From: Beroe forskalii
Taxonomy: Eukaryota; Ctenophora; Nuda; Beroida; Beroidae
Assembly: GCA_011033025.1 (NCBI GenBank)
Contig: WFMF01000134.1
Coordinates: forward strand, 124,001 to 188,000
Direction: 5' to 3'
Length of the DNA: 64,000 nucleotides
The notes beneath the pieces are model-generated. The model was not told the DNA's origin and searched no databases. It was given only the letters and a program-made list of their open reading frames with translations. Shown piece after piece: positions 1-64,000 of this stretch. The position numbers were made by a program, and so were the translations under genes. Numbering within the stretch: the first letter of the stretch is position 1; the number at the start of each line of letters is the position of its first letter.

Positions 1-29
1 ATTTTGATCAAATTTTCAGGATATTACGA
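1..29 (+). repeat. Edge of a dispersed repeat
   Basis: The first 28 bases recur exactly at 43501-43528, so the window opens inside a dispersed repeat. The copy at 43.4-43.9 kb lies in AT-rich DNA with no coding content. Only this edge is visible here. Confidence 0.6.
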
Positions 30-189
30 GCGAATGAGATACTTTGTCTGGATGAACCCCCATATATACTAGCAGTAACGAGATACGTAACATGATGTGG
101 ACTGATAAAGTGCGGTTATGTGAGAACTTATTGCATGTTGTTTGTACCAGTGCGGTTATGGGAGAACCCTATCCATGTTGTGAGATAGT

Positions 190-330
190 ATAAGATGTAC
201 CGCAGTGTGACGAGATACCATTATCAATCACTGGATCTCATTATCACTCTAGCGCAGTTTGACGAGATACCATTATCACTCTCTGGATCTCATTATCACT
301 CTCATTATCACTACCGCAGTGTGACGTCAT
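190..330. repeat. Short tandem repeat, CGCAGTGTGACGAGATACCA unit
   Basis: About two and a half diverged copies of a roughly 60-bp unit containing 'gcagtgtgacgagataccat' and 'ctggatctcattatcact'. The 63-codon frame across it is repeat-derived and not a gene. Confidence 0.6.
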
Positions 331-478
331 CGAATAATGGACCTATCCGACCCTTACATCTATCCTATTTAAAGTCCACGTTCTGACCGCATGTTAACCA
401 CGGAAAACCACCTCAACTCGTCACAAGGACGAGGAGCGCATGGCTATTTTATATCAAAAATCAAAACCTGAAATTTTA

Positions 479-632
479 CGATGAAAATTTACGATGAAAA
501 TTTACGATGAAAATTTACGATGAAAATTTACGATGAAAATTTACGATGAAAATTTACGATGAAAATTTACGATGAAAATTTACGATGAAAATTTACGATG
601 AAAATTTACGATGAAAATTAACGACGAAATTT
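479..632 (+). repeat. 13-bp minisatellite (CGATGAAAATTTA)n
   Basis: About 12 near-perfect copies of the 13-mer ACGATGAAAATTT. The unit length and the GAAATTTA core match the much longer array that closes the window (63185-64000, CTGCGAAATTTAA). DNA from 640 to 1480 holds no gene I can support. Confidence 0.9.
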
Positions 633-1072
633 CACCAGACGCAGAGACGCATGAACACTTTGAAATTATTGATATACGCTTAGAGTATGGCTGAGAATGC
701 GAAAATATACGCTAATCTAACGATGCATAGTGATCTGTTGTATTAATTGCACATAATGCACGAGGAGAAGCCGAGTGCTATGATTTCTATTAGCGACATT
801 ACCATTTTCATGCTCTTCGTGTATGCGAGGAGTGCACTATATACCTACAAGTATATCCTCAAAATATGGGCTAATAAGTATATTGGTCCATGATTTATTT
901 GCTTTTTTGTAACACTGAGATGTGGACGGATCAAATCACAGCACTTCTGTACTGTGGTTTGTAGATTAAAATAGATAGTGCGATTACTCAATATCAGAAT
1001 TGCAGAAGTTTAATAACTTCATTACCATCAGTAACTCACCGTTGGATGGAAGCTTATAGCCAGAATTGTATA

Positions 1073-1162
1073 TGGGGGGGCGCAGTCCAATTTTGGGCAA
1101 CATTACCCTCATTTTCAGGAATTGGAAAAATTTTCGTTAACCAAAATTGGACCCCCCCCCTT
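1073..1162. repeat. Small inverted repeat with G7/C9 ends
   Basis: GGGGGGGcgcAGTCCAATTTTGG at the left is answered by CCAAAATTGGACCCCCCCCC at the right across a ~45-base loop, giving a tiny MITE-like hairpin. No coding content. Confidence 0.6.
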
Positions 1163-1542
1163 CCCAAGATAACTGCTCATATTCTTTCGAATATTATCTT
1201 TAAATTCAGAATACTGAGACAGTACGCGGTCGCATCCTTGTATCCTTTTCCCAGTATCAACTTTCCTGGTCACGGCTACTCAGGAAAATTATTGGCGTGA
1301 TAAATCATTTATCCCATCATGTGCTGATAGGGCCGCAGACGTAACAAAAATAGGAAGTATCTATAACATCTTGAGATTCGTAAGACAGATTTCAGTAGAT
1401 CAGAACTCTGCAATCATCTTTCTTTCGCCTTACAATAAGCAGCACCTTTAGGGCTTATCTCCAACCTTTTGAGTCTGGTTCCTCATCTTGGTACCTCCTC
1501 GCCATACTCTAGGATACCTTTTAAACCTCATTAACAGGCCTA

Positions 1543-1989
1543 ATGAACGTCTCCTTCAGCGACTACGAGTATGCCATTCACAACCAGGCTGCCCGCTACT
1601 GCTTGATCTCTTACTATATCTTTACCATCGTTTCGTCTTTCCTCGGGGATTCAATCATCCTAATTGCATCCATTGGATACGATGCCTTCAAGCTTCACAA
1701 AGCCATTGTCACCATCATGCAGCACATGGCAGTGTGTGATCTCATCAACTCATTCAACAATTGTCTCTCCCTTGTTACCCTGATCTCAGAACGGAATAAT
1801 CTGGGGTCCTACCTCTGTAGTTTTAAGAGTTATTTGCCCTATTTTTCCTACCCGGCTAGTTTCTACCTTACAGCTGCCTTGACCGGCTTCAAGCTCCTCA
1901 TAGTCCGGCACCCGATGCATGCTCGTCTCTGGACTGCATCCAAAGCTCATATCGTCGCGTTCTTTCTCATATCATGGGTTTTACAGTAA
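1543..1989 (+). pseudogene. Rhodopsin-type GPCR fragment, TM1 to start of TM4
   Basis: A 148-codon frame that looks like the N-terminal half of a class A G-protein-coupled receptor. TM1 is around residues 22-45 (SSFLGDSIILIAS; the usual GN is GD here). TM2 carries the typical AVCDL pattern (residues 62-80). A Cys follows in the ECL1/TM3 position (SYLCSF), then TM3 and RHPMHAR where DRY-NP would sit. TM4 begins and the frame stops right after ISWVL. That last stretch overlaps a dispersed repeat (1953-1998), so TM4 was probably cut or replaced by repeat DNA. TM5-7 are not found downstream. The first Met was taken because it directly precedes a normal short extracellular tail. An alternative is a real exon ending at ACA|GTAAAG with later exons lost. 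Ligand unknown. Confidence 0.6.
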
Positions 1990-1998
1990 AGAACGCCT
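1953..1998 (+). repeat. Stem-flanked repeat module (GCGTTCT...AGAACGC), copy 1
   Basis: 46 bases matching 39399-39444 at 42 positions. The conserved part begins GCGTTCT and ends AGAACGC (a 7-bp inverted pair) with CATATCATGGGTTTTA in the loop. Inverted copies lie near 39263-39304 and 42500-42542. This copy supplies the last codons of the GPCR fragment. Confidence 0.75.
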
Positions 1999-2794
1999 GT
2001 AGTAGCAGTTCGCCAATAGCACACCTGGTACCGGATTCAATATTTTCGACTAATTTAGCCATTCTGTTGGTTGTTTACCAACCCCGGAACGCGAGGTAGC
2101 GCTGCTGCTAGTAGTTTGTGCGCAGTTTTGCGAAACGTAGCAATTCTGCAACAATATTGCCCGATTTCATAGGCTAAACTTCAGATAGAGTAATTTTGAA
2201 GGTGGCCATTTGATAGAGCACAGCATAGGGAGTTCAATGGTGAAAAGATCATTTGAATACGCCTTTCATGTCAGAAGTTATGATCAATAACACCTCGCGG
2301 CAGAAAACGAGGTTTTCCAGTAGTGGCGTGTTCAACGATTCATTGTGAAGCTCAGGAACATGATATCGAAAATCTATGATCAACTAACAATGTAGAATTT
2401 TATCCTCTATCGATTCTCGAAGGTCCCAAGTCTCTATCTTCAAAATGTGGATTTCTATAAAAGAAACCATGAGATGGTGTAAAAAGTACATCACTGTCTA
2501 CGAATGAGGCACCGCCGCTCTGTAGGCACCGCCGCTCCACCGCGCGCGTGATTCGACAGCGCAAATCAAGTTCCCAGTTTATTTCTGTATACTTGATCGT
2601 GCATGTGTTTGGCCCGTTACCGATTTTGCATGGTTTCTCGCTATTCCTCTCCGGTTTAAGGAGGCCTGTTAGCCAGTTTAAATGAGAAAAATTTGGGTAC
2701 GAAATTTGGGGATTTTTTACAAATATCCCCATATTTTCATTCCGCACGAAGCTTTAAAATGACGTCATCATCATACGTTAACATGCGTAATATT

Positions 2795-3370
2795 CCCAAA
2801 GACTCACCTCATTGCCGGGCTTCACCGTACCCGGCTCCACCTAACGTTGGGCTTCACCAATGCCCCGGGATAACCCCGATACAGGGGCTTACCCGGACCA
2901 AACTCACCTCATTGCAGGGCTTCACCATACCAGGCTCCACCTAGCCTTGGGCTTCACCAATGCCCCGGGATAACCCTGATACAGGGGCTCACCCTTACCA
3001 GACCCACCCCATTCCAGGGCTTCGCCATACCAGGCTACACCGAACCTTGGGCTTCACCAATGCCCCGGGATAACCCTGATACAGGGGCTCACCCGTACCA
3101 GACTCACCCTTACCTTGGGCTTCACCATACCACGCTCCACCGAACCTCGGGCTTCACTGATGTTGTGGGCTTACCCTCAAACATGGCATCACCCATACCA
3201 GCCACTGCAGGCTCCCCCTTACCTTGGGCTTCACTGTACCTGGCTCCACTTTATCCTGGGCTTCACCATAGCTTCGGCTTCCTCACACTAACATTAGCTC
3301 CCCGTACTCCCGTAGTACTAACGTGGGCTCCCCGTATTATTTATTAATTTAGGCTCCCCCAGTCCCCCAC
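2795..3370 (+). repeat. ~100-bp tandem repeats (GGGCTTCACCAATGCCCCGG)
   Basis: Units with 'gccccgggataaccctgatacaggggct' recur at about 2862, 2961 and 3061, with shorter degenerate 'gggcttcaccataccaggctcc' pieces on both sides. The array forms one arm of an inner hairpin with 3785-4196. The two plus-strand frames across it are repeat artefacts. Confidence 0.8.
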
Positions 3371-3784
3371 ACTATTTGAGATCTCCATACAATTACAAAC
3401 TCGGCCCCATACAAACTCGGGGCCCTATACAAACTCGCGCTCCACCACATTCAAAACATGGAAGCATAAGTGGAAACACTATTCCAAATCATAACCCTTA
3501 CCATCGACCAATACCTAACTGTTTATGGTTAGGATAAGGTTTAGCCACGAATGTTAGGGTTACAGTTGGGATGTAAGACAGAAATAGCGCTTTTTTGAAA
3601 ATCGGTGTTCTTCCAATTTGCCCAATTTAGCATTAAATTATTTCCAGTGTATGAAGTATTGGCTCGGGTGAGTGTTGCCGGTGTAGAAGTACTTTAAGCC
3701 CGCCGTTGTTATTGTTCATTGCTACAATGCGATGCCCGTCTCAAGGCGTGGAAGCCAATGTCTGATTCAATAAACTAAAGCCTT

Positions 3785-4196
3785 TCATTGCGTATAGGGG
3801 AATCAATATGGGGGATTGGGGAGCCCAATATGGGGGATTGGGGAGCCCAATTTAAAGTATTGGGGGTCCGAAGTTTGTATGGGGAGCCCAAATTAGTATG
3901 GGGGAGCCCAAATTAGTATGGGTGAGCCTAAATTAATACGGCTAAGCTCAAGTCGTAATGGGGGATTGGGCAGTGAAAGTTAGTATTGAGGACTGGGAGC
4001 CCGATTTTGTATGGGGAGCCCGAGTTTGTATGTGGAACCCAAATTAGTATGGGCGAGCCCGAATTTATATGGGAGATTGGGGGAGCCCAAGTTAATATGG
4101 GGGAGTACGAGTTAATACGGGGGAGCCAAATACATGGATTATATATAGCTGGAGCCGCGTATAGTGAACTGTGAAGCCCGGCAATGAGGTGAGTCT
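3785..4196. repeat. GGGAGCCCAAATTAGTATGG tandem repeats, inverted partner of the preceding array
   Basis: Degenerate 20-25 bp units built on 'gggagcccaa.ttagtatggg'. The right end (AGCCCGGCAATGAGGTGAGTC) is the reverse complement of 2802-2822, so the two arrays face each other. Confidence 0.75.
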
Positions 4197-4893
4197 AGTT
4201 TGGGCTAGTACCGTGTATACTGTATAATAGAGGTGAGCTCCGGAAAATCAGGCAATACCAAGATTCAGGGAAGCGCTGTTTTGGGAAGCTTTGGTAAGAG
4301 GTAATCCCATGTGTAAGGGAAGCTTGGGTAATCGGTATGATATGGGTGTAGCTGTTAAGATCATATACGTGTTATTAGTCGATGTTATACTTGGGTCATA
4401 ATGTCTTCCCCTATTCCCAGCCTTCCATACTCGCCAACCGCATTGAATTTGAATGCCGGTAAATCCCGTATTGTACAGGGTGCGCCAAAAGTCTTGACCC
4501 CTTTCACTTTTTTGATCATTCGAAAAATACAGCAGATATTTCGATTCTGTAAAAAGTTTCTTTAAATATAACCAAAGAATGGCGGATTCTGAGATTTCCC
4601 ATAGCAACCGACCTAAAAATTGAAGATTTTTGGCGTTTTGACATATAAATCTGGAGTTATCAAAACAGAAATGTTTCAGTGATCATGGCCAGTCAATACT
4701 GAATCCTGAGATTTTCGGGTTGCTGTGACTTTCATAGCAACCACACGAGTTTCCATAGCAACCAGAATCAAAATGGAAGAATCTGGGCTTCTTTAAAAAA
4801 TAAAACTCGCTAATTGCCATTTATTTCAATTCTATTGCTGGTAGATAGGGTAGTAAACACTACAAAATGTTCAATTACAGTGAATCTAATTCG

Positions 4894-5330
4894 TCGGACA
4901 TAATTATCACGGACATTAAATTCACGCTGAGCACATCAGCGTGAATATTAATGTCCATGAAAAATTTGTTCGTGATACTTATGTCCGTGATTTTCAAGTC
5001 CGTGAAAATTAAGTCCGGTATTTCCTCTTAAAATTTCCAGGGTAGAGACGCGAAATTTCTGACTGTATCTCTTTAAACGCAACGATAAAAATTTTTAAGG
5101 AAATTATACTTCTGCAATAAACCTGCATTATAAAACCTTATAAAACCTGCAATATAGATATTTATCATATTAATCAAAGAAATATATTAGAAAAATCTTG
5201 AAATTCAAATCGTGGAAAAAATGGAAAAAATCGAACCGAAAATTTCGAGATTTTCTTGAAATTTGAAGTGGCAGGATCGAGCGTGAAATTTTAGGTCCGT
5301 GAAACTTAAGTCCTTGATAATTATGTCCGA
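4894..5330. mobile_element. TIR (MITE-like) element, TCGGACATAATTATCACGGAC family, copy 1
   Basis: Starts TCGGACATAATTATCACGGAC and ends with its near reverse complement. Next to the left end is a hairpin (TTCACGCTGAG...CAGCGTGAA), and 'gtccgtgaaaattaagtccg' blocks repeat inward. A second copy at 36852-37245 keeps both termini and the hairpin. No protein is encoded, so it is non-autonomous. Confidence 0.8.
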
Positions 5331-7104
5331 TAAGGTAGCTCAATAGGGGTTCAATGCATGTTCAAAGTAGTCTCCTTGGGTGGAATTTGGGGCTAATGTA
5401 AGCCCGGTTGCTATGGAAACTCGTGTGGTTGCTGTGAGGGTCATAGCAGCCTGAAAATCTCTGAATTCAGCGTTGACTGAAACTTTTAGCTTTCACAGAA
5501 TCGAAATATCTATTTTTTATCATGACCAATCAAAACATTAAATTTGGTCTTGATCTATATGTCAGAAATGCCAAAAATCTTTGATCTTTAGGTCGGTTGC
5601 TATGGGAACTCGTGTGGTTGCTATGGACGTCACAGCAACCTAAAAATCTCAGAATCCGCCATTCTTTTTACAGAATCGAAGTATCTGCTGTAGTCAGAAC
5701 TGTATTATCTTAACCTTGGTATTCTCGATATCCATAATCATGTAGTTGTACCCCTACACTCGTGCCCAAAACACACAAAAAGATGCGAATCCTATACACA
5801 CAATGACACAGCGCCCATAAACACATTTAAAGCATTTCTAGATTGTAATCAAAATTTTGAATGAATACTCAAGCTTCAGCCTTCTTCATTTACTTTAGTT
5901 AGTCACTATAGTTTAGTCAAAATGTTATTTTGCAGCTGTACCAAAATAGTACATCAGTTAAATGTCTACCCTGTATACTATACAGGGATTACTGAACTAG
6001 TACACAGCATGATTTAATCAAAAATGTCACTGTAAAAGTTGAAAGGAAGGCTAAAGCTATGCAAAATAGGTAACGGGCCAAACACACGCACGAGCAAGTA
6101 CACAGAAATAACCTATGAACTTGTTTTACGCTGTCGAATCACGCGCGCAATGGAGCAGCGGTACCTACAGAGCAGCGGTACCTCATTCGTAGACAGTAAT
6201 GTACTTTTTTACACCATCTCATGGTTTCTTTTATAGAAATCCACATTTTGAAGATAGAGACTTGGGACCTTCGAGAATCGATAGAGGATAAAATTCTACA
6301 TTGTTAGTTGATCATAGATTTTCGATATCATGTTCCTGAGCTTCACAATGAATCGTTGAACACGCCACTTCTGGAAAACCTCGTTTTCTGCCGCGAGGTG
6401 TTATTGATCATAATTTCTGACATGAAAGGCGTATTCAAATGATCTTTTCACCATTGAACTCCCTATGCTGTGCTCTATCGAATGGCCACCTTCAAAATTA
6501 CTCTTTCTGAAGTTTAGCCTATGAAATCGGGCAATATTGTTGCAGAATTGCTACGTTTCGCAAAACTGCGCACAAACTACTAGCAGCAGCGCTACCTCGC
6601 GTTCCGGGGTTGTTTACAGAACTTTCAAGAGAATTGAATTGAATTTTCACAGTAACACTGAACACTGATATAATTCTTCAATTTCAATGTGTTTGAATAT
6701 TCTTCAATAACACTGAACAATGAACATATAGCACTCAGAACATTGAACACGCAGTATAAATTCTTCAAACTGCAATGAAGGTAACACTGAATATTCTAAA
6801 TATCACACCCAGAAGATGCTCAATCAACAGATATTACCGTACTTTGAGCTTTTTGAAGAGTCTTTATCTCCTGAGGGCCTTTGCGAAGCTCAGCTAGAGG
6901 GTTGGATTCGGGGCTACTTTCTTCTACATTCCGAATCCTCAAATTTAATTGTATAAAGTAGTGTTGTAAAGTTGATGATGATACTCCTGATTCTGCTACT
7001 CCTAGGGACCGGTTATTAAAATTGCTCAAAAATGATCCCATTTTTTTCCTTTGGCTTGTTAAAAAAAGGCCGACTAAATAAAGGCCATTAATTACCTTGG
7101 CCAA

Positions 7105-7400
7105 TTACCTTGATCAATATTTTTTGGCGAGTTCCGCACAGATTTCCCATACTAAAAGGGACGTGGTCGATAACAGCCAAACAAGAGATTTTAGAGTTCT
7201 GAAAAGTGTTCAAATCGATTTCTCGTGCCAAAAAACATAGCCTTAGAGTATAATCATTCATTACCCTGATCAATGATTTTTTCTATAATTTCTGCACAGA
7301 TTTCCCACGCAAAAAAGGGGTGTGGCCGGTAACAGCCAAAGTAAAAGTTTCAATCGATTTCTCGTGCCAAAAAACATGGGTTTACAGTATAATCTGTACG
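7105..7400. repeat. ~155-bp direct duplication
   Basis: 7105-7260 and 7261-7400 are diverged copies sharing 'cacagatttccca', 'ataacagccaa' and 'atcgatttctcgtgccaaaa'. The second copy runs up to the downstream flank of the SLC12-like exon, so the duplication lies in the intron after that exon. Confidence 0.65.
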
Positions 7401-7457
7401 CCACGCAAACTTACGCCGCACACACAAAACTGCAGTTTGAACTGCCACCGTAATTAC

Positions 7458-7615
7458 CGTGTTGCTGCTGTTTTCCTTGATGGTGTGGTTGAGGGACTGG
7501 TATCGCTCGATGTCCGTCTTGTTGGTGAACATATCCGGAACTACCACGGTGTGCACTTCCGCTTCTATTCGGAGGATCTTGAGGATGCCCTGCAGCTGTA
7601 CCTTCTCCGTGGAAC
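7458..7615 (-). CDS. SLC12 (cation-chloride cotransporter)-like C-terminal exon
   Basis: A 158-bp exon on the minus strand. It is preceded by a good acceptor (TTCTATTGCAG at 7616-7626) and followed by donor ACG|GTAATT. A second donor, GGC|GTAAGT at 7414, would extend it to 7415. The peptide contains LQGILKILRIEAEVHTVVVP, then a variable stretch and LNHTIKENSSNT. That order fits the cytoplasmic C-terminal domain of SLC12 transporters, where an L-RI-AEV strand is followed by an L-N-E-x-I-R-E-x-S segment leading to the 'LPRPP' strand; the SLC12A9/CIP branch is my best guess from memory. No other exon of this transporter is visible on either side. It could be an isolated or relic exon. The 20-bp tandem array lies immediately upstream of its acceptor. 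Confidence 0.5.
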
Positions 7616-7628
7616 CTGCAATAGAACC

Positions 7629-7728
7629 ACGTCAGTGTTAGAGACACAACGTCAGTGTTAGAGACACAACGTCAGTGTTAGAGACACAACGTCAGTGTTA
7701 GAGACACAACGTCAGTGTTACAAACACT
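7629..7728. repeat. 20-bp tandem repeat (ACGTCAGTGTTAGAGACACA)5
   Basis: Five units, the last one diverged. On the transcribed (minus) strand of the SLC12-like exon the array reads as pyrimidine-rich TGTGTCTCTAACACTGACGT and ends 13 bases before the acceptor AG, so it forms the last part of the upstream intron. Confidence 0.9.
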
Positions 7729-8497
7729 ATATGAAAGTACAGTCAGTCACAGTGTCAGTCAGTGCCACTAGTAGAGACACATCGTCAGTATTTGAACCGA
7801 GAATAGAAAATATCCGAATGAATTTTAGTACAACAAATCGCAGTTCATTGGTAATTACTTTCTTGACTAATAATTGAGTTCATGAAACCTTCAAGTTGAA
7901 GCCCTCAACAAGTACCATAGCTATCATACCCCTACTAAGAACCCATGGTATACCCCCTACTAAGAACCCATGGTACTCGCACAAACCCCTGTCTCCATTT
8001 AATTGCCCACTACAGTTCGGTCACAAAGCCACAATACCGGGGCACATAACAGAGTACCTACTGAGTACCTATTTCTTGAGATTCCCGTGATCTGTACTGT
8101 GCTGAATGATGGAAATAATAGGCGTTTGTTGAGGGCGTTCGCCTCATTATTCCCTCAATTACAAACCCTCTTGTCGCTCATAAACGTTTTTGTACTCGAG
8201 TCATAGGTAGCAGCTGTTTACTTGTTTCGTGGTATCAGTGGCTGTTTAAATAGTCTGGTACGAAGTGAGCTCGGTGTATGGGATATATCCCTCTACTCGT
8301 TTGTAGTTACTTTTTTTCGTTTACCAGTTCCCCCGCAACAGAGCTCGTAAACCTCGGCCAGCTTAAGACAGTCCGGTCAGGCCGTAGACTGCAGTAGTTT
8401 GTACTTCCAGCAAACTTTGATAGAATATGTTAATAGACGTTGATTTCGAATGTAACGGTATCAGTGTGATGTTCCTGTAGCGGGATGTTATCTCCCC

Positions 8498-8945
8498 AAC
8501 AAACTTAAATTATGCACCTCCCAGGCGTGTTTATACTATGTATTCAAAAACCCTATAGGCACCAGGGTACCGTGTGCAATAAATTATTACGCACTGTAGT
8601 GCCGAAAATCGGATTTATTACGCACTGTAGGACATAATAATTTATTATTATGTCCTACAGGTGCAGTAGAACAGTGCGTAATAATTTATTTCGCACAGTT
8701 GAGCAAACTGTGCCTTCAAATCTTAATTTAAAACATTTCCTTGTGTTTGAAAATATTGCTATTTTTTCGAGTAAAGTCGGTGCATAATTCAGTTTAATAA
8801 CTCGTAAAAACTACTAAACTCAGCATTAAAAAACCTCGGCCTTCGGCCTCGGTTTTTCAATGCAATATTACAAACTCGGGCCTTCGGCCCTCGTGTGTAA
8901 TATGACGTTTAGTAATTTTTATTCGTTACTAAACCCTTCATTATA
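8498..8945 (+). mobile_element. Non-autonomous hairpin element, family H, copy 1
   Basis: Matches 49855-50272 in reverse complement over its whole length, with a few small indels. It has two stem modules. One is bounded by TTATGCACCTCC and GGTGCATAATT and contains repeated 'gtgcgtaataatttatt' blocks. The other is bounded by GTTTAATAACTCGTAAAAAC and its reverse complement, and contains two short hairpins with TTCG loops (CTCGGCCTTCGGCCTCGG, CGGGCCTTCGGCCCTCG). No coding content. Confidence 0.8.
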
Positions 8946-9457
8946 CATGTACATTATACTCGACAGAGAATCTTAATTCATCATCTTGTGTTGTTTTCGA
9001 GAACCATAGTCGTAGTGAAATACCGTTATGGACACCTTCCACCTTTCTATAGGCGTGTACTGTGTAGAATAGATCGACCACTGTCCATATCGGGTCCATA
9101 TCGGCCTATACCTTCTGCTCTCCTTATGGGCTGAGAGTCTTATTCGGAAACATGACTTGAGCTACGCCCTCGGGAAGTATACCAAAAAGGACCCAGTAGG
9201 TCATGCGTTGCTCGTTCAGGGGTTCATCTATCATGAAACTCATCAGGCGTTCAAGCAAGCTCTCAACTAGAGTTTACGATGTTGAATGTTACTACCAGGA
9301 ATCTTCAAGAAATTTATAGCTAGTATAGCTCCGTGAATCGCAGTGAAATCCTCTGATTGCGTCGACCAAGGGAAACATCCTTGTTATCGATCTATTATCT
9401 AATTATCTAAAACAACGTTTTTTTTTCTGGTTTTGTACTTAGCTCTGTGGTGCGTTG

Positions 9458-9465
9458 TATAAAAG
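9458..9465 (+). promoter_or_regulatory. TATA box of the glycosyltransferase gene
   Basis: TATAAAAG lies 170 bp before the first ATG of the intron-less GT8 gene. A start about 30 bp downstream would give a 5' leader of roughly 140 bases. Core-promoter inference only. Confidence 0.45.
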
Positions 9466-9627
9466 CTGTTTGTTTTGTGTGCAATATTAACAAACAATTT
9501 CTCCAGGAGTTTCATGAAACTGAAGAAATACTGACAGGTGCATTGTGAACCATTGAGATCTTCGTCAGTGATACCAGAGTGAAGACCAGGTAGCGAACCT
9601 GAATCAGAGGAACTTGATCATCAGACA

Positions 9628-10747
9628 ATGTTCTTATCCTCTAAAAAAGAATCAAATAGATTAACAATCCTAGAAGAAAGGAGTCTTAGAACAATGAAGA
9701 TGTATCATAGGAGAATTATAGCTGTTTCAGTTGCATTATTTTTGTTCCTTGTTTGGACTAATTGGACAAGCATAACACACACAAGTACCTACTTGTATCA
9801 GATTGTTCAAATGATGTCTTGGGATCAGTCCCGCATACAGACGAGACTTAAGCTCGCTGCAGAAGATGAGTGGAGACTGCATAGCCTCAACATGAGACAT
9901 TACAAATCAGAATGTGCAGTAGCAGATGACAACCCTAAGCATGCTTGGATTACAGCGCTAAATAATGACGAATATGCCATCCCAACATTGGTACTGGGCT
10001 ACTTATTGGATAAACTTTCATGTGTCAGAACTAAAATCGCTTTGGTTTCTGATGGCGTTTCTCCGTTAGGGAAGATGGCTCTTGAGGCTGTTGGGTTCAA
10101 AGTTCAGGTCACAAAAGGGCTGGATTGCAACTATATGGATGAGCTTCACAGAAGAGAAATCAGCAACAAAGGAATCTCAGGAACCCATACGAGACTTCTA
10201 GTATTCAACATGACCGAATACGACAAAGTAATTTATCTTGATAGCGATTTCTTCCCCATTTCCCCCCTTGGATTCGCTCTTCGACGAGTTACAGCCACAT
10301 AAAGTGACTGTAGCCTTTGGTTCACCCCATAGTACCCTCGATCCCGGATTCAATGCAGGTCTGGTAGGACTTGTTCCTGATAACGAGCTTTACCAACAAG
10401 TCATGGACTTTTGGAAGGACTTGTCTGCCAAAGACTGCCCAGATGATCAGAGGTTGCTGTGGTGGTATTTTGCAAACCAGGAAAACTGGATTCCAGTGTC
10501 CTACAGTTTTAACGTAAGGAGGGAGCGGTATTTCCCCATGCGAAGTTTCCACTTTGCTCGAAGTAACTCTGAGCCGAAGCCGTGGGAATGGACCTCTCGA
10601 CCACCTGACAAGGAGCTCCGGTCTTTCAACGAACCCATGTACACAGTTATGGGCATAATTACCCTTTGGTGGAAATACTTGCTTACTGCCATTGAGGAAA
10701 AAGAATTGCACGAATTTTGGGACAGTGTGAAGCATCTAGTTACGTAG
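9628..10747 (+). pseudogene. GT8-family glycosyltransferase, type II membrane protein, one-base frameshift
   Basis: Single-exon gene that would encode 372 residues. Residues 1-29 form a basic cytosolic tail. Residues 30-46 (IAVSVALFLFLVWTNW) are a signal-anchor, so the enzyme would face the Golgi lumen. The GT8 domain starts at AWITALNNDEYAIP (106-119). YLDSDFF (203-209) holds the DxD metal/nucleotide-sugar site. The second half has FNAGLVGLVP, DQRLLWWYF and HFARSNSEPKPWEW, as in glycogenin-like GT8 enzymes. The frame breaks in a run of six C at 10262-10267: with five C the reading continues SPLDSLFDEL without loss, otherwise it ends at 10302. No other lesion is seen, so this is either a very young pseudogene or a sequencing error. 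A second Met (9691) would shorten the tail but keep the anchor. Donor sugar and acceptor cannot be read from the sequence. Confidence 0.85.
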
Positions 10748-11145
10748 GATCCATTAATTGGGCGGGAAGATCCATTTATTGTTTTTCACAAATTACCCAG
10801 TTCCATATTATCATGTATCATATATTTGACAATTTTTGTTGAATATTATGACTGATTTTGCCATTAGTTCAGATTATAGTTTTTTAGGTTTTTTGATTCG
10901 AGATTTTGAGATTGTCATAAATTGGAAATCAGTATATCCCGTTATTATTGCCGTTGAGTTTATCCTTATTTCTTCTCTCTTACTGGTTTTCTTCCCGATG
11001 AAGCACTAAAGGATTTACCCATGATTATATTGCCATTTGATATCACTTGATTCACCACAGAACTTATCTGGTCATTGATACCAACTGATTTCGATTTTTG
11101 GGTAGCTTGCATCGAATTAAAACTTTAAAAAGAGACACGACGGAA

Positions 11146-11151
11146 AATAAA
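11146..11151 (+). terminator. Possible polyadenylation signal for the GT8 gene
   Basis: AATAAA about 400 bp after the stop codon; a second lies near 11171. No experimental support; a weak call. Confidence 0.25.
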
Positions 11152-11355
11152 ATCGGTACTACAGTGTTATAATAAACTAATCAATTCGGCACTTTAGTGC
11201 CAAAGTAAATAAAAATTTGGCACGACAGATGACAACAGCAACTTTAGTTTTAGATTGTAGTTCCTATAGCACTATACATATAGGGATTAGTGACACTCCA
11301 TAAACTGTCCTGGGCATTGGGAGGCGAAATTTGACGGTCAACTTGCGCACTGATT

Positions 11356-11482
11356 TACCTTATTGGCCTTTATTTAGCCGGCCTTTTTTAACCGGCCTTT
11401 TTTTAACCGGCCCTATGGACAAAAATTGAATCAAAGTCGTTTTTGTCCTTAAGGGCCGGTTAAATAAAGGTCAATAAGGTAC
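11356..11482. repeat. 127-bp palindromic element (TACCTTATTGGCCTTTATTT)
   Basis: The left arm TACCTTATTGGCCTTTATTT, followed by repeated GCCGGCC / AACCGGCC blocks, is answered by AAATAAAGGTCAATAAGGTA at the right. A related AAATAAAGGCC fragment occurs at 7076-7086. MITE-like, non-coding. Confidence 0.75.
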
Positions 11483-11787
11483 AAGTAATACGAAATCTTT
11501 GCTGGGTCGTGTCGGTTTACTGGTAATTGAGTTTCATGGTCTTGAGGAGCCCTCTGTTGCACTGATAATGACTATTTATCCTACGCCGACAGTCACATTA
11601 ATCATGATCAATTAATCATTAGATAATAGATGGTCATCATAGGTATTTCATTTGGGAAACGATGACTAAGCTAGTGCCCACTCAAAGTTCACCACTCTGC
11701 AGTAGCTAATAAGAAAGGGGGGGGGGGGAGAAACGATAGCAATTTTCAAGGAAAAAAGTCCAAGTGCACTTAAAAAGGACTCCCCCG

Positions 11788-11841
11788 TTTATGCCCATGA
11801 GAGCCAAAATCCCCGGGGATTTTGGCTCTCATGGGCATAAA
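11788..11841. repeat. Perfect 54-bp palindrome with no spacer
   Basis: 27 bases from 11788 (TTTATGCCCATGAGAGCC, then AAAATCCCC) are followed at once by their exact reverse complement to 11841. A perfect spacer-less palindrome of this size is unstable in most cloning hosts. The region 11842-12840 downstream is AT-rich and I recognise nothing in it. Confidence 0.9.
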
Positions 11842-13194
11842 AATTTTTTGGAGGCCTAACTCAAAATTTTGGTCAATAACATAAGTGCGAAATTATGTTT
11901 CAAAGCGATTCTGAAAATTTCATGCAGAAACATTGAAAAATGGCGGAGGAGTAACGAAAAGAGTAAAGTCCATTTGGGCAAAAGCGCAAACTTAGATATA
12001 AGCGATTTAGTGGATTTTTGAAGGGTTTATGGGCTGAAATGGCCAAATAAGGTCCAATTCACTTAAAAATTGGTTTGCCCATCAATTTTGACCTAAATGA
12101 TGGGCAAAATAAGTTTGAAGCTAATATCTCCAAAAATGTGGCCAAAATGGCCATCTTTAGGGCCCAAAATAGGCCAACTGCCACTTTGGCGCGTGCGCTT
12201 TGCATGGCCATAACTTGGCCATTTTTCATCCGATTTTGACAAACGAATATACTAAAATGATCAGCTCGTCGAGACGAATCGAATGCAATCAAAAGCTAAG
12301 CTTTATCTCCATCAGGAAAAATTTCGATTTTTGGACGCCATTTTTGCTCCGAGGCCTCACATGGGCAATGTTGGACCTATGGACTCAAGACCACCGTCAA
12401 AATGTTGGTACACACCCTGGCCATCCTGGCCAACTCATATCTCAAATTCGTGTTTTCCAAAATGTTAGGGGTGGCTCCTGTCACAAAAATCGTCAAAAAT
12501 AGTGATTTTCAAAATTCAAAAGTCGATATTTTCACTTCTAAGGCCTAAATCAAAAATCGGCTCGATACAAAGTTGAGTTTTATGCCCTAGAACATAACTA
12601 CCAAGTTTCACGGTTTTCTCCAAAATTTGTAGGAGAAGATAGATTTTAAAGTTGATTTTCGGCAAATCGCGTCGAAAGTTCACGCGCATACTGTAATTAC
12701 ATGCGAACTCGCGATTTGAAAAATTTACAACTTCGGCTAGGTGCAATATTTTTACATGGGGTAAAAACCTACTGGTAGCTGGCGTTCTGCTCTATCAGAA
12801 ACATCAAAAAACCGAAAATCGACCTCAGACCCCCCCGGCCCCCTTAAGGACTTAAGGAGTTAATTAGTTTCATCAGAAATGCAGGGCCACCCCGGTACGC
12901 TTATTTCGACCCCCGCTGGCGATACTACGAACCAGTCATATCAAATATCATTGACTTCATTACAGATGGCTGAATCATATTTCATCAAACTACCACGAAT
13001 CACATCTCACGTAACAAGGTAGGTTTTGTACATTGATTCCCAAGTAGCCTGGTGTATCCCATGTATAGATGTATATATTGAGGTGGGTAATTATAAATCC
13101 ATTATCCTAGTACATTTCAATTACCCACTTTGCGAGAGTGTAGTCCATCTCTTGTGTACTATCTTTTACCTCTTGTGTACTACCTATTGTGTGT

Positions 13195-13515
13195 GCCCCG
13201 TGTGTGGGAGAGAGCTCTAAGTCTTTAGCACTTACTGTAGCAGCCACATACCCACATTATTCTACCATCTGGTTCCGTAATTTGAGCCGCATGATACGAC
13301 CATTTACACGTCTTTCCTGCTTTGAAGTTTTGAACATCCTTTGGGCAGTGTAATGCCATAATGCCATATTTGTAGGTTTATTTGCACATGTTGTTCAATG
13401 TTCTCCTGTACCTCTTATGCTGTTTCGCCCACTAAATTAACAAATTACCAACAATAGACATGATAAATCACGAGTGCAGCTACTCTCAACTCTGTAATGT
13501 GGTTTGCCTTTACAT
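13195..13515 (+). repeat. Direct duplication, copy 1
   Basis: Matches 14050-14340 ('atctggttccgtaatttgagccgcat', 'ttgggcagtgtaatgccata') at high identity, with small indels. The intervening 0.5 kb is AT-rich without a recognisable gene. Confidence 0.75.
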
Positions 13516-14049
13516 GTATCACGGTCTTGTTCACTCAGTGATAAATTACTGGACACTCAGTTTTTCTCAGTAGGTATAGTGCTTCGTAGTTCGTAGTTAC
13601 ATCTAACTCTAAGAGGTAAGCCGTGCGCTGCAAATTAAATGTAAAAAGCAGTGTTGTAAAAAGTGAGAAAGTAGTTAGCTGTAAAATGTGATAGAACGGG
13701 ATAGAACACAATGAATTTAATTTTAAGAGAGCTTTTATCAATTAATGGTTATATACCTTTTTCCAGTGATTTAATTTAGCGACAAACGTCTGTCTCATAA
13801 AATGTTGCTTCATGAAACACTATTGCTGCTTTCACCGCCTTCTCATTGAATACTGAATAGAAATGCTATCCTAATGAGTTCTTCTCTCTTTCTAAGTTTC
13901 TACTGATGACTATTTTGAGTTGACACCATTCAATATGGTTTCTGTAGTCTTTAGACTTTTTAGATATGTTTTAGCGTTGGAACCCTGAATCTATAATATC
14001 TCAGGAAGGTCACTACACGCTACAAAGATACATGTCATATCATTGGACC

Positions 14050-14338
14050 TCGTGTGTAGGGGAGAGCTCTATGTCTTTAGCACTTAGCAGCCACGTAGCC
14101 ACATTATTCTGCCATCTGGTTCCGTAATTTGAGCCGCATTATACGTCCATTTACGTGTCTTTCCTGCTTTTCTAATTCTGAACATCCTTTGGGCAGTGTA
14201 ATGCCATAATGCCATATTTGTAGGTTTATTTGCACATGTTGCTCCCTTTTATGCTGTTTTTCCCACTAAATTACCAACAATAGACATGATAAATCACGAG
14301 TGCAGCTACTCTGTAATGTGGTTTGCCTTTACATGTAT
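14050..14338 (+). repeat. Direct duplication, copy 2
   Basis: Second copy of 13195-13515. It ends exactly where the composite repeat starting AGTCCAGGACGTAGGGTCC begins, so that composite inserted at or beside its edge. Confidence 0.75.
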
Positions 14339-16780
14339 TAGTCCAGGACGTAGGGTCCAAAAAATGCCATCCGTTAGCAACCCGTGTTAAAAGCGATTTT
14401 TCGACGGTTACTAGGCCTTTAGACCATGTAGAATCGATCTAGCTCGGTCAGGACATCTGATCTCGATGGCGCCAAGTCGATATTGACCACGCCCTTTTTT
14501 AAGGTTACGCGCAGGCTTGATATTTCATAACTTGGCTCAGGAAGGTCATAGAGACTTCGTTTTGGGCGCAAACGAAGCGCAATGACCATGTTTGTATACA
14601 ATTGTTGAAAAAATTATGCACTAAAATGATCAGAGAAAAAGTTATGACCGAAAAACAGTTTTTAAGCCTTACGCGAAGCGAATTTTCGGCGATTTTCGAA
14701 AATCCGTTAGCAACCCGTGTTTAAAGCGATTTCTCGACGGTTACTAGGCCTTTAGACCATGTAGAATCGAATTAGTTTGGTCACGACATCTGATCTCGAT
14801 GGCGCCAAGTCGATATTGACCACGCCCTTTTTTAAGGTTACGCGCAGGCTTGATATTTCATAACTTGGCTCAGGAAGGTCGTAGAGACTTCATTTTGGGC
14901 GCAAACGAAGCGCAATGGTCATGTTTCTAGACTATTGTTCATAAAGATATGCCCTAAAATGCTCAGGAAGATAGTTGTGGGCGAAAAACTGATTTTTTGG
15001 CACCCGTGGGACATAGCGGAGGCGTTTTTTGTATCTTGGGCCCAGGAAAGTCGTAGAAAGTTCGTTTTGGGCTCTAATGAATCGCAATATTCATGTTTTT
15101 ATACGACTTGTTAATAAACATTTGCCCTAAAATGGCCAGGAAGAGAGTTATGGGCGAAAAACTGACTTTTCTTGGTACCCGCAAGGCATAGCAGAGGCGT
15201 TTTTTATCTTGGCCCAGGAAGTTCGTAGAGACTTCGTCGTGTGTGCAAACGAATCACAATGACCATGTTTATATACAACTTACAGATAAAAATATGCCCT
15301 AAATTGCTCAAGAACAGAGTATTGGACGAAAACTGATAATTTGGACACCTGCAGGGCGTAGTGGACTAGTGTAGACAATTTTGTATTTTGGCCCAGGAAG
15401 GTCCCAGAGACTTTTTCGAGCGCAAACGAATCGAAATGACCATGTTTATAAATGACTTACAAAATAAAGATATGCTCAGAACAGAAGTATGAACGAAAAC
15501 TGTCAATTTTTGGGCACCTGTGATGCATAGCACCTACTATACTTCTTGTCTGCATCTAATGGAAGCTTAATTGGTTCAACTGTTGTAGGCCGCCCGTGGT
15601 CCAATTCAGTGGGAAGGGGATTCCTAGGTCGTTTGACACGACATAATGCCAGATCTTCCACATTTACATTATCACATACCGCTCTCTGTGCCTCTGGAGG
15701 GACATTAAGTCTCTTCAACCTTTCCCAGTAGTACTTCCAATGTTGCAGTGTGTAAAAGCACGTTGGGTGGATTCCAGTTTGTCTTGGACTGTGTTAGGGC
15801 TCCAAACTGGATAGGAGTATTCAAGTTGACTGCGAACAATACTTTTTTGTACAGCATAAGGACCGGACTGAGAATACACTGAGCACCCAGTTAGCTTTTT
15901 ACTTCCATTTTGGACAGCAACTGTAGCCCGGAGAGACCACTTCATGTCTGGACTCTGGACTGAGGTGGACAGTGGAAACCAAGGTATTTGACACGGGTTG
16001 CTGAGGTACCTACGAATATGTACTGGACCCACACAGCAGTGAAAAAAGATCTTCAAGATATCATCAACACGAACAGTAACAGAATCTTATTGAATGAAGT
16101 CTTGTAAAGTTGTAAGCGAGGCATTGAATTTGTTTTCATGCTACTCTGAGTAGCCCATTTCACCACGGAATTGAGGTCGTCCTGGAGAACAGAGACATCT
16201 TCACACTTAGACAAAATTAAACTACCAGCAACGGAGCCTGTGATATGGCATTGCAGATTGTTTATGCGTGCGGGGAAGAGTATGGGACCTGGACTGACCC
16301 TTGAGGTATTTCACTGAGGACAAGTGAGAGAAGAATGGAAGCCTTTTATGGTGACGAATCATTTCCTGTATTTGAGGATCCAATGAAGAAGTTTACCCTA
16401 AACCCCACATTGACCCAGCTCGTGATCCACTTTGTCGAATGCCTTAGCTTAGTCAAGGTACCATCGTGGTTACTCCTGTAAAGGAGAATTTGAATGATCT
16501 CATCTATGGGAGCAAATAATTGGGAGCTGTGTTGCATCGAATCTTCGTGGGAGCTGTGTGGGAACTAATGAGAGCTTCGTGGGAGCATGGCTAAAAATAA
16601 AGAATCTTTTGATAGTTATTTTTTACACAACTCAACTTGATTTTCGATCAAAAATTGGTTCCACAATGGGGTGTTCGCTCCCACTGTAGCTCACACCCTG
16701 TTCTTGATCGTTTAATTGCATTTATGCTTATCAACAATAGTTATTGATAGGCATAATATGCTCTAAAACGATCATAAATT
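14339..16780 (+). mobile_element. Composite repeat copy 1 (subrepeat arm plus dead LINE)
   Basis: About 2.44 kb matching 18211-20690 almost throughout. The first 1.2 kb is a chain of diverged 165-330 bp subrepeats, each with 'gccaagtcgatattgaccacgccc' or 'ccaggaaggtcgtagagacttcg' followed by 'gggcgaaaaactg'. The remainder is a minus-strand LINE RT remnant. Both copies share the LINE insertion, so they were duplicated after it arrived. Confidence 0.75.
15503..16537 (-). pseudogene. Dead non-LTR (LINE) reverse transcriptase fragment, copy 1
   Basis: Read on the minus strand in shifting frames. AFDKVDHELGQCGV near 16430 is an RT palm segment. A PQGSV...GP-LF...INNL stretch lies near 16290, then DLNSVVKWA. 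VRSQLEYSYPVWSPNTVQD is the post-RT segment. KRLNVPPEAQRAVCDNVNVE lies at the C-terminal end. The FADD motif is lost and several frameshifts and stops are present. Probably of the jockey superfamily; the clade cannot be fixed by eye. Confidence 0.7.
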
Positions 16781-19399
16781 AAATATGGAAGATAACCAAG
16801 CACAGTTGATCTTAAACTAGCATTCCTAGGTAATAAGGGGTAGGTTAATACATGGATAATAAGTTGCAAATAAAATTTAGTGATTTAAAATACCATGATT
16901 ACATATACAATGATAAGATTCTTCATTACCACTGTCCTTATATATCGGGTATTTGAAGGTTGACTGCTGCATATTTTCTGTTTCCACCAGCAAACCTATG
17001 CAAAGACGAAAAGGCTTGCCAGCTCATTAGTTATCAGAAAACTTCCCGTTATCCACCACAGTACTAGCTCCAATCTCACTACTCACATGACCATCTAGAA
17101 TACTAGACATGGGAGGTTTATGTAATCTGGTGACAATATTATTATTAACATGTTTTAAAATCTAAATAAAATACATCCACCAACCGTTGAGCAACTGTAG
17201 AACTGGAATCAAATTTCATCATATGTTCACAACCTGATGACCGAATCAGGCAGAAGGTATACATGTTTTAGGTTCAAGTATTATAAAAACCTACTCCGTA
17301 TCCAATTTCAGTTCTCGTGACAAATGAATCGGTTTTATTGTCTCTTTCATAGGCAATTGACCTCATATATATATTCTGAATAAATTTCGTTTTGGTTGAT
17401 TAGGGGTCTCCTTTTTTCTTCTTAACTTGGTCATGGTTTTTGGGATTATGTTCTAGTGTTTTCATCGAACTTTTCTCAACACTTCAACAACAGTCACAGG
17501 TTTAGATAATATCTTTTGGATTTTAAAAGTATTGACTTGCATAATATTTAATTTGTGCAACCAATCTAATAATTGCAATGCTTTTTAACAATTTTTTTAC
17601 ATTTTGGTATTTTTTTCATCCAGAAGTTCAGATAAATCGTGAATATTTGGAATTCTGACGACAAACTAGGTACATGAGATAAACCGTTATACAGAGTATC
17701 AGCTTATTAATGGGCTGTCAAGTATGGGAGCCCCAAAAAGCGTAAATTTGAGACTTTGAGACCTCACTACCCAGGATCATTGCAAGAGGCTGTGGTAATA
17801 TAAGCATCTCAATATTGAGTTTTTAGCTTTAAACCTGTGTAAGTGTATCCAAAACGGATATACGGGCTCCCCTCACTTGTCTACTTGCTAGCCCCATTTG
17901 CTATTTTCAAAGATAGATATCCAAGATAGCCAATTCAAATCTTTATATTGTGTTAGTGTACCTTTTCATATTTAACCTTTAAAAAAGTTATTTATTCAAA
18001 TTTTTACTGGTTTATCTAATATCTATTGATTAAATATAATGAATTTCTATTTGAGTATTTAATTGAGATGTTCATTTAATACTCGTATAATCTTCATCTT
18101 TATACTTTTATATTCTATGCTGTATTTAAACTTGGACATAACATCATATCGTATTACTGCATATAAAAGGTAGCTTAATAGGCGGGAAACATTTCTTAAA
18201 ATTTTCGGTATAGTCCAGGACGTAAGGTCTTAAGGTCCAAAAAATGCCATCCGTTAGCAACCCGTGTTAAAAGCGATTTTTCGACGGTTACTAGGCCTTT
18301 AGAACATGTAGAATCGATCTAGCTCAGTCAGGACATCTGATCTCGATGGCGCCAAGTCGATATTGACCACGCCCTTTTTAAGGTTGCGCGCAGGCTTGAT
18401 ATTTCATAACTTGGCTCAGGAAGGTCGTAGAGACTTCGTTTTGGGCGCAAACGAAGCGCAATGGCCATGTTTGTATACAATTGTTGGAAGAAATTATGCA
18501 CTAAAATGATCAGAGAAAAAGTTATGACCGAAAAACAGTTTTTAAGCCTTACACAAAGCGAATTTTCGGTGATTTTCGAAAATCCGTTAGCAACCCGTGT
18601 TTAAAGCGATTTCTCGACGGTTACTAGGCCTTTAGACCATGTAGAATCGAATTAGCTTGGATACGACATCTGATCTCGATGGCGCCAAGTCGATATTGAC
18701 CACGCCCTTTTTTTAAGGTTACTGTAGGCTTGATATTTCATAACTTGGCTCAGGGAGGTCGTAGAGACTTCATATTGGGCGTAAACGAAGCGCAATGGTC
18801 ATGTTTTATAGACAATTGTTCATAAAAGATATGCCCTAAAATGCTCAGGAAGATAGTTGTGGGCAAAAACTGATTTTTTGGCACCCGGCGGGACATAGCG
18901 GAGGCGTTTTTTGTATCTTGGCCCAGGAAAGTCGTAGAGTTCGTTTTGGGCGCTAATGAATCCCAATATTCATGTTTATATACGACTTGTTAATAAACAT
19001 TTGCCCTAAAATGGCCAGGAAGAGAGTTATGGGCGAAAAACTGACTTTTCTAGTTTTTCTTGGTACCCGCAAGGCATAGCAGGGGCGATTTTTTATCTTG
19101 GCCCAGGAAGTTCGTAGAGACTTCGTCGTATGTGTGCAAACGAATCACAATGACCATGTTTATATACAACTTACAGATAAGAATATGCCCTAAATTGCTC
19201 AAGAACAGAGTATTGGACGAAAACTGATAATTTGGACACCTGCAGGGCGTAGTGGACTTGTGTAGACAATTTTGTATTTTGGCCCAGGAAGGTCCCAAAG
19301 ACTTTTTTTGAGTGCAAACGAATCGAAATGACCATGTTTATAAATGACTTACAAAATAAAGATATGCTCAGGAACAGAAGTATGAACGAAAAACTGTCA

Positions 19400-20443
19400 A
19401 TTTTTGGGCACCTGTGATGCATAGCACCTACTATACTTCTTGTCTGCATCTAATGGAAACTTAATTGGTTCAACTGTTGTAGGCCGCCCGTGGTCCAATT
19501 CAGTGGGAAGGGGATTCCTAGGTCGTTTGACACGACATAATGCCAGATCTTCCACATTTACATTATCACATACCGCTCTCTGTGCCTCTGGAGGACATTA
19601 CCAAGTCTCTTCAACCTTTCCCAGTAGTACTTCCAATGTTGTAGTGTGTAAAAGCACGTTGGGTGGATTCCAGTTTGTCTTGGACTGTGTTAGGGCTCCA
19701 AACTGGATAGGAGTATTCAAGTTGACTGCGAACAATACTTTTTTTTACAGCATGAGGACCGGACTGAGAATACACTGAGCACCCAGTTAGCTTTTTACTT
19801 CCAATTTGGGCAGCAACTGTAGCCTGGAGAGACCACTTCATGTCTGGACTCTGGACTGAGGTGGACAGTGGAAACCAAGGTATTTGACACGGGTTGCTGA
19901 GGTACCTGCGAATATGCCCTACGAATATGTACTGGACCCACACAGCAGTGAAAAAAAGATCTTCAAGATATTATCAACACGAACAGTAACAGAATCTTAT
20001 TGAATGAAGTCTTGTAAGCGAGGTATCGAATTTGTTTTCATGCTTCTCTGCGTAGTCCATTTCACCACGGAATTGAGGTCGTCCTGGAGAACAGAGACAT
20101 CTTCACACTTAGACAAAATTAAACTACCAGCAACTGAGCCTGTGATATGGCATTGCAGATTGTTTATGCGTGCGGGGAAGAGTATGGGACCTAGGACAGA
20201 CCCTTGAGGTATTTCACTGAGGACAAGTGAGAGAAGAATGGAAGCCTTTTATGGTGACGAATCATTTCCTGTATTTGAGGATCCAATGAAGAAGTTTACC
20301 CTAAACCCCACATTGACCCAGCTCGTGATCCACTTTGTCGAATGCCTTAGCTAAGTCAAGGTACCATCGTGGTTACTCCTGTAAAGGAGAATTTGAATGA
20401 TCTCATCTATGGGAGCAAATAATTGGGAGCTGTGTTGCATCGA
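19400..20443 (-). pseudogene. Dead LINE reverse transcriptase fragment, copy 2
   Basis: Near-identical to 15503-16537, with the same stops and frame breaks and a few private indels (for example GGAGGACATTACC for GGAGGGACATT). This shows it was copied as already dead DNA. Confidence 0.7.
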
Positions 20444-20786
20444 ATCTTCGTGGAGCTTTGTGTGGGAACTAATGAGAGCTTCGTGGGAGCTGCAAGGCTA
20501 AAAATAAAGAATCTTTTGATAGTTATTTTTTACACAACTCAACTTGATTTTCGATCAAAAATTGGTTCCACAATGGGGTGTTCACTCCACTGTAGCTAAC
20601 ACCCTGTTCTTGATCGTTTAATTGCATTTATGCTTATCAACAATAGTTATTGATAGGCATAATATGCTCTAAAACGATCATAAACAAAATTAAGAGCGAA
20701 AAACGGTTTTTGGGTACCTGCCAAGAATAACATAGGCGTTATTGACTATTGACATCCAACTTCTTCAAAAAAAATTTCCAATCTCC

Positions 20787-21364
20787 TTCCAATCCCAGTG
20801 GAATAATTTTAAAAAGTGGCTGGGAATCTGTAAGAAAAAGTAAAAATAGGCTTTTTTCAGCTTGGGGTAAAGATCAGCTTGTTTTGACATGTTTTCTCTA
20901 AAATGACCGAAATTAAAAAAAAATACGTTCGATTGCTAGCTAGAGAAACAATAGAAACGTGCAACAATGTTTTTCATTGAATATGGTAATTGTTTTAAAA
21001 TGTTTATGATGGCTATTTAGAAAGTTTTCACTAAAAAAGTTTGACCAAAGTCAAACACAAGGAAATACCGCGGCTGGTTTAGGAATGCGGTGGCTGGTTT
21101 GGGAATGCGGTGGCTGGTTTGGGAATGTGATGGCTGGTTTGGGAATGCGATGGGAATGCAGCTGCTGGATTCGGATTAGGCACTGGGAAAGGTCGATTAT
21201 GGTATTCAGCTCTATGAATTTCATGATTTTGAGGTCATCAATTACAGAATGTGTCCAGAAAAGCTTATTTCGTTCGAATTTAAGCTTTTTTTCGATTTCT
21301 TATTTGGAAATTGACTGGGAATTTAATTCCTAAATTCCCCATATTATTCCACTGGGCTTCCAAT
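20787..21364. mobile_element. ~580-bp element with CCCAGTGGAATAAT inverted ends
   Basis: TTCCAATCCCAGTGGAATAAT at the left pairs with ATTATTCCACTGGGCTTCC at the right. It sits between the LINE remnant and the right arm of the fold-back composite, and has no coding capacity. A four-unit 20-bp repeat (GGCTGGTTTGGGAATGCGGT) lies inside at 21070-21160. Confidence 0.5.
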
Positions 21365-22776
21365 ACCAAGTAACACTAAGCCCGACTAAAACTTATTACT
21401 GGATTGGACCACGGGCAGTCTGCAACAGGTGGTCTAATGGGGTCCCCATTGGAATTTTGGAAACGGAAATGAGGTACAAGAGGTAGGTGCTACGCATTAC
21501 AGGTCCCCAAAAAATCAGTTTTTCGCTCATACCTCTGTTCATAAGTATATCTTTATTGACAAGTCGCATATAAACATGGTCATTACGATTCGTTTGCACC
21601 CACAACGAAGCCTCTACGATCTTCCTGGGCCAAGATAAAAAATCGCCTCTGCTATGCCTTGCGGGTACCAAGAAAAGTCAGTTTTTCGCCCATAACTCTC
21701 TTCCTGGCCATTTTAGGGCAAATGTTTATTAACAAGTCGTATATAAACATGAATATTGGGATTCATTAGCGCCCAAAATGAACTCTCTACGACTTTCCTG
21801 GGCCAAGATACAAAAAACGCCTCCGCTATGTCCCGCAGGTGCCAAAAAATCAGTTTTTCGCCCACAACTATCTTCCTGAGCATTTTAGGGCATATCTTTA
21901 TGAACAATTGTCTAGAAACATGACCATTGCGCTTCGTTTGCGCCCAAAATGAAGTCTCTACGACCTCCTGAGCCAAGTTATGAAATATCAAGCCTGCGCG
22001 CGTAACCTTAAAAAAGGGCGTGGTCAATATCGACTTGGCGCCATCGAGATCAGATGTCGTGACCAAGCTAATTCGATTCTACATACCGGTTAAAAGGCCT
22101 AGTAACCGTCGAGAAATCGCTTTAAACACGGGTTGCTAACGGATTTTCGAAAATCACCGAAAATTCGCTTTGTGTAAGGCTTAAAAACTGTTTTTCGGTC
22201 ATAACTTTTTCTCTGATCATTTTAGTGCATAATTTCTTCAACAATTGTATACAAACATGGCCATTGCGCTTCGTTTGCGCCCAAAACGAAGTCTCTACGA
22301 CCTTCCTGAGCCAAGTTATGAAATATCAAGCCTGCGCGCGTAACCTTAAAAAGGGCGTGGTCAATATCGACTTGGCGCCATCGAGATCAGATGTCCTGAC
22401 CGAGCTAGATCGATTCTACATGGTCTAAAGGCCTAGTAACCGTCGAAAAATCGCTTTTAACACGGGTTGCTAACGGATGGACCTTACGTCTTGGACTAGT
22501 ATAAGAATTATGAATTGAAAGTTATGAATTGAAAGTTTTATTTTTATTTTTTTATAACTTTCTGTTTTTTGTAATGCAGTTGATCATGAGTTAATATGAA
22601 ATCAGACTTCATTCTCCGTTGTTCATGACTTAATCAGTGCAACCCTATAATCAACTAATAAAATCAGTGTAAGTCTGTTTGAAAGTTGTAAAACATATCC
22701 TTTATTTTGCATGCAATACCAAGCATGAATTCTTATGCATATGTTGACTAAGTTGCATGAACCTAAATTTGAGAAA

Positions 22777-22978
22777 ATGATATTCCTGTTATTGATATGT
22801 GCTTTGGCCCCACCTGGAACAGATAGCATAACAGTCCAAAGACCTCATCCTCTCAGAAACAAAGCCTTATCCTTCTTCAAGAACTACCATGCTACTGGGA
22901 GTGTTAGCTTGCCCTATGCTGAAATCAAGGAACCCTTCGAGGCGTGGTACTCTTCGTCCCTCAACATGAGCAGAATAG
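22777..22978 (+). CDS. 26-29-p: Cathepsin exon 1 (signal peptide, N-terminal domain)
   Basis: Start taken at MIFLLLICALAPPGTDS because it gives a standard signal peptide; upstream in-frame Mets at 22735 and 22741 would hide it. Continues VSLPYAEIKEPFEAWYSSS, as in the family. Ends ATA-G|GTTGTG (phase 1), so the next exon completes Asp in SRID. Confidence 0.85.
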
Positions 22979-25900
22979 GTTGTGTAAACTGTCTTCGTGG
23001 CGGAATCGTTACAGTTTAACTAAAAGTTTAAACTACTAAACTAGATAGGATACCCCTACTTGTTGCCTATAATTTACAAAACAAAATTCTATTTGATTGA
23101 TACTTTGATAGAATACAATAGGTTGCATAAGCTTCCTGATGATTATCATGATGTCTCCTTACTCCTCAGATTTCTACGGAGGTACTGTTAAGAACGTTAT
23201 TGACGTTGACGGAGACGCCTCATACAAAGTTGCGCCAATGACCAACGAAGTAGTCACCAACGAAATAACATGTTTCAAGTTTGAGGAGGGAGACTCACCC
23301 GAGCCACAGGTTAGGATTTATTTATTGATGTGACCCTCCCTTAACTTTTCGATATAGGTTTTCGATGTAGGTATTTCCCAGTACTGTTCTAGATGAGAAA
23401 CATATATCAGACTTCATTCCGGAAATGTAACCCTCCCTTTTCAGTCGGTGCTCCCCGACGCTTCCCTCTTCTCCTACGTAGCGACAGACGAGTCTACTGA
23501 GAAGTGGGTGTATGTGGACACGCCCCCCAACACCCACCTAACCCAAACCTACACGTGAGTGATGCATCTGGTCGTGGGTTCGAGTCCCTGCAACGGCCAT
23601 TTAATTTACTATTGCTGCAGCATTTATATGGACTTATGCATGTTCATATGGATGATGTTCATCAGGGAAAAACATCTAGGACCTAGATACACGCTCCTTC
23701 TTCATCGGGTTCGACCCCACGCCAAGCTCTGCACGCTTAAATAAGATGGTATAATTCTCGTGTTATCTACACTAGCAGGGCCCGTGGCCTCCGGCCACCG
23801 TTCACTATTTTTTCGCTTCAGCAATGAGTACAGTACAATGTAGTACTGTCGTTCTTATCAGTGATGAGGTCATATTTTAATCGGGTTTGCCTACTCTTCT
23901 AAGTTTTATACCTGGTGGTGTCAAACGTAAATGGTACTTTCGTATGAACATTACGATCATTGGTATGCTTGATTGGGCACTGAGTGGTGTCAGAGAGGTC
24001 TGTGGCTATATATAAGGAAGACCGGACAGACAGATATATATTTATTAATTTACAAGTTCAGGGGATACAATCCACTTGAAAGTGCTCAACTTATGAGATA
24101 AGGAGCGAGTTATACACAATGATACAACACTTTAGTGACGAACAATATGTTTCATGGTTGCTACACCAATCATCAGCATCGTTAGCTACTTGGCACTAAT
24201 TTTCGCAAAAACCTCGGTTGACTCCTTTATAAATATTGGATACCGAGTCAGACAACTCCATATCAATTAATAACGAGAATTTAAGAAATATTACGGTAAA
24301 AAATCGGTAAAATCGTTAAAAATCGGTAAAAATTGGCCAAAAATCGGTAAAAATCGGTAAAATCGGTAAAAAGTGCTGTAAGCCATGAAATTGTCCCTGG
24401 TTAATTTGTAAAATTCGTAAAATTCTAAAATCGAGAAAATCATTTATATCAGACGTTAAAAAATGGTTAAAGGCATCTGCTCAATGAAAATTTGTTTTTA
24501 TGGCGACATTTAGAAATCATTTCGTTCCTTTTATTTAACAAGAATTTAGATTGGTTGGCTACAATCAGCAGTTTTTCGGTAAGACAGAGGTCACACTTGG
24601 TTTTTCCACCTTGATATGGAAACGCTTTCTTAGCTATTTCCCACGTTATTGAATACTCCTTCCCTCCTTCTTTGATTTCCCAAATTTTTTTAGACAGTTC
24701 TGTACTATTCCTCTTGCTTTCATGACGGAAGGAGCTCGTGTGGTTGCTGTACCTAGTTTTGAATTCCCCCTCTGATGTTCCGAAGTATGAATAAGTTTCC
24801 CCATCAGTTTTCACTGGCGCTTTATAAACAAGTGTTTTTTCCAAACACTTGTTTTGTAGGGGGCACTCAGACTGTATCCGGCAGTTGCATTTTCTTTGGG
24901 CTGCTGTTCCTACACTATCTTGGTTTAAAACCTTTTGGTTGAAGCTCTTGACTAGTCTCTGGACGTTAGGCATGCAACTGTATGCGAGCTTTACCGAGTT
25001 CCTATTTATGAGCCTGTGTAGTTCATGGCCTGGGGGGAAGTGTTTGTTGAGGAGCTTGAAAAATTTTCGTCCTATGTCTGTTTTCACGTTTCCATTGAAG
25101 GGGGGGTTAAACCATAGCACATTTCTCCGTCTTCTCCGCTTGCTACTGGTTGTAGATGGTGGGGTTTCTTGGAATTTGAGCTCGTGACTGTACCCACTGT
25201 TTTTCAGGGCCTCGTTGTAGGGAGCCTTAGCTTTGTCAAATTCCTCTTCATTGCAGGAAATGTCAGAGATTCGGCGCTGAATCATCGCTGGGAGGTTCTT
25301 TATTATGGTTGGTGGGTGATTTGACTGGGCGTTGACGTAGAGGGGCGTGCTGTTCGGCTTCATGTAGGGGGAGTACTTGCCGTTTTCCAGATTCATGGTG
25401 ATATCCAGAAAATCGGCTATCCTCAAGTTAGGTTCGACCGTGATCTTCAGGCCCTCGTCCTTGAAGATCTGGGTGATACGTTTCCGTATCTGGTCTACCT
25501 TATGACCAGTTGCATTGGGTATGATGGCTAGGCCATCATCCCTGTATAAGCCGATTTGGTGGGCTGGTACAAACTTGTTTATTTTGTGAAGTAAGTACAA
25601 GCCAACCAATTCACACGTTTCTGCACCGTCATATGAGCCCATTGTTACGTCAAAACGCCCACCTTTTTTCTCCCAGGCACTGCCCTCACTGAAGAGTAGT
25701 GAGTTCTTAGCGTGCATCACGATCTTGAGGTCCTCATCACTGATTTCTGCGTGGAGTTTGGCAAAGTTAATGGCTCGCGTTAACAATGACGGGGGGGGGT
25801 TTCACTGTCCCAATTGTCCCAAACTCAAGAAAAAGTGGATTGGGACAGGGACAATTGGGACAAATGGGACATTTGGGACAAATGGGACAATTGGGACAAA

Positions 25901-28900
25901 TGGGACAGAGGAAATAGAACAAATTGGACTCAGAAAAGTGAATGCGGACTGGGACAATTGGGACATTTGGGACAAATGGGACAATTGGGACAAATGGAAC
26001 AGAGAAAATGGAACAAATGGGACTCTAAAAAGTGAATGTGGACTGGGACAATTGGGACAAATGGGACAATTGGGACAAATGGACAGAGAAAATGGAACAA
26101 ATGGGACTCAAAAAAGTGAATGCGGACTGGGAAAAATGGGACATTTGGGACAAATGGGACAATTGGGACAAAAATGGCAGAGACAACTGGGAATCAAATG
26201 ATTGTGTTTTTAAGTGGCAGTTAAGTGTTTTTTGTCTCACAGCCTGTTACATAGCAGCACTTACTGCGTTGCAACTGCCACTGTCTTTTTCCTATCATGG
26301 GTTTTGAGATAGGGAAGTGGAGACACTTAACCACTGCAAACAAACACAACCAAAACTTGTACTTAATATAGAAGTATATGAATATAACTTTAATTTCAAT
26401 GATAGAAAATCTTGAATCAATAAAAAAATGATAAATGACTGATTTTTTCAACTTTTGGTTTGTCCCAATTGTCCCAAATGTCCCAGTTGTCCCAATTGTC
26501 CCAAAAACCAGTCCCAAACTCAAAAAAAAGTAAATTGGGACAGGGACAATTGGGACAATTGGGACACTGAAACTCCCCCCAATGACTCTGTTATTGATGG
26601 GTAAAATTCGACGATGTCAAATTTTATGAATTTCGGTTTGTTTTCATTGCGCAGAAATCAGTGATGAGGACCTCAAGATCGTGATGCACGCTAAGAACTC
26701 ACTACTCTTCAGTGAGGGCAGTGCCTGGGAGAAAAAAGGTGGGCGTTTTGACGTAACAATGGGCTCATATGACGGTGCAGAAACGTGTGAATTGGTTGGC
26801 TTGTACTTACTTCACAAAATAAACAAGTTTGTACCAGCCCACCAAATCGGCTTATACAGGGATGATGGCCTAGCCATCATACCCAATGCAACTGGTCATA
26901 AGGTAGACCAGATACGGAAACGTATCACCCAGATCTTCAAGGACGAGGGCCTGAAGATCACGGTCGAACCTAACTTGAGGATAGCCGATTTTCTGGATAT
27001 CACCATGAATCTGGAAAACGGCAAGTACTCCCCCTACATGAAGCCGAACAGCACGCCCCTCTACGTCAACGCCCAGTCAAATCACCCACCAACCATAATA
27101 AAGAACCTCCCAGCGATGATTCAGCGCCGAATCTCTGACATTTCCTGCAATGAAGAGGAATTTGACAAAGCTAAGGCTCCCTACAACGAGGCCCTGAAAA
27201 ACAGTGGGTACAGTCACGAGCTCAAATTCCAAGAAACCCCACCATCTACAACCAGTAGCAAGCGGAGAAGACGGAGAAATGTGCTATGGTTTAACCCCCC
27301 TTCAATGGAAACGTGAAAACAGACATAGGACGAAAATTTTTCAAGCTCCTCAACAAACACTTCCCCCCAGGCCATGAACTACACAGGCTCATAAATAGGA
27401 ACTCGGTAAAGCTCGCATACAGTTGCATGCCTAACGTCCAGAGACTAGTCAAGAGCTTCAACCAAAAGGTTTTAAACCAAGATAGTGTAGGAACAGCAGC
27501 CCAAAGAAAATGCAACTGCCGGATACAGTCTGAGTGCCCCCTACAAAACAAGTGTTTGGAAAAAACACTTGTTTATAAAGCGTCAGTGAAAACTGATGGG
27601 GAAACTTATTCATACTTCGGAACATCAGAGGGGGAATTCAAAACTAGGTACAGCAACCACACGAGCTCCTTCCGTCATGAAAGCAAGAGGAATAGTACAG
27701 AACTGTCTAAAAAAATTTGGGAAATCAAAGAAGGAGGGAAGGAGTATTCAATAACGTGGGAAATAGCTAAGAAAGCGTTTCCATGTCAAGGTGGAAAAAC
27801 CAAGTGTGACCTCTGTCTTACCGAAAAACTGCTGATTGTAGCCAACCAATCTAAATTCTTGTTAAATAAAAGGAACGAAATGATTTCTAAATGTCGCCAT
27901 AAAAACAAATTTTCATTGAGCAGATGCCTTTAACCATTTTTTAACGTCTGATATAAATGATTTTCTCGATTTTAGAATTTTACAAATTAACCAGGGACAA
28001 TTTCATGGCTTACAGCATTTTTTACCGATTTTACCGATTTTTACCGATTTTTGGCCAATTTTTTACCGATTTTTAACGATTTTACCGATTTTTTACCGTA
28101 ATATTTCTTAAATTCTCGTTATTAATTGATATGGAGTTGTCTGACTCGTTATCCAATATTTATAAAGGAGTCAACCGAGGTTTTTGCGAAAATTAGTGCC
28201 AAGTAGCTAACGATGCTGATGATTGGTGTAGCAACCATGAAACATATTGTTCGTCACTAAAGTGTTGTATCATTGTGTATTTATTAATTTATATATGAGG
28301 AAGAATTATAAGTAGTAAGATTATTGTGTGCCAAAAATCATAGTGCCTTGAGCTTGCTTCCATCAAACACTCGCCCATAATCCGTCATCGTCAAATAACA
28401 GATACTTTATATTTTGCAGGCTGTTTGTAACAGAAGCAGAGCAAATTCCGATCCAGTTTGTCATGGAAGGTTTCAACATCATCAGTGGTTCCCATGTTGA
28501 CAAATACGTCATAGACTACACGAGCTTTACCCAGGTTAGTTACTGTTTTCCTCTCACTCGGCTGCAGTTACTGGACGCTATAAAAACGAGGTCGAGGCTC
28601 CCTTGTGTCTTTGCATCGGTATCGGTACTTCTTTTGGCTGAAGTATGCTCAAATGGAACCGCAGTTATGTAGTTATCAATCTTTTTAAAATTTTCCTTTA
28701 GTCACCTTTAACGGTAAAAAATTATTAATTTTCAGCAATATTAGCACAAAAGTTTACAAACATTCAGAATGTCTAATCCAATAGCTAAGTCGCCACTTAT
28801 TGTTGAGCAAATAGCAATCCAATAACTGAATACTATCGTTCAGGCAGACGACATTAGCGCTGCAAATATCACTGATGCTATCCAAGGATTGGACTGTGGC

Positions 28901-31900
28901 GGTTTCCCTGGCCCGGGGCACGCAGGTCAGTCACTTTTTTCTCGAAATTAGACAAGACTGTGCTTGAAAACAAATCAACAAAGAAATAGGTTTCTGTAGT
29001 CTCTTCTTCTCTTGTCGTTTTAGGCACAATATGAGTGACGGACGGACGTTTTTGGACCTATTCGTTATGCCTGTTCCACGCAACCAAACGCAAAATGGTT
29101 TGTATGTGTTTGTACAAACTAATGATTTGCTGCAGGTTCTGACAATGAACTGTTCGCTGATATCATCGGCAGTAAACTCGACCACTTGACCAACTTCGAC
29201 ACATTCCGTGAGAAGTATGACAAGAGCTACACCTCCAAGGAAGAGCACATCTCCAGATACGCAACCTACCTCAACAACGTGAGGTGAGTGTTACACTTAC
29301 AAACCTGCAAACGGTTCTCATTGCACGAAATGAAAAGATTAAAAAAGAAGATAATTTCTATGTCGCGTGAGGGACCCAAATTACTAAATTATGGGATTTG
29401 GTACAAGTCGACCTAGCTCCCAAAGTTGTCGTCACATTTCAATGAAAATTTCCAGTTTCTTCAAGCATGAACATAAAAACGTCAAAAAATTAAGGTGTCT
29501 ATATGCTATCTTCCGACCTATAGCCTATAATATACTAATATCTTAACACGAGGAAATATAATTTTAGCGATTTTCTCAGTATTCGGTAAACAATTGCTTG
29601 AAAACTGGTCGGCACATTTTGACTTAACTTTCCAGTTAAGTGATCTAAATCGTCAAAAATCGGGAGGTCTTTTCTCTAACTTTTGAGCTCTATCCGAATA
29701 CAAGGATTTACCATTTTTCTTGTGTTTTGATAAAAGCTCGAAAGTTGGTACATAGACCACCCAATTTTTTGACGTTTTTTATAAGCTCTGGGTCATGCTT
29801 GACTTAACTGAAAAGTTTCAATAAAATCGGACGCCACGTTTGTGAAAAAAGGGGTACAAATACACTTTCCGCAGTATTTGTGGTAAACTTTGGACTAAGG
29901 TCACAGTGAATGTCACAGAGTTTCAGGTGTAATTTGTAATTACCATGACCCATGGTAATTATGATTGGGTGCAACTTTTTTATGTCACTTTTTCAAAATT
30001 CAATGATCTAGTTAGTTTCGTATACTATGGTCGGAAAATGTTCTGTCTTTTCGCTGAATGCCGACTTTAAACCCAGCTTTGGTCGAAAGTCCTACTGATG
30101 TCACAAATTTCGATGTCATAATCGTAGCACGCTGCGACAAAAGTCTGATTTCTTGATCCACGCGGTTTGCGCGCGCTGGGCAGCGCGCGCCGCGCGAAAG
30201 TAAGTGAAATATGATAGGAATGTGAGGGGATAGTCGCGGGTGATTGAAGAAAGAACTGTAGAAGTGCGGAAAGTGGTGTCAACGTCACAGACTTGGTATG
30301 TGCAAGTAACGTTGTTCGTCATTCTTGATTGGGTTACGAGTGGTGTCAACGTCATTGAGATGGTATGTGGAATGTGCATACGTCACTGTTCGTCATAGAT
30401 GACAGAGTGGTGTCAACCATCATATATAAGGACTTGTACTGCCCCTCTCGCCATTAGTTCGATTCGTTTATTAGTGTTCAAGCTGTCTTGCTTAACGTGT
30501 TGTTAATAAGGTATCGTTGTTAATAAGGTACCGTTGTTAATAAGGTATCGTTGTTAATAAGGTATCGTTGTTAATAAGGTACCGTTGTTAATAAGGTACC
30601 GTTGTCAATAAGGTACCGTTGTTAATAAGGTACCGTTGTTAATAAGGTACTGTTGTTAATAAGGTACCGTTGTTTATAAGGTACCGTTGTTTGTAAGGTG
30701 CCGTTGTTAATAAGGTACCGTTGTTAATAAGGTACCGTTGTTAATAAGGCACCGTTGTTAATAAGGCACCGTTGTTGACAAGGTACCGTTGTTAATAAGG
30801 CACCGTTGTTGACAAGGTACCGTTGTTGACAAGGTACCGTTGTTGATAAGGTACCGTTGATTGAAAGGTACCGTTGTTAATAAGGTACCCTTGTTAATAA
30901 GGTACCGTTGTTAATAAGGTACCGTTGCTAATAAGGTACCGTTGCTAATAAGGTACCGTTGTTAATAAGGTACGGTTGTTGATAAGGTACCGTTGTTAAT
31001 AAGGTACCGTTGCTAATAAGGTACCGTTGCTAATAAGGTACCGTTGCTAATAAGGTACCGTTGTTAATAAGGTACGGTTGTTGATAAGGTACCGTTGTTA
31101 ATAAGGTACCGTTGCTAATAAGGTACCGTTGCTAATAAGGTACCGTTGCTAATAAGGTACCGTTGTTAATAAGGTACCGTTGTTTATAAGGTACCGTTGT
31201 TAATAAGGTACCGTTGTTAATAAGGTATCGTTGTTAATAAGGTACCGTTGTCAATAAGGTACCGTTGTTTATAAGGTACCGTTGTCAATAAGGTACCGTT
31301 GTTAATAAGGTACCGTTGTTAATAAGGTACCGTTGTTAATAAGGTACCGTTGTTAATAAGGTACTGTTGTTAATAAGGTACCGTTGTTTATAAGGTACCG
31401 TTGTTTGTAAGGTGCCGTTGTTAATAAGGTACCGTTGTTAATAAGGTACCGTTGTTAATAAGGTACCGTTGTTAATAAGGCACCGTTGTTGACAAGGTAC
31501 CGTTGTTGACAAGGTACCGTTGTTGATAAGGTACCGTTGTTAAAAAGGTACCGTTGATTGAAAGGTACCGTTGATTGAAAGGTACCGTTGTTAATAAGGT
31601 ATCGTTGTTAATAAGGTACCGTTGTTAATAAGGTACCGTTGTGAATAAGATACCGTTGTTAATAAAATACTGCTAATAAAATACCGTTGTTAACGTCGTA
31701 CCGTTGTTAAAGTGGTCCTGTTGTTAGTAAGGTACCGTTTCAACTCGGTACCGTTGTTAAAAGTTACCAACTTTTTGGCCGGGTTTGGTACCCCCCAGAC
31801 CCACTTGCGCCAAAAAATTTTCTTTCGGTCCGAGGACCAAATGGACGTGTTCAGAAATAACTGCTGTGAAATTCCAAAAATTATTTTCCAAAATGTGACA

Positions 31901-34900
31901 AATTTTACAAAAATGGCTGCCAATCTTGAAACTTTCACTCAAAAGGTCTGAAAATCTGATACATGGTCAATAATGATCTATTTATCACCATCTTATTTGT
32001 TTTGACCCTAAATTATTGTTGAAAGGCCAGTTATGATACCAAAATCACAGTAGTATCAGTTCTTGGCCCTGGACTGAAAAACTTGGTCTTATCCTCTTGT
32101 CGGAGTTCCTGAACATATTCTTGCACCTATTGTGAGTGCATTGATGAAATATGGTCGGTAAATCACAAGCAAATGGTCAAGTTATAATACAAGTCACATG
32201 GAAGTTATTATTCCTGCTATTGTGATAAAATGGCTATAATACCGGAACCTTAAGCTTTGGCATCCTAATATCTTCAGAAAATATTCAAAATTGATAGGTT
32301 TTATGGTTTCACTGGACAAAAATTGATTTGCGGACATGGATGATACAAATGTCACACATCGAAAAATTTTCATCAAATTTTAGTGTGACAGCAATATTCG
32401 TGTTGATTGGAGTTGAAAAACCATCATTTGAACGAAATTTACTTAGAATAGTCGAACCTAATGAAACCAGTGGCTAGAATTGATTTTTAGCTGCATTTGA
32501 TACAAATATCACAGTGTCAAAGTTAAAAAAGTGCTACCTTGGCCATCGAATTTGTATACCACAGAAATAGTGTGATAAATGTATCATTAGCTAACCTAAG
32601 GACTACAATCGAGTGTCAGACAATATGTTTAGTTCCAAATAGGCTATAGGAACATCAAAACATTTGGAAATGATACAAATATCACACTTTCAAAATTGAA
32701 CTCTTTGACTGCAAAGCGGTGATTTTTGTATCACTTTTGACCCAGCAGTGGATTTTTGCAGTTTATACTATCTTGTCAATGTTTATTTTAGATGCACCAA
32801 AAGTTCCCAAGTTCTTAGGACCTCTGTGATACCCAAAATCACATAAAGATTACTTTTATAGCATATTTTAGCCAAGATTTTAGATTTGTGACCTTTGTAT
32901 CAATTTTTGATTGAAAAATATATCCACATTACTTAAATATGTTTAAAAGTAGTCAAATATTTCCATTAGACCAAGAAAGTGCTCGAAAAATAGATTTAAG
33001 ATACCTAAATCACATGGTGAAATTCGGTAAATTTCAAAACAAAACTGTGACTATTGTATCATCTTTTAACCCCAGACCAAAAATTTCGATTGGTATGGGT
33101 ATATAATTAGTCACTCCATTCTCCTTAATTTTCAGACAATTTCATTGATTGGTTAAATTTCTATGGCATGTAGTATCAATTCTAGAAATTGTTTTTTGTG
33201 ATTTCTGTATCATTTCACTTTAAAGCATCATATCTCAGGATCTGATTGAGATGAAATATTCGTGATTTCAGGATCATGAAATATAAAGTTTCATCCTTCA
33301 TAAAAACTTTCCTTCCACCAATTTATTCTTCATCTTAGGCCTTTAAAACGCACAGAACCAAAAAAAGAATTTCACAGCAGTTATTTTTGAACGTGTCCAA
33401 ATATTGTTTGACTTTACATTTTCCATATGTGAGCCCAAGCATCACATTCTTCAAGTTGCACATACGTTCGATATATTATCTGTCCGTGAAAACGGGAGTT
33501 AGTTCTTCGACGAAATACTAATCTGGGTTTGTGTTGAGAAACACAATTCGTAAAAACCAACATTCTGTGTACTGACAATAATTCTAATTTCCTTTGATCA
33601 TCTCCCATATGATAAATATGATGGAGATACTTTCCTCCATAACGGGTCTGATCCTCATCACCCATACTGTCATTTCCCAACTCCCACAGGTACATCAATT
33701 CTAAGAACCGTCAAGGTCTGCCGTACACCTTGGGAGTAAACCATATGGCTGATTGGCTACCTCACGAACATCGCAGGTAGTTTCAATGATGTTTTTCGGC
33801 ATTTTGGTCCCCAAGTGGTCCTCCAAGTCGGTGAAACACCAGTCTATAATTGAGTTAGGACACCCTTCCTCAGCGTTATTTTGCTTATTTTGATTCTGAT
33901 CAATATACAACTTTTCAGACTACGAGGTAAACTGTATTCCGGTGAAAGGAACAACGGCAAACCATTTCCCGTCGATAAGATAAACCTCACCGAGTTACCT
34001 GGCTTTTTTGACCTCAGAGTTGAGGGTTTGTCCATTGCAATTTTGTTTATTCCTGTTACACGTGATGTTTTTATTTCTGCTATACTACGTTCGTTTACCC
34101 ATCTGTAAAAAGTCATTTTAGTGTGGCAATAGCAAACTTTCCAGGCGCTATCGGCCCAGTGAAAGACCAGGCCATCTGTGGCTCCTGTTGGTCCTTTGCT
34201 ACAACAGGCTCCATCGAGGGAGCCTTCTACAACAAATACAAATACCGGATATCTCTCTCCGAACAGAAGTAAGAAACACATCTCACTTTTCAAGCTCGTT
34301 CCCTCACGTCTCAACCCTCCTTCACATTGCTTTAGTACTTTCCTCAGATTACTTCGTGGATAGACGCAGAAATGAGCTCATTAATGATACACAATTTTTC
34401 AACAATCCTACTTATTGTTAACTCGTCAGGTCACTTATCATTTTCAAAAGATAAATATTCTTATATCATCGCCCCAGATTAACGTTCCCATTTTCAGTCG
34501 CTCTGGTAGTTTATATATTATAATGAGTTAATGAATTTCACATCATAGAGCGTGGAGGGATTGTGTTGTACGGGTAGGCTACCACACTAGGCTACCACTC
34601 TAGCAATTGGCACACTAGATTACCACACTCGGTTACCTCATTCGGCTACCAGTTACCACACTAGGTTACCGCACCCTGTTACTGTATTGTCTTCCTTTCC
34701 TATTAGGTTACATTGGGTTACCACACGTGGTGCCAAAATTAAGTAAACAAGCCGAGTTATCCTCACGACCCCATACCGCAGTATCATGGATTGCTCGTGG
34801 GGGTACGGTATCAACCCCTTACCGCAGTATCATGGATTGCTCGTGGGGGTACGGTAACAACCCCATTACCGCAGTATCATGGATTGCTCGTGGGGGTACG

Positions 34901-36279
34901 GTAACAACCCCTTACCGCAGTATCATGGATTGCTCGTGGGGGTACGGTAACAACCCCATTACCGCAGTATCATGGATTGCTCGTGGGGGTACGGTAACAA
35001 CCCTTACCGCAGTATCATGGATTGCTCGTGGGGTACGGTAACAACCCCTTACCGCAGTATCATGGATTGCTCGTGGGGGGTGCTCGATTGCGGTAACAAC
35101 CCCATTACCGCAGTATCATGGATTGCTCGTGGGGGTACGGTAACAACCCATTACCGCAGTATCATGGATTGCTCGTGGGGGTACGGTAACAACCCCTTAC
35201 CGCAGTATCATGGATTGCTCGTGGGGGTACGGTAACAACCCCTTACCGCAGTATCATGGATTGCTCGTGGGGGTACGGTAACAACCCCATTACCGCAGTA
35301 TCATGGATTGCTCGTGGGGTACGGTAACAACCCCATTACCGCAGTATCATGGATTGCTCGTGGGGGTACGGTAACAACCCATTACCGCAGTATCATGGAT
35401 TGCTCGTGGGGGTACGGTAACAACCCCTTGCCGCAGTATCATGGATTGCTCGTGGGGGTACGGTAACAACCCTTACCGCAGTATCATGGATTACGGTAAC
35501 CCCTTACCGCCGTATCATTGCTCGTGGGGGTACGGTAACAACCCCTTACCGCAGTATCATGGATTGCTCGTGGGGTACGGTAACAACCCATTACCGCAGT
35601 ATCATGGATTGCTCGTGGGGTACGGTAACAACCCCTTACCGCAGTATCATGGATTGCTCGTGGGGTACGGTAACAACCCCTTACCGCAGTATCATGGATT
35701 GCTCGTGGGGTACGGTAACAACCCTTACCGCAGTATCATGGATTGCTCGTGGGGGTACGGTAACAACCCCATTACCGCAGTATCATGGATTGCTCGTGGG
35801 GGTACGGTAACAACCCATTACCGCAGTATCATGGATTGCTCGTGGGGGTACGGTAACAACCCCTTACCGCAGTATCATGGATTGCTCGTGGGGGTACGGT
35901 AACAACCCCTTACCGCAGTATCATGGATTGCTCGTGGGGGTACGGTAACAACCCCTTACCGCAGTATCATGGATTGCTCGTGGGGGTACGGTAACAACCC
36001 ATTACCGCAGTATCATGGATTGCTCGTGGGGGTACGGTAACAACCCATTACCGCAGTATCATGGATTGCTCGTGGGAGTTCGGTAACAACACCTTACCGC
36101 AGTATCATGGATTGCTCGTGGGGGTACGGTAACAACCCCATTACCGCAGTATCATGGATTGCTCGTGGGGGTACGGTAACAACGGCTGTGACGGTGGTGA
36201 GGAGTGGAGAGCCTACGAGTGGATCATGAAACACGGTGGCATTGCCTATGAAGAGGAGTATGGACCCTACCTCATGGCT
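22777..36279 (+). CDS. 26-29-p: 26/29 kDa-type cathepsin (papain family C1A), exons 1-10; 3' part missing
   Basis: Ten exons join to 415 codons with matching phases: 22777-22978, 23170-23309, 23445-23554, 28420-28534, 28844-28925, 29136-29283, 33690-33776, 33919-34025, 34145-34268 and 36150-36279. The order is signal peptide, the N-terminal domain specific to 26/29 kDa proteases (SRIDFYGG, GFNIISGSHVDKYVIDY), the I29 inhibitor region with ERFNIN-like spacing (EEHISRYATYLNNVRYINSKN), then LGVNHMAD. The mature domain begins with DQAICGSCWSF (oxyanion Gln and catalytic Cys), then SEQNIMDCSWGYGNNGCDGG. Family members run to about 550 residues, so ~140 residues with the catalytic His and Asn are absent; I could not find them downstream. 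Expected to be a secreted or lysosomal/granule endopeptidase. The introns carry most of the local mobile elements. Confidence 0.88.
23170..23309 (+). CDS. 26-29-p: Cathepsin exon 2
   Basis: Acceptor ACTCCTCAG, donor CACAG|GTTAGG, phase 0 out. Encodes DFYGGTVKNVI and TNEVVTNEITCFKFEEGD, matching the DYYGG...N-x-x-x-CF pattern of the 26/29 kDa N-terminal domain. Confidence 0.85.
23445..23554 (+). CDS. 26-29-p: Cathepsin exon 3
   Basis: Acceptor CCTCCCTTTTCAG, donor CTACAC|GTGAGT (phase 2 out). Starts SVLPDASLFSYVATDESTEK and contains WVYVDTPPN. Confidence 0.85.
23577..24055. other. 5' part of intron 3: two B-box-like words and a TATA-containing repeat
   Basis: GGTTCGAGTCC (23577) and GGTTCGACCCC (23708) match the internal B box of Pol III genes, but no paired A box or tRNA fold was found. 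From about 23915 to 24060 the DNA resembles 30267-30490: repeated GAGTGGTGTCA words, then CTATATATAAGGA and TTTATTA...CAAG. This looks like a repeated promoter or element end. Confidence 0.35.
24039..24052 (+). repeat. Direct repeat left of the Penelope pair (TATTTATTAATTTA)
   Basis: The same 14-mer recurs at 28278-28291, just outside the right end of the inverted pair, in the same orientation. Consistent with a target duplication, although 60 bp separate this copy from the start of the left arm. Confidence 0.5.
24467..25786 (-). CDS. Penelope-like element RT/GIY-YIG protein, left copy (partial)
   Basis: A 439-codon frame without stops. MGSYDGAETCELVGL is RT motif B and GLYRDDGLAI is the YxDD-type motif C. 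The thumb-like FLDITMNLENGKYSPYMKP follows, then NPPFNGNVKTDIGRKFFKLL. A Cys-rich stretch (CNCRIQSECPLQNKC) precedes the GIY-YIG-type endonuclease region (LVYKAPV, YFGTSEGEFKTRYSNH), and CRHKNKF lies near the end. Full-length elements encode about twice this, so the N-terminal half with RT motifs 1-A is absent. The first Met is inside the domain and probably not a natural start. Best preserved of the two copies. Confidence 0.85.
   Translation of the reverse strand: MLTRAINFAKLHAEISDEDLKIVMHAKNSLLFSEGSAWEKKGGRFDVTMGSYDGAETCELVGLYLLHKINKFVPAHQIGLYRDDGLAIIPNATGHKVDQIRKRITQIFKDEGLKITVEPNLRIADFLDITMNLENGKYSPYMKPNSTPLYVNAQSNHPPTIIKNLPAMIQRRISDISCNEEEFDKAKAPYNEALKNSGYSHELKFQETPPSTTSSKRRRRRNVLWFNPPFNGNVKTDIGRKFFKLLNKHFPPGHELHRLINRNSVKLAYSCMPNVQRLVKSFNQKVLNQDSVGTAAQRKCNCRIQSECPLQNKCLEKTLVYKAPVKTDGETYSYFGTSEGEFKTRYSNHTSSFRHESKRNSTELSKKIWEIKEGGKEYSITWEIAKKAFPYQGGKTKCDLCLTEKLLIVANQSKFLLNKRNEMISKCRHKNKFSLSRCL
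25791..26580. mobile_element. 790-bp TIR element filled by a GGGACAATTGGGACAAAT minisatellite
   Basis: The ends are GGGTTTCACTGTCCCAATTG at the left and the near reverse complement of that at the right, each beyond a G/C run. The element is flanked by AATGAC on both sides (25785-25790, 26581-26586), a clean 6-bp target duplication. Most of the interior is 9-10 bp (ATT/AAT)GGGAC(A) units. Open frames here (WDNWDKWD repeats) are minisatellite translations, not genes. Confidence 0.8.
26652..27933 (+). pseudogene. Penelope-like element RT/GIY-YIG, right copy, frameshifted
   Basis: Same protein as the left copy, but the run of seven C before TTCAATGG is six C here (27295-27300), so the frame stops at 27316 and resumes from 27313. 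Other differences are few (for example VYKAS for VYKAP, FPCQGG for FPYQGG). Coding starts inside EISDEDLK because the arm ends there. Confidence 0.85.
28420..28534 (+). CDS. 26-29-p: Cathepsin exon 4
   Basis: Acceptor TTATATTTTGCAG, donor CCCAG|GTTAGT. The first base completes the Thr codon of exon 3. LFVTEAEQIPIQFVMEGFN and SGSHVDKYVIDYTSF are hallmarks of the N-terminal domain. Confidence 0.88.
28844..28925 (+). CDS. 26-29-p: Cathepsin exon 5
   Basis: Acceptor CTATCGTTCAG, donor GCAG|GTCAGT (phase 1 out). Encodes ADDISAANITDAI and CGGFPGPGHA; the family has C-x(n)-FPGPG here. Confidence 0.85.
29136..29283 (+). CDS. 26-29-p: Cathepsin exon 6 (I29 propeptide, ERFNIN helix)
   Basis: Acceptor TTTGCTGCAG, donor GTGAG|GTGAGT (phase 2 out). 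FREKYDKSYTSKEEHISRY starts the inhibitor helix. AT-rich DNA at 29284-30240 in the following intron shows nothing I recognise. Confidence 0.88.
30240..30490 (+). repeat. Second copy of a TATA-containing repeat (GAGTGGTGTCAACGTCA)
   Basis: Three GTGGTGTCAACGTCA-type words, then CATATATAAGGACTTG and TTTATTAGTGTTCAAG, in the same order as 23915-24060. It runs directly into the 17-bp minisatellite. May be the promoter end of an element; no coding sequence follows. Confidence 0.45.
30503..31690 (+). repeat. 17-bp minisatellite (GGTACCGTTGTTAATAA), ~70 units
   Basis: Nearly every unit keeps the GGTACC palindrome; variants are TTAATAA, CTAATAA, TTGACAA, TTTATAA and TTGATAA. A higher-order block of about seven units repeats between 30955 and 31160. 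It lies in intron 6 of the cathepsin gene and decays into single degenerate units up to 31760. Confidence 0.95.
31838..33406. mobile_element. 1.57-kb TIR element with an internal GTGAT(N)ATCAC motif array
   Basis: The left end GGACGTGTTCAGAAATAACT continues to GCTGTGAAATTC; the right end is its reverse complement with three mismatches in 32 bases. Between them at least ten degenerate copies of GATACAAATATCACA occur in both orientations, spaced 50-150 bp apart. No transposase frame. Located in intron 6. Confidence 0.65.
33690..33776 (+). CDS. 26-29-p: Cathepsin exon 7
   Basis: Acceptor CCAACTCCCACAG, donor CGCAG|GTAGTT (phase 2 in and out). YINSKNRQGLPYTLGVNHMA completes the ERFNIN Asn and the VNHMAD element of the propeptide. 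Confidence 0.88.
33919..34025 (+). CDS. 26-29-p: Cathepsin exon 8 (propeptide to mature boundary)
   Basis: Acceptor CAACTTTTCAG, donor GAGG|GTTTGT (phase 1 out). LRGKLYSGERNNGKPFP is typical of the family. LPGFFDLRVEG sits where other papains have LP-x-x-x-DWR, so the mature chain probably starts nearby. Trp of DWR is replaced by Leu. Confidence 0.85.
34145..34268 (+). CDS. 26-29-p: Cathepsin exon 9 (catalytic Cys)
   Basis: Acceptor AACTTTCCAG, donor CAGAA|GTAAGA (phase 2 out). PVKDQAICGSCWSFATTGSI contains the oxyanion-hole Gln and the nucleophilic Cys. Ends ISLSEQ plus two bases of Asn, the standard lead into the (L/I)-(V/M)-DCS motif of the next exon. Confidence 0.9.
34556..34740. repeat. 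Degenerate GGTTACCACACTA repeat
   Basis: About ten loose copies of (a)ggttaccacacta in intron 9, just before the splice-site minisatellite; the TTACC core is shared with that array's junctions. Confidence 0.6.
34767..36149 (+). repeat. 46-bp minisatellite made of the exon 10 splice acceptor and first codons
   Basis: About 31 tandem units of 45-47 bp (one at ~35483-35512 is truncated). Each unit contains TTACCGCAG followed by T ATC ATG GAT TGC TCG TGG GGG TAC GGT AAC AAC. These bases are the acceptor and the first 34 nucleotides of exon 10, encoding (N)IMDCSWGYGNN, a conserved papain-domain stretch. Only the last unit continues into GGCTGTGACGG. The open frames up to 153 codons seen in the array are by-products. 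Confidence 0.95.
36150..36279 (+). CDS. 26-29-p: Cathepsin exon 10
   Basis: Uses the acceptor of the last minisatellite unit. The first base completes Asn of SEQN. IMDCSWGYGNNGCDGGEEWR, then AYEWIMKHGGIAYEEEYGPY. Donor GCT|GTACGT, phase 0. The next exon, expected to start near DGYCH, is not seen; 36280-36850 contains nothing I recognise. Confidence 0.88.
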
Positions 36280-36851
36280 GTACGTAGTTCAATGATAATT
36301 TACTTTCTCTCTTAGCTATCTGACCCACCTATAATAAGATACCTACACTAGACTTACGCGCTTACCCTGTATTAATTCAAGGGGGACGGCGACAAAATCG
36401 CGAAGGAAAGTGTCAAAACGCGCTGAAAACCGTCAAAACGCAAAGAAAGCGCCAGAAAAATGGCAAACTGAACGGGGAGCTGTTTTTGGACAGAAATGAC
36501 GATTTTTACCCTTTATTTGCCGTAGAGGAACGAGGGTTCAGGGGCGGACAAAAATGGTGAATCTTGTCATAGATTATGCGCCCGACACCACTGCAGCAAT
36601 GATATCCGCCAGTTTTTGCTGGTTTTCCTGTAAATCAAAAAAATCCTAGTTCTACCTCTCAAAACGTTGATCCGTTGTTTATTTATTTTTGGGACTAAAA
36701 TTTAAAGTTTGGCCGATTGAGCTGAAACTTGCACTCCATTCATGGAAGACCTGAGACCTTAGTAAGACATAACTGACGTCAGAGCTTCGAAATCACCCAT
36801 AACACAATTGATTGTACGAAGCTAAGCTTAATAAAGATGGATTACCAAATA

Positions 36852-37245
36852 TCGGACATAATTATCACGGACATGACTGTCACGCTGAGCACCTCAGCGT
36901 GAATATTAATGTCCGTGAAAATTATGTCCGTGATATTCAGGTCCGTTAAAATTAAGTCCAGTATTTCCTCTTAAAATTTCTTGGGTACAGACGCAAATTT
37001 TTCGAATTCATCGAAATTATACTTTTTTCCATGCTTAGTAAAAACAATATGGAAATTTATCATTATCATTATCAAAAAATATTGAAAAATCTCCAATTCA
37101 ATTATTCGAATCGTGGAATAGGGGGAAATCGAGCCGAATATTTCGTATTTTTGTTGAAAATTTGAAGTGGCAGGATCAAGCGTGAATATTAATGTCCGTG
37201 AAATTTTATGTCCGTGAAATTAAAGTCCGTGATAGTTATATCCGA
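36852..37245. mobile_element. TCGGACATAATTATCACGGAC TIR element, copy 2
   Basis: Same termini, sub-terminal TCACGCTGAG/CTCAGCGTGA hairpin and 'aattaagtcc' blocks as 4894-5330, about 45 bp shorter. Flanking DNA to 37990 has no gene. A terminus resembling repeat A (gggaaag...gcgcaattcttttttt) occurs at 37763-37824. Confidence 0.75.
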
Positions 37246-37989
37246 TAAGGTATCTTACATTTAACTGATGGTTAACTGCTTTGAACCTTTGAATGTGAAT
37301 TTACGCACGTGGCTGATGACAAATAAAATTAAATACAAGTTAATTCCACTATTAACTGCTTTGATGATCAGCTAAATAGATCCCATCATTGCCTCATAGA
37401 ATTTATAAAATCCATATGTACCATTTTGTTATTAAAATGAAGGTCACAATAATTTCAAATGATTATACAGGCATTGTAGCAGTCAAAATTAAATTAAGAA
37501 ATTTTATCTCGCTGCCCTGGCAAACACCACGGGCACATATTGCGAAACACAGTTATGAAACTCTGAACAGCGTTGTTGTCTGACCCCCTCGCCTGCGGTG
37601 GGTGCGCACGCCCGCCGCAGACAACGTCTGACAAGAACAGCACGCAACTAAACGAATCTTCAAAGAGTTCAACGCAATGGTGGGAACGCATGCGCGAACA
37701 TTTTGCACGTGAAACAAATTCGCACGCTTAATATTTTGATCTGCACGCGTTAATTAAACCACGTAGGAGAGGGAAAGTGTATAGCGCCCGCATAATGAGG
37801 CAACGGGCGCAATTCTTTTTTTCAGTTTAATCAGAATAATTATAAAACGATTCAATGATGTCAGTATTGCGATATGACACTTGATAGAAAGATAGAAAAG
37901 GCGTTTTGATTTTATCACACGGAAAATTATTCCAGTTAAATCTTAGTGTTAAATTTATCAGGGGGCTGGCAAGCCCCCGCGGCGTTTTT

Positions 37990-38150
37990 TCGGAGAACCA
38001 ACTTTACTCGGGCCGAAGGCCCGAGCGCTCACCCGAGGCCCCGAAGGGGCCGAGGGTGAGCTCGTGACGGCGTCACAACTTTGCTCGGGCCGAAGGCCCG
38101 AGTGCTCACCCGAGGCCCCGAAGGGGCCGAGGGTGAGCTCGTTACGGCGA
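37990..38150. repeat. Tandem GC-rich hairpin pair (CTCGGGCCGAAGGCCCGAG)
   Basis: Two ~77-bp units at about 38007 and 38083. Each has CTCGGGCCGAAGGCCCGAG (GAAG loop) followed by GAGGCCCCGAAGGGGCC and GAGGGTGAGCTCGT, so every unit forms several short perfect stems. The 72-codon frames across it on both strands are composition artefacts. 38151-39216 holds AT-rich DNA without a recognised gene. Confidence 0.8.
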
Positions 38151-39216
38151 TTCTAACGAGAGAAATCACATGTATTTCCCCACATTTCACGAAGAAATTT
38201 GGGCAGTTTTCCGTTATTGGATTTCCACCAAAATCGATACGTCGCATGTTTGAGGGTCAAAGGTGCAACTGTCAAATCGATTTCAGATCGATTGGATAAA
38301 AGATGCCCAGGTTATGACAACTTATTCGCACTGAAATCGTACACGCGATGCGTACGCATCGCTGCGCTTGCCAGCCCCCATATATATGTTTTTGTGGATT
38401 CGCCAAATTTCAAAATTTTTTACGGAACCTTCCCGACGATCAAATCGATTGAAAATTGAGTTTTCGCGCCTTTGCTGTGCGCGCGCTCGGAGTTCCAAAT
38501 TTGAGATCAATTCATTAAAATATGGCTGAGTTATTACTACTTGAAATCGCCGAAATTGAGGCTGTTCTTGTTAAAAAGGGTTACGACAATAACATAACAA
38601 GAGAGAACATTTTTAGGCGAAAAGTGTACCCTCTTTAAAAAGCCATATCTCAAGAACCGTAAAAGATACAGAGCTCATCGACCCAGCGTTGGAAAGTAGA
38701 AAGATAGTACTTGCGAAAAGTGCCCTCGAAAAGCATCTCACGTCACGTTGATGACGTCATTATGACGTCACAAAGTCGTGAATTTCATATTTTGATTTCC
38801 CGAAATTCGGCGTTTTTCAGCGCAATTTTTCGGCATGAAGCTTTTGAGATAGGTGAAAATGCTTATGATAATTCAGAAAGGAAATTTAATGTACTTTCCA
38901 AAAATGGGGTCGAAAAGTTCCGGGCCCTCCGGCATCATTGAGATATTTGCAATTGTTTGAAACACTTTGACACGAAAAATCGCAAAAAATAGCAAAACGG
39001 TAAGGATGAGTTAGAGAGAACGGGACCATCCCAGAACTTCATCTTTGGATATGTTGTCGGTCATAGTCCCAACTGTGCTAATGAATGGGTCTCAGATAGT
39101 TAATATAATTTTATGACGTAATTGTGACGTCATCAGTAATGCTAGGTAACGCAAATTTTGTACGCGCGATTTGACGCCAAATTGCAATATCTGAGCACAG
39201 AAAAAGGATGATATTT

Positions 39217-39493
39217 TTTCCAAAAACCAAAAAGGATTTGGTTGTGGTGGCCCGCGGCGGTTTTAAGGCGTTCTTTACTTTAAAACCCATGATATGGAAT
39301 AGAACGCGACGGTTAAAACTGCCGCAACGGCACTTTTTCGAAGCATAATAGTTTCGTGAAAGCTGTACATTTTGAAGTAACGTTGCAGCAGTTTTAGCCG
39401 TCGCGTTCTATTCCATATCATGGGTTTTAAAGTAAAGAACGCCTTAAAACCGCCGCGGGCCACCACAACCAAATCCTTTTTGGTTTTTGGAAA
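39217..39493. mobile_element. 277-bp palindromic element P1
   Basis: The arms (~120 bp) begin TTTTTCCAAAAACCAAAAAG and end with its reverse complement. Each contains the stem-flanked GCGTTCT module and GGCCCGCGGCGGTTTTAAGG. A diverged left-arm copy lies at 42445-42560. The minus frame ending in FYSISWVLK is this hairpin, not a gene. Confidence 0.85.
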
Positions 39494-39521
39494 ATACATA
39501 GGTATATATATATAGGTATAT

Positions 39522-39918
39522 GGATAGCCAAAAACAATTGAAAATTGTTTGGGTTTCGCAGCCACTCCAGTTCCTAAAATAATACGATAAAAATTATTGA
39601 TATGAATTTTAATCGCAGCCCGGTCGTGGCGGTGCATTTTGTTAATGTTTGCAAAGCTATTCGATTTGACCAATACGTTTATCACATTTCTGTGTTTAGG
39701 TACAGCTCGATCTTGACAAAGTCAGAGAGGGATTTACACAATGAATTAAAGAGCTGTTATTCCATTACTACATTGAAATTGCAGTGGTCTACTACCACCG
39801 TGCACCGCCACGACCGGGCTGCGATTAAAATTCATATCAATAATTTTTATCGTATTATTTTAGGAACTGGAGTGGCTGCGAAACCCAAACAATTTTCAAT
39901 TGTTTTTGGCTATCCATA
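39522..39918. mobile_element. 397-bp palindromic element P2
   Basis: ATAGCCAAAAACAATTGAAA at the left and its reverse complement at the right, with ~120-bp arms containing GCAGCCCGGTCGTGGCGGTG. Adjacent to P1, separated only by an AT microsatellite; possibly one compound element. Confidence 0.8.
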
Positions 39919-39962
39919 TCACTCTTTTTTGGCAAAAAATTATACTACATCCAGTACAAGTT

Positions 39963-40730
39963 GAGATAATTGCTTTTATTAGTCAATTATTTCATTAAAG
40001 CAGTTTACAACCGGTACTCAAATTTAATGTACAAAACGTAATTCCGGCTGTAGTGAATAATACCGTTAGAATTAAGTCGGTATCATTTTTAATTTTTGAG
40101 CTATACGAGATAATTACTTTAATTGGTCAATTATTCATTTAAGCGGTTGACAACCTGTACATAAATTAACGAATAAACCGTAATTTTGGCTCTAGTTAAT
40201 GATGCCGTTAAAATTAAGTCGTTATCATCTTTTGTTTTCGAGTTATACAGAATAATTACTTTAATTGCTCAATTATCTCATTAGGCGGTTGAAAACAGGT
40301 ACTCAAGTTGAACGTATAAAGCGTCATTTTGGCTTAAGTTAATGATATCGTTGGAATTAAGTTGCTATCATTTCTTCTTTCGGAGCTAAACGCGATAATT
40401 ACTTTAATTGGCCAATTATCTCATTAGCCGGTTGAAAATCGGTACGCAAATTTAACGCATTTAACGTTATAGGCTCTTGTTAATGATACCGTTGGAATTA
40501 AGTCGCTATCATTTCTACTTTCGTGGTTTTACGCGATAATTACTTTAATTGGCCAATTATCTCATTAGGCGGTTGAAAACCGGTACGCAAATTAAACACA
40601 TATAACGTTATTGTGGCTCCAGTTAATGATACCGTTGGAATTAAGTCGCTATCATTTTTACTTTCTGAGTTATACGCGATAATTACTTTAATTGGTCAAT
40701 TATCCAATTAAGGATTTGGCGAAAATATTT
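39963..40730 (+). repeat. 142-bp tandem repeat, 5.5 units
   Basis: Units begin GATAATTACTTTAATTGGCC at about 39965, 40107, 40249, 40393, 40534 and 40676. Each includes 'gcggttgaaaaccggtac' and 'ccgttggaattaagtcgcta'. Internal GATAATT...AATTATC symmetry. No coding potential. Confidence 0.85.
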
Positions 40731-41067
40731 CTAACATGCCCTAGTGCACGCACCTCATTCTAGAGTTTCATATGCCGTTTGGATTACGGTTCTATCTTTT
40801 ATGGTTTTCCCGTTTTGTGGTAGTAGTCGGAGGAGGAGGAAGAGGAGGAGGAATCGTCGTCGTACCGTCCATAACACTAATTTTCGGCAAAATGCTATTT
40901 TTTTGATAATTTATTGTGAGAAAACGGTGCATCCGATTTTCATGAAATTTTCAGGAATTGTTCTTCATCCCATGGACTACAACTATGCAAATTTTCGTAT
41001 CCAACAGAGCTCGTTAACATGTCTAAAACGCGACTCGAAAATCGCGATTTTCGCAAATCACTGTATT

Positions 41068-42004
41068 TGTCCCTCCCCATTGGCCTTTTTGTGAAGGCAA
41101 GTGAGAGGGTTGGCAGAGATCGTGGTTTGGGAAGGTGAGAATAGGGATATGTGTATATCAGGACCAGATTTGCAATACAACTACTGTAATTTGTGGAAAG
41201 TGCCCGGATTGCTCCTTTCTAATATCAGTCGCGAAAATGTCCCTCCGTCCGTCTGTCCGTCCGTCTGTCCAAGATCACAAATCTTCAAAATCACGAATTT
41301 TATAATCATTGGCTGTCGGTTGTCAAAACTAAAGTCTGACTTGGTCCATCCGTGGAAAATGCTCAAATTGAAGGGCTGTTGAAGAATTCGTGACTTAAAA
41401 TTTTAGGAGTGAGTTGGGCTATGGATTGAGGGATGAGATGATGAGGTTCTGTATTAACGTGTTAGTACCAAACTGTATCACTATTCGACTGTATACTGAA
41501 TTCGGCTAAGTTGAAAAAATACGGTGGGTCGATTTGATTTGTGAAAGACGAATGATTCCTTTCGGAACGAGTGACAGCATTGAAACAGAAAGCATGAAAT
41601 TTGAAATTTTGAAGATGAGATGAAAAGTGACATCAACAGTCAAGTGATATCAACAGTCAAGAAAATACAGCGCGTGAATAAATGGTTACACAATCTGATG
41701 CGAAACGTAAACCAATTCAACGAAATGGCGTGAAATCTACAACGAACTGATTACAACAACTTGGTACGTAAGAACGCGCGCGCAAGAATTTCAGAAGAAA
41801 TGGCACGTGCCAATGCATGTTCAGGTTCTCGGTGGTCGCGCGCAGCCTGGGCGCAATATTTATACTCCTACTAGGAGTGCCTGTTGTAGAATGAGGCTAA
41901 GGTTACATCAAGCACCGCCGGGGAGGGAAATTAAGCGCCTGCATACGGGAACATCCCACAAACAAGAATTGAAGAATTCAGCCCGCAGGCGCAATTTTTG
42001 TTAT
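41068..42004 (+). mobile_element. Repeat A, copy 1 (~0.94 kb non-autonomous)
   Basis: Matches 45303-46268 nearly end to end. It starts CCCTCCCCATTGGCC with a CTTTTTG/CAAAAAG hairpin, has a (GTCCGTCC)n tract, and later 'aaaagtgacatcaacagtcaag' and 'gggagggaaattaagcgcctgc'. It ends with a stem (TTAAGCGCCTGC...GCCCGCAGGCGCAA) next to oligo-T. Small frames in it are not conserved between copies. Confidence 0.8.
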
Positions 42005-42099
42005 ATATTGGGCGCTGGCAAACTCATTTTTCAAAACATGAAAATTGGTCGCGCTACGACTTTTAGCACTTCGTGCTGGTACTCCTTGCTCTGTTACTG

Positions 42100-42240
42100 T
42101 GTCTGGCCAGCTGTCCCGGCCCTTCGGGCCAGGACTGCTGCCCTCGGCCCTTCGGGCCGATGGCAGCACCCCTGCCCTTCAGGCGGGGGTGCTTAGGGCA
42201 TCTGCCCTTCGGGCAGATGCCCTCATCCGGAGACCCCATA
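42100..42240. repeat. Cluster of TTCG-loop hairpins
   Basis: CGGCCCTTCGGGCC, TCGGCCCTTCGGGCCGA, and GGCATCTGCCCTTCGGGCAGATGCC lie within 140 bp, each a perfect stem closing on TTCG; a CCCCTGCC...GGCGGGGG stem sits among them. GC content is far above the surroundings. Confidence 0.85.
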
Positions 42241-42444
42241 ACGTGGCTGCGAGCGCTTGCCAGCGCCCTGATAACCACGCGACCAGAAAGAGACTTTTGC
42301 AATTCGCCACGCGCAGCGTGGTAAATTACAATTAGGGGCGAACATCAGTGAGTGTCTAATTGCACATATACACGAACGTCAGTAAGTAATGTATGTGAAA
42401 ACCAAAACTCAAAAGTCTCTTTCTTGGCGCGTGGTTATATAGTA

Positions 42445-42560
42445 TATTTTCCAAAAACCAAAAAGTATTTGGTTGTGATGGTCCACGGCGGTTTTAAGGC
42501 GTTCTTCACTTTGAAACCCATGATATGGAAAAGAACGCGACGGTTAAAACTGCTGCAACG
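42445..42560 (-). repeat. Half-copy of palindromic element P1
   Basis: Carries 'ttccaaaaaccaaaaagtatttggttgtgatgg', the inverted GCGTTCT module and 'gacggttaaaactgctgcaacg', as in the left arm of 39217-39493. The other arm is missing. Confidence 0.75.
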
Positions 42561-42764
42561 TCACTGCAAAATGTGAAGCATTCACGAAACTGCAATGCTT
42601 CGAAAAAGTGTGATGTTCAATTAGTGCGATTTCGGCTACGGAAACTTACTCAAATTTCAACATGAAATATGGCCAATCCATGAAAACATATAGTTGGGGG
42701 ATGGCAAGCAAAGTTACATAACTCACTTCCGATGCTCGGAAGCTCGTTTACTGTTAAGATCGCC

Positions 42765-42965
42765 GTCCTATGCTCGCCCTCGGACCCTTCGGGTCCTCGG
42801 GCTCGCGCTCGGGCCTCGGCCCTCGCTCAGTTAGGTTCGCCGTCTAATGCTCGCCCTCGGACCCTCCGGGTCCTCGGCTCGCGGCTCGGGCCTTCGGCCC
42901 TCGCACAGTTAGGTTTGCCGTCCAATGCTCACCCTCGGACCCTTCGGGTCCTCGGGCTCAAATAT
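42765..42965 (+). repeat. ~83-bp GC-rich tandem repeat with GGACCCTTCGGGTCC hairpins
   Basis: Two and a half units at about 42770, 42849 and 42927, each with a perfect GGACCC-TTCG-GGGTCC-type stem and GGGCCTTCGGCCC variants. Open frames here are composition effects. Confidence 0.8.
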
Positions 42966-43000
42966 AAACGAGTCGAGCTATAACCAAGCCAAAGTAAAGG

Positions 43001-43372
43001 GTTTATCATCCGGATTGTATGCATTAATCAGTGCAATTAACAATGAGGCCGCAGGCCGAATTGTTAATTGACACGATTAATGCATTAAATTCGGATGATA
43101 GACACTATTCATGACCCAAACGTTTAGATGGACCAAAACCACAAGATTTAGATGGTGGTATTTCGGGGGAAGAGTTAAATATATGTACTTTAGAGGCGTA
43201 AGACGAACACGCAGACAATATAGAGCCCTGCGCGAGCAGGGCTCTATATAATATTTAAATGTCGACAGCGAAGCTGGAGACATTTAAATGATTTAGAGTG
43301 CGAGGCGAAGCGAAGCTGAGCCGAGTGCTCTAAATCATATTTCTGCGGTGAGTTTGAGCCTCTAAAGTACTA
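43001..43372. repeat. Chain of concatenated stem-loops
   Basis: A ~105-bp palindrome (TATCATCCGGATTG... at 43004-43107) is followed, between the inverted pair TATGTACTTTAGAGGC and GCCTCTAAAGTACTATA, by three perfect stems: GAGCCCTGC/GCAGGGCTC, ATTTAAATGTC/GACATTTAAAT and GATTTAGAG/CTCTAAATC. DNA from 43380 to 44280 shows no gene. Confidence 0.75.
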
Positions 43373-44296
43373 TAGTAGTCGAACGGTGTACACAAGACAC
43401 ACCCTGTACACAACAAGCACACATTACCTTATATGGTAATAATAAAAAATGCTTGTTTACACAAAACAAAAAAGCGCATAACTCAGCCGTTTTTTGAGCA
43501 ATTTTGATCAAATTTTCAGGATATTACGGGCAAGATATGACCAATATAATCCTGGAGTAGCTAACATTTTTGACCTCCAGAAATTGAGATATGACAAATA
43601 AACTGGTGTTTTGTTTTAAAGTTACCGCTTAATAAGTGGCTTTTCGGTCATAACTCCGCTTCTGGAGCTCAAAAATGAATCTAAACTTCACTGAGATGTT
43701 GCTTATATCTAGCTCTAAATATCCTGAAAGTTTCATCAAGTTTGCTCAAAAAACCTCGGAGATATGCACGTTTTTGTAACGCAAATACAAAGGTCGCATA
43801 GATTTACATTTAAAGTTGTAAGTCATAACAGACACATGATATAAAACGCGTGTAGAACACGACTCTACGCATATAGTAATACCCTTTAAATCGGTCAAAA
43901 CTTGTCGTGAGACTACTATATAATTATGATTATCAGTCAAAAAACTTTTATTTTAACTATTTTTTTGAAATGGTACCTTTTCTTTCGAGGGGGCTGCAGC
44001 CCCCCTAGCCCCCCTGACCCCTCTGTGTACAAGTACTACAATATTGGTAATGTATAAATCAGCGGCGACAAACCAATGCATCAAAATGTGAATACTGAAC
44101 GACCGACCAAACAAAGTGTACAATATCAAATGGAGAACCACTCATGGTGAACATCGCCATTTGCATTTGCAATTACTTTTCTTTTTCTATTTGGCTGCGA
44201 TTTTGTAGCTCTCTTATCAGCTAGTGCTTATCTAGTGCTTATCTACTGCTGCCATACCTGCATTGTGTTCATTCTACCGTGTATATACAAGACAAT

Positions 44297-46441
44297 ATGG
44301 CATCGAATCGTCACCATATAAATGACAGTGAAAACGTGAAAGTCGTCATTGGAAAACTCATAGAAAAGGCTGCGTCGTCTGTCAGACCAGTCATTTCCAA
44401 TTTTGACTATTTCAAATCACGTTACTCGAGAATTGTGCTGAGTTCTTGGAGATTGCTCCTGCGGATAAAGACGGTTACAAGATCTACACTAAGTCTACCC
44501 TTGTTGGCCGCATCTACCTTGCGTTCATGGCTCTGATGCCGACCAAGTGTGGTGAGTGTGGGGACGACTATTTGATCGAGCATGAGCCGGAAGCTCAACC
44601 GTTTTTCATCTGTTTCAAGTGCTTTCAAGGATCTCACGACTGCGACAAAAGCAGAGTACTGCACCAGACTCTAGACGCAATGAATACTCCGACTGGTTTT
44701 GTGTGGCTCTGTGACACTTGTCACAAATCTCTTGACCCGATTGCAACTAGGAAACAGAGATCCCGTCACAACTCCGGAACGCTATCGTCTCACGAAAACC
44801 AGTCACTGGACGGTACATCTGACAGTTTAGGACTTCCCATACCGAATACTTTGCCATCATCTCAGACTAGTAGTTTTGTAAACATTTCGTCTGAGGTGTC
44901 AGCTGACTCAGCAGCTGCTCCGTCGCAGGATGCCGCCACCGACCTCTCTCCTCCTGCTGCAATCTGCCAGAGATTCCTGAACTGGAACTGCCCCCATGGA
45001 ATCAGTGGTAAGAAGGAGGTCGGCGGAAGCCGATGTCCTTACACTCACCCTAGGGTCTGTAACCAGTTCAGAGAAGGTGGTGCTACAGGGAGGAAAGGAT
45101 GTAAGAAGGGCAAAGGCTGCAGTTTCTTTCACCCGAGATCTGCGAAACTGTGGTAGGGAGTGGTTCATGTTCCAAGAAAGGCTGTTCGAAGTTCCATCCT
45201 CGTTCTGGCAAGAGGAAACCTCCTCGAACTTCCAAGGAGAAAGCTACTAAAGGGAAAGGAGCCAGCAACAACAACAGCAGCAACTCGGAATCAAAAGATT
45301 TTTTCCCTCCCCATTGGCCTTTTTGAAAATACAAAAAGGCAAATGAGAGGGTTGGCAGAGATCGTGGTTTGGGAAGGTTAGAAATAGGATATGTGTATAT
45401 GAGGTCCAGTTTTGCAATACAACTACTGTAATTTCTGGAAAGTGCCCGGATTGCTCCTTTATAATATCAGTCGCGAAAATGTCCCTCCCTCCGTCCGTCC
45501 TTCCGTCCGTCCTTCCGTCCGTCCCCTTATCACAAATCTTCAAAATCACGAATTTTATAATCATTGGCTGTCGGTTGTCAAAGTCTGACTTGGTCCATCC
45601 GTGGAAAATTCTCAAATTCTCTAAAATTATGATAAATTCTAAATTGAAGGGCTGTTGAAGAATTTGTGACTTGAAATCTTAGAAGTGAGTTGAGGGATTG
45701 AGGGATAAGATAATAAGGCTTCGGTTCTGTATTAGTTTTAGTTACAAACTGAATCACTATTCGACTGTATACTGAATTCGACTAAGTTCAAAAAATACGG
45801 TGGGTCGATGTGATTTGTGAAATACGAATGATTCTTTTCGGAACGAGTGACAGCATTGAAAGAGAAAGCATGAAATTTGAAATTTGAAGATAAGATGAAA
45901 AGTGACATCAACAGTCAAGTGATATCAACAGTCAAGAAAATACAGCGCGTGAACAAACGGTTACACAATCTGATGCGAAACGTAAACCAATTCAACGAAA
46001 TGGCGCGTAATCTACAACGAACTGATTACAACAACTTGGTACGAAAGAACGCGCGCGCAAGAATTTCAGAAGAAATGGCACGTGCCAATGCATGTTCTCG
46101 GTGGTCGCGCGCAGCATTGGCGCAATATTTATACTCCTACTTGGAGTGCCTGTTGTAGAATGATGCTAAGGTTACACCAAGCACCGCCGGGGAGGGAAAT
46201 TAAGCGCCTGCATACGGGAACATCCCACAAACAAGAATTGAAGAATCAAGCCCGCAGGTGCAATTCTTTTTTAGAGTTGCAGAACTTGGTCGTAGGAATG
46301 GCGGCCAAGTTGGAGGCGCTGGAGAAGAAGTTGGACCAAGGTGCAGCCACGTGTCAACCAGTCACGTACCCAGCTTCAGCTCCACACACCCAAATACCGA
46401 TGTACTACCCAGCTCCTACACCCCCACCAGGAATGGGCTAG
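44297..46441 (+). pseudogene. LINE ORF1 (zinc-finger protein), interrupted by repeat A
   Basis: Starts MASNRHHINDSENVK and shifts frame once near 44425 (continuing CAEFLEIAPADKDGY). CGECGDDY...CFKC and WLCDTCH form a PHD/RING-like Cys cluster. A Ser-rich linker follows. Then come C-x(n)-C-x(n)-H fingers (CQRFLNWNCPHG, CPYTHPRVCNQF, CKKGKGCSFFH and, after a second frame change at about 45156, CSKKGCSKFH). After SESKDFF the frame is broken by repeat A. It resumes at 46269 with LELQNLVVGMAAKLEALEKK (coiled coil) and ends PPGMG. Zinc-finger plus coiled-coil ORF1 proteins bind the LINE RNA. No other function should be assigned. Confidence 0.75.
45303..46268 (+). mobile_element. Repeat A, copy 2, inserted in LINE ORF1
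   Basis: 966 bp between SKDFF and LELQN codons, flanked by TTTTTT on both sides (GATTTTTTCCC, TTCTTTTTTAGA), either a 6-bp duplication or an oligo-T junction. Same terminal hairpins as copy 1. Confidence 0.8.
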
Positions 46442-47502
46442 TGTGCTATGAAATCAAGGAGGCTATCATGCACCATCTTGACAAAGGTGAAAGCAGAGCA
46501 GTGGAAACTGGAAAGAATCAAGACTAATCCTAAGTTCTTTTACTCATATGCTAAATCATTCTCCAAGGTTCAGCATAGCATTACAGCCCTCCTGAACGAA
46601 GATCAGGAGCTAGTTACTGAACGCAAACAGCTTGCTACCATCTTGCAGCAGCAGTTCTGTTCTGTATTCAGTGACCCAAACTGTCCCAACAAATCAGATC
46701 CTGCTTTATTAACAAAGTAACAATATAGACTTGGAAGCTATATCCGAGATAAAGCTCGACTCTGCTCCAGGGCCTGATGGGATACCTGCCGTTCTACTTA
46801 AGAAGTGTGCTTCTAGTTTGAGAATCCCTATCCACCTTCTATGGTCAGAATCCATGTCCACTGGTATAGTACCAAGCTACTACAAGAAAGGGCTGGTTAC
46901 ACCACTCTTCAAGAAAGGGAGTAGATGTGCAGCTGCCAACTACAGGCCTGTAACTCTGACGTCACATGTGGTGAAAGTGTATGAGAGAGTGGTCAGAAAA
47001 CACATGGTACACCATCTTGAATCTAACAACCTGTTAACTGAGAAACAACACGGTTTTAGATCAAACAGAAGCTGTCTCACTCAAATGCTTGACCATTTCG
47101 ATGGTATATTCGAAGGGCTAACAAATGGTAAAGATACAGATTCCATCTACCTGGACTATGCAAAAGCGTTTGACAAGGTTGACTTGGAACTTCTTATCTC
47201 TAAGCTAAGGAGATATGGGTTTCACAACAAGCTTATAGAATGGATCCAATCGTTCCTCACTGATCGAGATCAAGTGATGGTTCTGAATGGTGTTCACTCA
47301 GACCTCGCTAAGGTTTTGAGTGGTGTTCCTCAAGGAAGCGTGCTAGGGCCACTCCTGTTCATATTGTTCATAAATGACTTAGAACAAGTGGTTGCTTCAT
47401 CTAAGGTCAGCTTCTTTGCCGACGATACTAGAGTTTCCAAACAGATTGGCTGCCTTGAAGACTGCTTGCTGCTTCAAGATGATCTGTACAGAATTCTTCA
47501 AT

Positions 47503-47664
47503 AAATTGATGAATAATCTATTTATTCTCTTTCGACTCGATGGTACAAGTACTAAACGATGTGGTTCTTCACTGTACTTGTACCATCGAGTCAAAAGAGA
47601 ATAAATAAGTTATTCATCAATTGTAATCATGCGACTCTTATTCAACAACCCGATCCGTAAAATC
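47503..47664. mobile_element. 162-bp palindromic MITE in the RT, 11-bp target duplication
   Basis: Flanked by AATTCTTCAAT at 47492-47502 and 47665-47675. Contains an almost perfect palindrome (TTGATGAATAA...TTATTCATCAA with CTCGATGGTACAAGTAC inside). Removing it restores the RT reading frame (DLYRILQW). Confidence 0.85.
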
Positions 47665-48023
47665 AATTCTTCAATGGTCACAGGGAAACAACATGGAGCT
47701 CCATGAACAAAAGTTCGAGCTCTTGAATCACCTTCACTACAGTAAAAGCTCAAACTTCGAACTTCCTTTTGTTGCTGAAACCTTGTGCTACAAAGTTTCC
47801 GATGAGGTACTACTCAGTCCAGTTGAGCACGTCAGAGATCTCGGAGTTCGTGTATCAAGTGATCTCAGCTGGTCTAGGCACATTGGGAATATAGTGTCAA
47901 AAGCCAGAAGCTCTTTGTCTTGGGTGTTCAGTGTTTTTAAAACTCGTGACAGAACTGTCATGTTGACTAGTTAGGAGCACTCTAGAGTACTGTTGCCCAC
48001 TGTGGGACCCATGCAAAGTTAAT

Positions 48024-49281
48024 TTTTTAAGGTACCTCCAGCTCGTCCTTAAAACCAGTAGGTGCTCCTTATAATTATTATTATTATTATTATAAGGAGC
48101 ACCTACTGGTTTTAAGGACGAGCTGGAGGTACCTTAAAAATTCGCCGTTTAAGGAGCAGCTAAAGGACCAACTTAAGGACGAGGTGGATTGGGTAATAGT
48201 GATTTTTCGGGAATTTTAAGGTCGACCTAACTCGCTAAGGAGCACCTTAAAATCGCCTTAAAGGAGCACATTGGGTAATACGGAATTTTAAGGTGGACCT
48301 TAAACTGCAGTTTGGGCCGTTTTAAGGAGCACCTAGGGCTTAAGGTCGACCTTAAACGGTTGTGTAATCCTTAAACCACACGTTATATGTGATAATAATT
48401 TGGAGCTACATCGTTGTCACAACAGAGCAGATAAATTTCAATAATTCAATTTGCTGTTAGCGGAGTTTGCAGTCCTGTTGTGATCGGTTCAAAAAGCAAA
48501 AACAGCCAAAATCTTTTAATAATTAATAATTATGTGATTGGAATTCGTAACCGGTAAAATTCGTAAACGGTTTTAAACCGATAATAAGCTCTTGAATTTG
48601 TGTACAAAATTTTTAATTTATATTCAATCTCAATTCAGCAATTTGGGTAAAAATAGCTGGCAGTGATAGCTCTCATGCTTTTGGGAACTGTGTGAGTGCC
48701 CCACCGTAGGCTTCAATCAATCAAATTGACAATAAGTCTATTAACCAGCAATTGTGTTCGATTGACTGATATGTTTTTTAACGAGCCCCATCAATCATCA
48801 TAGCAAGATTTTTACTCGCCAGCAGTAAAGTCCATTTCACTGGCCCCAAGCACATTCAAATCCATCTATAATTTCATTTGCTAACAGATTCAATTTGCAT
48901 CTAATTTCTAAATTTAATTTCACTTCCATATTTAATTTCACTTCCATATGACCTTCCATATGACCTTCCTTATATGGTGGTTTCTACCATATATGGAGCT
49001 GCTCCTTAACTGAGCTGCTCCTTTACGACCTGCTCCTAAAAATTTAAGGAGGATCTCCTCCTTTCAATTTGGGTAATAGCAGAAAGTGTCAAAGGAGGAG
49101 CTGCTCCTAAGATGCCCCTTAGCGTTTGAGGACGACCTCCCCCTTTACGGTTTAGGTCGACCTTTACGAATTGGGTAATACCAATTTTGCTTAAGGAGGA
49201 CCTACAGTAGGTGCTCCTTAGAGCTCCTCCTTAAACATAGAGCTTCTTAGGTCGACCTAACACGAAAATTGTGTAATCCGG
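48024..49281. mobile_element. 1.26-kb insertion C with repeated AAGGTCGACCTTA and GGGTAATA modules
   Basis: Splits the LINE codons between WDPCKVN and LEGVQRTF. It opens with a ~110-bp hairpin (AAGGTACCTCCAGCTCGTCC, ATT microsatellite loop). Further in, 'attgggtaata' or 'tgtgtaatcc' recurs at least seven times beside self-complementary AAGGTCGACCT words. No open frame of note. Confidence 0.7.
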
Positions 49282-49854
49282 CCCTTAGAGGGGGTACAAA
49301 GAACATTCACTAGTCGAATAGGTGGTCTACAGCATATCAACTATTGGAAAAGGCTTGCTGAACTGAAGCTCATGTCACTGCAGCGCAGGCGGGAACGCTA
49401 TGTCATCTTGGTGATGTGGAAGATCCTCCACAAAGTTGTCCCAAACTGTTGTGGCATCACATTTAAAACGACACTAAGACATGGTTCTGTAGCTATTATT
49501 CCTCCACTGTCAAAGTCTAGCTCGTCAGGAAATCAGACGCTGTATGACAGGTGCTTCTCAGTTCAAGGACCGAAACTGTGGAACAAGGTGACGGTTGATG
49601 TTAAAGCTACAAAATCGTTTGAATCGTTCAAAATCGCACTGTCGAAATTCGTTGCTTTGATACCAGACCACCCTCCGGTCTCTGGTTACAGCTGCAGCTG
49701 GTCGAACTCATTACTGCGACTACACGCCATCGACCTCGAGGTGGTCGGACATCTGATGGCCCTTCTGACTGACGGACAAACTCCACCAAGTTACCAAGTT
49801 AGTTACTTTCAAAAATGTAAAGCAGTCACGTTCCATTCTATACCTGTGTTATAG

Positions 49855-50272
49855 AATGAAAGGTTTAGTAACGAGTAAAAATTACTAAACGTCATATTAC
49901 ACACGAGGGCCGGAGGCCCGAGTGTGTAATATGGCATTGAAAAACCGAGGCCGAAGGCCGAGGTTTTTTAATGCTGAGTTTAGTAATTTTTACGAGTTAT
50001 TAAACTGAATTATGCACCGACTTTACTCGAAAAAATGGCAATATTTTCAAACACAAGGAAATGTTTTAAATTAAGATTTGAAGGTACAGTTTGCTCAACT
50101 GTGCGAAATAAATTATTACGCACTGTTCTACTGCACCATAATAAATTATTATGACCTACAGTGCGTAATAAATCCGGATTTCGGCACTACAGTGCGTAAT
50201 AATTTATTGCGCACGGTACCCTGGTGCCTATAGGGTTTTTGAATACATAGCATAAACACGCCTTGGAGGTGC
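49855..50272 (-). mobile_element. Hairpin element family H, copy 2
   Basis: Reverse-complement copy of 8498-8945, with the same TTCG/GAAG hairpins (here GGGCCGGAGGCCC and AGGCCGAAGGCCT). It separates the end of one LINE fragment from the FADD motif of another. Confidence 0.8.
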
Positions 50273-50273
50273 A

Positions 50274-51320
50274 TAATGGTTCTTCGCAGACGACACCCGT
50301 ATACTGCGGCATATCTTCAAACTCGATGACACTGAGACATTGCAGCATGATCTCAACAGTGTAGTTGATTGGGCCAAGTGCAACAATATGGCACTACACG
50401 AGGATAAGTTTGAGCTCCTTGTTCATAGACACTGTCCCCAAAATACCCTGCTCAACCTACCGTTTGCTGTTTTGACACAAACATATCAAGTTTCAAGTGG
50501 TAACATGCTCTACCCCTCAAAAGAAGTTAAGGATTTGGGGGTTATTGTCTCAGCGGATCTTTCTTGGAGCTCTCATGTCAATTTGATTGCAGAACGTGCT
50601 CGAAAAGTCATGGCCTGGGTTTTAAGTGCGAGTCGAGACAAGAGACAAGCTGACGTTGATGACTCTTCACAAATCCCTTGTCAGAAGTCACCTCGAGTAC
50701 TGCTGTCCCTTATGGAACACCCCCAAACGTGCTAATATTCAGGAATTGGGTGTGCAGCGCACATTCACAGCAAAAATTCAAAGTTTTCGTCATTTTATTA
50801 ACTACTGGGAAAGGCTGAAAGCCCTGAACCTGATGTCCTTGCAAGAGAACGGTACATCATTATACACATGTGGAAAGTGTTGCACGGCAAGTGTCCAAAT
50901 GATACCAGCATCAAGTTCTCTGCTACACCACGACATGGCTACAGAGCAATGGTGCCCAGCCTTTCTAGAACGTGCAGTCAACACAACCAGACGCTTTTTG
51001 ACAGTTCATTTGCTGTTGTGGGACCTCGATTATGGAACACAATCCCAGCCAGTCTGCACACAATCGAGGATATCCTACGCTTCAAGTCGTTGCTCACAGC
51101 GTTCGTCATTTCCTTCCCTGATGAACCCACAGTTCCCGGATACAGTAAAGAAACGGGAATTCACTTCTAGAATGGAATGGCTACAAGACAGCTCCTTCGC
51201 TGTCGGGGTGGTGCGCAGCTGCGATGGCCTGATAGAGGAATCTACGAAACTCAACAAAGTACAAAAGTACAAAGTACAAAGTAAGTACGAGTCGACGTCA
51301 CGTGACATGTCTATCATAAT
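50274..51320 (+). pseudogene. Second LINE ORF2 3' fragment
   Basis: Starts exactly at the RT motif C (WFFADDTR). It continues DLNSVVDWAKCNNMALHEDK, KEVKDLGVIVSADLSWSSHV, HLEYCCPLW, NYWERLKALNLMSLQE and MWKVLHGKCPNDTS, then RLWNTIPASLHTI, with at least two frameshifts (near 50630 and 50850). Related to, but clearly diverged from, the LINE at 46.4-49.8 kb; a separate family member. Confidence 0.75.
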
Positions 51321-51414
51321 ATAAAGGTTTGCAAATGTACACAGTAATTACAATGTGTTGATTGGTGTTCGTTATTGTACATACATGTACATTTGCTAAA
51401 TACAATCTAGATTG

Positions 51415-51495
51415 GTCAGGTAAAACAGGGTAAATAAACAGGGTAAATAAACAGTGTAAATAAGCAGGGTAAATAAACAGTGTAAGCATGTTTAA
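51415..51495 (-). repeat. 14-bp tandem repeat (AAACAGGGTAAATA)
   Basis: Five to six units with GGG/GTG and AAA/AGC variation. It lies downstream of the PHM stop codon in the transcript sense. Confidence 0.8.
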
Positions 51496-51793
51496 TTAAG
51501 TTTTGTAACATTCGGTAATTTAGTGTGTCGGAATACGAATATAAAACTAAAGATGGACTTTCGAAATCTACTGATGGACTCTTCAGAGAAAGACTTTCGC
51601 GCGTGTTTATACCTATAACTCCATATTTGGTTTTACAAAATACAACTCCATCAGTGATGGTTATACCGTATACGTATGGAGCACGCGCGAAAACAACTTG
51701 GCCGTGTATATAACAAAATAGATGGTTTTGGAAAGCAATACAACAAAAAGACAAAATCTATGAATAAAGATCATAAACTTTTGGCGCAATGAA

Positions 51794-51939
51794 TTAGTCT
51801 CGTTGAACTAACTTGAATTTATCTGCAGTTTGGTAGTACATCATGTAAAAGTTGCACATTTCATCCTGCCCAGTAGCTCCTATATCCACTTCCGTATCCT
51901 TATCATTGATAAACAAGCACCGTGCATGTAACAAGTCAC
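51794..51939 (-). CDS. PHM: PHM terminal coding exon
   Basis: Minus-strand exon with acceptor CATTATTTCAG and a stop codon at 51794-51796. Encodes (G)DLLHARCLFINDKDTEVDIG, then DEMCNFYMMYYQTADKFKLV and ends QRD. It aligns with the end of the PHM catalytic core, where GD-LAARC is followed by DEMCN-Y-MYY. The Met of DEMCN is the third ligand of the catalytic copper (M314 in the rat enzyme). The phase (two bases in) fits the upstream exon at 55371-55542 exactly. The protein ends soon after this strand, shorter than the rat PHM core by about 30 residues, so it may be a monofunctional PHM without a PAL domain, or the reading ends in the wrong place. Confidence 0.85.
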
Positions 51940-52163
51940 CTGAAATAATGATGTCAACGCAGTGGTCGACCGGTGGCAGGATCTCAGCCGGGGCCGGGGA
52001 AGACTTTCGAGAAATTTGACCGGGGCCGGGGAACCATCAATTTAGCCGGGGATGGCTGACCAAAGTTAGATAAAGACAATTGGGGTACTTATCAGAAAAT
52101 ACATGAAATACAGAGTATGTGCATGAAAAAACTGACAGGTATTCAATACACATTTAGGCAAAA

Positions 52164-52475
52164 TCACTGAAATTCAATGATATGCAGGGGTCTGGGGGCA
52201 GCAGCCCCCAGAAGCCAGACAACTTGAGTTAATAGAATAATCGCCTCTTTAGTATTTCAACTCAATTTCTCGTATTTTTCAAACGAATCTGGCTATAGTT
52301 AAGTAGCTAAATCAATACTGTCACTGAAATTCAATGATATGCAGGGGTCTGGGGGCAGTAGCCCCCAGAAGCTAGACGACCTGAGTTAATAGAATTATCG
52401 CATCTTTAGTATTTCAACTCAATTTCTTGATTTTTTAAATGAATCTGGCTATAGTTAAGTAGTTAAATCAAAACA
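52164..52475 (+). repeat. 157-bp direct duplication
   Basis: Two adjacent copies starting TCACTGAAATTCAATGATAT (52164, 52321), each with a CTGGGGGCAGnAGCCCCCAG stem. Copies differ at about ten positions. Confidence 0.85.
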
Positions 52476-53022
52476 GATCTAAACATGCTGTCAGGTGTAA
52501 TAGCTCCAACACATCTGATATGAATAAATGCGCAACCAAGAACAAGTTAACCAGGGTTTCATTCACATTTAGAGTTTTATCGACACAAGTTGAGAGTTGA
52601 CTGAATTTAGACTCAATCAGTTAATGTTCTACAATATTGCCATAATATTAAATTACTCCAATATGTGCATTATTGTTAAGTGCATAATCTAAATGTCGCA
52701 TTTTGATAAGTTGAAAATATTGAATGTTTTAACATGGTTATACATTTACTATGATATTTGTGTGATATGTAGAGTTTTTGTTGATGTTTGATGCTCTATT
52801 GCAAACAAATTTAAATATCTTGAGTCTTACAAGAATAACTCTTTATGAAAATACTTTCATCAAATTTCATTGACCAATATCACCACCCCTTATAGCTTAA
52901 AATTTAATACCCCTCACCTCTTGTCATTGAACCAACATGATATCATTATTCCTAAATTTTGATTTTGTGCAACGGAAAACACATATTATGACCGTCGGCT
53001 TATCGAAATTGAGGATTGAACA

Positions 53023-53695
53023 ATGCGAGATAACCTGCAGCAAGACGAACAGACCGCATACTCGACTGAAAACGCTGAATTGCGTGATTTTTACTCTAAA
53101 TTACATGACAATGAGGACGCAAAAATAGATTTTCCTAGGTACCAAAATAGTGAATATATAGATTCTGCCAAGTATTATACCATAAATGAACTCAATAATG
53201 CCCTTGAAAATTTTAGTGAGTGTAAAGATACGAAAATTCTAAATCAGAACATAAGAGGTATTGCAACAAATTTTGAAAATTTTACTAGTTACTAGTACGC
53301 TTAAATCAAAGATTCAAAATTATTTGTCTGACAGAATATGAATGTCACATAACAAAAGAAACTTCTGATAGTGATCTTGAAAACTATAAAATTGACGGCT
53401 ACCAATTTTTTCACGTAAAATCAAGTATCAAATTCGGCGGAGTTATTATTTATATTAAGGACAGTCATGAGGCACGGTGTATCGAGGAGTTAACTGGTTC
53501 TAATTCGAGTTGTGATTATTTGTTTATAGAAATAAAGAACAAAAATAGCAGCAAAAAAATAATCACAGGAGGTTACTATCGACATTGCATAAACACGACA
53601 ACTGAAAAACAAAATTTGAAAGCCATCTCAATTATAAAAGAATAAAAAATAATAAGATAATTATGCTTGGCGATATGAATATATTATGTCTTCTA
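53023..53695 (+). pseudogene. LINE APE-type endonuclease remnant
   Basis: The first frame ends LNQNIRGIATNFENF (the N-terminal QNIRG Asn motif of APE endonucleases). After a frameshift near 53290 it continues FKIICLTEYECH (Glu motif), KFGGVIIYIKDS, CDYLFIEIKN and GGYYRH, and after another shift MLGDMNI (the GD-N motif). Ends where repeat A begins. Not the missing endonuclease of the 46-kb LINE in any direct sense, since it sits 6 kb away inside another element. Confidence 0.7.
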
Positions 53696-53697
53696 AC

Positions 53698-54553
53698 AAG
53701 AATTGCACCTGCCAGCACAACTCTTGTTTGTCCATTGTTCCTGTATGCAGGCGCTTAATTTCCCTCCCCCGTGGTGCTTGAAGTTGATGTTTGCTTAGTA
53801 TCATGATACAACACGTGCATGCTGTCCTACTTCAAGTGAGAGTATAACCTTAGCTAATCTAACGGCGCGTAGTTATACTGTTGCATTTATTGCAAAAAGG
53901 CTGGTGCGTAAGAGATCCAAATATTTTCGTATCTCTATCACATGAAATTTCAATATGGCGCTATCATCTATAACGTGAAATATCAACATGGGTTGACGCA
54001 TAACACATTAACATCAGTCAAACAGTTATTTGACAAACCCTGTCAAACTTTTCAGAGGGCCCTGCGCACCTTCGGACTTCGACTTGATTGAATTATTTCA
54101 ATTTGACGAAAACTTTCATGTTTGCCTTCTCAATAAACATTAAACAGCTCTTGGACAATGGACGCTCTACCTCATTGATATTCATTCCACTGTAATCGTT
54201 ACTAATTGCATATATACTGCGGCGCACTTTGATATATTTTGACTCATTCTGCGCCGCGCACGAACATACATCAACAATACGTGATCTCCGCAAGCGTTCA
54301 ATTGCGCGCGTTGTGCGCGCGCAAATGTATGAGTTGCTAGGAGACTCGTCTGTATGACGTTTTTACGCCACTTTTATGACTTTCTTACACCACAATCGTT
54401 TTCCGGGCACTTTTCAGAAATTACAGTAGTTGTATTGCAAACCTGGACCTGCTATACACATATCCTATTTATCACCTTCCCAAACCACGATCTCTGCTAA
54501 CCCTCTTCAATGCCTTTTTGTAAAACAAAAAAGCGTTGGGGAGGGAAAAAATC
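53698..54553 (-). mobile_element. Repeat A, copy 3 (inverted, diverged)
   Basis: Reverse-complement match to repeat A termini: AATTGCACCTGCC and GGCGCTTAATTTCCCTCCCC at the left, CAACGCTTTTTTG...TTGGGGAGGGAAAAAA at the right, and shared 'acagtagttgtattgcaaacc'. The middle differs. Confidence 0.7.
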
Positions 54554-55370
54554 TTACAAATCAAAGCTTCCATGAAATATTTTAACACACTTCTCAGTTA
54601 TGATCTTGAATTGCACACTTTTTTACCCACGAGAGTACAAATAGATAATAAGACACTCTTCGTGAAATCAATTTCTCTGATTGACCGCAAATAGAATAGT
54701 CGCCTTTATAGAAAAATTTTTGTATTTTTTCAACATGTATGGTCCGAGAAAAATCAAAAGTGTTGTGGAACTACAATGTGTCGAATGCACTGGGGGCGAC
54801 AACCTCAAGAAACCAGATAAAATAGATTCCTCAATAGAATAGCTCAATAGCATTTTAGCCTTTTTAAAAACGGTATTTTCATCTATTTTTAACGTGTCTT
54901 TCGTGCAAAAATAAGACGAAAGTTAAACTTAAATGATAGATACGGGTCGTTGGGTCTGGGGGTGGCGGTCCGAGGTCAATAGATAGCAACATCAGCTTAA
55001 TAATTCAATAAATTTTCTATTGAGCAAAGTAAAAGTCGTAAGCATTAACAATATCATTGGATGGAAAAATATATCGTCCCGTTTCATGTCAAATTAGGAA
55101 ATTATTGTGGAATTCACAAATTTTCATCTGAAAAGGCAAATATTAAATCCCCGGCCAAATTCCCCGACAAAATCACAATTTAAGGCCAGGGTCGGGGTTG
55201 AAAATTCGGTCGGGACCGTGGCCGGGGCCCCGGTTGCTTCCTCAATTTTGACTGGGGCCGGGGACAGTGATTTTGGCCGGGGCTAGGGCCCCGGCCAAAT
55301 TTTAATTCTCTCATATCATTTGGAAGTAAGAAATCAGTCTCCTAGGACATCCCACTGACCCCTCTCTTAC

Positions 55371-55542
55371 CTGTTTTGATAACATGGGTCGCTCCCTCCA
55401 TCAAATAGAACATCTGGGGCTTCCGTGGATCCCCAGACCCGAGCAAAGTCCAGTCTCCCTCTCGCTCACGCCACGCTGACACTACAGCTCCAAGCTTGTG
55501 GGTGTGTGTACGGAACGCGAAGGGGGTCATGTCTTCTTCTTC
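55371..55542 (-). CDS. PHM: PHM internal exon with copper-binding HTH
   Basis: Minus-strand exon with acceptor ACTCCCCCAG and donor AACAG|GTAAGA (phase 1). Encodes EEEDMTPFAFRTHTHKLGAV, then SAWREREGDWTLLGSGDPR and KPQMFYLMEGATHVIKTG. It matches the PHM family pattern (FA-R-HTH-LG-VVSG, G-WTLIG, P-Q-FY). The two His of HTH are ligands of the catalytic copper (H242/H244 in rat). PHM hydroxylates glycine-extended neuropeptide precursors in secretory vesicles as the first step of C-terminal amidation. The exact 5' edge is uncertain because the acceptor and the first ~20 bases are identical to the adjoining minisatellite unit. Upstream exons with the other copper site are not found in this window. 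Confidence 0.88.
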
Positions 55543-57090
55543 CTGGGGGAGTGGAGGGTCATGTCTTATTCTTCCTGGGGGAGTGGGGGTCATGTCTTAT
55601 TCTTCCTGGGGGAGTGGAGGGGTCATGTCTTATTCTTCCTGGGGGAGTGGAGGGTCATGTCTTATTCTTCCTGGGGGAGTGGAGGGGGTCATGTCTTCTT
55701 CTTCCTGGGGGAGTGGAGGGTCATGTCTTCTTCTTCCTGGGGGAGTGGAGGGTCATGTCTTCTTCTTCCTGGGGGAGTGGAGGGTCATGTCTTCTTCTTC
55801 CTGGGGGAGTGGAGGGTCATGTCTTCTTCTTCCTGGGGGAGTGGAGGGGTCATGTCTTCTTCTTCCTGGGGGAGTGGAGGGGTCATGTCTTCTTCTTCCT
55901 GGGGGAGTGGAGGTCATGTCTTCTTCTTCCTGGGGGAGTGGAGGGTCATGTCTTCTTCTTCTTCCTGGGGGAGTGGAGGGTCATGTCTTCTTCTTCCTGG
56001 GGGGGGGGTCATGTCTTATTCTTCCTGGGGGAGTGGAGGGTCATGTCTTCTTCTTCCTGGGGGAGTGGAGGGGGTCATGTCTTCTTCTTCCTGGGGGAGT
56101 GGAGGGTCATGTCTTCTTCTTCCTGGGGGAGGGGGGTCATGTCTTATTCTTCCTGGGGGAGTGGGGGTCATGTCTTCTTCTTCCTGGGGGAGTGGAGGGT
56201 CATGTCTTCTTCTTCCAGGGGTCATGTCTTCTTCTTCCTGGGAGTGGAGGGGTCATGTCTTCTTCTTCCTGGGGGGTCATGTCTTCTTCTTCCTGGGGGA
56301 GTGGGGAAGGTCATGTCTTATTCTTCCTGGGGGAGTGGAGGGTCATGTCATCTTCTTCCTGGGGGAGTGGAGGGTCATGTCTTCTTCTTCCTGGGGGAGT
56401 GGGGAAGGTCATGTCTTATTCTTCCTGGGGATGTCTTCTTCTTCCTGGGGAGGAGGGTCATGTCTTATTCTTCCTGGGGAGTGGGGGGGTCATGTCTTCT
56501 TCTTCCTGGGGAGTGGGGGGGGTCATGTCTTCTTCTTCCTGGGGAGTGGAGGGGTCATGTCTTCTTCTTCCTGGGGAGTGGGAGGGTCATGTCTTATTCT
56601 TCCTGGGGAGTGGAGGGTCATGTCTTCTTCTTCCTGGGGAGTGGGGGGGGTCTTCTTCTTCTTCCTGGGGGAGTGGGGGGGTCATGTCTTATTCTTCCTG
56701 GGGGAGTGGAGGGGTCATGTCTTCTTCTTCCTGGGGGAGTGGAGGGTCATGTCTTATTCTTCCTGGGGGAGTGGAGGGTCATGTCTTATTCTTCCTGGGG
56801 GAGTGGGGGGGGTCATGTCTTCTTCTTCCTGGGGGAGTGGGGAGGGTCATGTCTTCTTCTTCCTGGGGGAGTGGAGGGGTCATGTCTTCTTCTTCCTGGG
56901 GGAGTGGAGGGGTCATGTCTTCTTCTTCCTGGGGGAGTGGAGGGTCATGTCTTCTTCTTCCTGGGGAGTGGGGGTCCATGTCTTATTCTTCCTGGGGAGG
57001 AGGGTCATGTCTTATTCTTCCTGGGGGAGTGGGGGGGAAAAATGTCTTCTTCTTGGGGAAGTGGAGTTGTCTTATTCTTCCTAATGGGGG
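55529..57090 (-). repeat. ~32-bp minisatellite made of the PHM exon's acceptor and first codons
   Basis: About 50 units of 30-33 bp. In transcript sense each reads CTCCCCCAG|GAAGAAGAAGACATGACCC, then TCCA: the acceptor and first 19-20 bases of the PHM exon. Variation is mainly TTCTTC/TATTC and the length of the G runs. All three plus-strand frames stay open for 500-600 codons, a by-product of the unit lacking stops on that strand. Confidence 0.93.
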
Positions 57091-57199
57091 ACCATTTTTT
57101 ATTCTTGAAACAAGCAAAGGTCCATGCCCACTTCTTCTGGGCGCAGTCTAATGTCTTTTCTTCCTGGGGAAATGGCAGGGCACTCTTCTTCTTGTTCAC

Positions 57200-57860
57200 G
57201 GACTTCGCTTCCGTCATGTCACCAACCAATTCTTCAGCTTATTCTTAAGAACAATTCTCAACATTGTTTTCGACGCTTTTCCAACATTGGACGTTAATCT
57301 TTTTGAAAAAGTAAAGTGGAGGGTCATTTTTAAATGATCGTCGACACCGAATACCATTTTCTATCACCCTGCAAAAATTGCGGCGTTTGGTGCAGTCTTT
57401 CATACAGGGCGGAGGGCACTGAGCAATTCCTCTCTTTCCTTTGTATTATTAAAGATATAAATCCCACCTATCGATCTTGTAATGTACTTGGAGAAGTAGG
57501 AAGTTTATGTTGGCATTGCTTCAATGTGGAAAGCAACGTTTTTCTGGCATGTAAAATCAGGTGCATCCAGCGCCCTGGAAATGAAATGAGTCAATTCTTC
57601 CTGGGAAGAAATATCAAAGTTAAAGTCATTATTAACGAGCTACATCCTATTATGAGTGAGTCTTTCCCGAGACTCGAACCCTGGATGTCATGAATCTTGT
57701 TCCAGATCTTATCCACTCATGAAAACTAACCAGCGCAGCCCCCAAACCAGGCCCCAATGTTTTCTACTTCTACTGCTACATTACCATCATATCACGCCTT
57801 ATTATCAGTGCAATAGAAGGTCAGTACCAATACACCAACTAATCACACTGCTTATGGTTA
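57200..57860. other. Unique segment later found in pieces inside the satellite
   Basis: AT-balanced DNA with no gene I recognise (the 119-codon frame at 57334-57693 matches nothing I know). Words from it, in the same order, reappear between satellite units at 58365-58680 and 59330-60000, for example CCAGCGCCCTG, CTGGATGTCATGAAT, TACCATCATATCACG and TTATTAAAGA. Confidence 0.55.
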
Positions 57861-57879
57861 ATGCCTAGGACAGTGGAGC

Positions 57880-60690
57880 CCCACCGACAGTTTACCCTGC
57901 GACAGTTTTGGAGGGCGACAGTTTTTCCATGCGACTGCGAGTTTACCCCGCGACAGTTTACCCTTCGACAGTTTATCCCTAGACAGTTTACCCCAAGACA
58001 GTTAACCCTGCCTAGTTTAGTGAGTTTACCCTGTGACAGTTTACCTGGGGTGACAGTTTAAGAGAGTTAACCTCCCGACAGTTTTAACCTGCAACAGTTT
58101 GGGGATGACAAAACCCCGGCTTATTCGCTAAATTGAGGGTTATATTCTGCGACAGTTTTTGCGACAGTTTACCAACGATGGCGTTACCCCAGAAAAAGCT
58201 TACCCTGGGACAGTTCACCCTGGGGACAGTTGACAGCGAGTTAACCCTCGACAGTGACCCCTGCAACAGTTTACCCTGAAACAGTTTACCCTCAACAGTT
58301 TACCTGCGACAGTTTACCCTTGCGACAGTCTACCCTGCGACAGTTAACCCTGCGACAGTTTTTTAAAGGACAGTTTACCCTGCGATGGGTAATCGACATT
58401 TTTACCCTGCAAAAGATAATAACTCCAACAAGTTTTCCCCTGCGAGGGTTTAGGCATTGTTTACCCTGCGACAGTTTAATATTGCGACAGTTTACCCTGC
58501 GATGGGTCGTAAGACAGTTTACCCCACGATTACAGTTTACCAGAAAGAAAAAGTTTATTTTGACAAATTAAGTTTACAACCCCAAAGTTTTCAAGTTAAA
58601 ATTTTAGATGAGCGACAAAGTTTAATGAGCGAAATTTCCCTTATCGAACCCTTGGATGTTTCAAAAATTCATTTTTAACTGTTCAGTTTGTGCACTAGTT
58701 CAGGGCAAGAAGTTTACCCCAAGACAGCTACCCACAACAGTTTAGTGATTTACCCTGTGACAGTTTACTATTTAAACAGTTTACCATCCGATCAGTTTAC
58801 CTGCGATCAGTTTAGTGAGTTTACCCTTTTAAATTGACAGTTTAACCACGCACAGTTCACCCTGTGACAGTTTACCCTTTTTTTTTTTTACCCTCCGACA
58901 GTTTACCCTGCAACGGTTTGCGCTGCGACAGTTTACCCGCGACAGTTTAAAAATGCGACAGTTTGGTAAATTTAACCGACAGTTTACCCAAAACAGTTGT
59001 TTTTCGACAGTTTACCCTGCGACAGTTTACCCCAGAACAGTTTACCCTGCGACAGTGACAGGCCTTTGAAACTGAAAAAGTTTACACTTTGACAAAGTTT
59101 TTCTATGGTTTAATTGGTTTGCGACGTTTAAACAACAGTTTAATGCGACAGTTTATTTTGCGCACAGTTCAACAGTTTACCCTTAAAAGTTTTCCCCCCG
59201 ACTGTTTACCCTGTAATAAGTATTTTTAACAGTTGAAGTTTGCATAGAGTTTATCCTGCGACTTTTTACCAGGCGACAGTTTTGCAACCCTGCGACAAAG
59301 AAACCCTGCGACAGTTTAGTGAGTTTACCCTGCGACAGCTTCCGTCATGCGACAGTTTACCCTGTGACAGTTTATGAATTGACAGTTTACCCTGTTTTTA
59401 CCCTGCGACGGGTTTTCCCTTGGACAGTTTACCCTACGAAAGTTTACCCTGCGAATTTTTAGTGAGTTTATCCTACCATTTTTTACCTGCAAACAGTTTA
59501 ACCAGGCCCGACAGTTTTCCCTGCGACAGTTTACCCAAGACAGTTTACCCTTCGACAGTTTATTAAAGACAGTTACCCACCCCCGAGATCTTGTTTACCC
59601 TGCGACAGTTTGCCTAGGACAGTTTATGTTGCGACAGTTTACCCTGCGACAGTTTACCCGCGACAGTTTTAGTGAGTTCCAGCGCCCTGAAATGAAAAGT
59701 TTACCCTATCGACAGTTTACCCTGCGAAAGTTTACCCTGAGACAGTTTACCTGGATGTCATGAATGGTAAGTTTACCCAATTGACGTTTACCCTGCGACA
59801 ATGTTTTCGAGTTAACCCTACTGACAGTTTACCATCATATCACGTTTCCAGTGCGACAGTTACAGATTTTTATCCCTGCGACAGTTAACCCTGCGACAGT
59901 TTACCCTGCGACCAGTTTACCCCACGACAGTTTACCCTGCGACAGTTTTAGTGAGTTTCACCCTGCGACAGTTTAATAGAAGTTTACCCTTCGACAGTTT
60001 ACCCTAAGACAGTTTACCCCTGTGACGGATTTACCCTCCGACAGTTAATGCCCTGTGACAGTTTACCCTGCGATAGATTTTACCAACGACAGTTTAATAG
60101 TTTACCCTGCGACAGTTTTCCCTGCGACAGTTTACCCCGACAGTTTACCCTTCAGACAGACAGTTTACCCCAAGACAGTTTACCCTGCGACAGTTTACCC
60201 TGCGACAGTTTACCCTGGTGAGTTTACCCACGACAGTTTGACAGTTTACCCTGCGACAGTTCACCCTGCGACATTTACCCTGCGACAGTTTACCCTGCGA
60301 CAGTTTACCCTGCGACAGTTTACCCCGCGACAGTTTACCCTGCGAAGTTTACCCTGCGACAGTTTACCCTGCGACAGTTTACCCAGCGACAGTTTGCGAC
60401 AGTTTACCCTGCGACAGTTTACCTTGGGACAGTTTACCCTGACAGTTTACGCGACAGTTTACCCTTCGACAGTTTACCCTGCGACAGTTTAGTGAGTTTA
60501 CCCCCCGACAGTTTACCCCAAGACAGTTTACGCGACAGTTTACCCTGTGACGGTTGCCCCTGCGACAGTTTACCCTCCGACAGTTTAACCCGCAAGAATT
60601 TACGCTGCGACAGTTTACCCTGCGAAAGTTTTGGACAGTTTACCCTGACTGTTTACCCTGCGTGGTTTACCTGCGACAGAACTTATACCA
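57880..60690 (+). repeat. 14-15 bp satellite (GACAGTTTACCCTGC)n, irregular
   Basis: Roughly 2.8 kb of CGACAGTTTACCCTG units, dense and regular at 60060-60600 but broken by other sequence before that. TTTAGTGAGTTTACC recurs at irregular intervals. The DSLPCDSLPC and QFTLRQFTLR open frames are satellite translations. Confidence 0.9.
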
Positions 60691-61005
60691 ACAATCACAC
60701 TCCTGCGCAAGCGTTTGAATGCGCGCGCCCGCGCAAATGTAAGAGTTGCTAGAGACTGGACTGCATGACGAATTTACACCACTTTATGACGAATTTACGC
60801 CACTTTATGACGAATTTACGCCACTTTATGACGAATTTACGCCACCCCATTTTCCGGGCACTTTTCAGAAATTACAGTAGTTGTATTGCAAACCTCGACC
60901 TGATATACACATATCCTATTTCTAACCTTCCCAGACCACGATCTCTGCCAACCCTCTCATTTGCCTTTTTGTATTCACAAAAAGGCCAATGGGGAGGGAA
61001 AAAAT
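60690..61005 (-). mobile_element. Repeat A, copy 4 (partial, inverted)
   Basis: Contains four 22-bp repeats ACTTTATGACGAATTTACGCC, then 'ttttccgggcacttttcagaaattacagtagttg' and the terminal CTTTTTG...CAAAAAGG...GGGGAGGG, as in 54290-54553. Only about a third of the element is present. Confidence 0.75.
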
Positions 61006-61263
61006 TTGCAATCCCTATTAATAACTCAAGACTATAATTACTATATGATCGGCTTACCATATGAGTTTTCAATGCCGATTACCCGACGCATAGGAGCATG
61101 GGGTTGCAACTAAGGCCATGATATGAAACAAAGCCTACTATTTACTCGGGTATCGCATGTTTGGATAATTCACATGCACTCTGATTAATATCAAGGATCG
61201 CTTTGGGGTCCAAGAGATTTCATGAAAGCAATACTCGGTTACTGAAAAAAGTTGAGAGGATTT

Positions 61264-61705
61264 CAGGCAGGCTGCTTAGATTGGTTTTCTTACTCGATTC
61301 GTATCCCAACAATGCCAGGCTGCTGGGAGTGTGAATCTATCATGTGACACGGTGATTCATGAATGAGATATTTCTGATTTCGCTTATTGAAGTTACGTTG
61401 TTTGTCAAAAAAATCGCCCGAAATTCACATGTTTCCCACGCAAATTTTTTGATATTTGACGTGGGGCGCAACGAACAAAGGTTTTAAAACAGCCCTGTTC
61501 GCGCGGCGAGCGCGCATAAATCAGTAGATCAAACACGACTCAGCAGCCTGGCTAGCTCGATTCAACCCGACTTAGCAGCCAGGCTGCTTAGCCCGCCTTA
61601 CAAACCTGTCTCAGCAGCCTGGCTAAAATCCCCGAACCTGTCTCAGCAGCCGGGCTAAGAGACTCCTTTTAGCCAGGCTAGACCGACTTAGCCTGGCTAA
61701 ATTTT
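61264..61705. repeat. Array of AGCAGCCTGGCTAAG motifs in both orientations
   Basis: At least eight copies of AGCAGCC(T/A/G)GGCTaA or its complement within 440 bp, including CTTAGCAGCCAGGCTGCTTAG and CTCAGCAGCCTGGCTA, separated by CCCGAACCTGTCT-like spacers. 61706-63180 is AT-rich; I see no supportable gene there. Confidence 0.75.
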
Positions 61706-63184
61706 TTAGGGGGTTATACGTATATTTTTCAATTGCACATTGAACGAATGCACTTGTCTTCGTTATTATGTTAAGGATTGACATTGTTTTAATCACCCCA
61801 TGATTTAAGACGTGGTGAAAATCACGCAATAGTTATTGTTGTGTAGGGGGTTATTTTTAAGGGGTGCTGTAAAGCATCCACCTTTCCTTTTAGCGCTTTT
61901 TATTTTAGCGCCATATTATAGCGCCTTGTGTTGTGAATCAGAATGTGAGGCGATCATTGTCTTCATATTCTATTTTTGCCAATGTCAAAAACCATGCAAA
62001 ATACAGAAACAAAAGCCACTCGGGCATTTCCACTTTTTATGTCTGAGTTTTCTTTGTTTTGATTGACGAATGCTCAATGATTTCAATGCGAATTAAAGCT
62101 GTATCACAGAACCTAAATTATTCATAGGGAAGTTTCTAAATTGGGGAGTTGAACTGTAGCATAGTGAATCGCATGACGGTCTGTATTCCCGGATCATTTA
62201 AGTACACGTGGCACGTACCTTAACGCGACCCCGACGATCATTGAGTCTCATGCTTTACAATTGAAAGATAGATTGCTCTGAAAATAGATTGATATACCCT
62301 GAGATAACTGAGCCATGAATACGTCATATATAGTAATTTTTGATACGTCATGATGATATCATAGTAGCGAATTTTGTTACGTCATAACCCTGAGCGAGCA
62401 TTACCTAATTATTGATTAATTGTGATAACCCCTCCATTAACACCTGCATAAGATCCCGTAACCCTTCGGTTATCACATCTGGAGCCCTGCTGCTGGTTCT
62501 TTTTGATCGGGGGAGGCAGTCGTGCGATTTGCTACGTTACACTTGCAAAAAAATCGAACTCCCTAATGTTTTCTTATTACATTGTTTTATTTCATTGCAT
62601 ACGTGTGTCACCATTGTCAAAGCTTTAATTTTCATACCTATTGATAGTGTATAAAATTTGCTAATTTGTGATATATGGCTACTTGCTGCTATAAGAGTAT
62701 ATGTACTCGAGTAGAAATAAACTATACGAGTATAAGTAGCATAAGGTATATTTCACTATCTTTGTTCTTAACTTCTTATTTTGCAGCTTAATAAGATAAG
62801 CCGAGACGCCTGGCAGCGTTCACAGTTACAGTTCCCGGTATAAGAGTGATCATATAGTACGTGAAGAAAATGTTGAGTATTTATTAATGTTGAGTATTAC
62901 TATTAAAAAAGAGATTAAGAGACACGCTTACATAGACTGATAGAGTTGACAAGTAAAGTGAGAGTTTTTATTATAGGGGCCGACAATTGTTCGTGCGGGT
63001 TTTAAGTTTTAAAATTTAATTCATGGGGGCCGACACCTTAGTTCGAGTAAATTTCTTAGGATGTTGCCCTACCCTTACGCGTGTGGTGCAGCGTTCCACA
63101 TTTGGACGTTTCTGCGCCAACGGCAGAGGTGAGAGGAAATAAACGGGCAACGTCCGTCGAGGGTTATTGGTAAGTGAGAAGTGA

Positions 63185-64000
63185 AATTTATGTGCGAAAT
63201 TTATGTGCGAAATTTATGTGCGAAATTTATGTGCGAAATTCATGTGCGAAATTTATGTGAGAAATTTATGTGAGAAATTTATGTGCGAAATTTATGTGTG
63301 AAATTTATGTGTGAAATTTATGTGCGAAATTTGACTGCAAAATTTAACTGCAAAATTTAACTGCAAAATTTAACTGCAAAATTTAACTTCAAAATTTAAC
63401 TGCAAAATTTAACTGCAAAATTCAACTGCGAAATTTAACTGCGAAATTTAACTGCGAAATTTAACTGCGAAATTTAACGGCGAAATTTAACGGCGAAAAT
63501 TAACTGCGAAATTTAACTGCGAAATTTAACTGCGAGATTTAACTGTGAAATTTAACTGTGAAATTTAACTGTGAAATTTAACTGCAAAATTTAACTGTGA
63601 AATTTAACTGCAAAATTTAACTGCAAAATTTAACTGCAAAATTTAACTGCAAAATTTAACTGCAAAATTCAACTGCGAAATTTAACTGCGAAATTTAACT
63701 GCGAAATTTAACGGCGAAAATTAACTGCGAAATTTAACTGCGAAATTTAACTGTGAAATTTAACTGTGAAATTTAACTGTGAAATTTAACTGCGAAATTT
63801 AACTGCGAAATTTAACTGCGAAATTTAACTTCGAAATTTAACTGCGAAATTTAACTGCGAAATTTAACTGCGAAATTTAACTGCGAAATTTAACTGCGAA
63901 ATTTAACTGCGAAATTTAACTGCGAAATTTAACTGCGAAATTTAACTGCGAAATTTAACTGCGAAATTTAACTGCGAAATTTAACTGCGAACTTTAACTG
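63185..64000 (+). repeat. 13-bp satellite (CTGCGAAATTTAA)n continuing past the window
   Basis: Over 60 units. It begins as GTGCGAAATTTAT, then CTGCAAAATTTAA, then long runs of CTGCGAAATTTAA with GG, TG and TT variants; the CTGCAAAA block recurs once (63330-63430, 63590-63670), showing block duplication. Same length and core as 479-632. Confidence 0.95.

Follow-up and report, generated by a model that had tools for sequence, protein, structure and literature searches.

At the end of intron 9 in a digestive cysteine proteinase gene of the ctenophore Beroe forskalii, the acceptor site and the first codons of exon 10 are repeated many times over, in an array that runs without a break into the exon itself. 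This raises the question of where such an array comes from and of what a series of near-identical acceptors placed before a coding exon might mean for the mRNA. A sequence-only reading of the region had proposed that the exon edge itself was amplified, and that use of the upstream acceptors could include whole units, those of 45 bp in frame. We set out to address these points in the stretch of 64,000 nucleotides concerned (C175:124001-188000, referred to as the window, in whose numbering positions are given unless another contig is named), and we also searched the whole assembly (216 Mb, 1134 contigs).

Results

The gene model rests on tblastx comparison with a paralogue on contig C409, inspection of splice sites and related proteins. 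It places ten forward-strand exons in the window from 22867 to 36279, some with approximate edges, and its numbering is the same as that used in the earlier reading. These are the 3' part of exon 1 (22867..22978), exon 2 (23170..23309), exon 3 (23446..23555, approximate edges), exon 4 (28420..28534), exons 5 (28846..28926), 6 (29137..29284) and 7 (33691..33777), all three with approximate edges, and exon 8 (33919..34025), the 3' edge of which is approximate and the donor of which, GTTTGT, was placed by homology and looks weak. Exon 9 (34145..34268) encodes QAICGSCWSF and has its donor, GTAAGA, at 34269; exon 10 (36150..36279) begins with IMDCSWGYGNNGCDGG and has its donor, GTACGT, at 36280; both are identical in a second copy of the gene on contig C363. 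The catalytic cysteine of papain proteases corresponds to that in QAICGSCW and hence lies in exon 9, and the DCS..GCDGG stretch is encoded by exon 10.

The joined product contains Inhibitor_I29 and Peptidase_C1 domains. Among the best 120 of its 1815 matches, those relatives that bear a name are annotated as 'digestive cysteine proteinase' or 'counting factor associated protein D', and there is no Mnemiopsis protein; Branchiostoma homologues among the matches listed are 46% identical. P0001 (546 aa, from a contig of 1918 bases) is 81-82% identical to the predicted spliced protein and, judged by the size of their source contigs (2061 bases for P0002 and 1672 bases for P0003), P0001 to P0003 appear to derive from transcripts of relatives. 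Neither C175 nor C363 yielded exons 11 and 12; two copies of them lie about 21 kb apart on C749, pieces of which are 94-98% alike, and none of the upstream exons was found on that contig. Since joining the C749 exons to those of the window gives a full protein that can be aligned with P0001 to P0003 as far as their C-termini, we infer that C749 carries the 3' end of the gene, split off by assembly or rearrangement.

The wider setting has features of its own. Intron 3 holds two closely similar reverse-transcriptase-like open frames that face apart (24467-25801 on the minus strand and 26630-27933 on the plus strand) and that we take to have a Penelope-like look, and intron 6 holds a 17-bp minisatellite (30499-31768) that measures 1270 bp in the window and about 780 bp in C363. 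Elsewhere in the window, a single-exon glycosyltransferase-like gene at 9583-10744 has an apparent frameshift near 10260 and two matches, P0241 and P0242, which carry PF01501, and a 32-bp array at 55524-57036 reads open in each of the three forward frames (534 to 621 aa). Across the genome, with 150 of 199 candidates scored and each exon taken by itself, we counted at least 128 papain-like matches; many of them lie on open frames of 300-1200 aa, in addition to the intron-rich gene studied here. For an intronless cathepsin on C449 the nearest named match is from Mnemiopsis leidyi, at 70%, and a contig of 1003 bases gives a match of 100%.

The array occupies 34768-36183 and is directly upstream of, and continuous with, exon 10. 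When cut at the acceptor it yields 31 acceptor positions, with first exonic bases from 34782 to 36150, comprising 30 upstream positions and the true one. The upstream part (34768..36149, plus strand) consists of 30 tandem units, each joining the intron end ACCCC(A)TTACCGCAG to the opening ~34 nt of exon 10. The terminal unit (36135..36183, plus strand), which continues the same array, contains the real acceptor of intron 9 together with the exon's initial 34 nt. The sequence-only reading had counted about 31 acceptors, and the array is real: 30 acceptors precede the exon and the 31st is its own. The statement that every unit measures 45-47 bp applies to 26 of the 30 upstream units (15 of 46 bp, six of 45 bp and five of 47 bp) and fails for four, which measure 31, 42, 44 and 56 bp. 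That the last unit alone is joined to the exon body was borne out, as only this unit of the window array runs on into GGCTGTGACGG. The repetition of the exon edge is far beyond chance: a 24-mer across it has 28 further copies within 3 kb at up to 3 mismatches, and the reversed control has 0.

The units are much alike in both of their parts. TTACCGCAG is exact at 28 of the 31 positions, and the window has no copies of it beyond these 28; the acceptor AG is intact at 30/31 positions here and at 54/56 in C363. The exonic part equals the true exon in 20 of the 30 upstream units, or 26 if one length-variable G is disregarded, the corresponding counts for the 55 upstream units of C363 being 20 and 25. 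Copies with one G fewer number 7/30 and 11/55. Upstream of the array, the 5' part of intron 9 (34269..34767, plus strand) contains short degenerate TAGGCTACCACAC repeats (34575..34651, plus strand), whose resemblance to the TTACC of the array unit is only suggestive.

A genome-wide search for a 25-mer of the unit, allowing up to 2 mismatches, gave 29 matches on C175, 49 on C363 and none on any other contig. In the copy of the gene on C363 the array has identical boundaries but 56 acceptor positions, 55 of them upstream, and it measures 2566 bp compared with 1415 bp in the window (1.8-fold). There are 15 unit types among the 31 units of the window and 42 among the 56 of C363, with two in common. 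Given that so few unit types are shared and that the copy numbers differ, the arrays must have turned over since the two copies separated. The flanking intron sequences differ at 24/495 (the 5' part of intron 9) and 34/1290 aligned bases, and in the exons there are 15 substitutions over 1153 compared bases and a single indel of 6 bases, some of the ranges compared including a few intron bases; the exons are less divergent than the introns that flank them. C363:1-15.2 kb is collinear with C175:140.8-161.6 kb in pieces that are 88-94% identical. Between C363:15.3-50 kb and C175:104-198 kb there are 28 short, repeat-like matches, the longest of 318 bases, most of them on the opposite strand and most within one minisatellite. 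Because collinearity ends upstream, beyond C363:15.3 kb, C363 may be either an allele or a duplicate, and the difference between 31 and 56 units may therefore be one between duplicates rather than haplotypes.

These comparisons also bear on whether the array was made, or badly inflated, by the assembler. The presumed 3' end of the gene lies on another contig, and in two copies, which implies that the assembly may be imperfect in this region. Against this, the C175 and C363 arrays share their boundaries yet differ in their unit variants, and a third locus (C409, described below) carries a mirrored array, so we regard an artefact as very improbable.

With regard to the origin of the unit, the paralogue on C409 is informative, as this phase-2 intron is present there too but is short and lacks the acceptor-side array. 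By this comparison, the array is best read as the derived state. As the coding sequence is conserved in the homologues and the C409 intron is short and lacks the array, the exon is the source of the unit, which agrees with what had been claimed from the window alone; the confinement of the unit to this gene agrees with it too. The contrary possibility, that the unit is found dispersed in the genome away from the gene, had been named in advance as the result that would undo that claim, and the genome-wide search, at up to 2 mismatches in the 25-mer, places it solely in the gene's two copies.

It might still be argued that an ordinary satellite, or a mobile element that seeds introns, happened to take in an exon edge. 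Arrays with a period of at least 10, at least 3 copies and a length of at least 60 bp make up 15.7% of the window, and when its 24 arrays were placed at random they covered a mean of 3.0 of 20 exon edges, with at least one edge covered in 74% of 5000 trials. Random placement would thus reach exon edges readily. Nevertheless, the unit is restricted to the two gene copies, it encodes a motif conserved in homologues and the paralogue has no array at the same intron; a dispersed satellite or introner element is rejected by the first of these at up to 2 mismatches in the 25-mer, and we consider this explanation in general to be extremely improbable. The placement data answer a further question, that of whether arrays are enriched at exon edges: 1 of the 20 edges in the window is overlapped by an array, compared with the mean of 3.0 expected, and we claim no enrichment. 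Overlap with an exon edge is what random placement predicts, so no special mechanism is needed to account for it, and the notable point is the gene's tolerance of the array.

We turn now to the choice of splice site. Joining exon 9 to exon 10 gives LSEQN-IMDCSWGYGNNGCDGG, and P0001-P0003 align across this junction without a gap (SEQN-LMDCSWGYGNN), differing in having L for I in all three and, in P0003, A for G before CDGG. The junction proposed in the sequence-only reading thus appears correct as far as these homologues, none of which has an insertion, can indicate. In this species, the last acceptor alone gives a product of the P0001-P0003 type. The acceptor presumed to be used has a short pyrimidine tract and by eye looks weaker than the other acceptors of the family, with which it was compared as a list. 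An inverted repeat, CGGTAA...TTACCG, straddles the unit junction; an RNA hairpin was considered and rejected, as two folded constructs were no stabler than their shuffles (z -0.77 and 0.57).

Entry at each upstream CCGCAG/TAT acceptor was simulated, the products considered being those that do not also use the donor-like GGTAAC within the unit. Unit lengths alone would keep the frame for 10 of 29 intact upstream acceptors in C175 and 13 of 52 in C363; no product was both in frame and open as far as the true exon, for any of the 29 or of the 52. The suggestion that 45-bp units might be gained by the protein in frame is contradicted by this result. Since no upstream choice yields an open in-frame product, such use is predicted to reduce mRNA and not to extend the protease, and copy number could, on these predicted products, change the dose of correct mRNA but not the length of the protein.

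The paralogue on C409 also carries a mirrored, donor-side array at another of its exons. On its minus strand, at ~96231-95224, an exon end and its donor (CAGACTTATAC followed by GTAAGT) are repeated over ~1 kb: the exon end encoding NTHVNQTYT, followed by GTAAGT or GTTAGT, recurs at 24 sites spaced 40-46 bp apart into the intron, and reading beyond the first donor meets an immediate stop. The exon that follows this donor array is expected by homology to start at GTTGTACGTTTATGG, at ~95055 on the same strand, where the preceding bases are TATAC and there is no AG; this could be a non-canonical splice, a broken gene or a wrongly placed exon edge. On the same strand, ATTTCTACGGTG occurs twice, immediately following exon 1 (from 97082) and opening exon 2 (from 96801), and the pair looks as if one duplication of the boundary had taken place. 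On the minus strand of C749, decayed tandem copies of the last codons (TGATGCCACTTCTGTGGAGGTCAAG) were seen by eye after the stop in both copies of exon 12, and arrays at this place also came up in the placement analysis. When the exon edges of C409, C749 and the window were scanned, only the two splice-side arrays emerged, and their reversed controls gave 0 hits. One small protease family therefore shows three kinds of array, namely acceptor-side (30 and 55 upstream copies), donor-side (24 sites) and decayed coding-end, and these few loci suggest that exon-edge arrays recur within it.

Discussion

We consider it highly probable that the array is a splice-junction minisatellite of the kind called a 'mirage', that exon 9 is joined to its last acceptor and that use of the upstream acceptors costs mRNA. 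A segment that starts shortly before the end of intron 9 and reaches 34 nt into exon 10 would have been duplicated in tandem at the DNA level and then multiplied, with slippage or unequal exchange as the presumed cause; the duplication itself can be read from the sequences, whilst its mechanism is conjectural. The true exon now forms the last unit of the array, and intron 9 ends with 30 (C175) or 55 (C363) decoy copies of the acceptor region. The mRNA most likely joins exon 9 to the last, exon-proximal acceptor, as related transcript-like proteins and coding conservation between the two copies would indicate. Exon definition may account for this, given that the last acceptor alone is followed at once by the body of exon 10 and its donor. 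If an upstream acceptor were used now and then, the sequence gained would be out of frame or would contain stops, the predicted cost being less correct mRNA and not a new protein.

A different view of the same data is that selection keeps the many acceptors, with array length setting the amount of correct protease mRNA and upstream choices feeding nonsense-mediated decay. The AG is lost at only 1/31 and 2/56 acceptor positions, none of the upstream products tested is both open and in frame, and the two copies differ 1.8-fold in array length, all of which would suit a functional decoy or rheostat. So would the substitution rates in C363, where the TTACCGCAG core (0.016 per site) is better kept than the exonic part (0.026) and the whole intronic part (0.040). 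In C175, however, the core is not better kept (0.007 compared with 0.003 for the exonic part), the folded constructs mentioned above lend it no help, and intact AGs need no selection because turnover keeps the units alike. The human ABCA7 gene offers a precedent on one side and a caution on the other: skipping of exon 19 grows with the length of a donor-bearing VNTR, but use of the decoy site, seen as retention of one unit, stays constant with length and skipping alone changes (PMC5954066). Overall, we find selection for such a role decidedly unlikely, and prefer to see the array as a tolerated mirage.

The architecture is already published, and it is in copy number, side and lineage that the present array differs from the known cases, which we compare as far as the accessible portions of the reports describe them. 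Amphioxus 'mirages' are tandem duplications of 5' or 3' intron-exon boundaries (PMC3087553), many units of which retain splice signals and in which regular splicing is reported to persist (PMC3087553, PMC3902484). The cases are Adh3, the globins BflGb6 and BflGb9, TnC and PGBD5 (PMC3087553, PMC3902484), the last of these added in PMC3902484, where Adh and TnC are mentioned as mirages. As in amphioxus, where acceptor-side and donor-side cases both occur, the unit here spans an exon-intron boundary, is continuous with the exon and keeps its splice signals. BflGb6 has units of 150-160 bp, six in one haplotype and three in the other, and RT-PCR suggests that it is spliced regularly (PMC3087553); the ctenophore units, at ~46 bp and with 30 and 55 upstream copies, are smaller and more numerous, and are nearer in size to those of Adh3 (10-72 bp).

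Two human genes allow similar comparisons, again from those portions of the reports. The VNTR in ABCA7 intron 18 has a 25-bp unit starting with the donor of the flanking exon, in ~12 to 427 copies, and its one-unit retention isoform shifts the frame and stays at ~2% irrespective of length, whilst exon 19 skipping rises (PMC5954066). Our unit likewise carries the splice site of the flanking exon, but this is an acceptor rather than a donor and comes with 34 exon bases, no exon sequence being described for the ABCA7 unit in the text available. In CBS, 844ins68 duplicates the intron 7/exon 8 junction, and splicing strongly favours the distal site (PMC2630376; the text there calls these sites 'donor', and the title that it cites says 3' splice site), and a 31-bp VNTR, c.1444_1467+7, runs from coding sequence into the intron in 16-21 copies (PMC2630376). 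The former is a single extra copy and the latter is on the donor side, unlike the acceptor-side array with its 30 and 55 upstream copies. More generally, tandem copies at exon-intron boundaries are described as creating new splice options (PMC2812944), and intron gain by tandem genomic duplication is the topic of PMC4974935 and PMC2891723, judging by the parts available; that process makes new introns, whereas here an existing intron has been lengthened. Our literature search returned no such array in a ctenophore or other non-chordate among the matches listed, and nothing relevant on chaetognaths or on ctenophore minisatellites among the matches listed.

Splice-junction minisatellites would be extended by this array beyond lancelets and humans. 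The locus would also offer a natural test of how the spliceosome chooses among ~30 to 55 acceptors that are nearly the same, the main difference being what lies downstream of the last one. For the protease itself, 34 coding bases now lie within a fast-evolving repeat, and a frameshift could follow from exchange with the copies that are one G shorter. A broader proposition, prompted by the recurrence of arrays at a few loci of this family, is that exon edges are recurrent seeds of minisatellites in this lineage and that array length heritably sets how much correctly spliced mRNA is made. We think this unlikely, given that no Mnemiopsis protein is among the 120 matches listed for this gene, which weakens the claim about lineage, and that decoy use in ABCA7 did not vary with length; if it were true, mirages would be a widespread way for animal introns to grow and no curiosity of lancelets.
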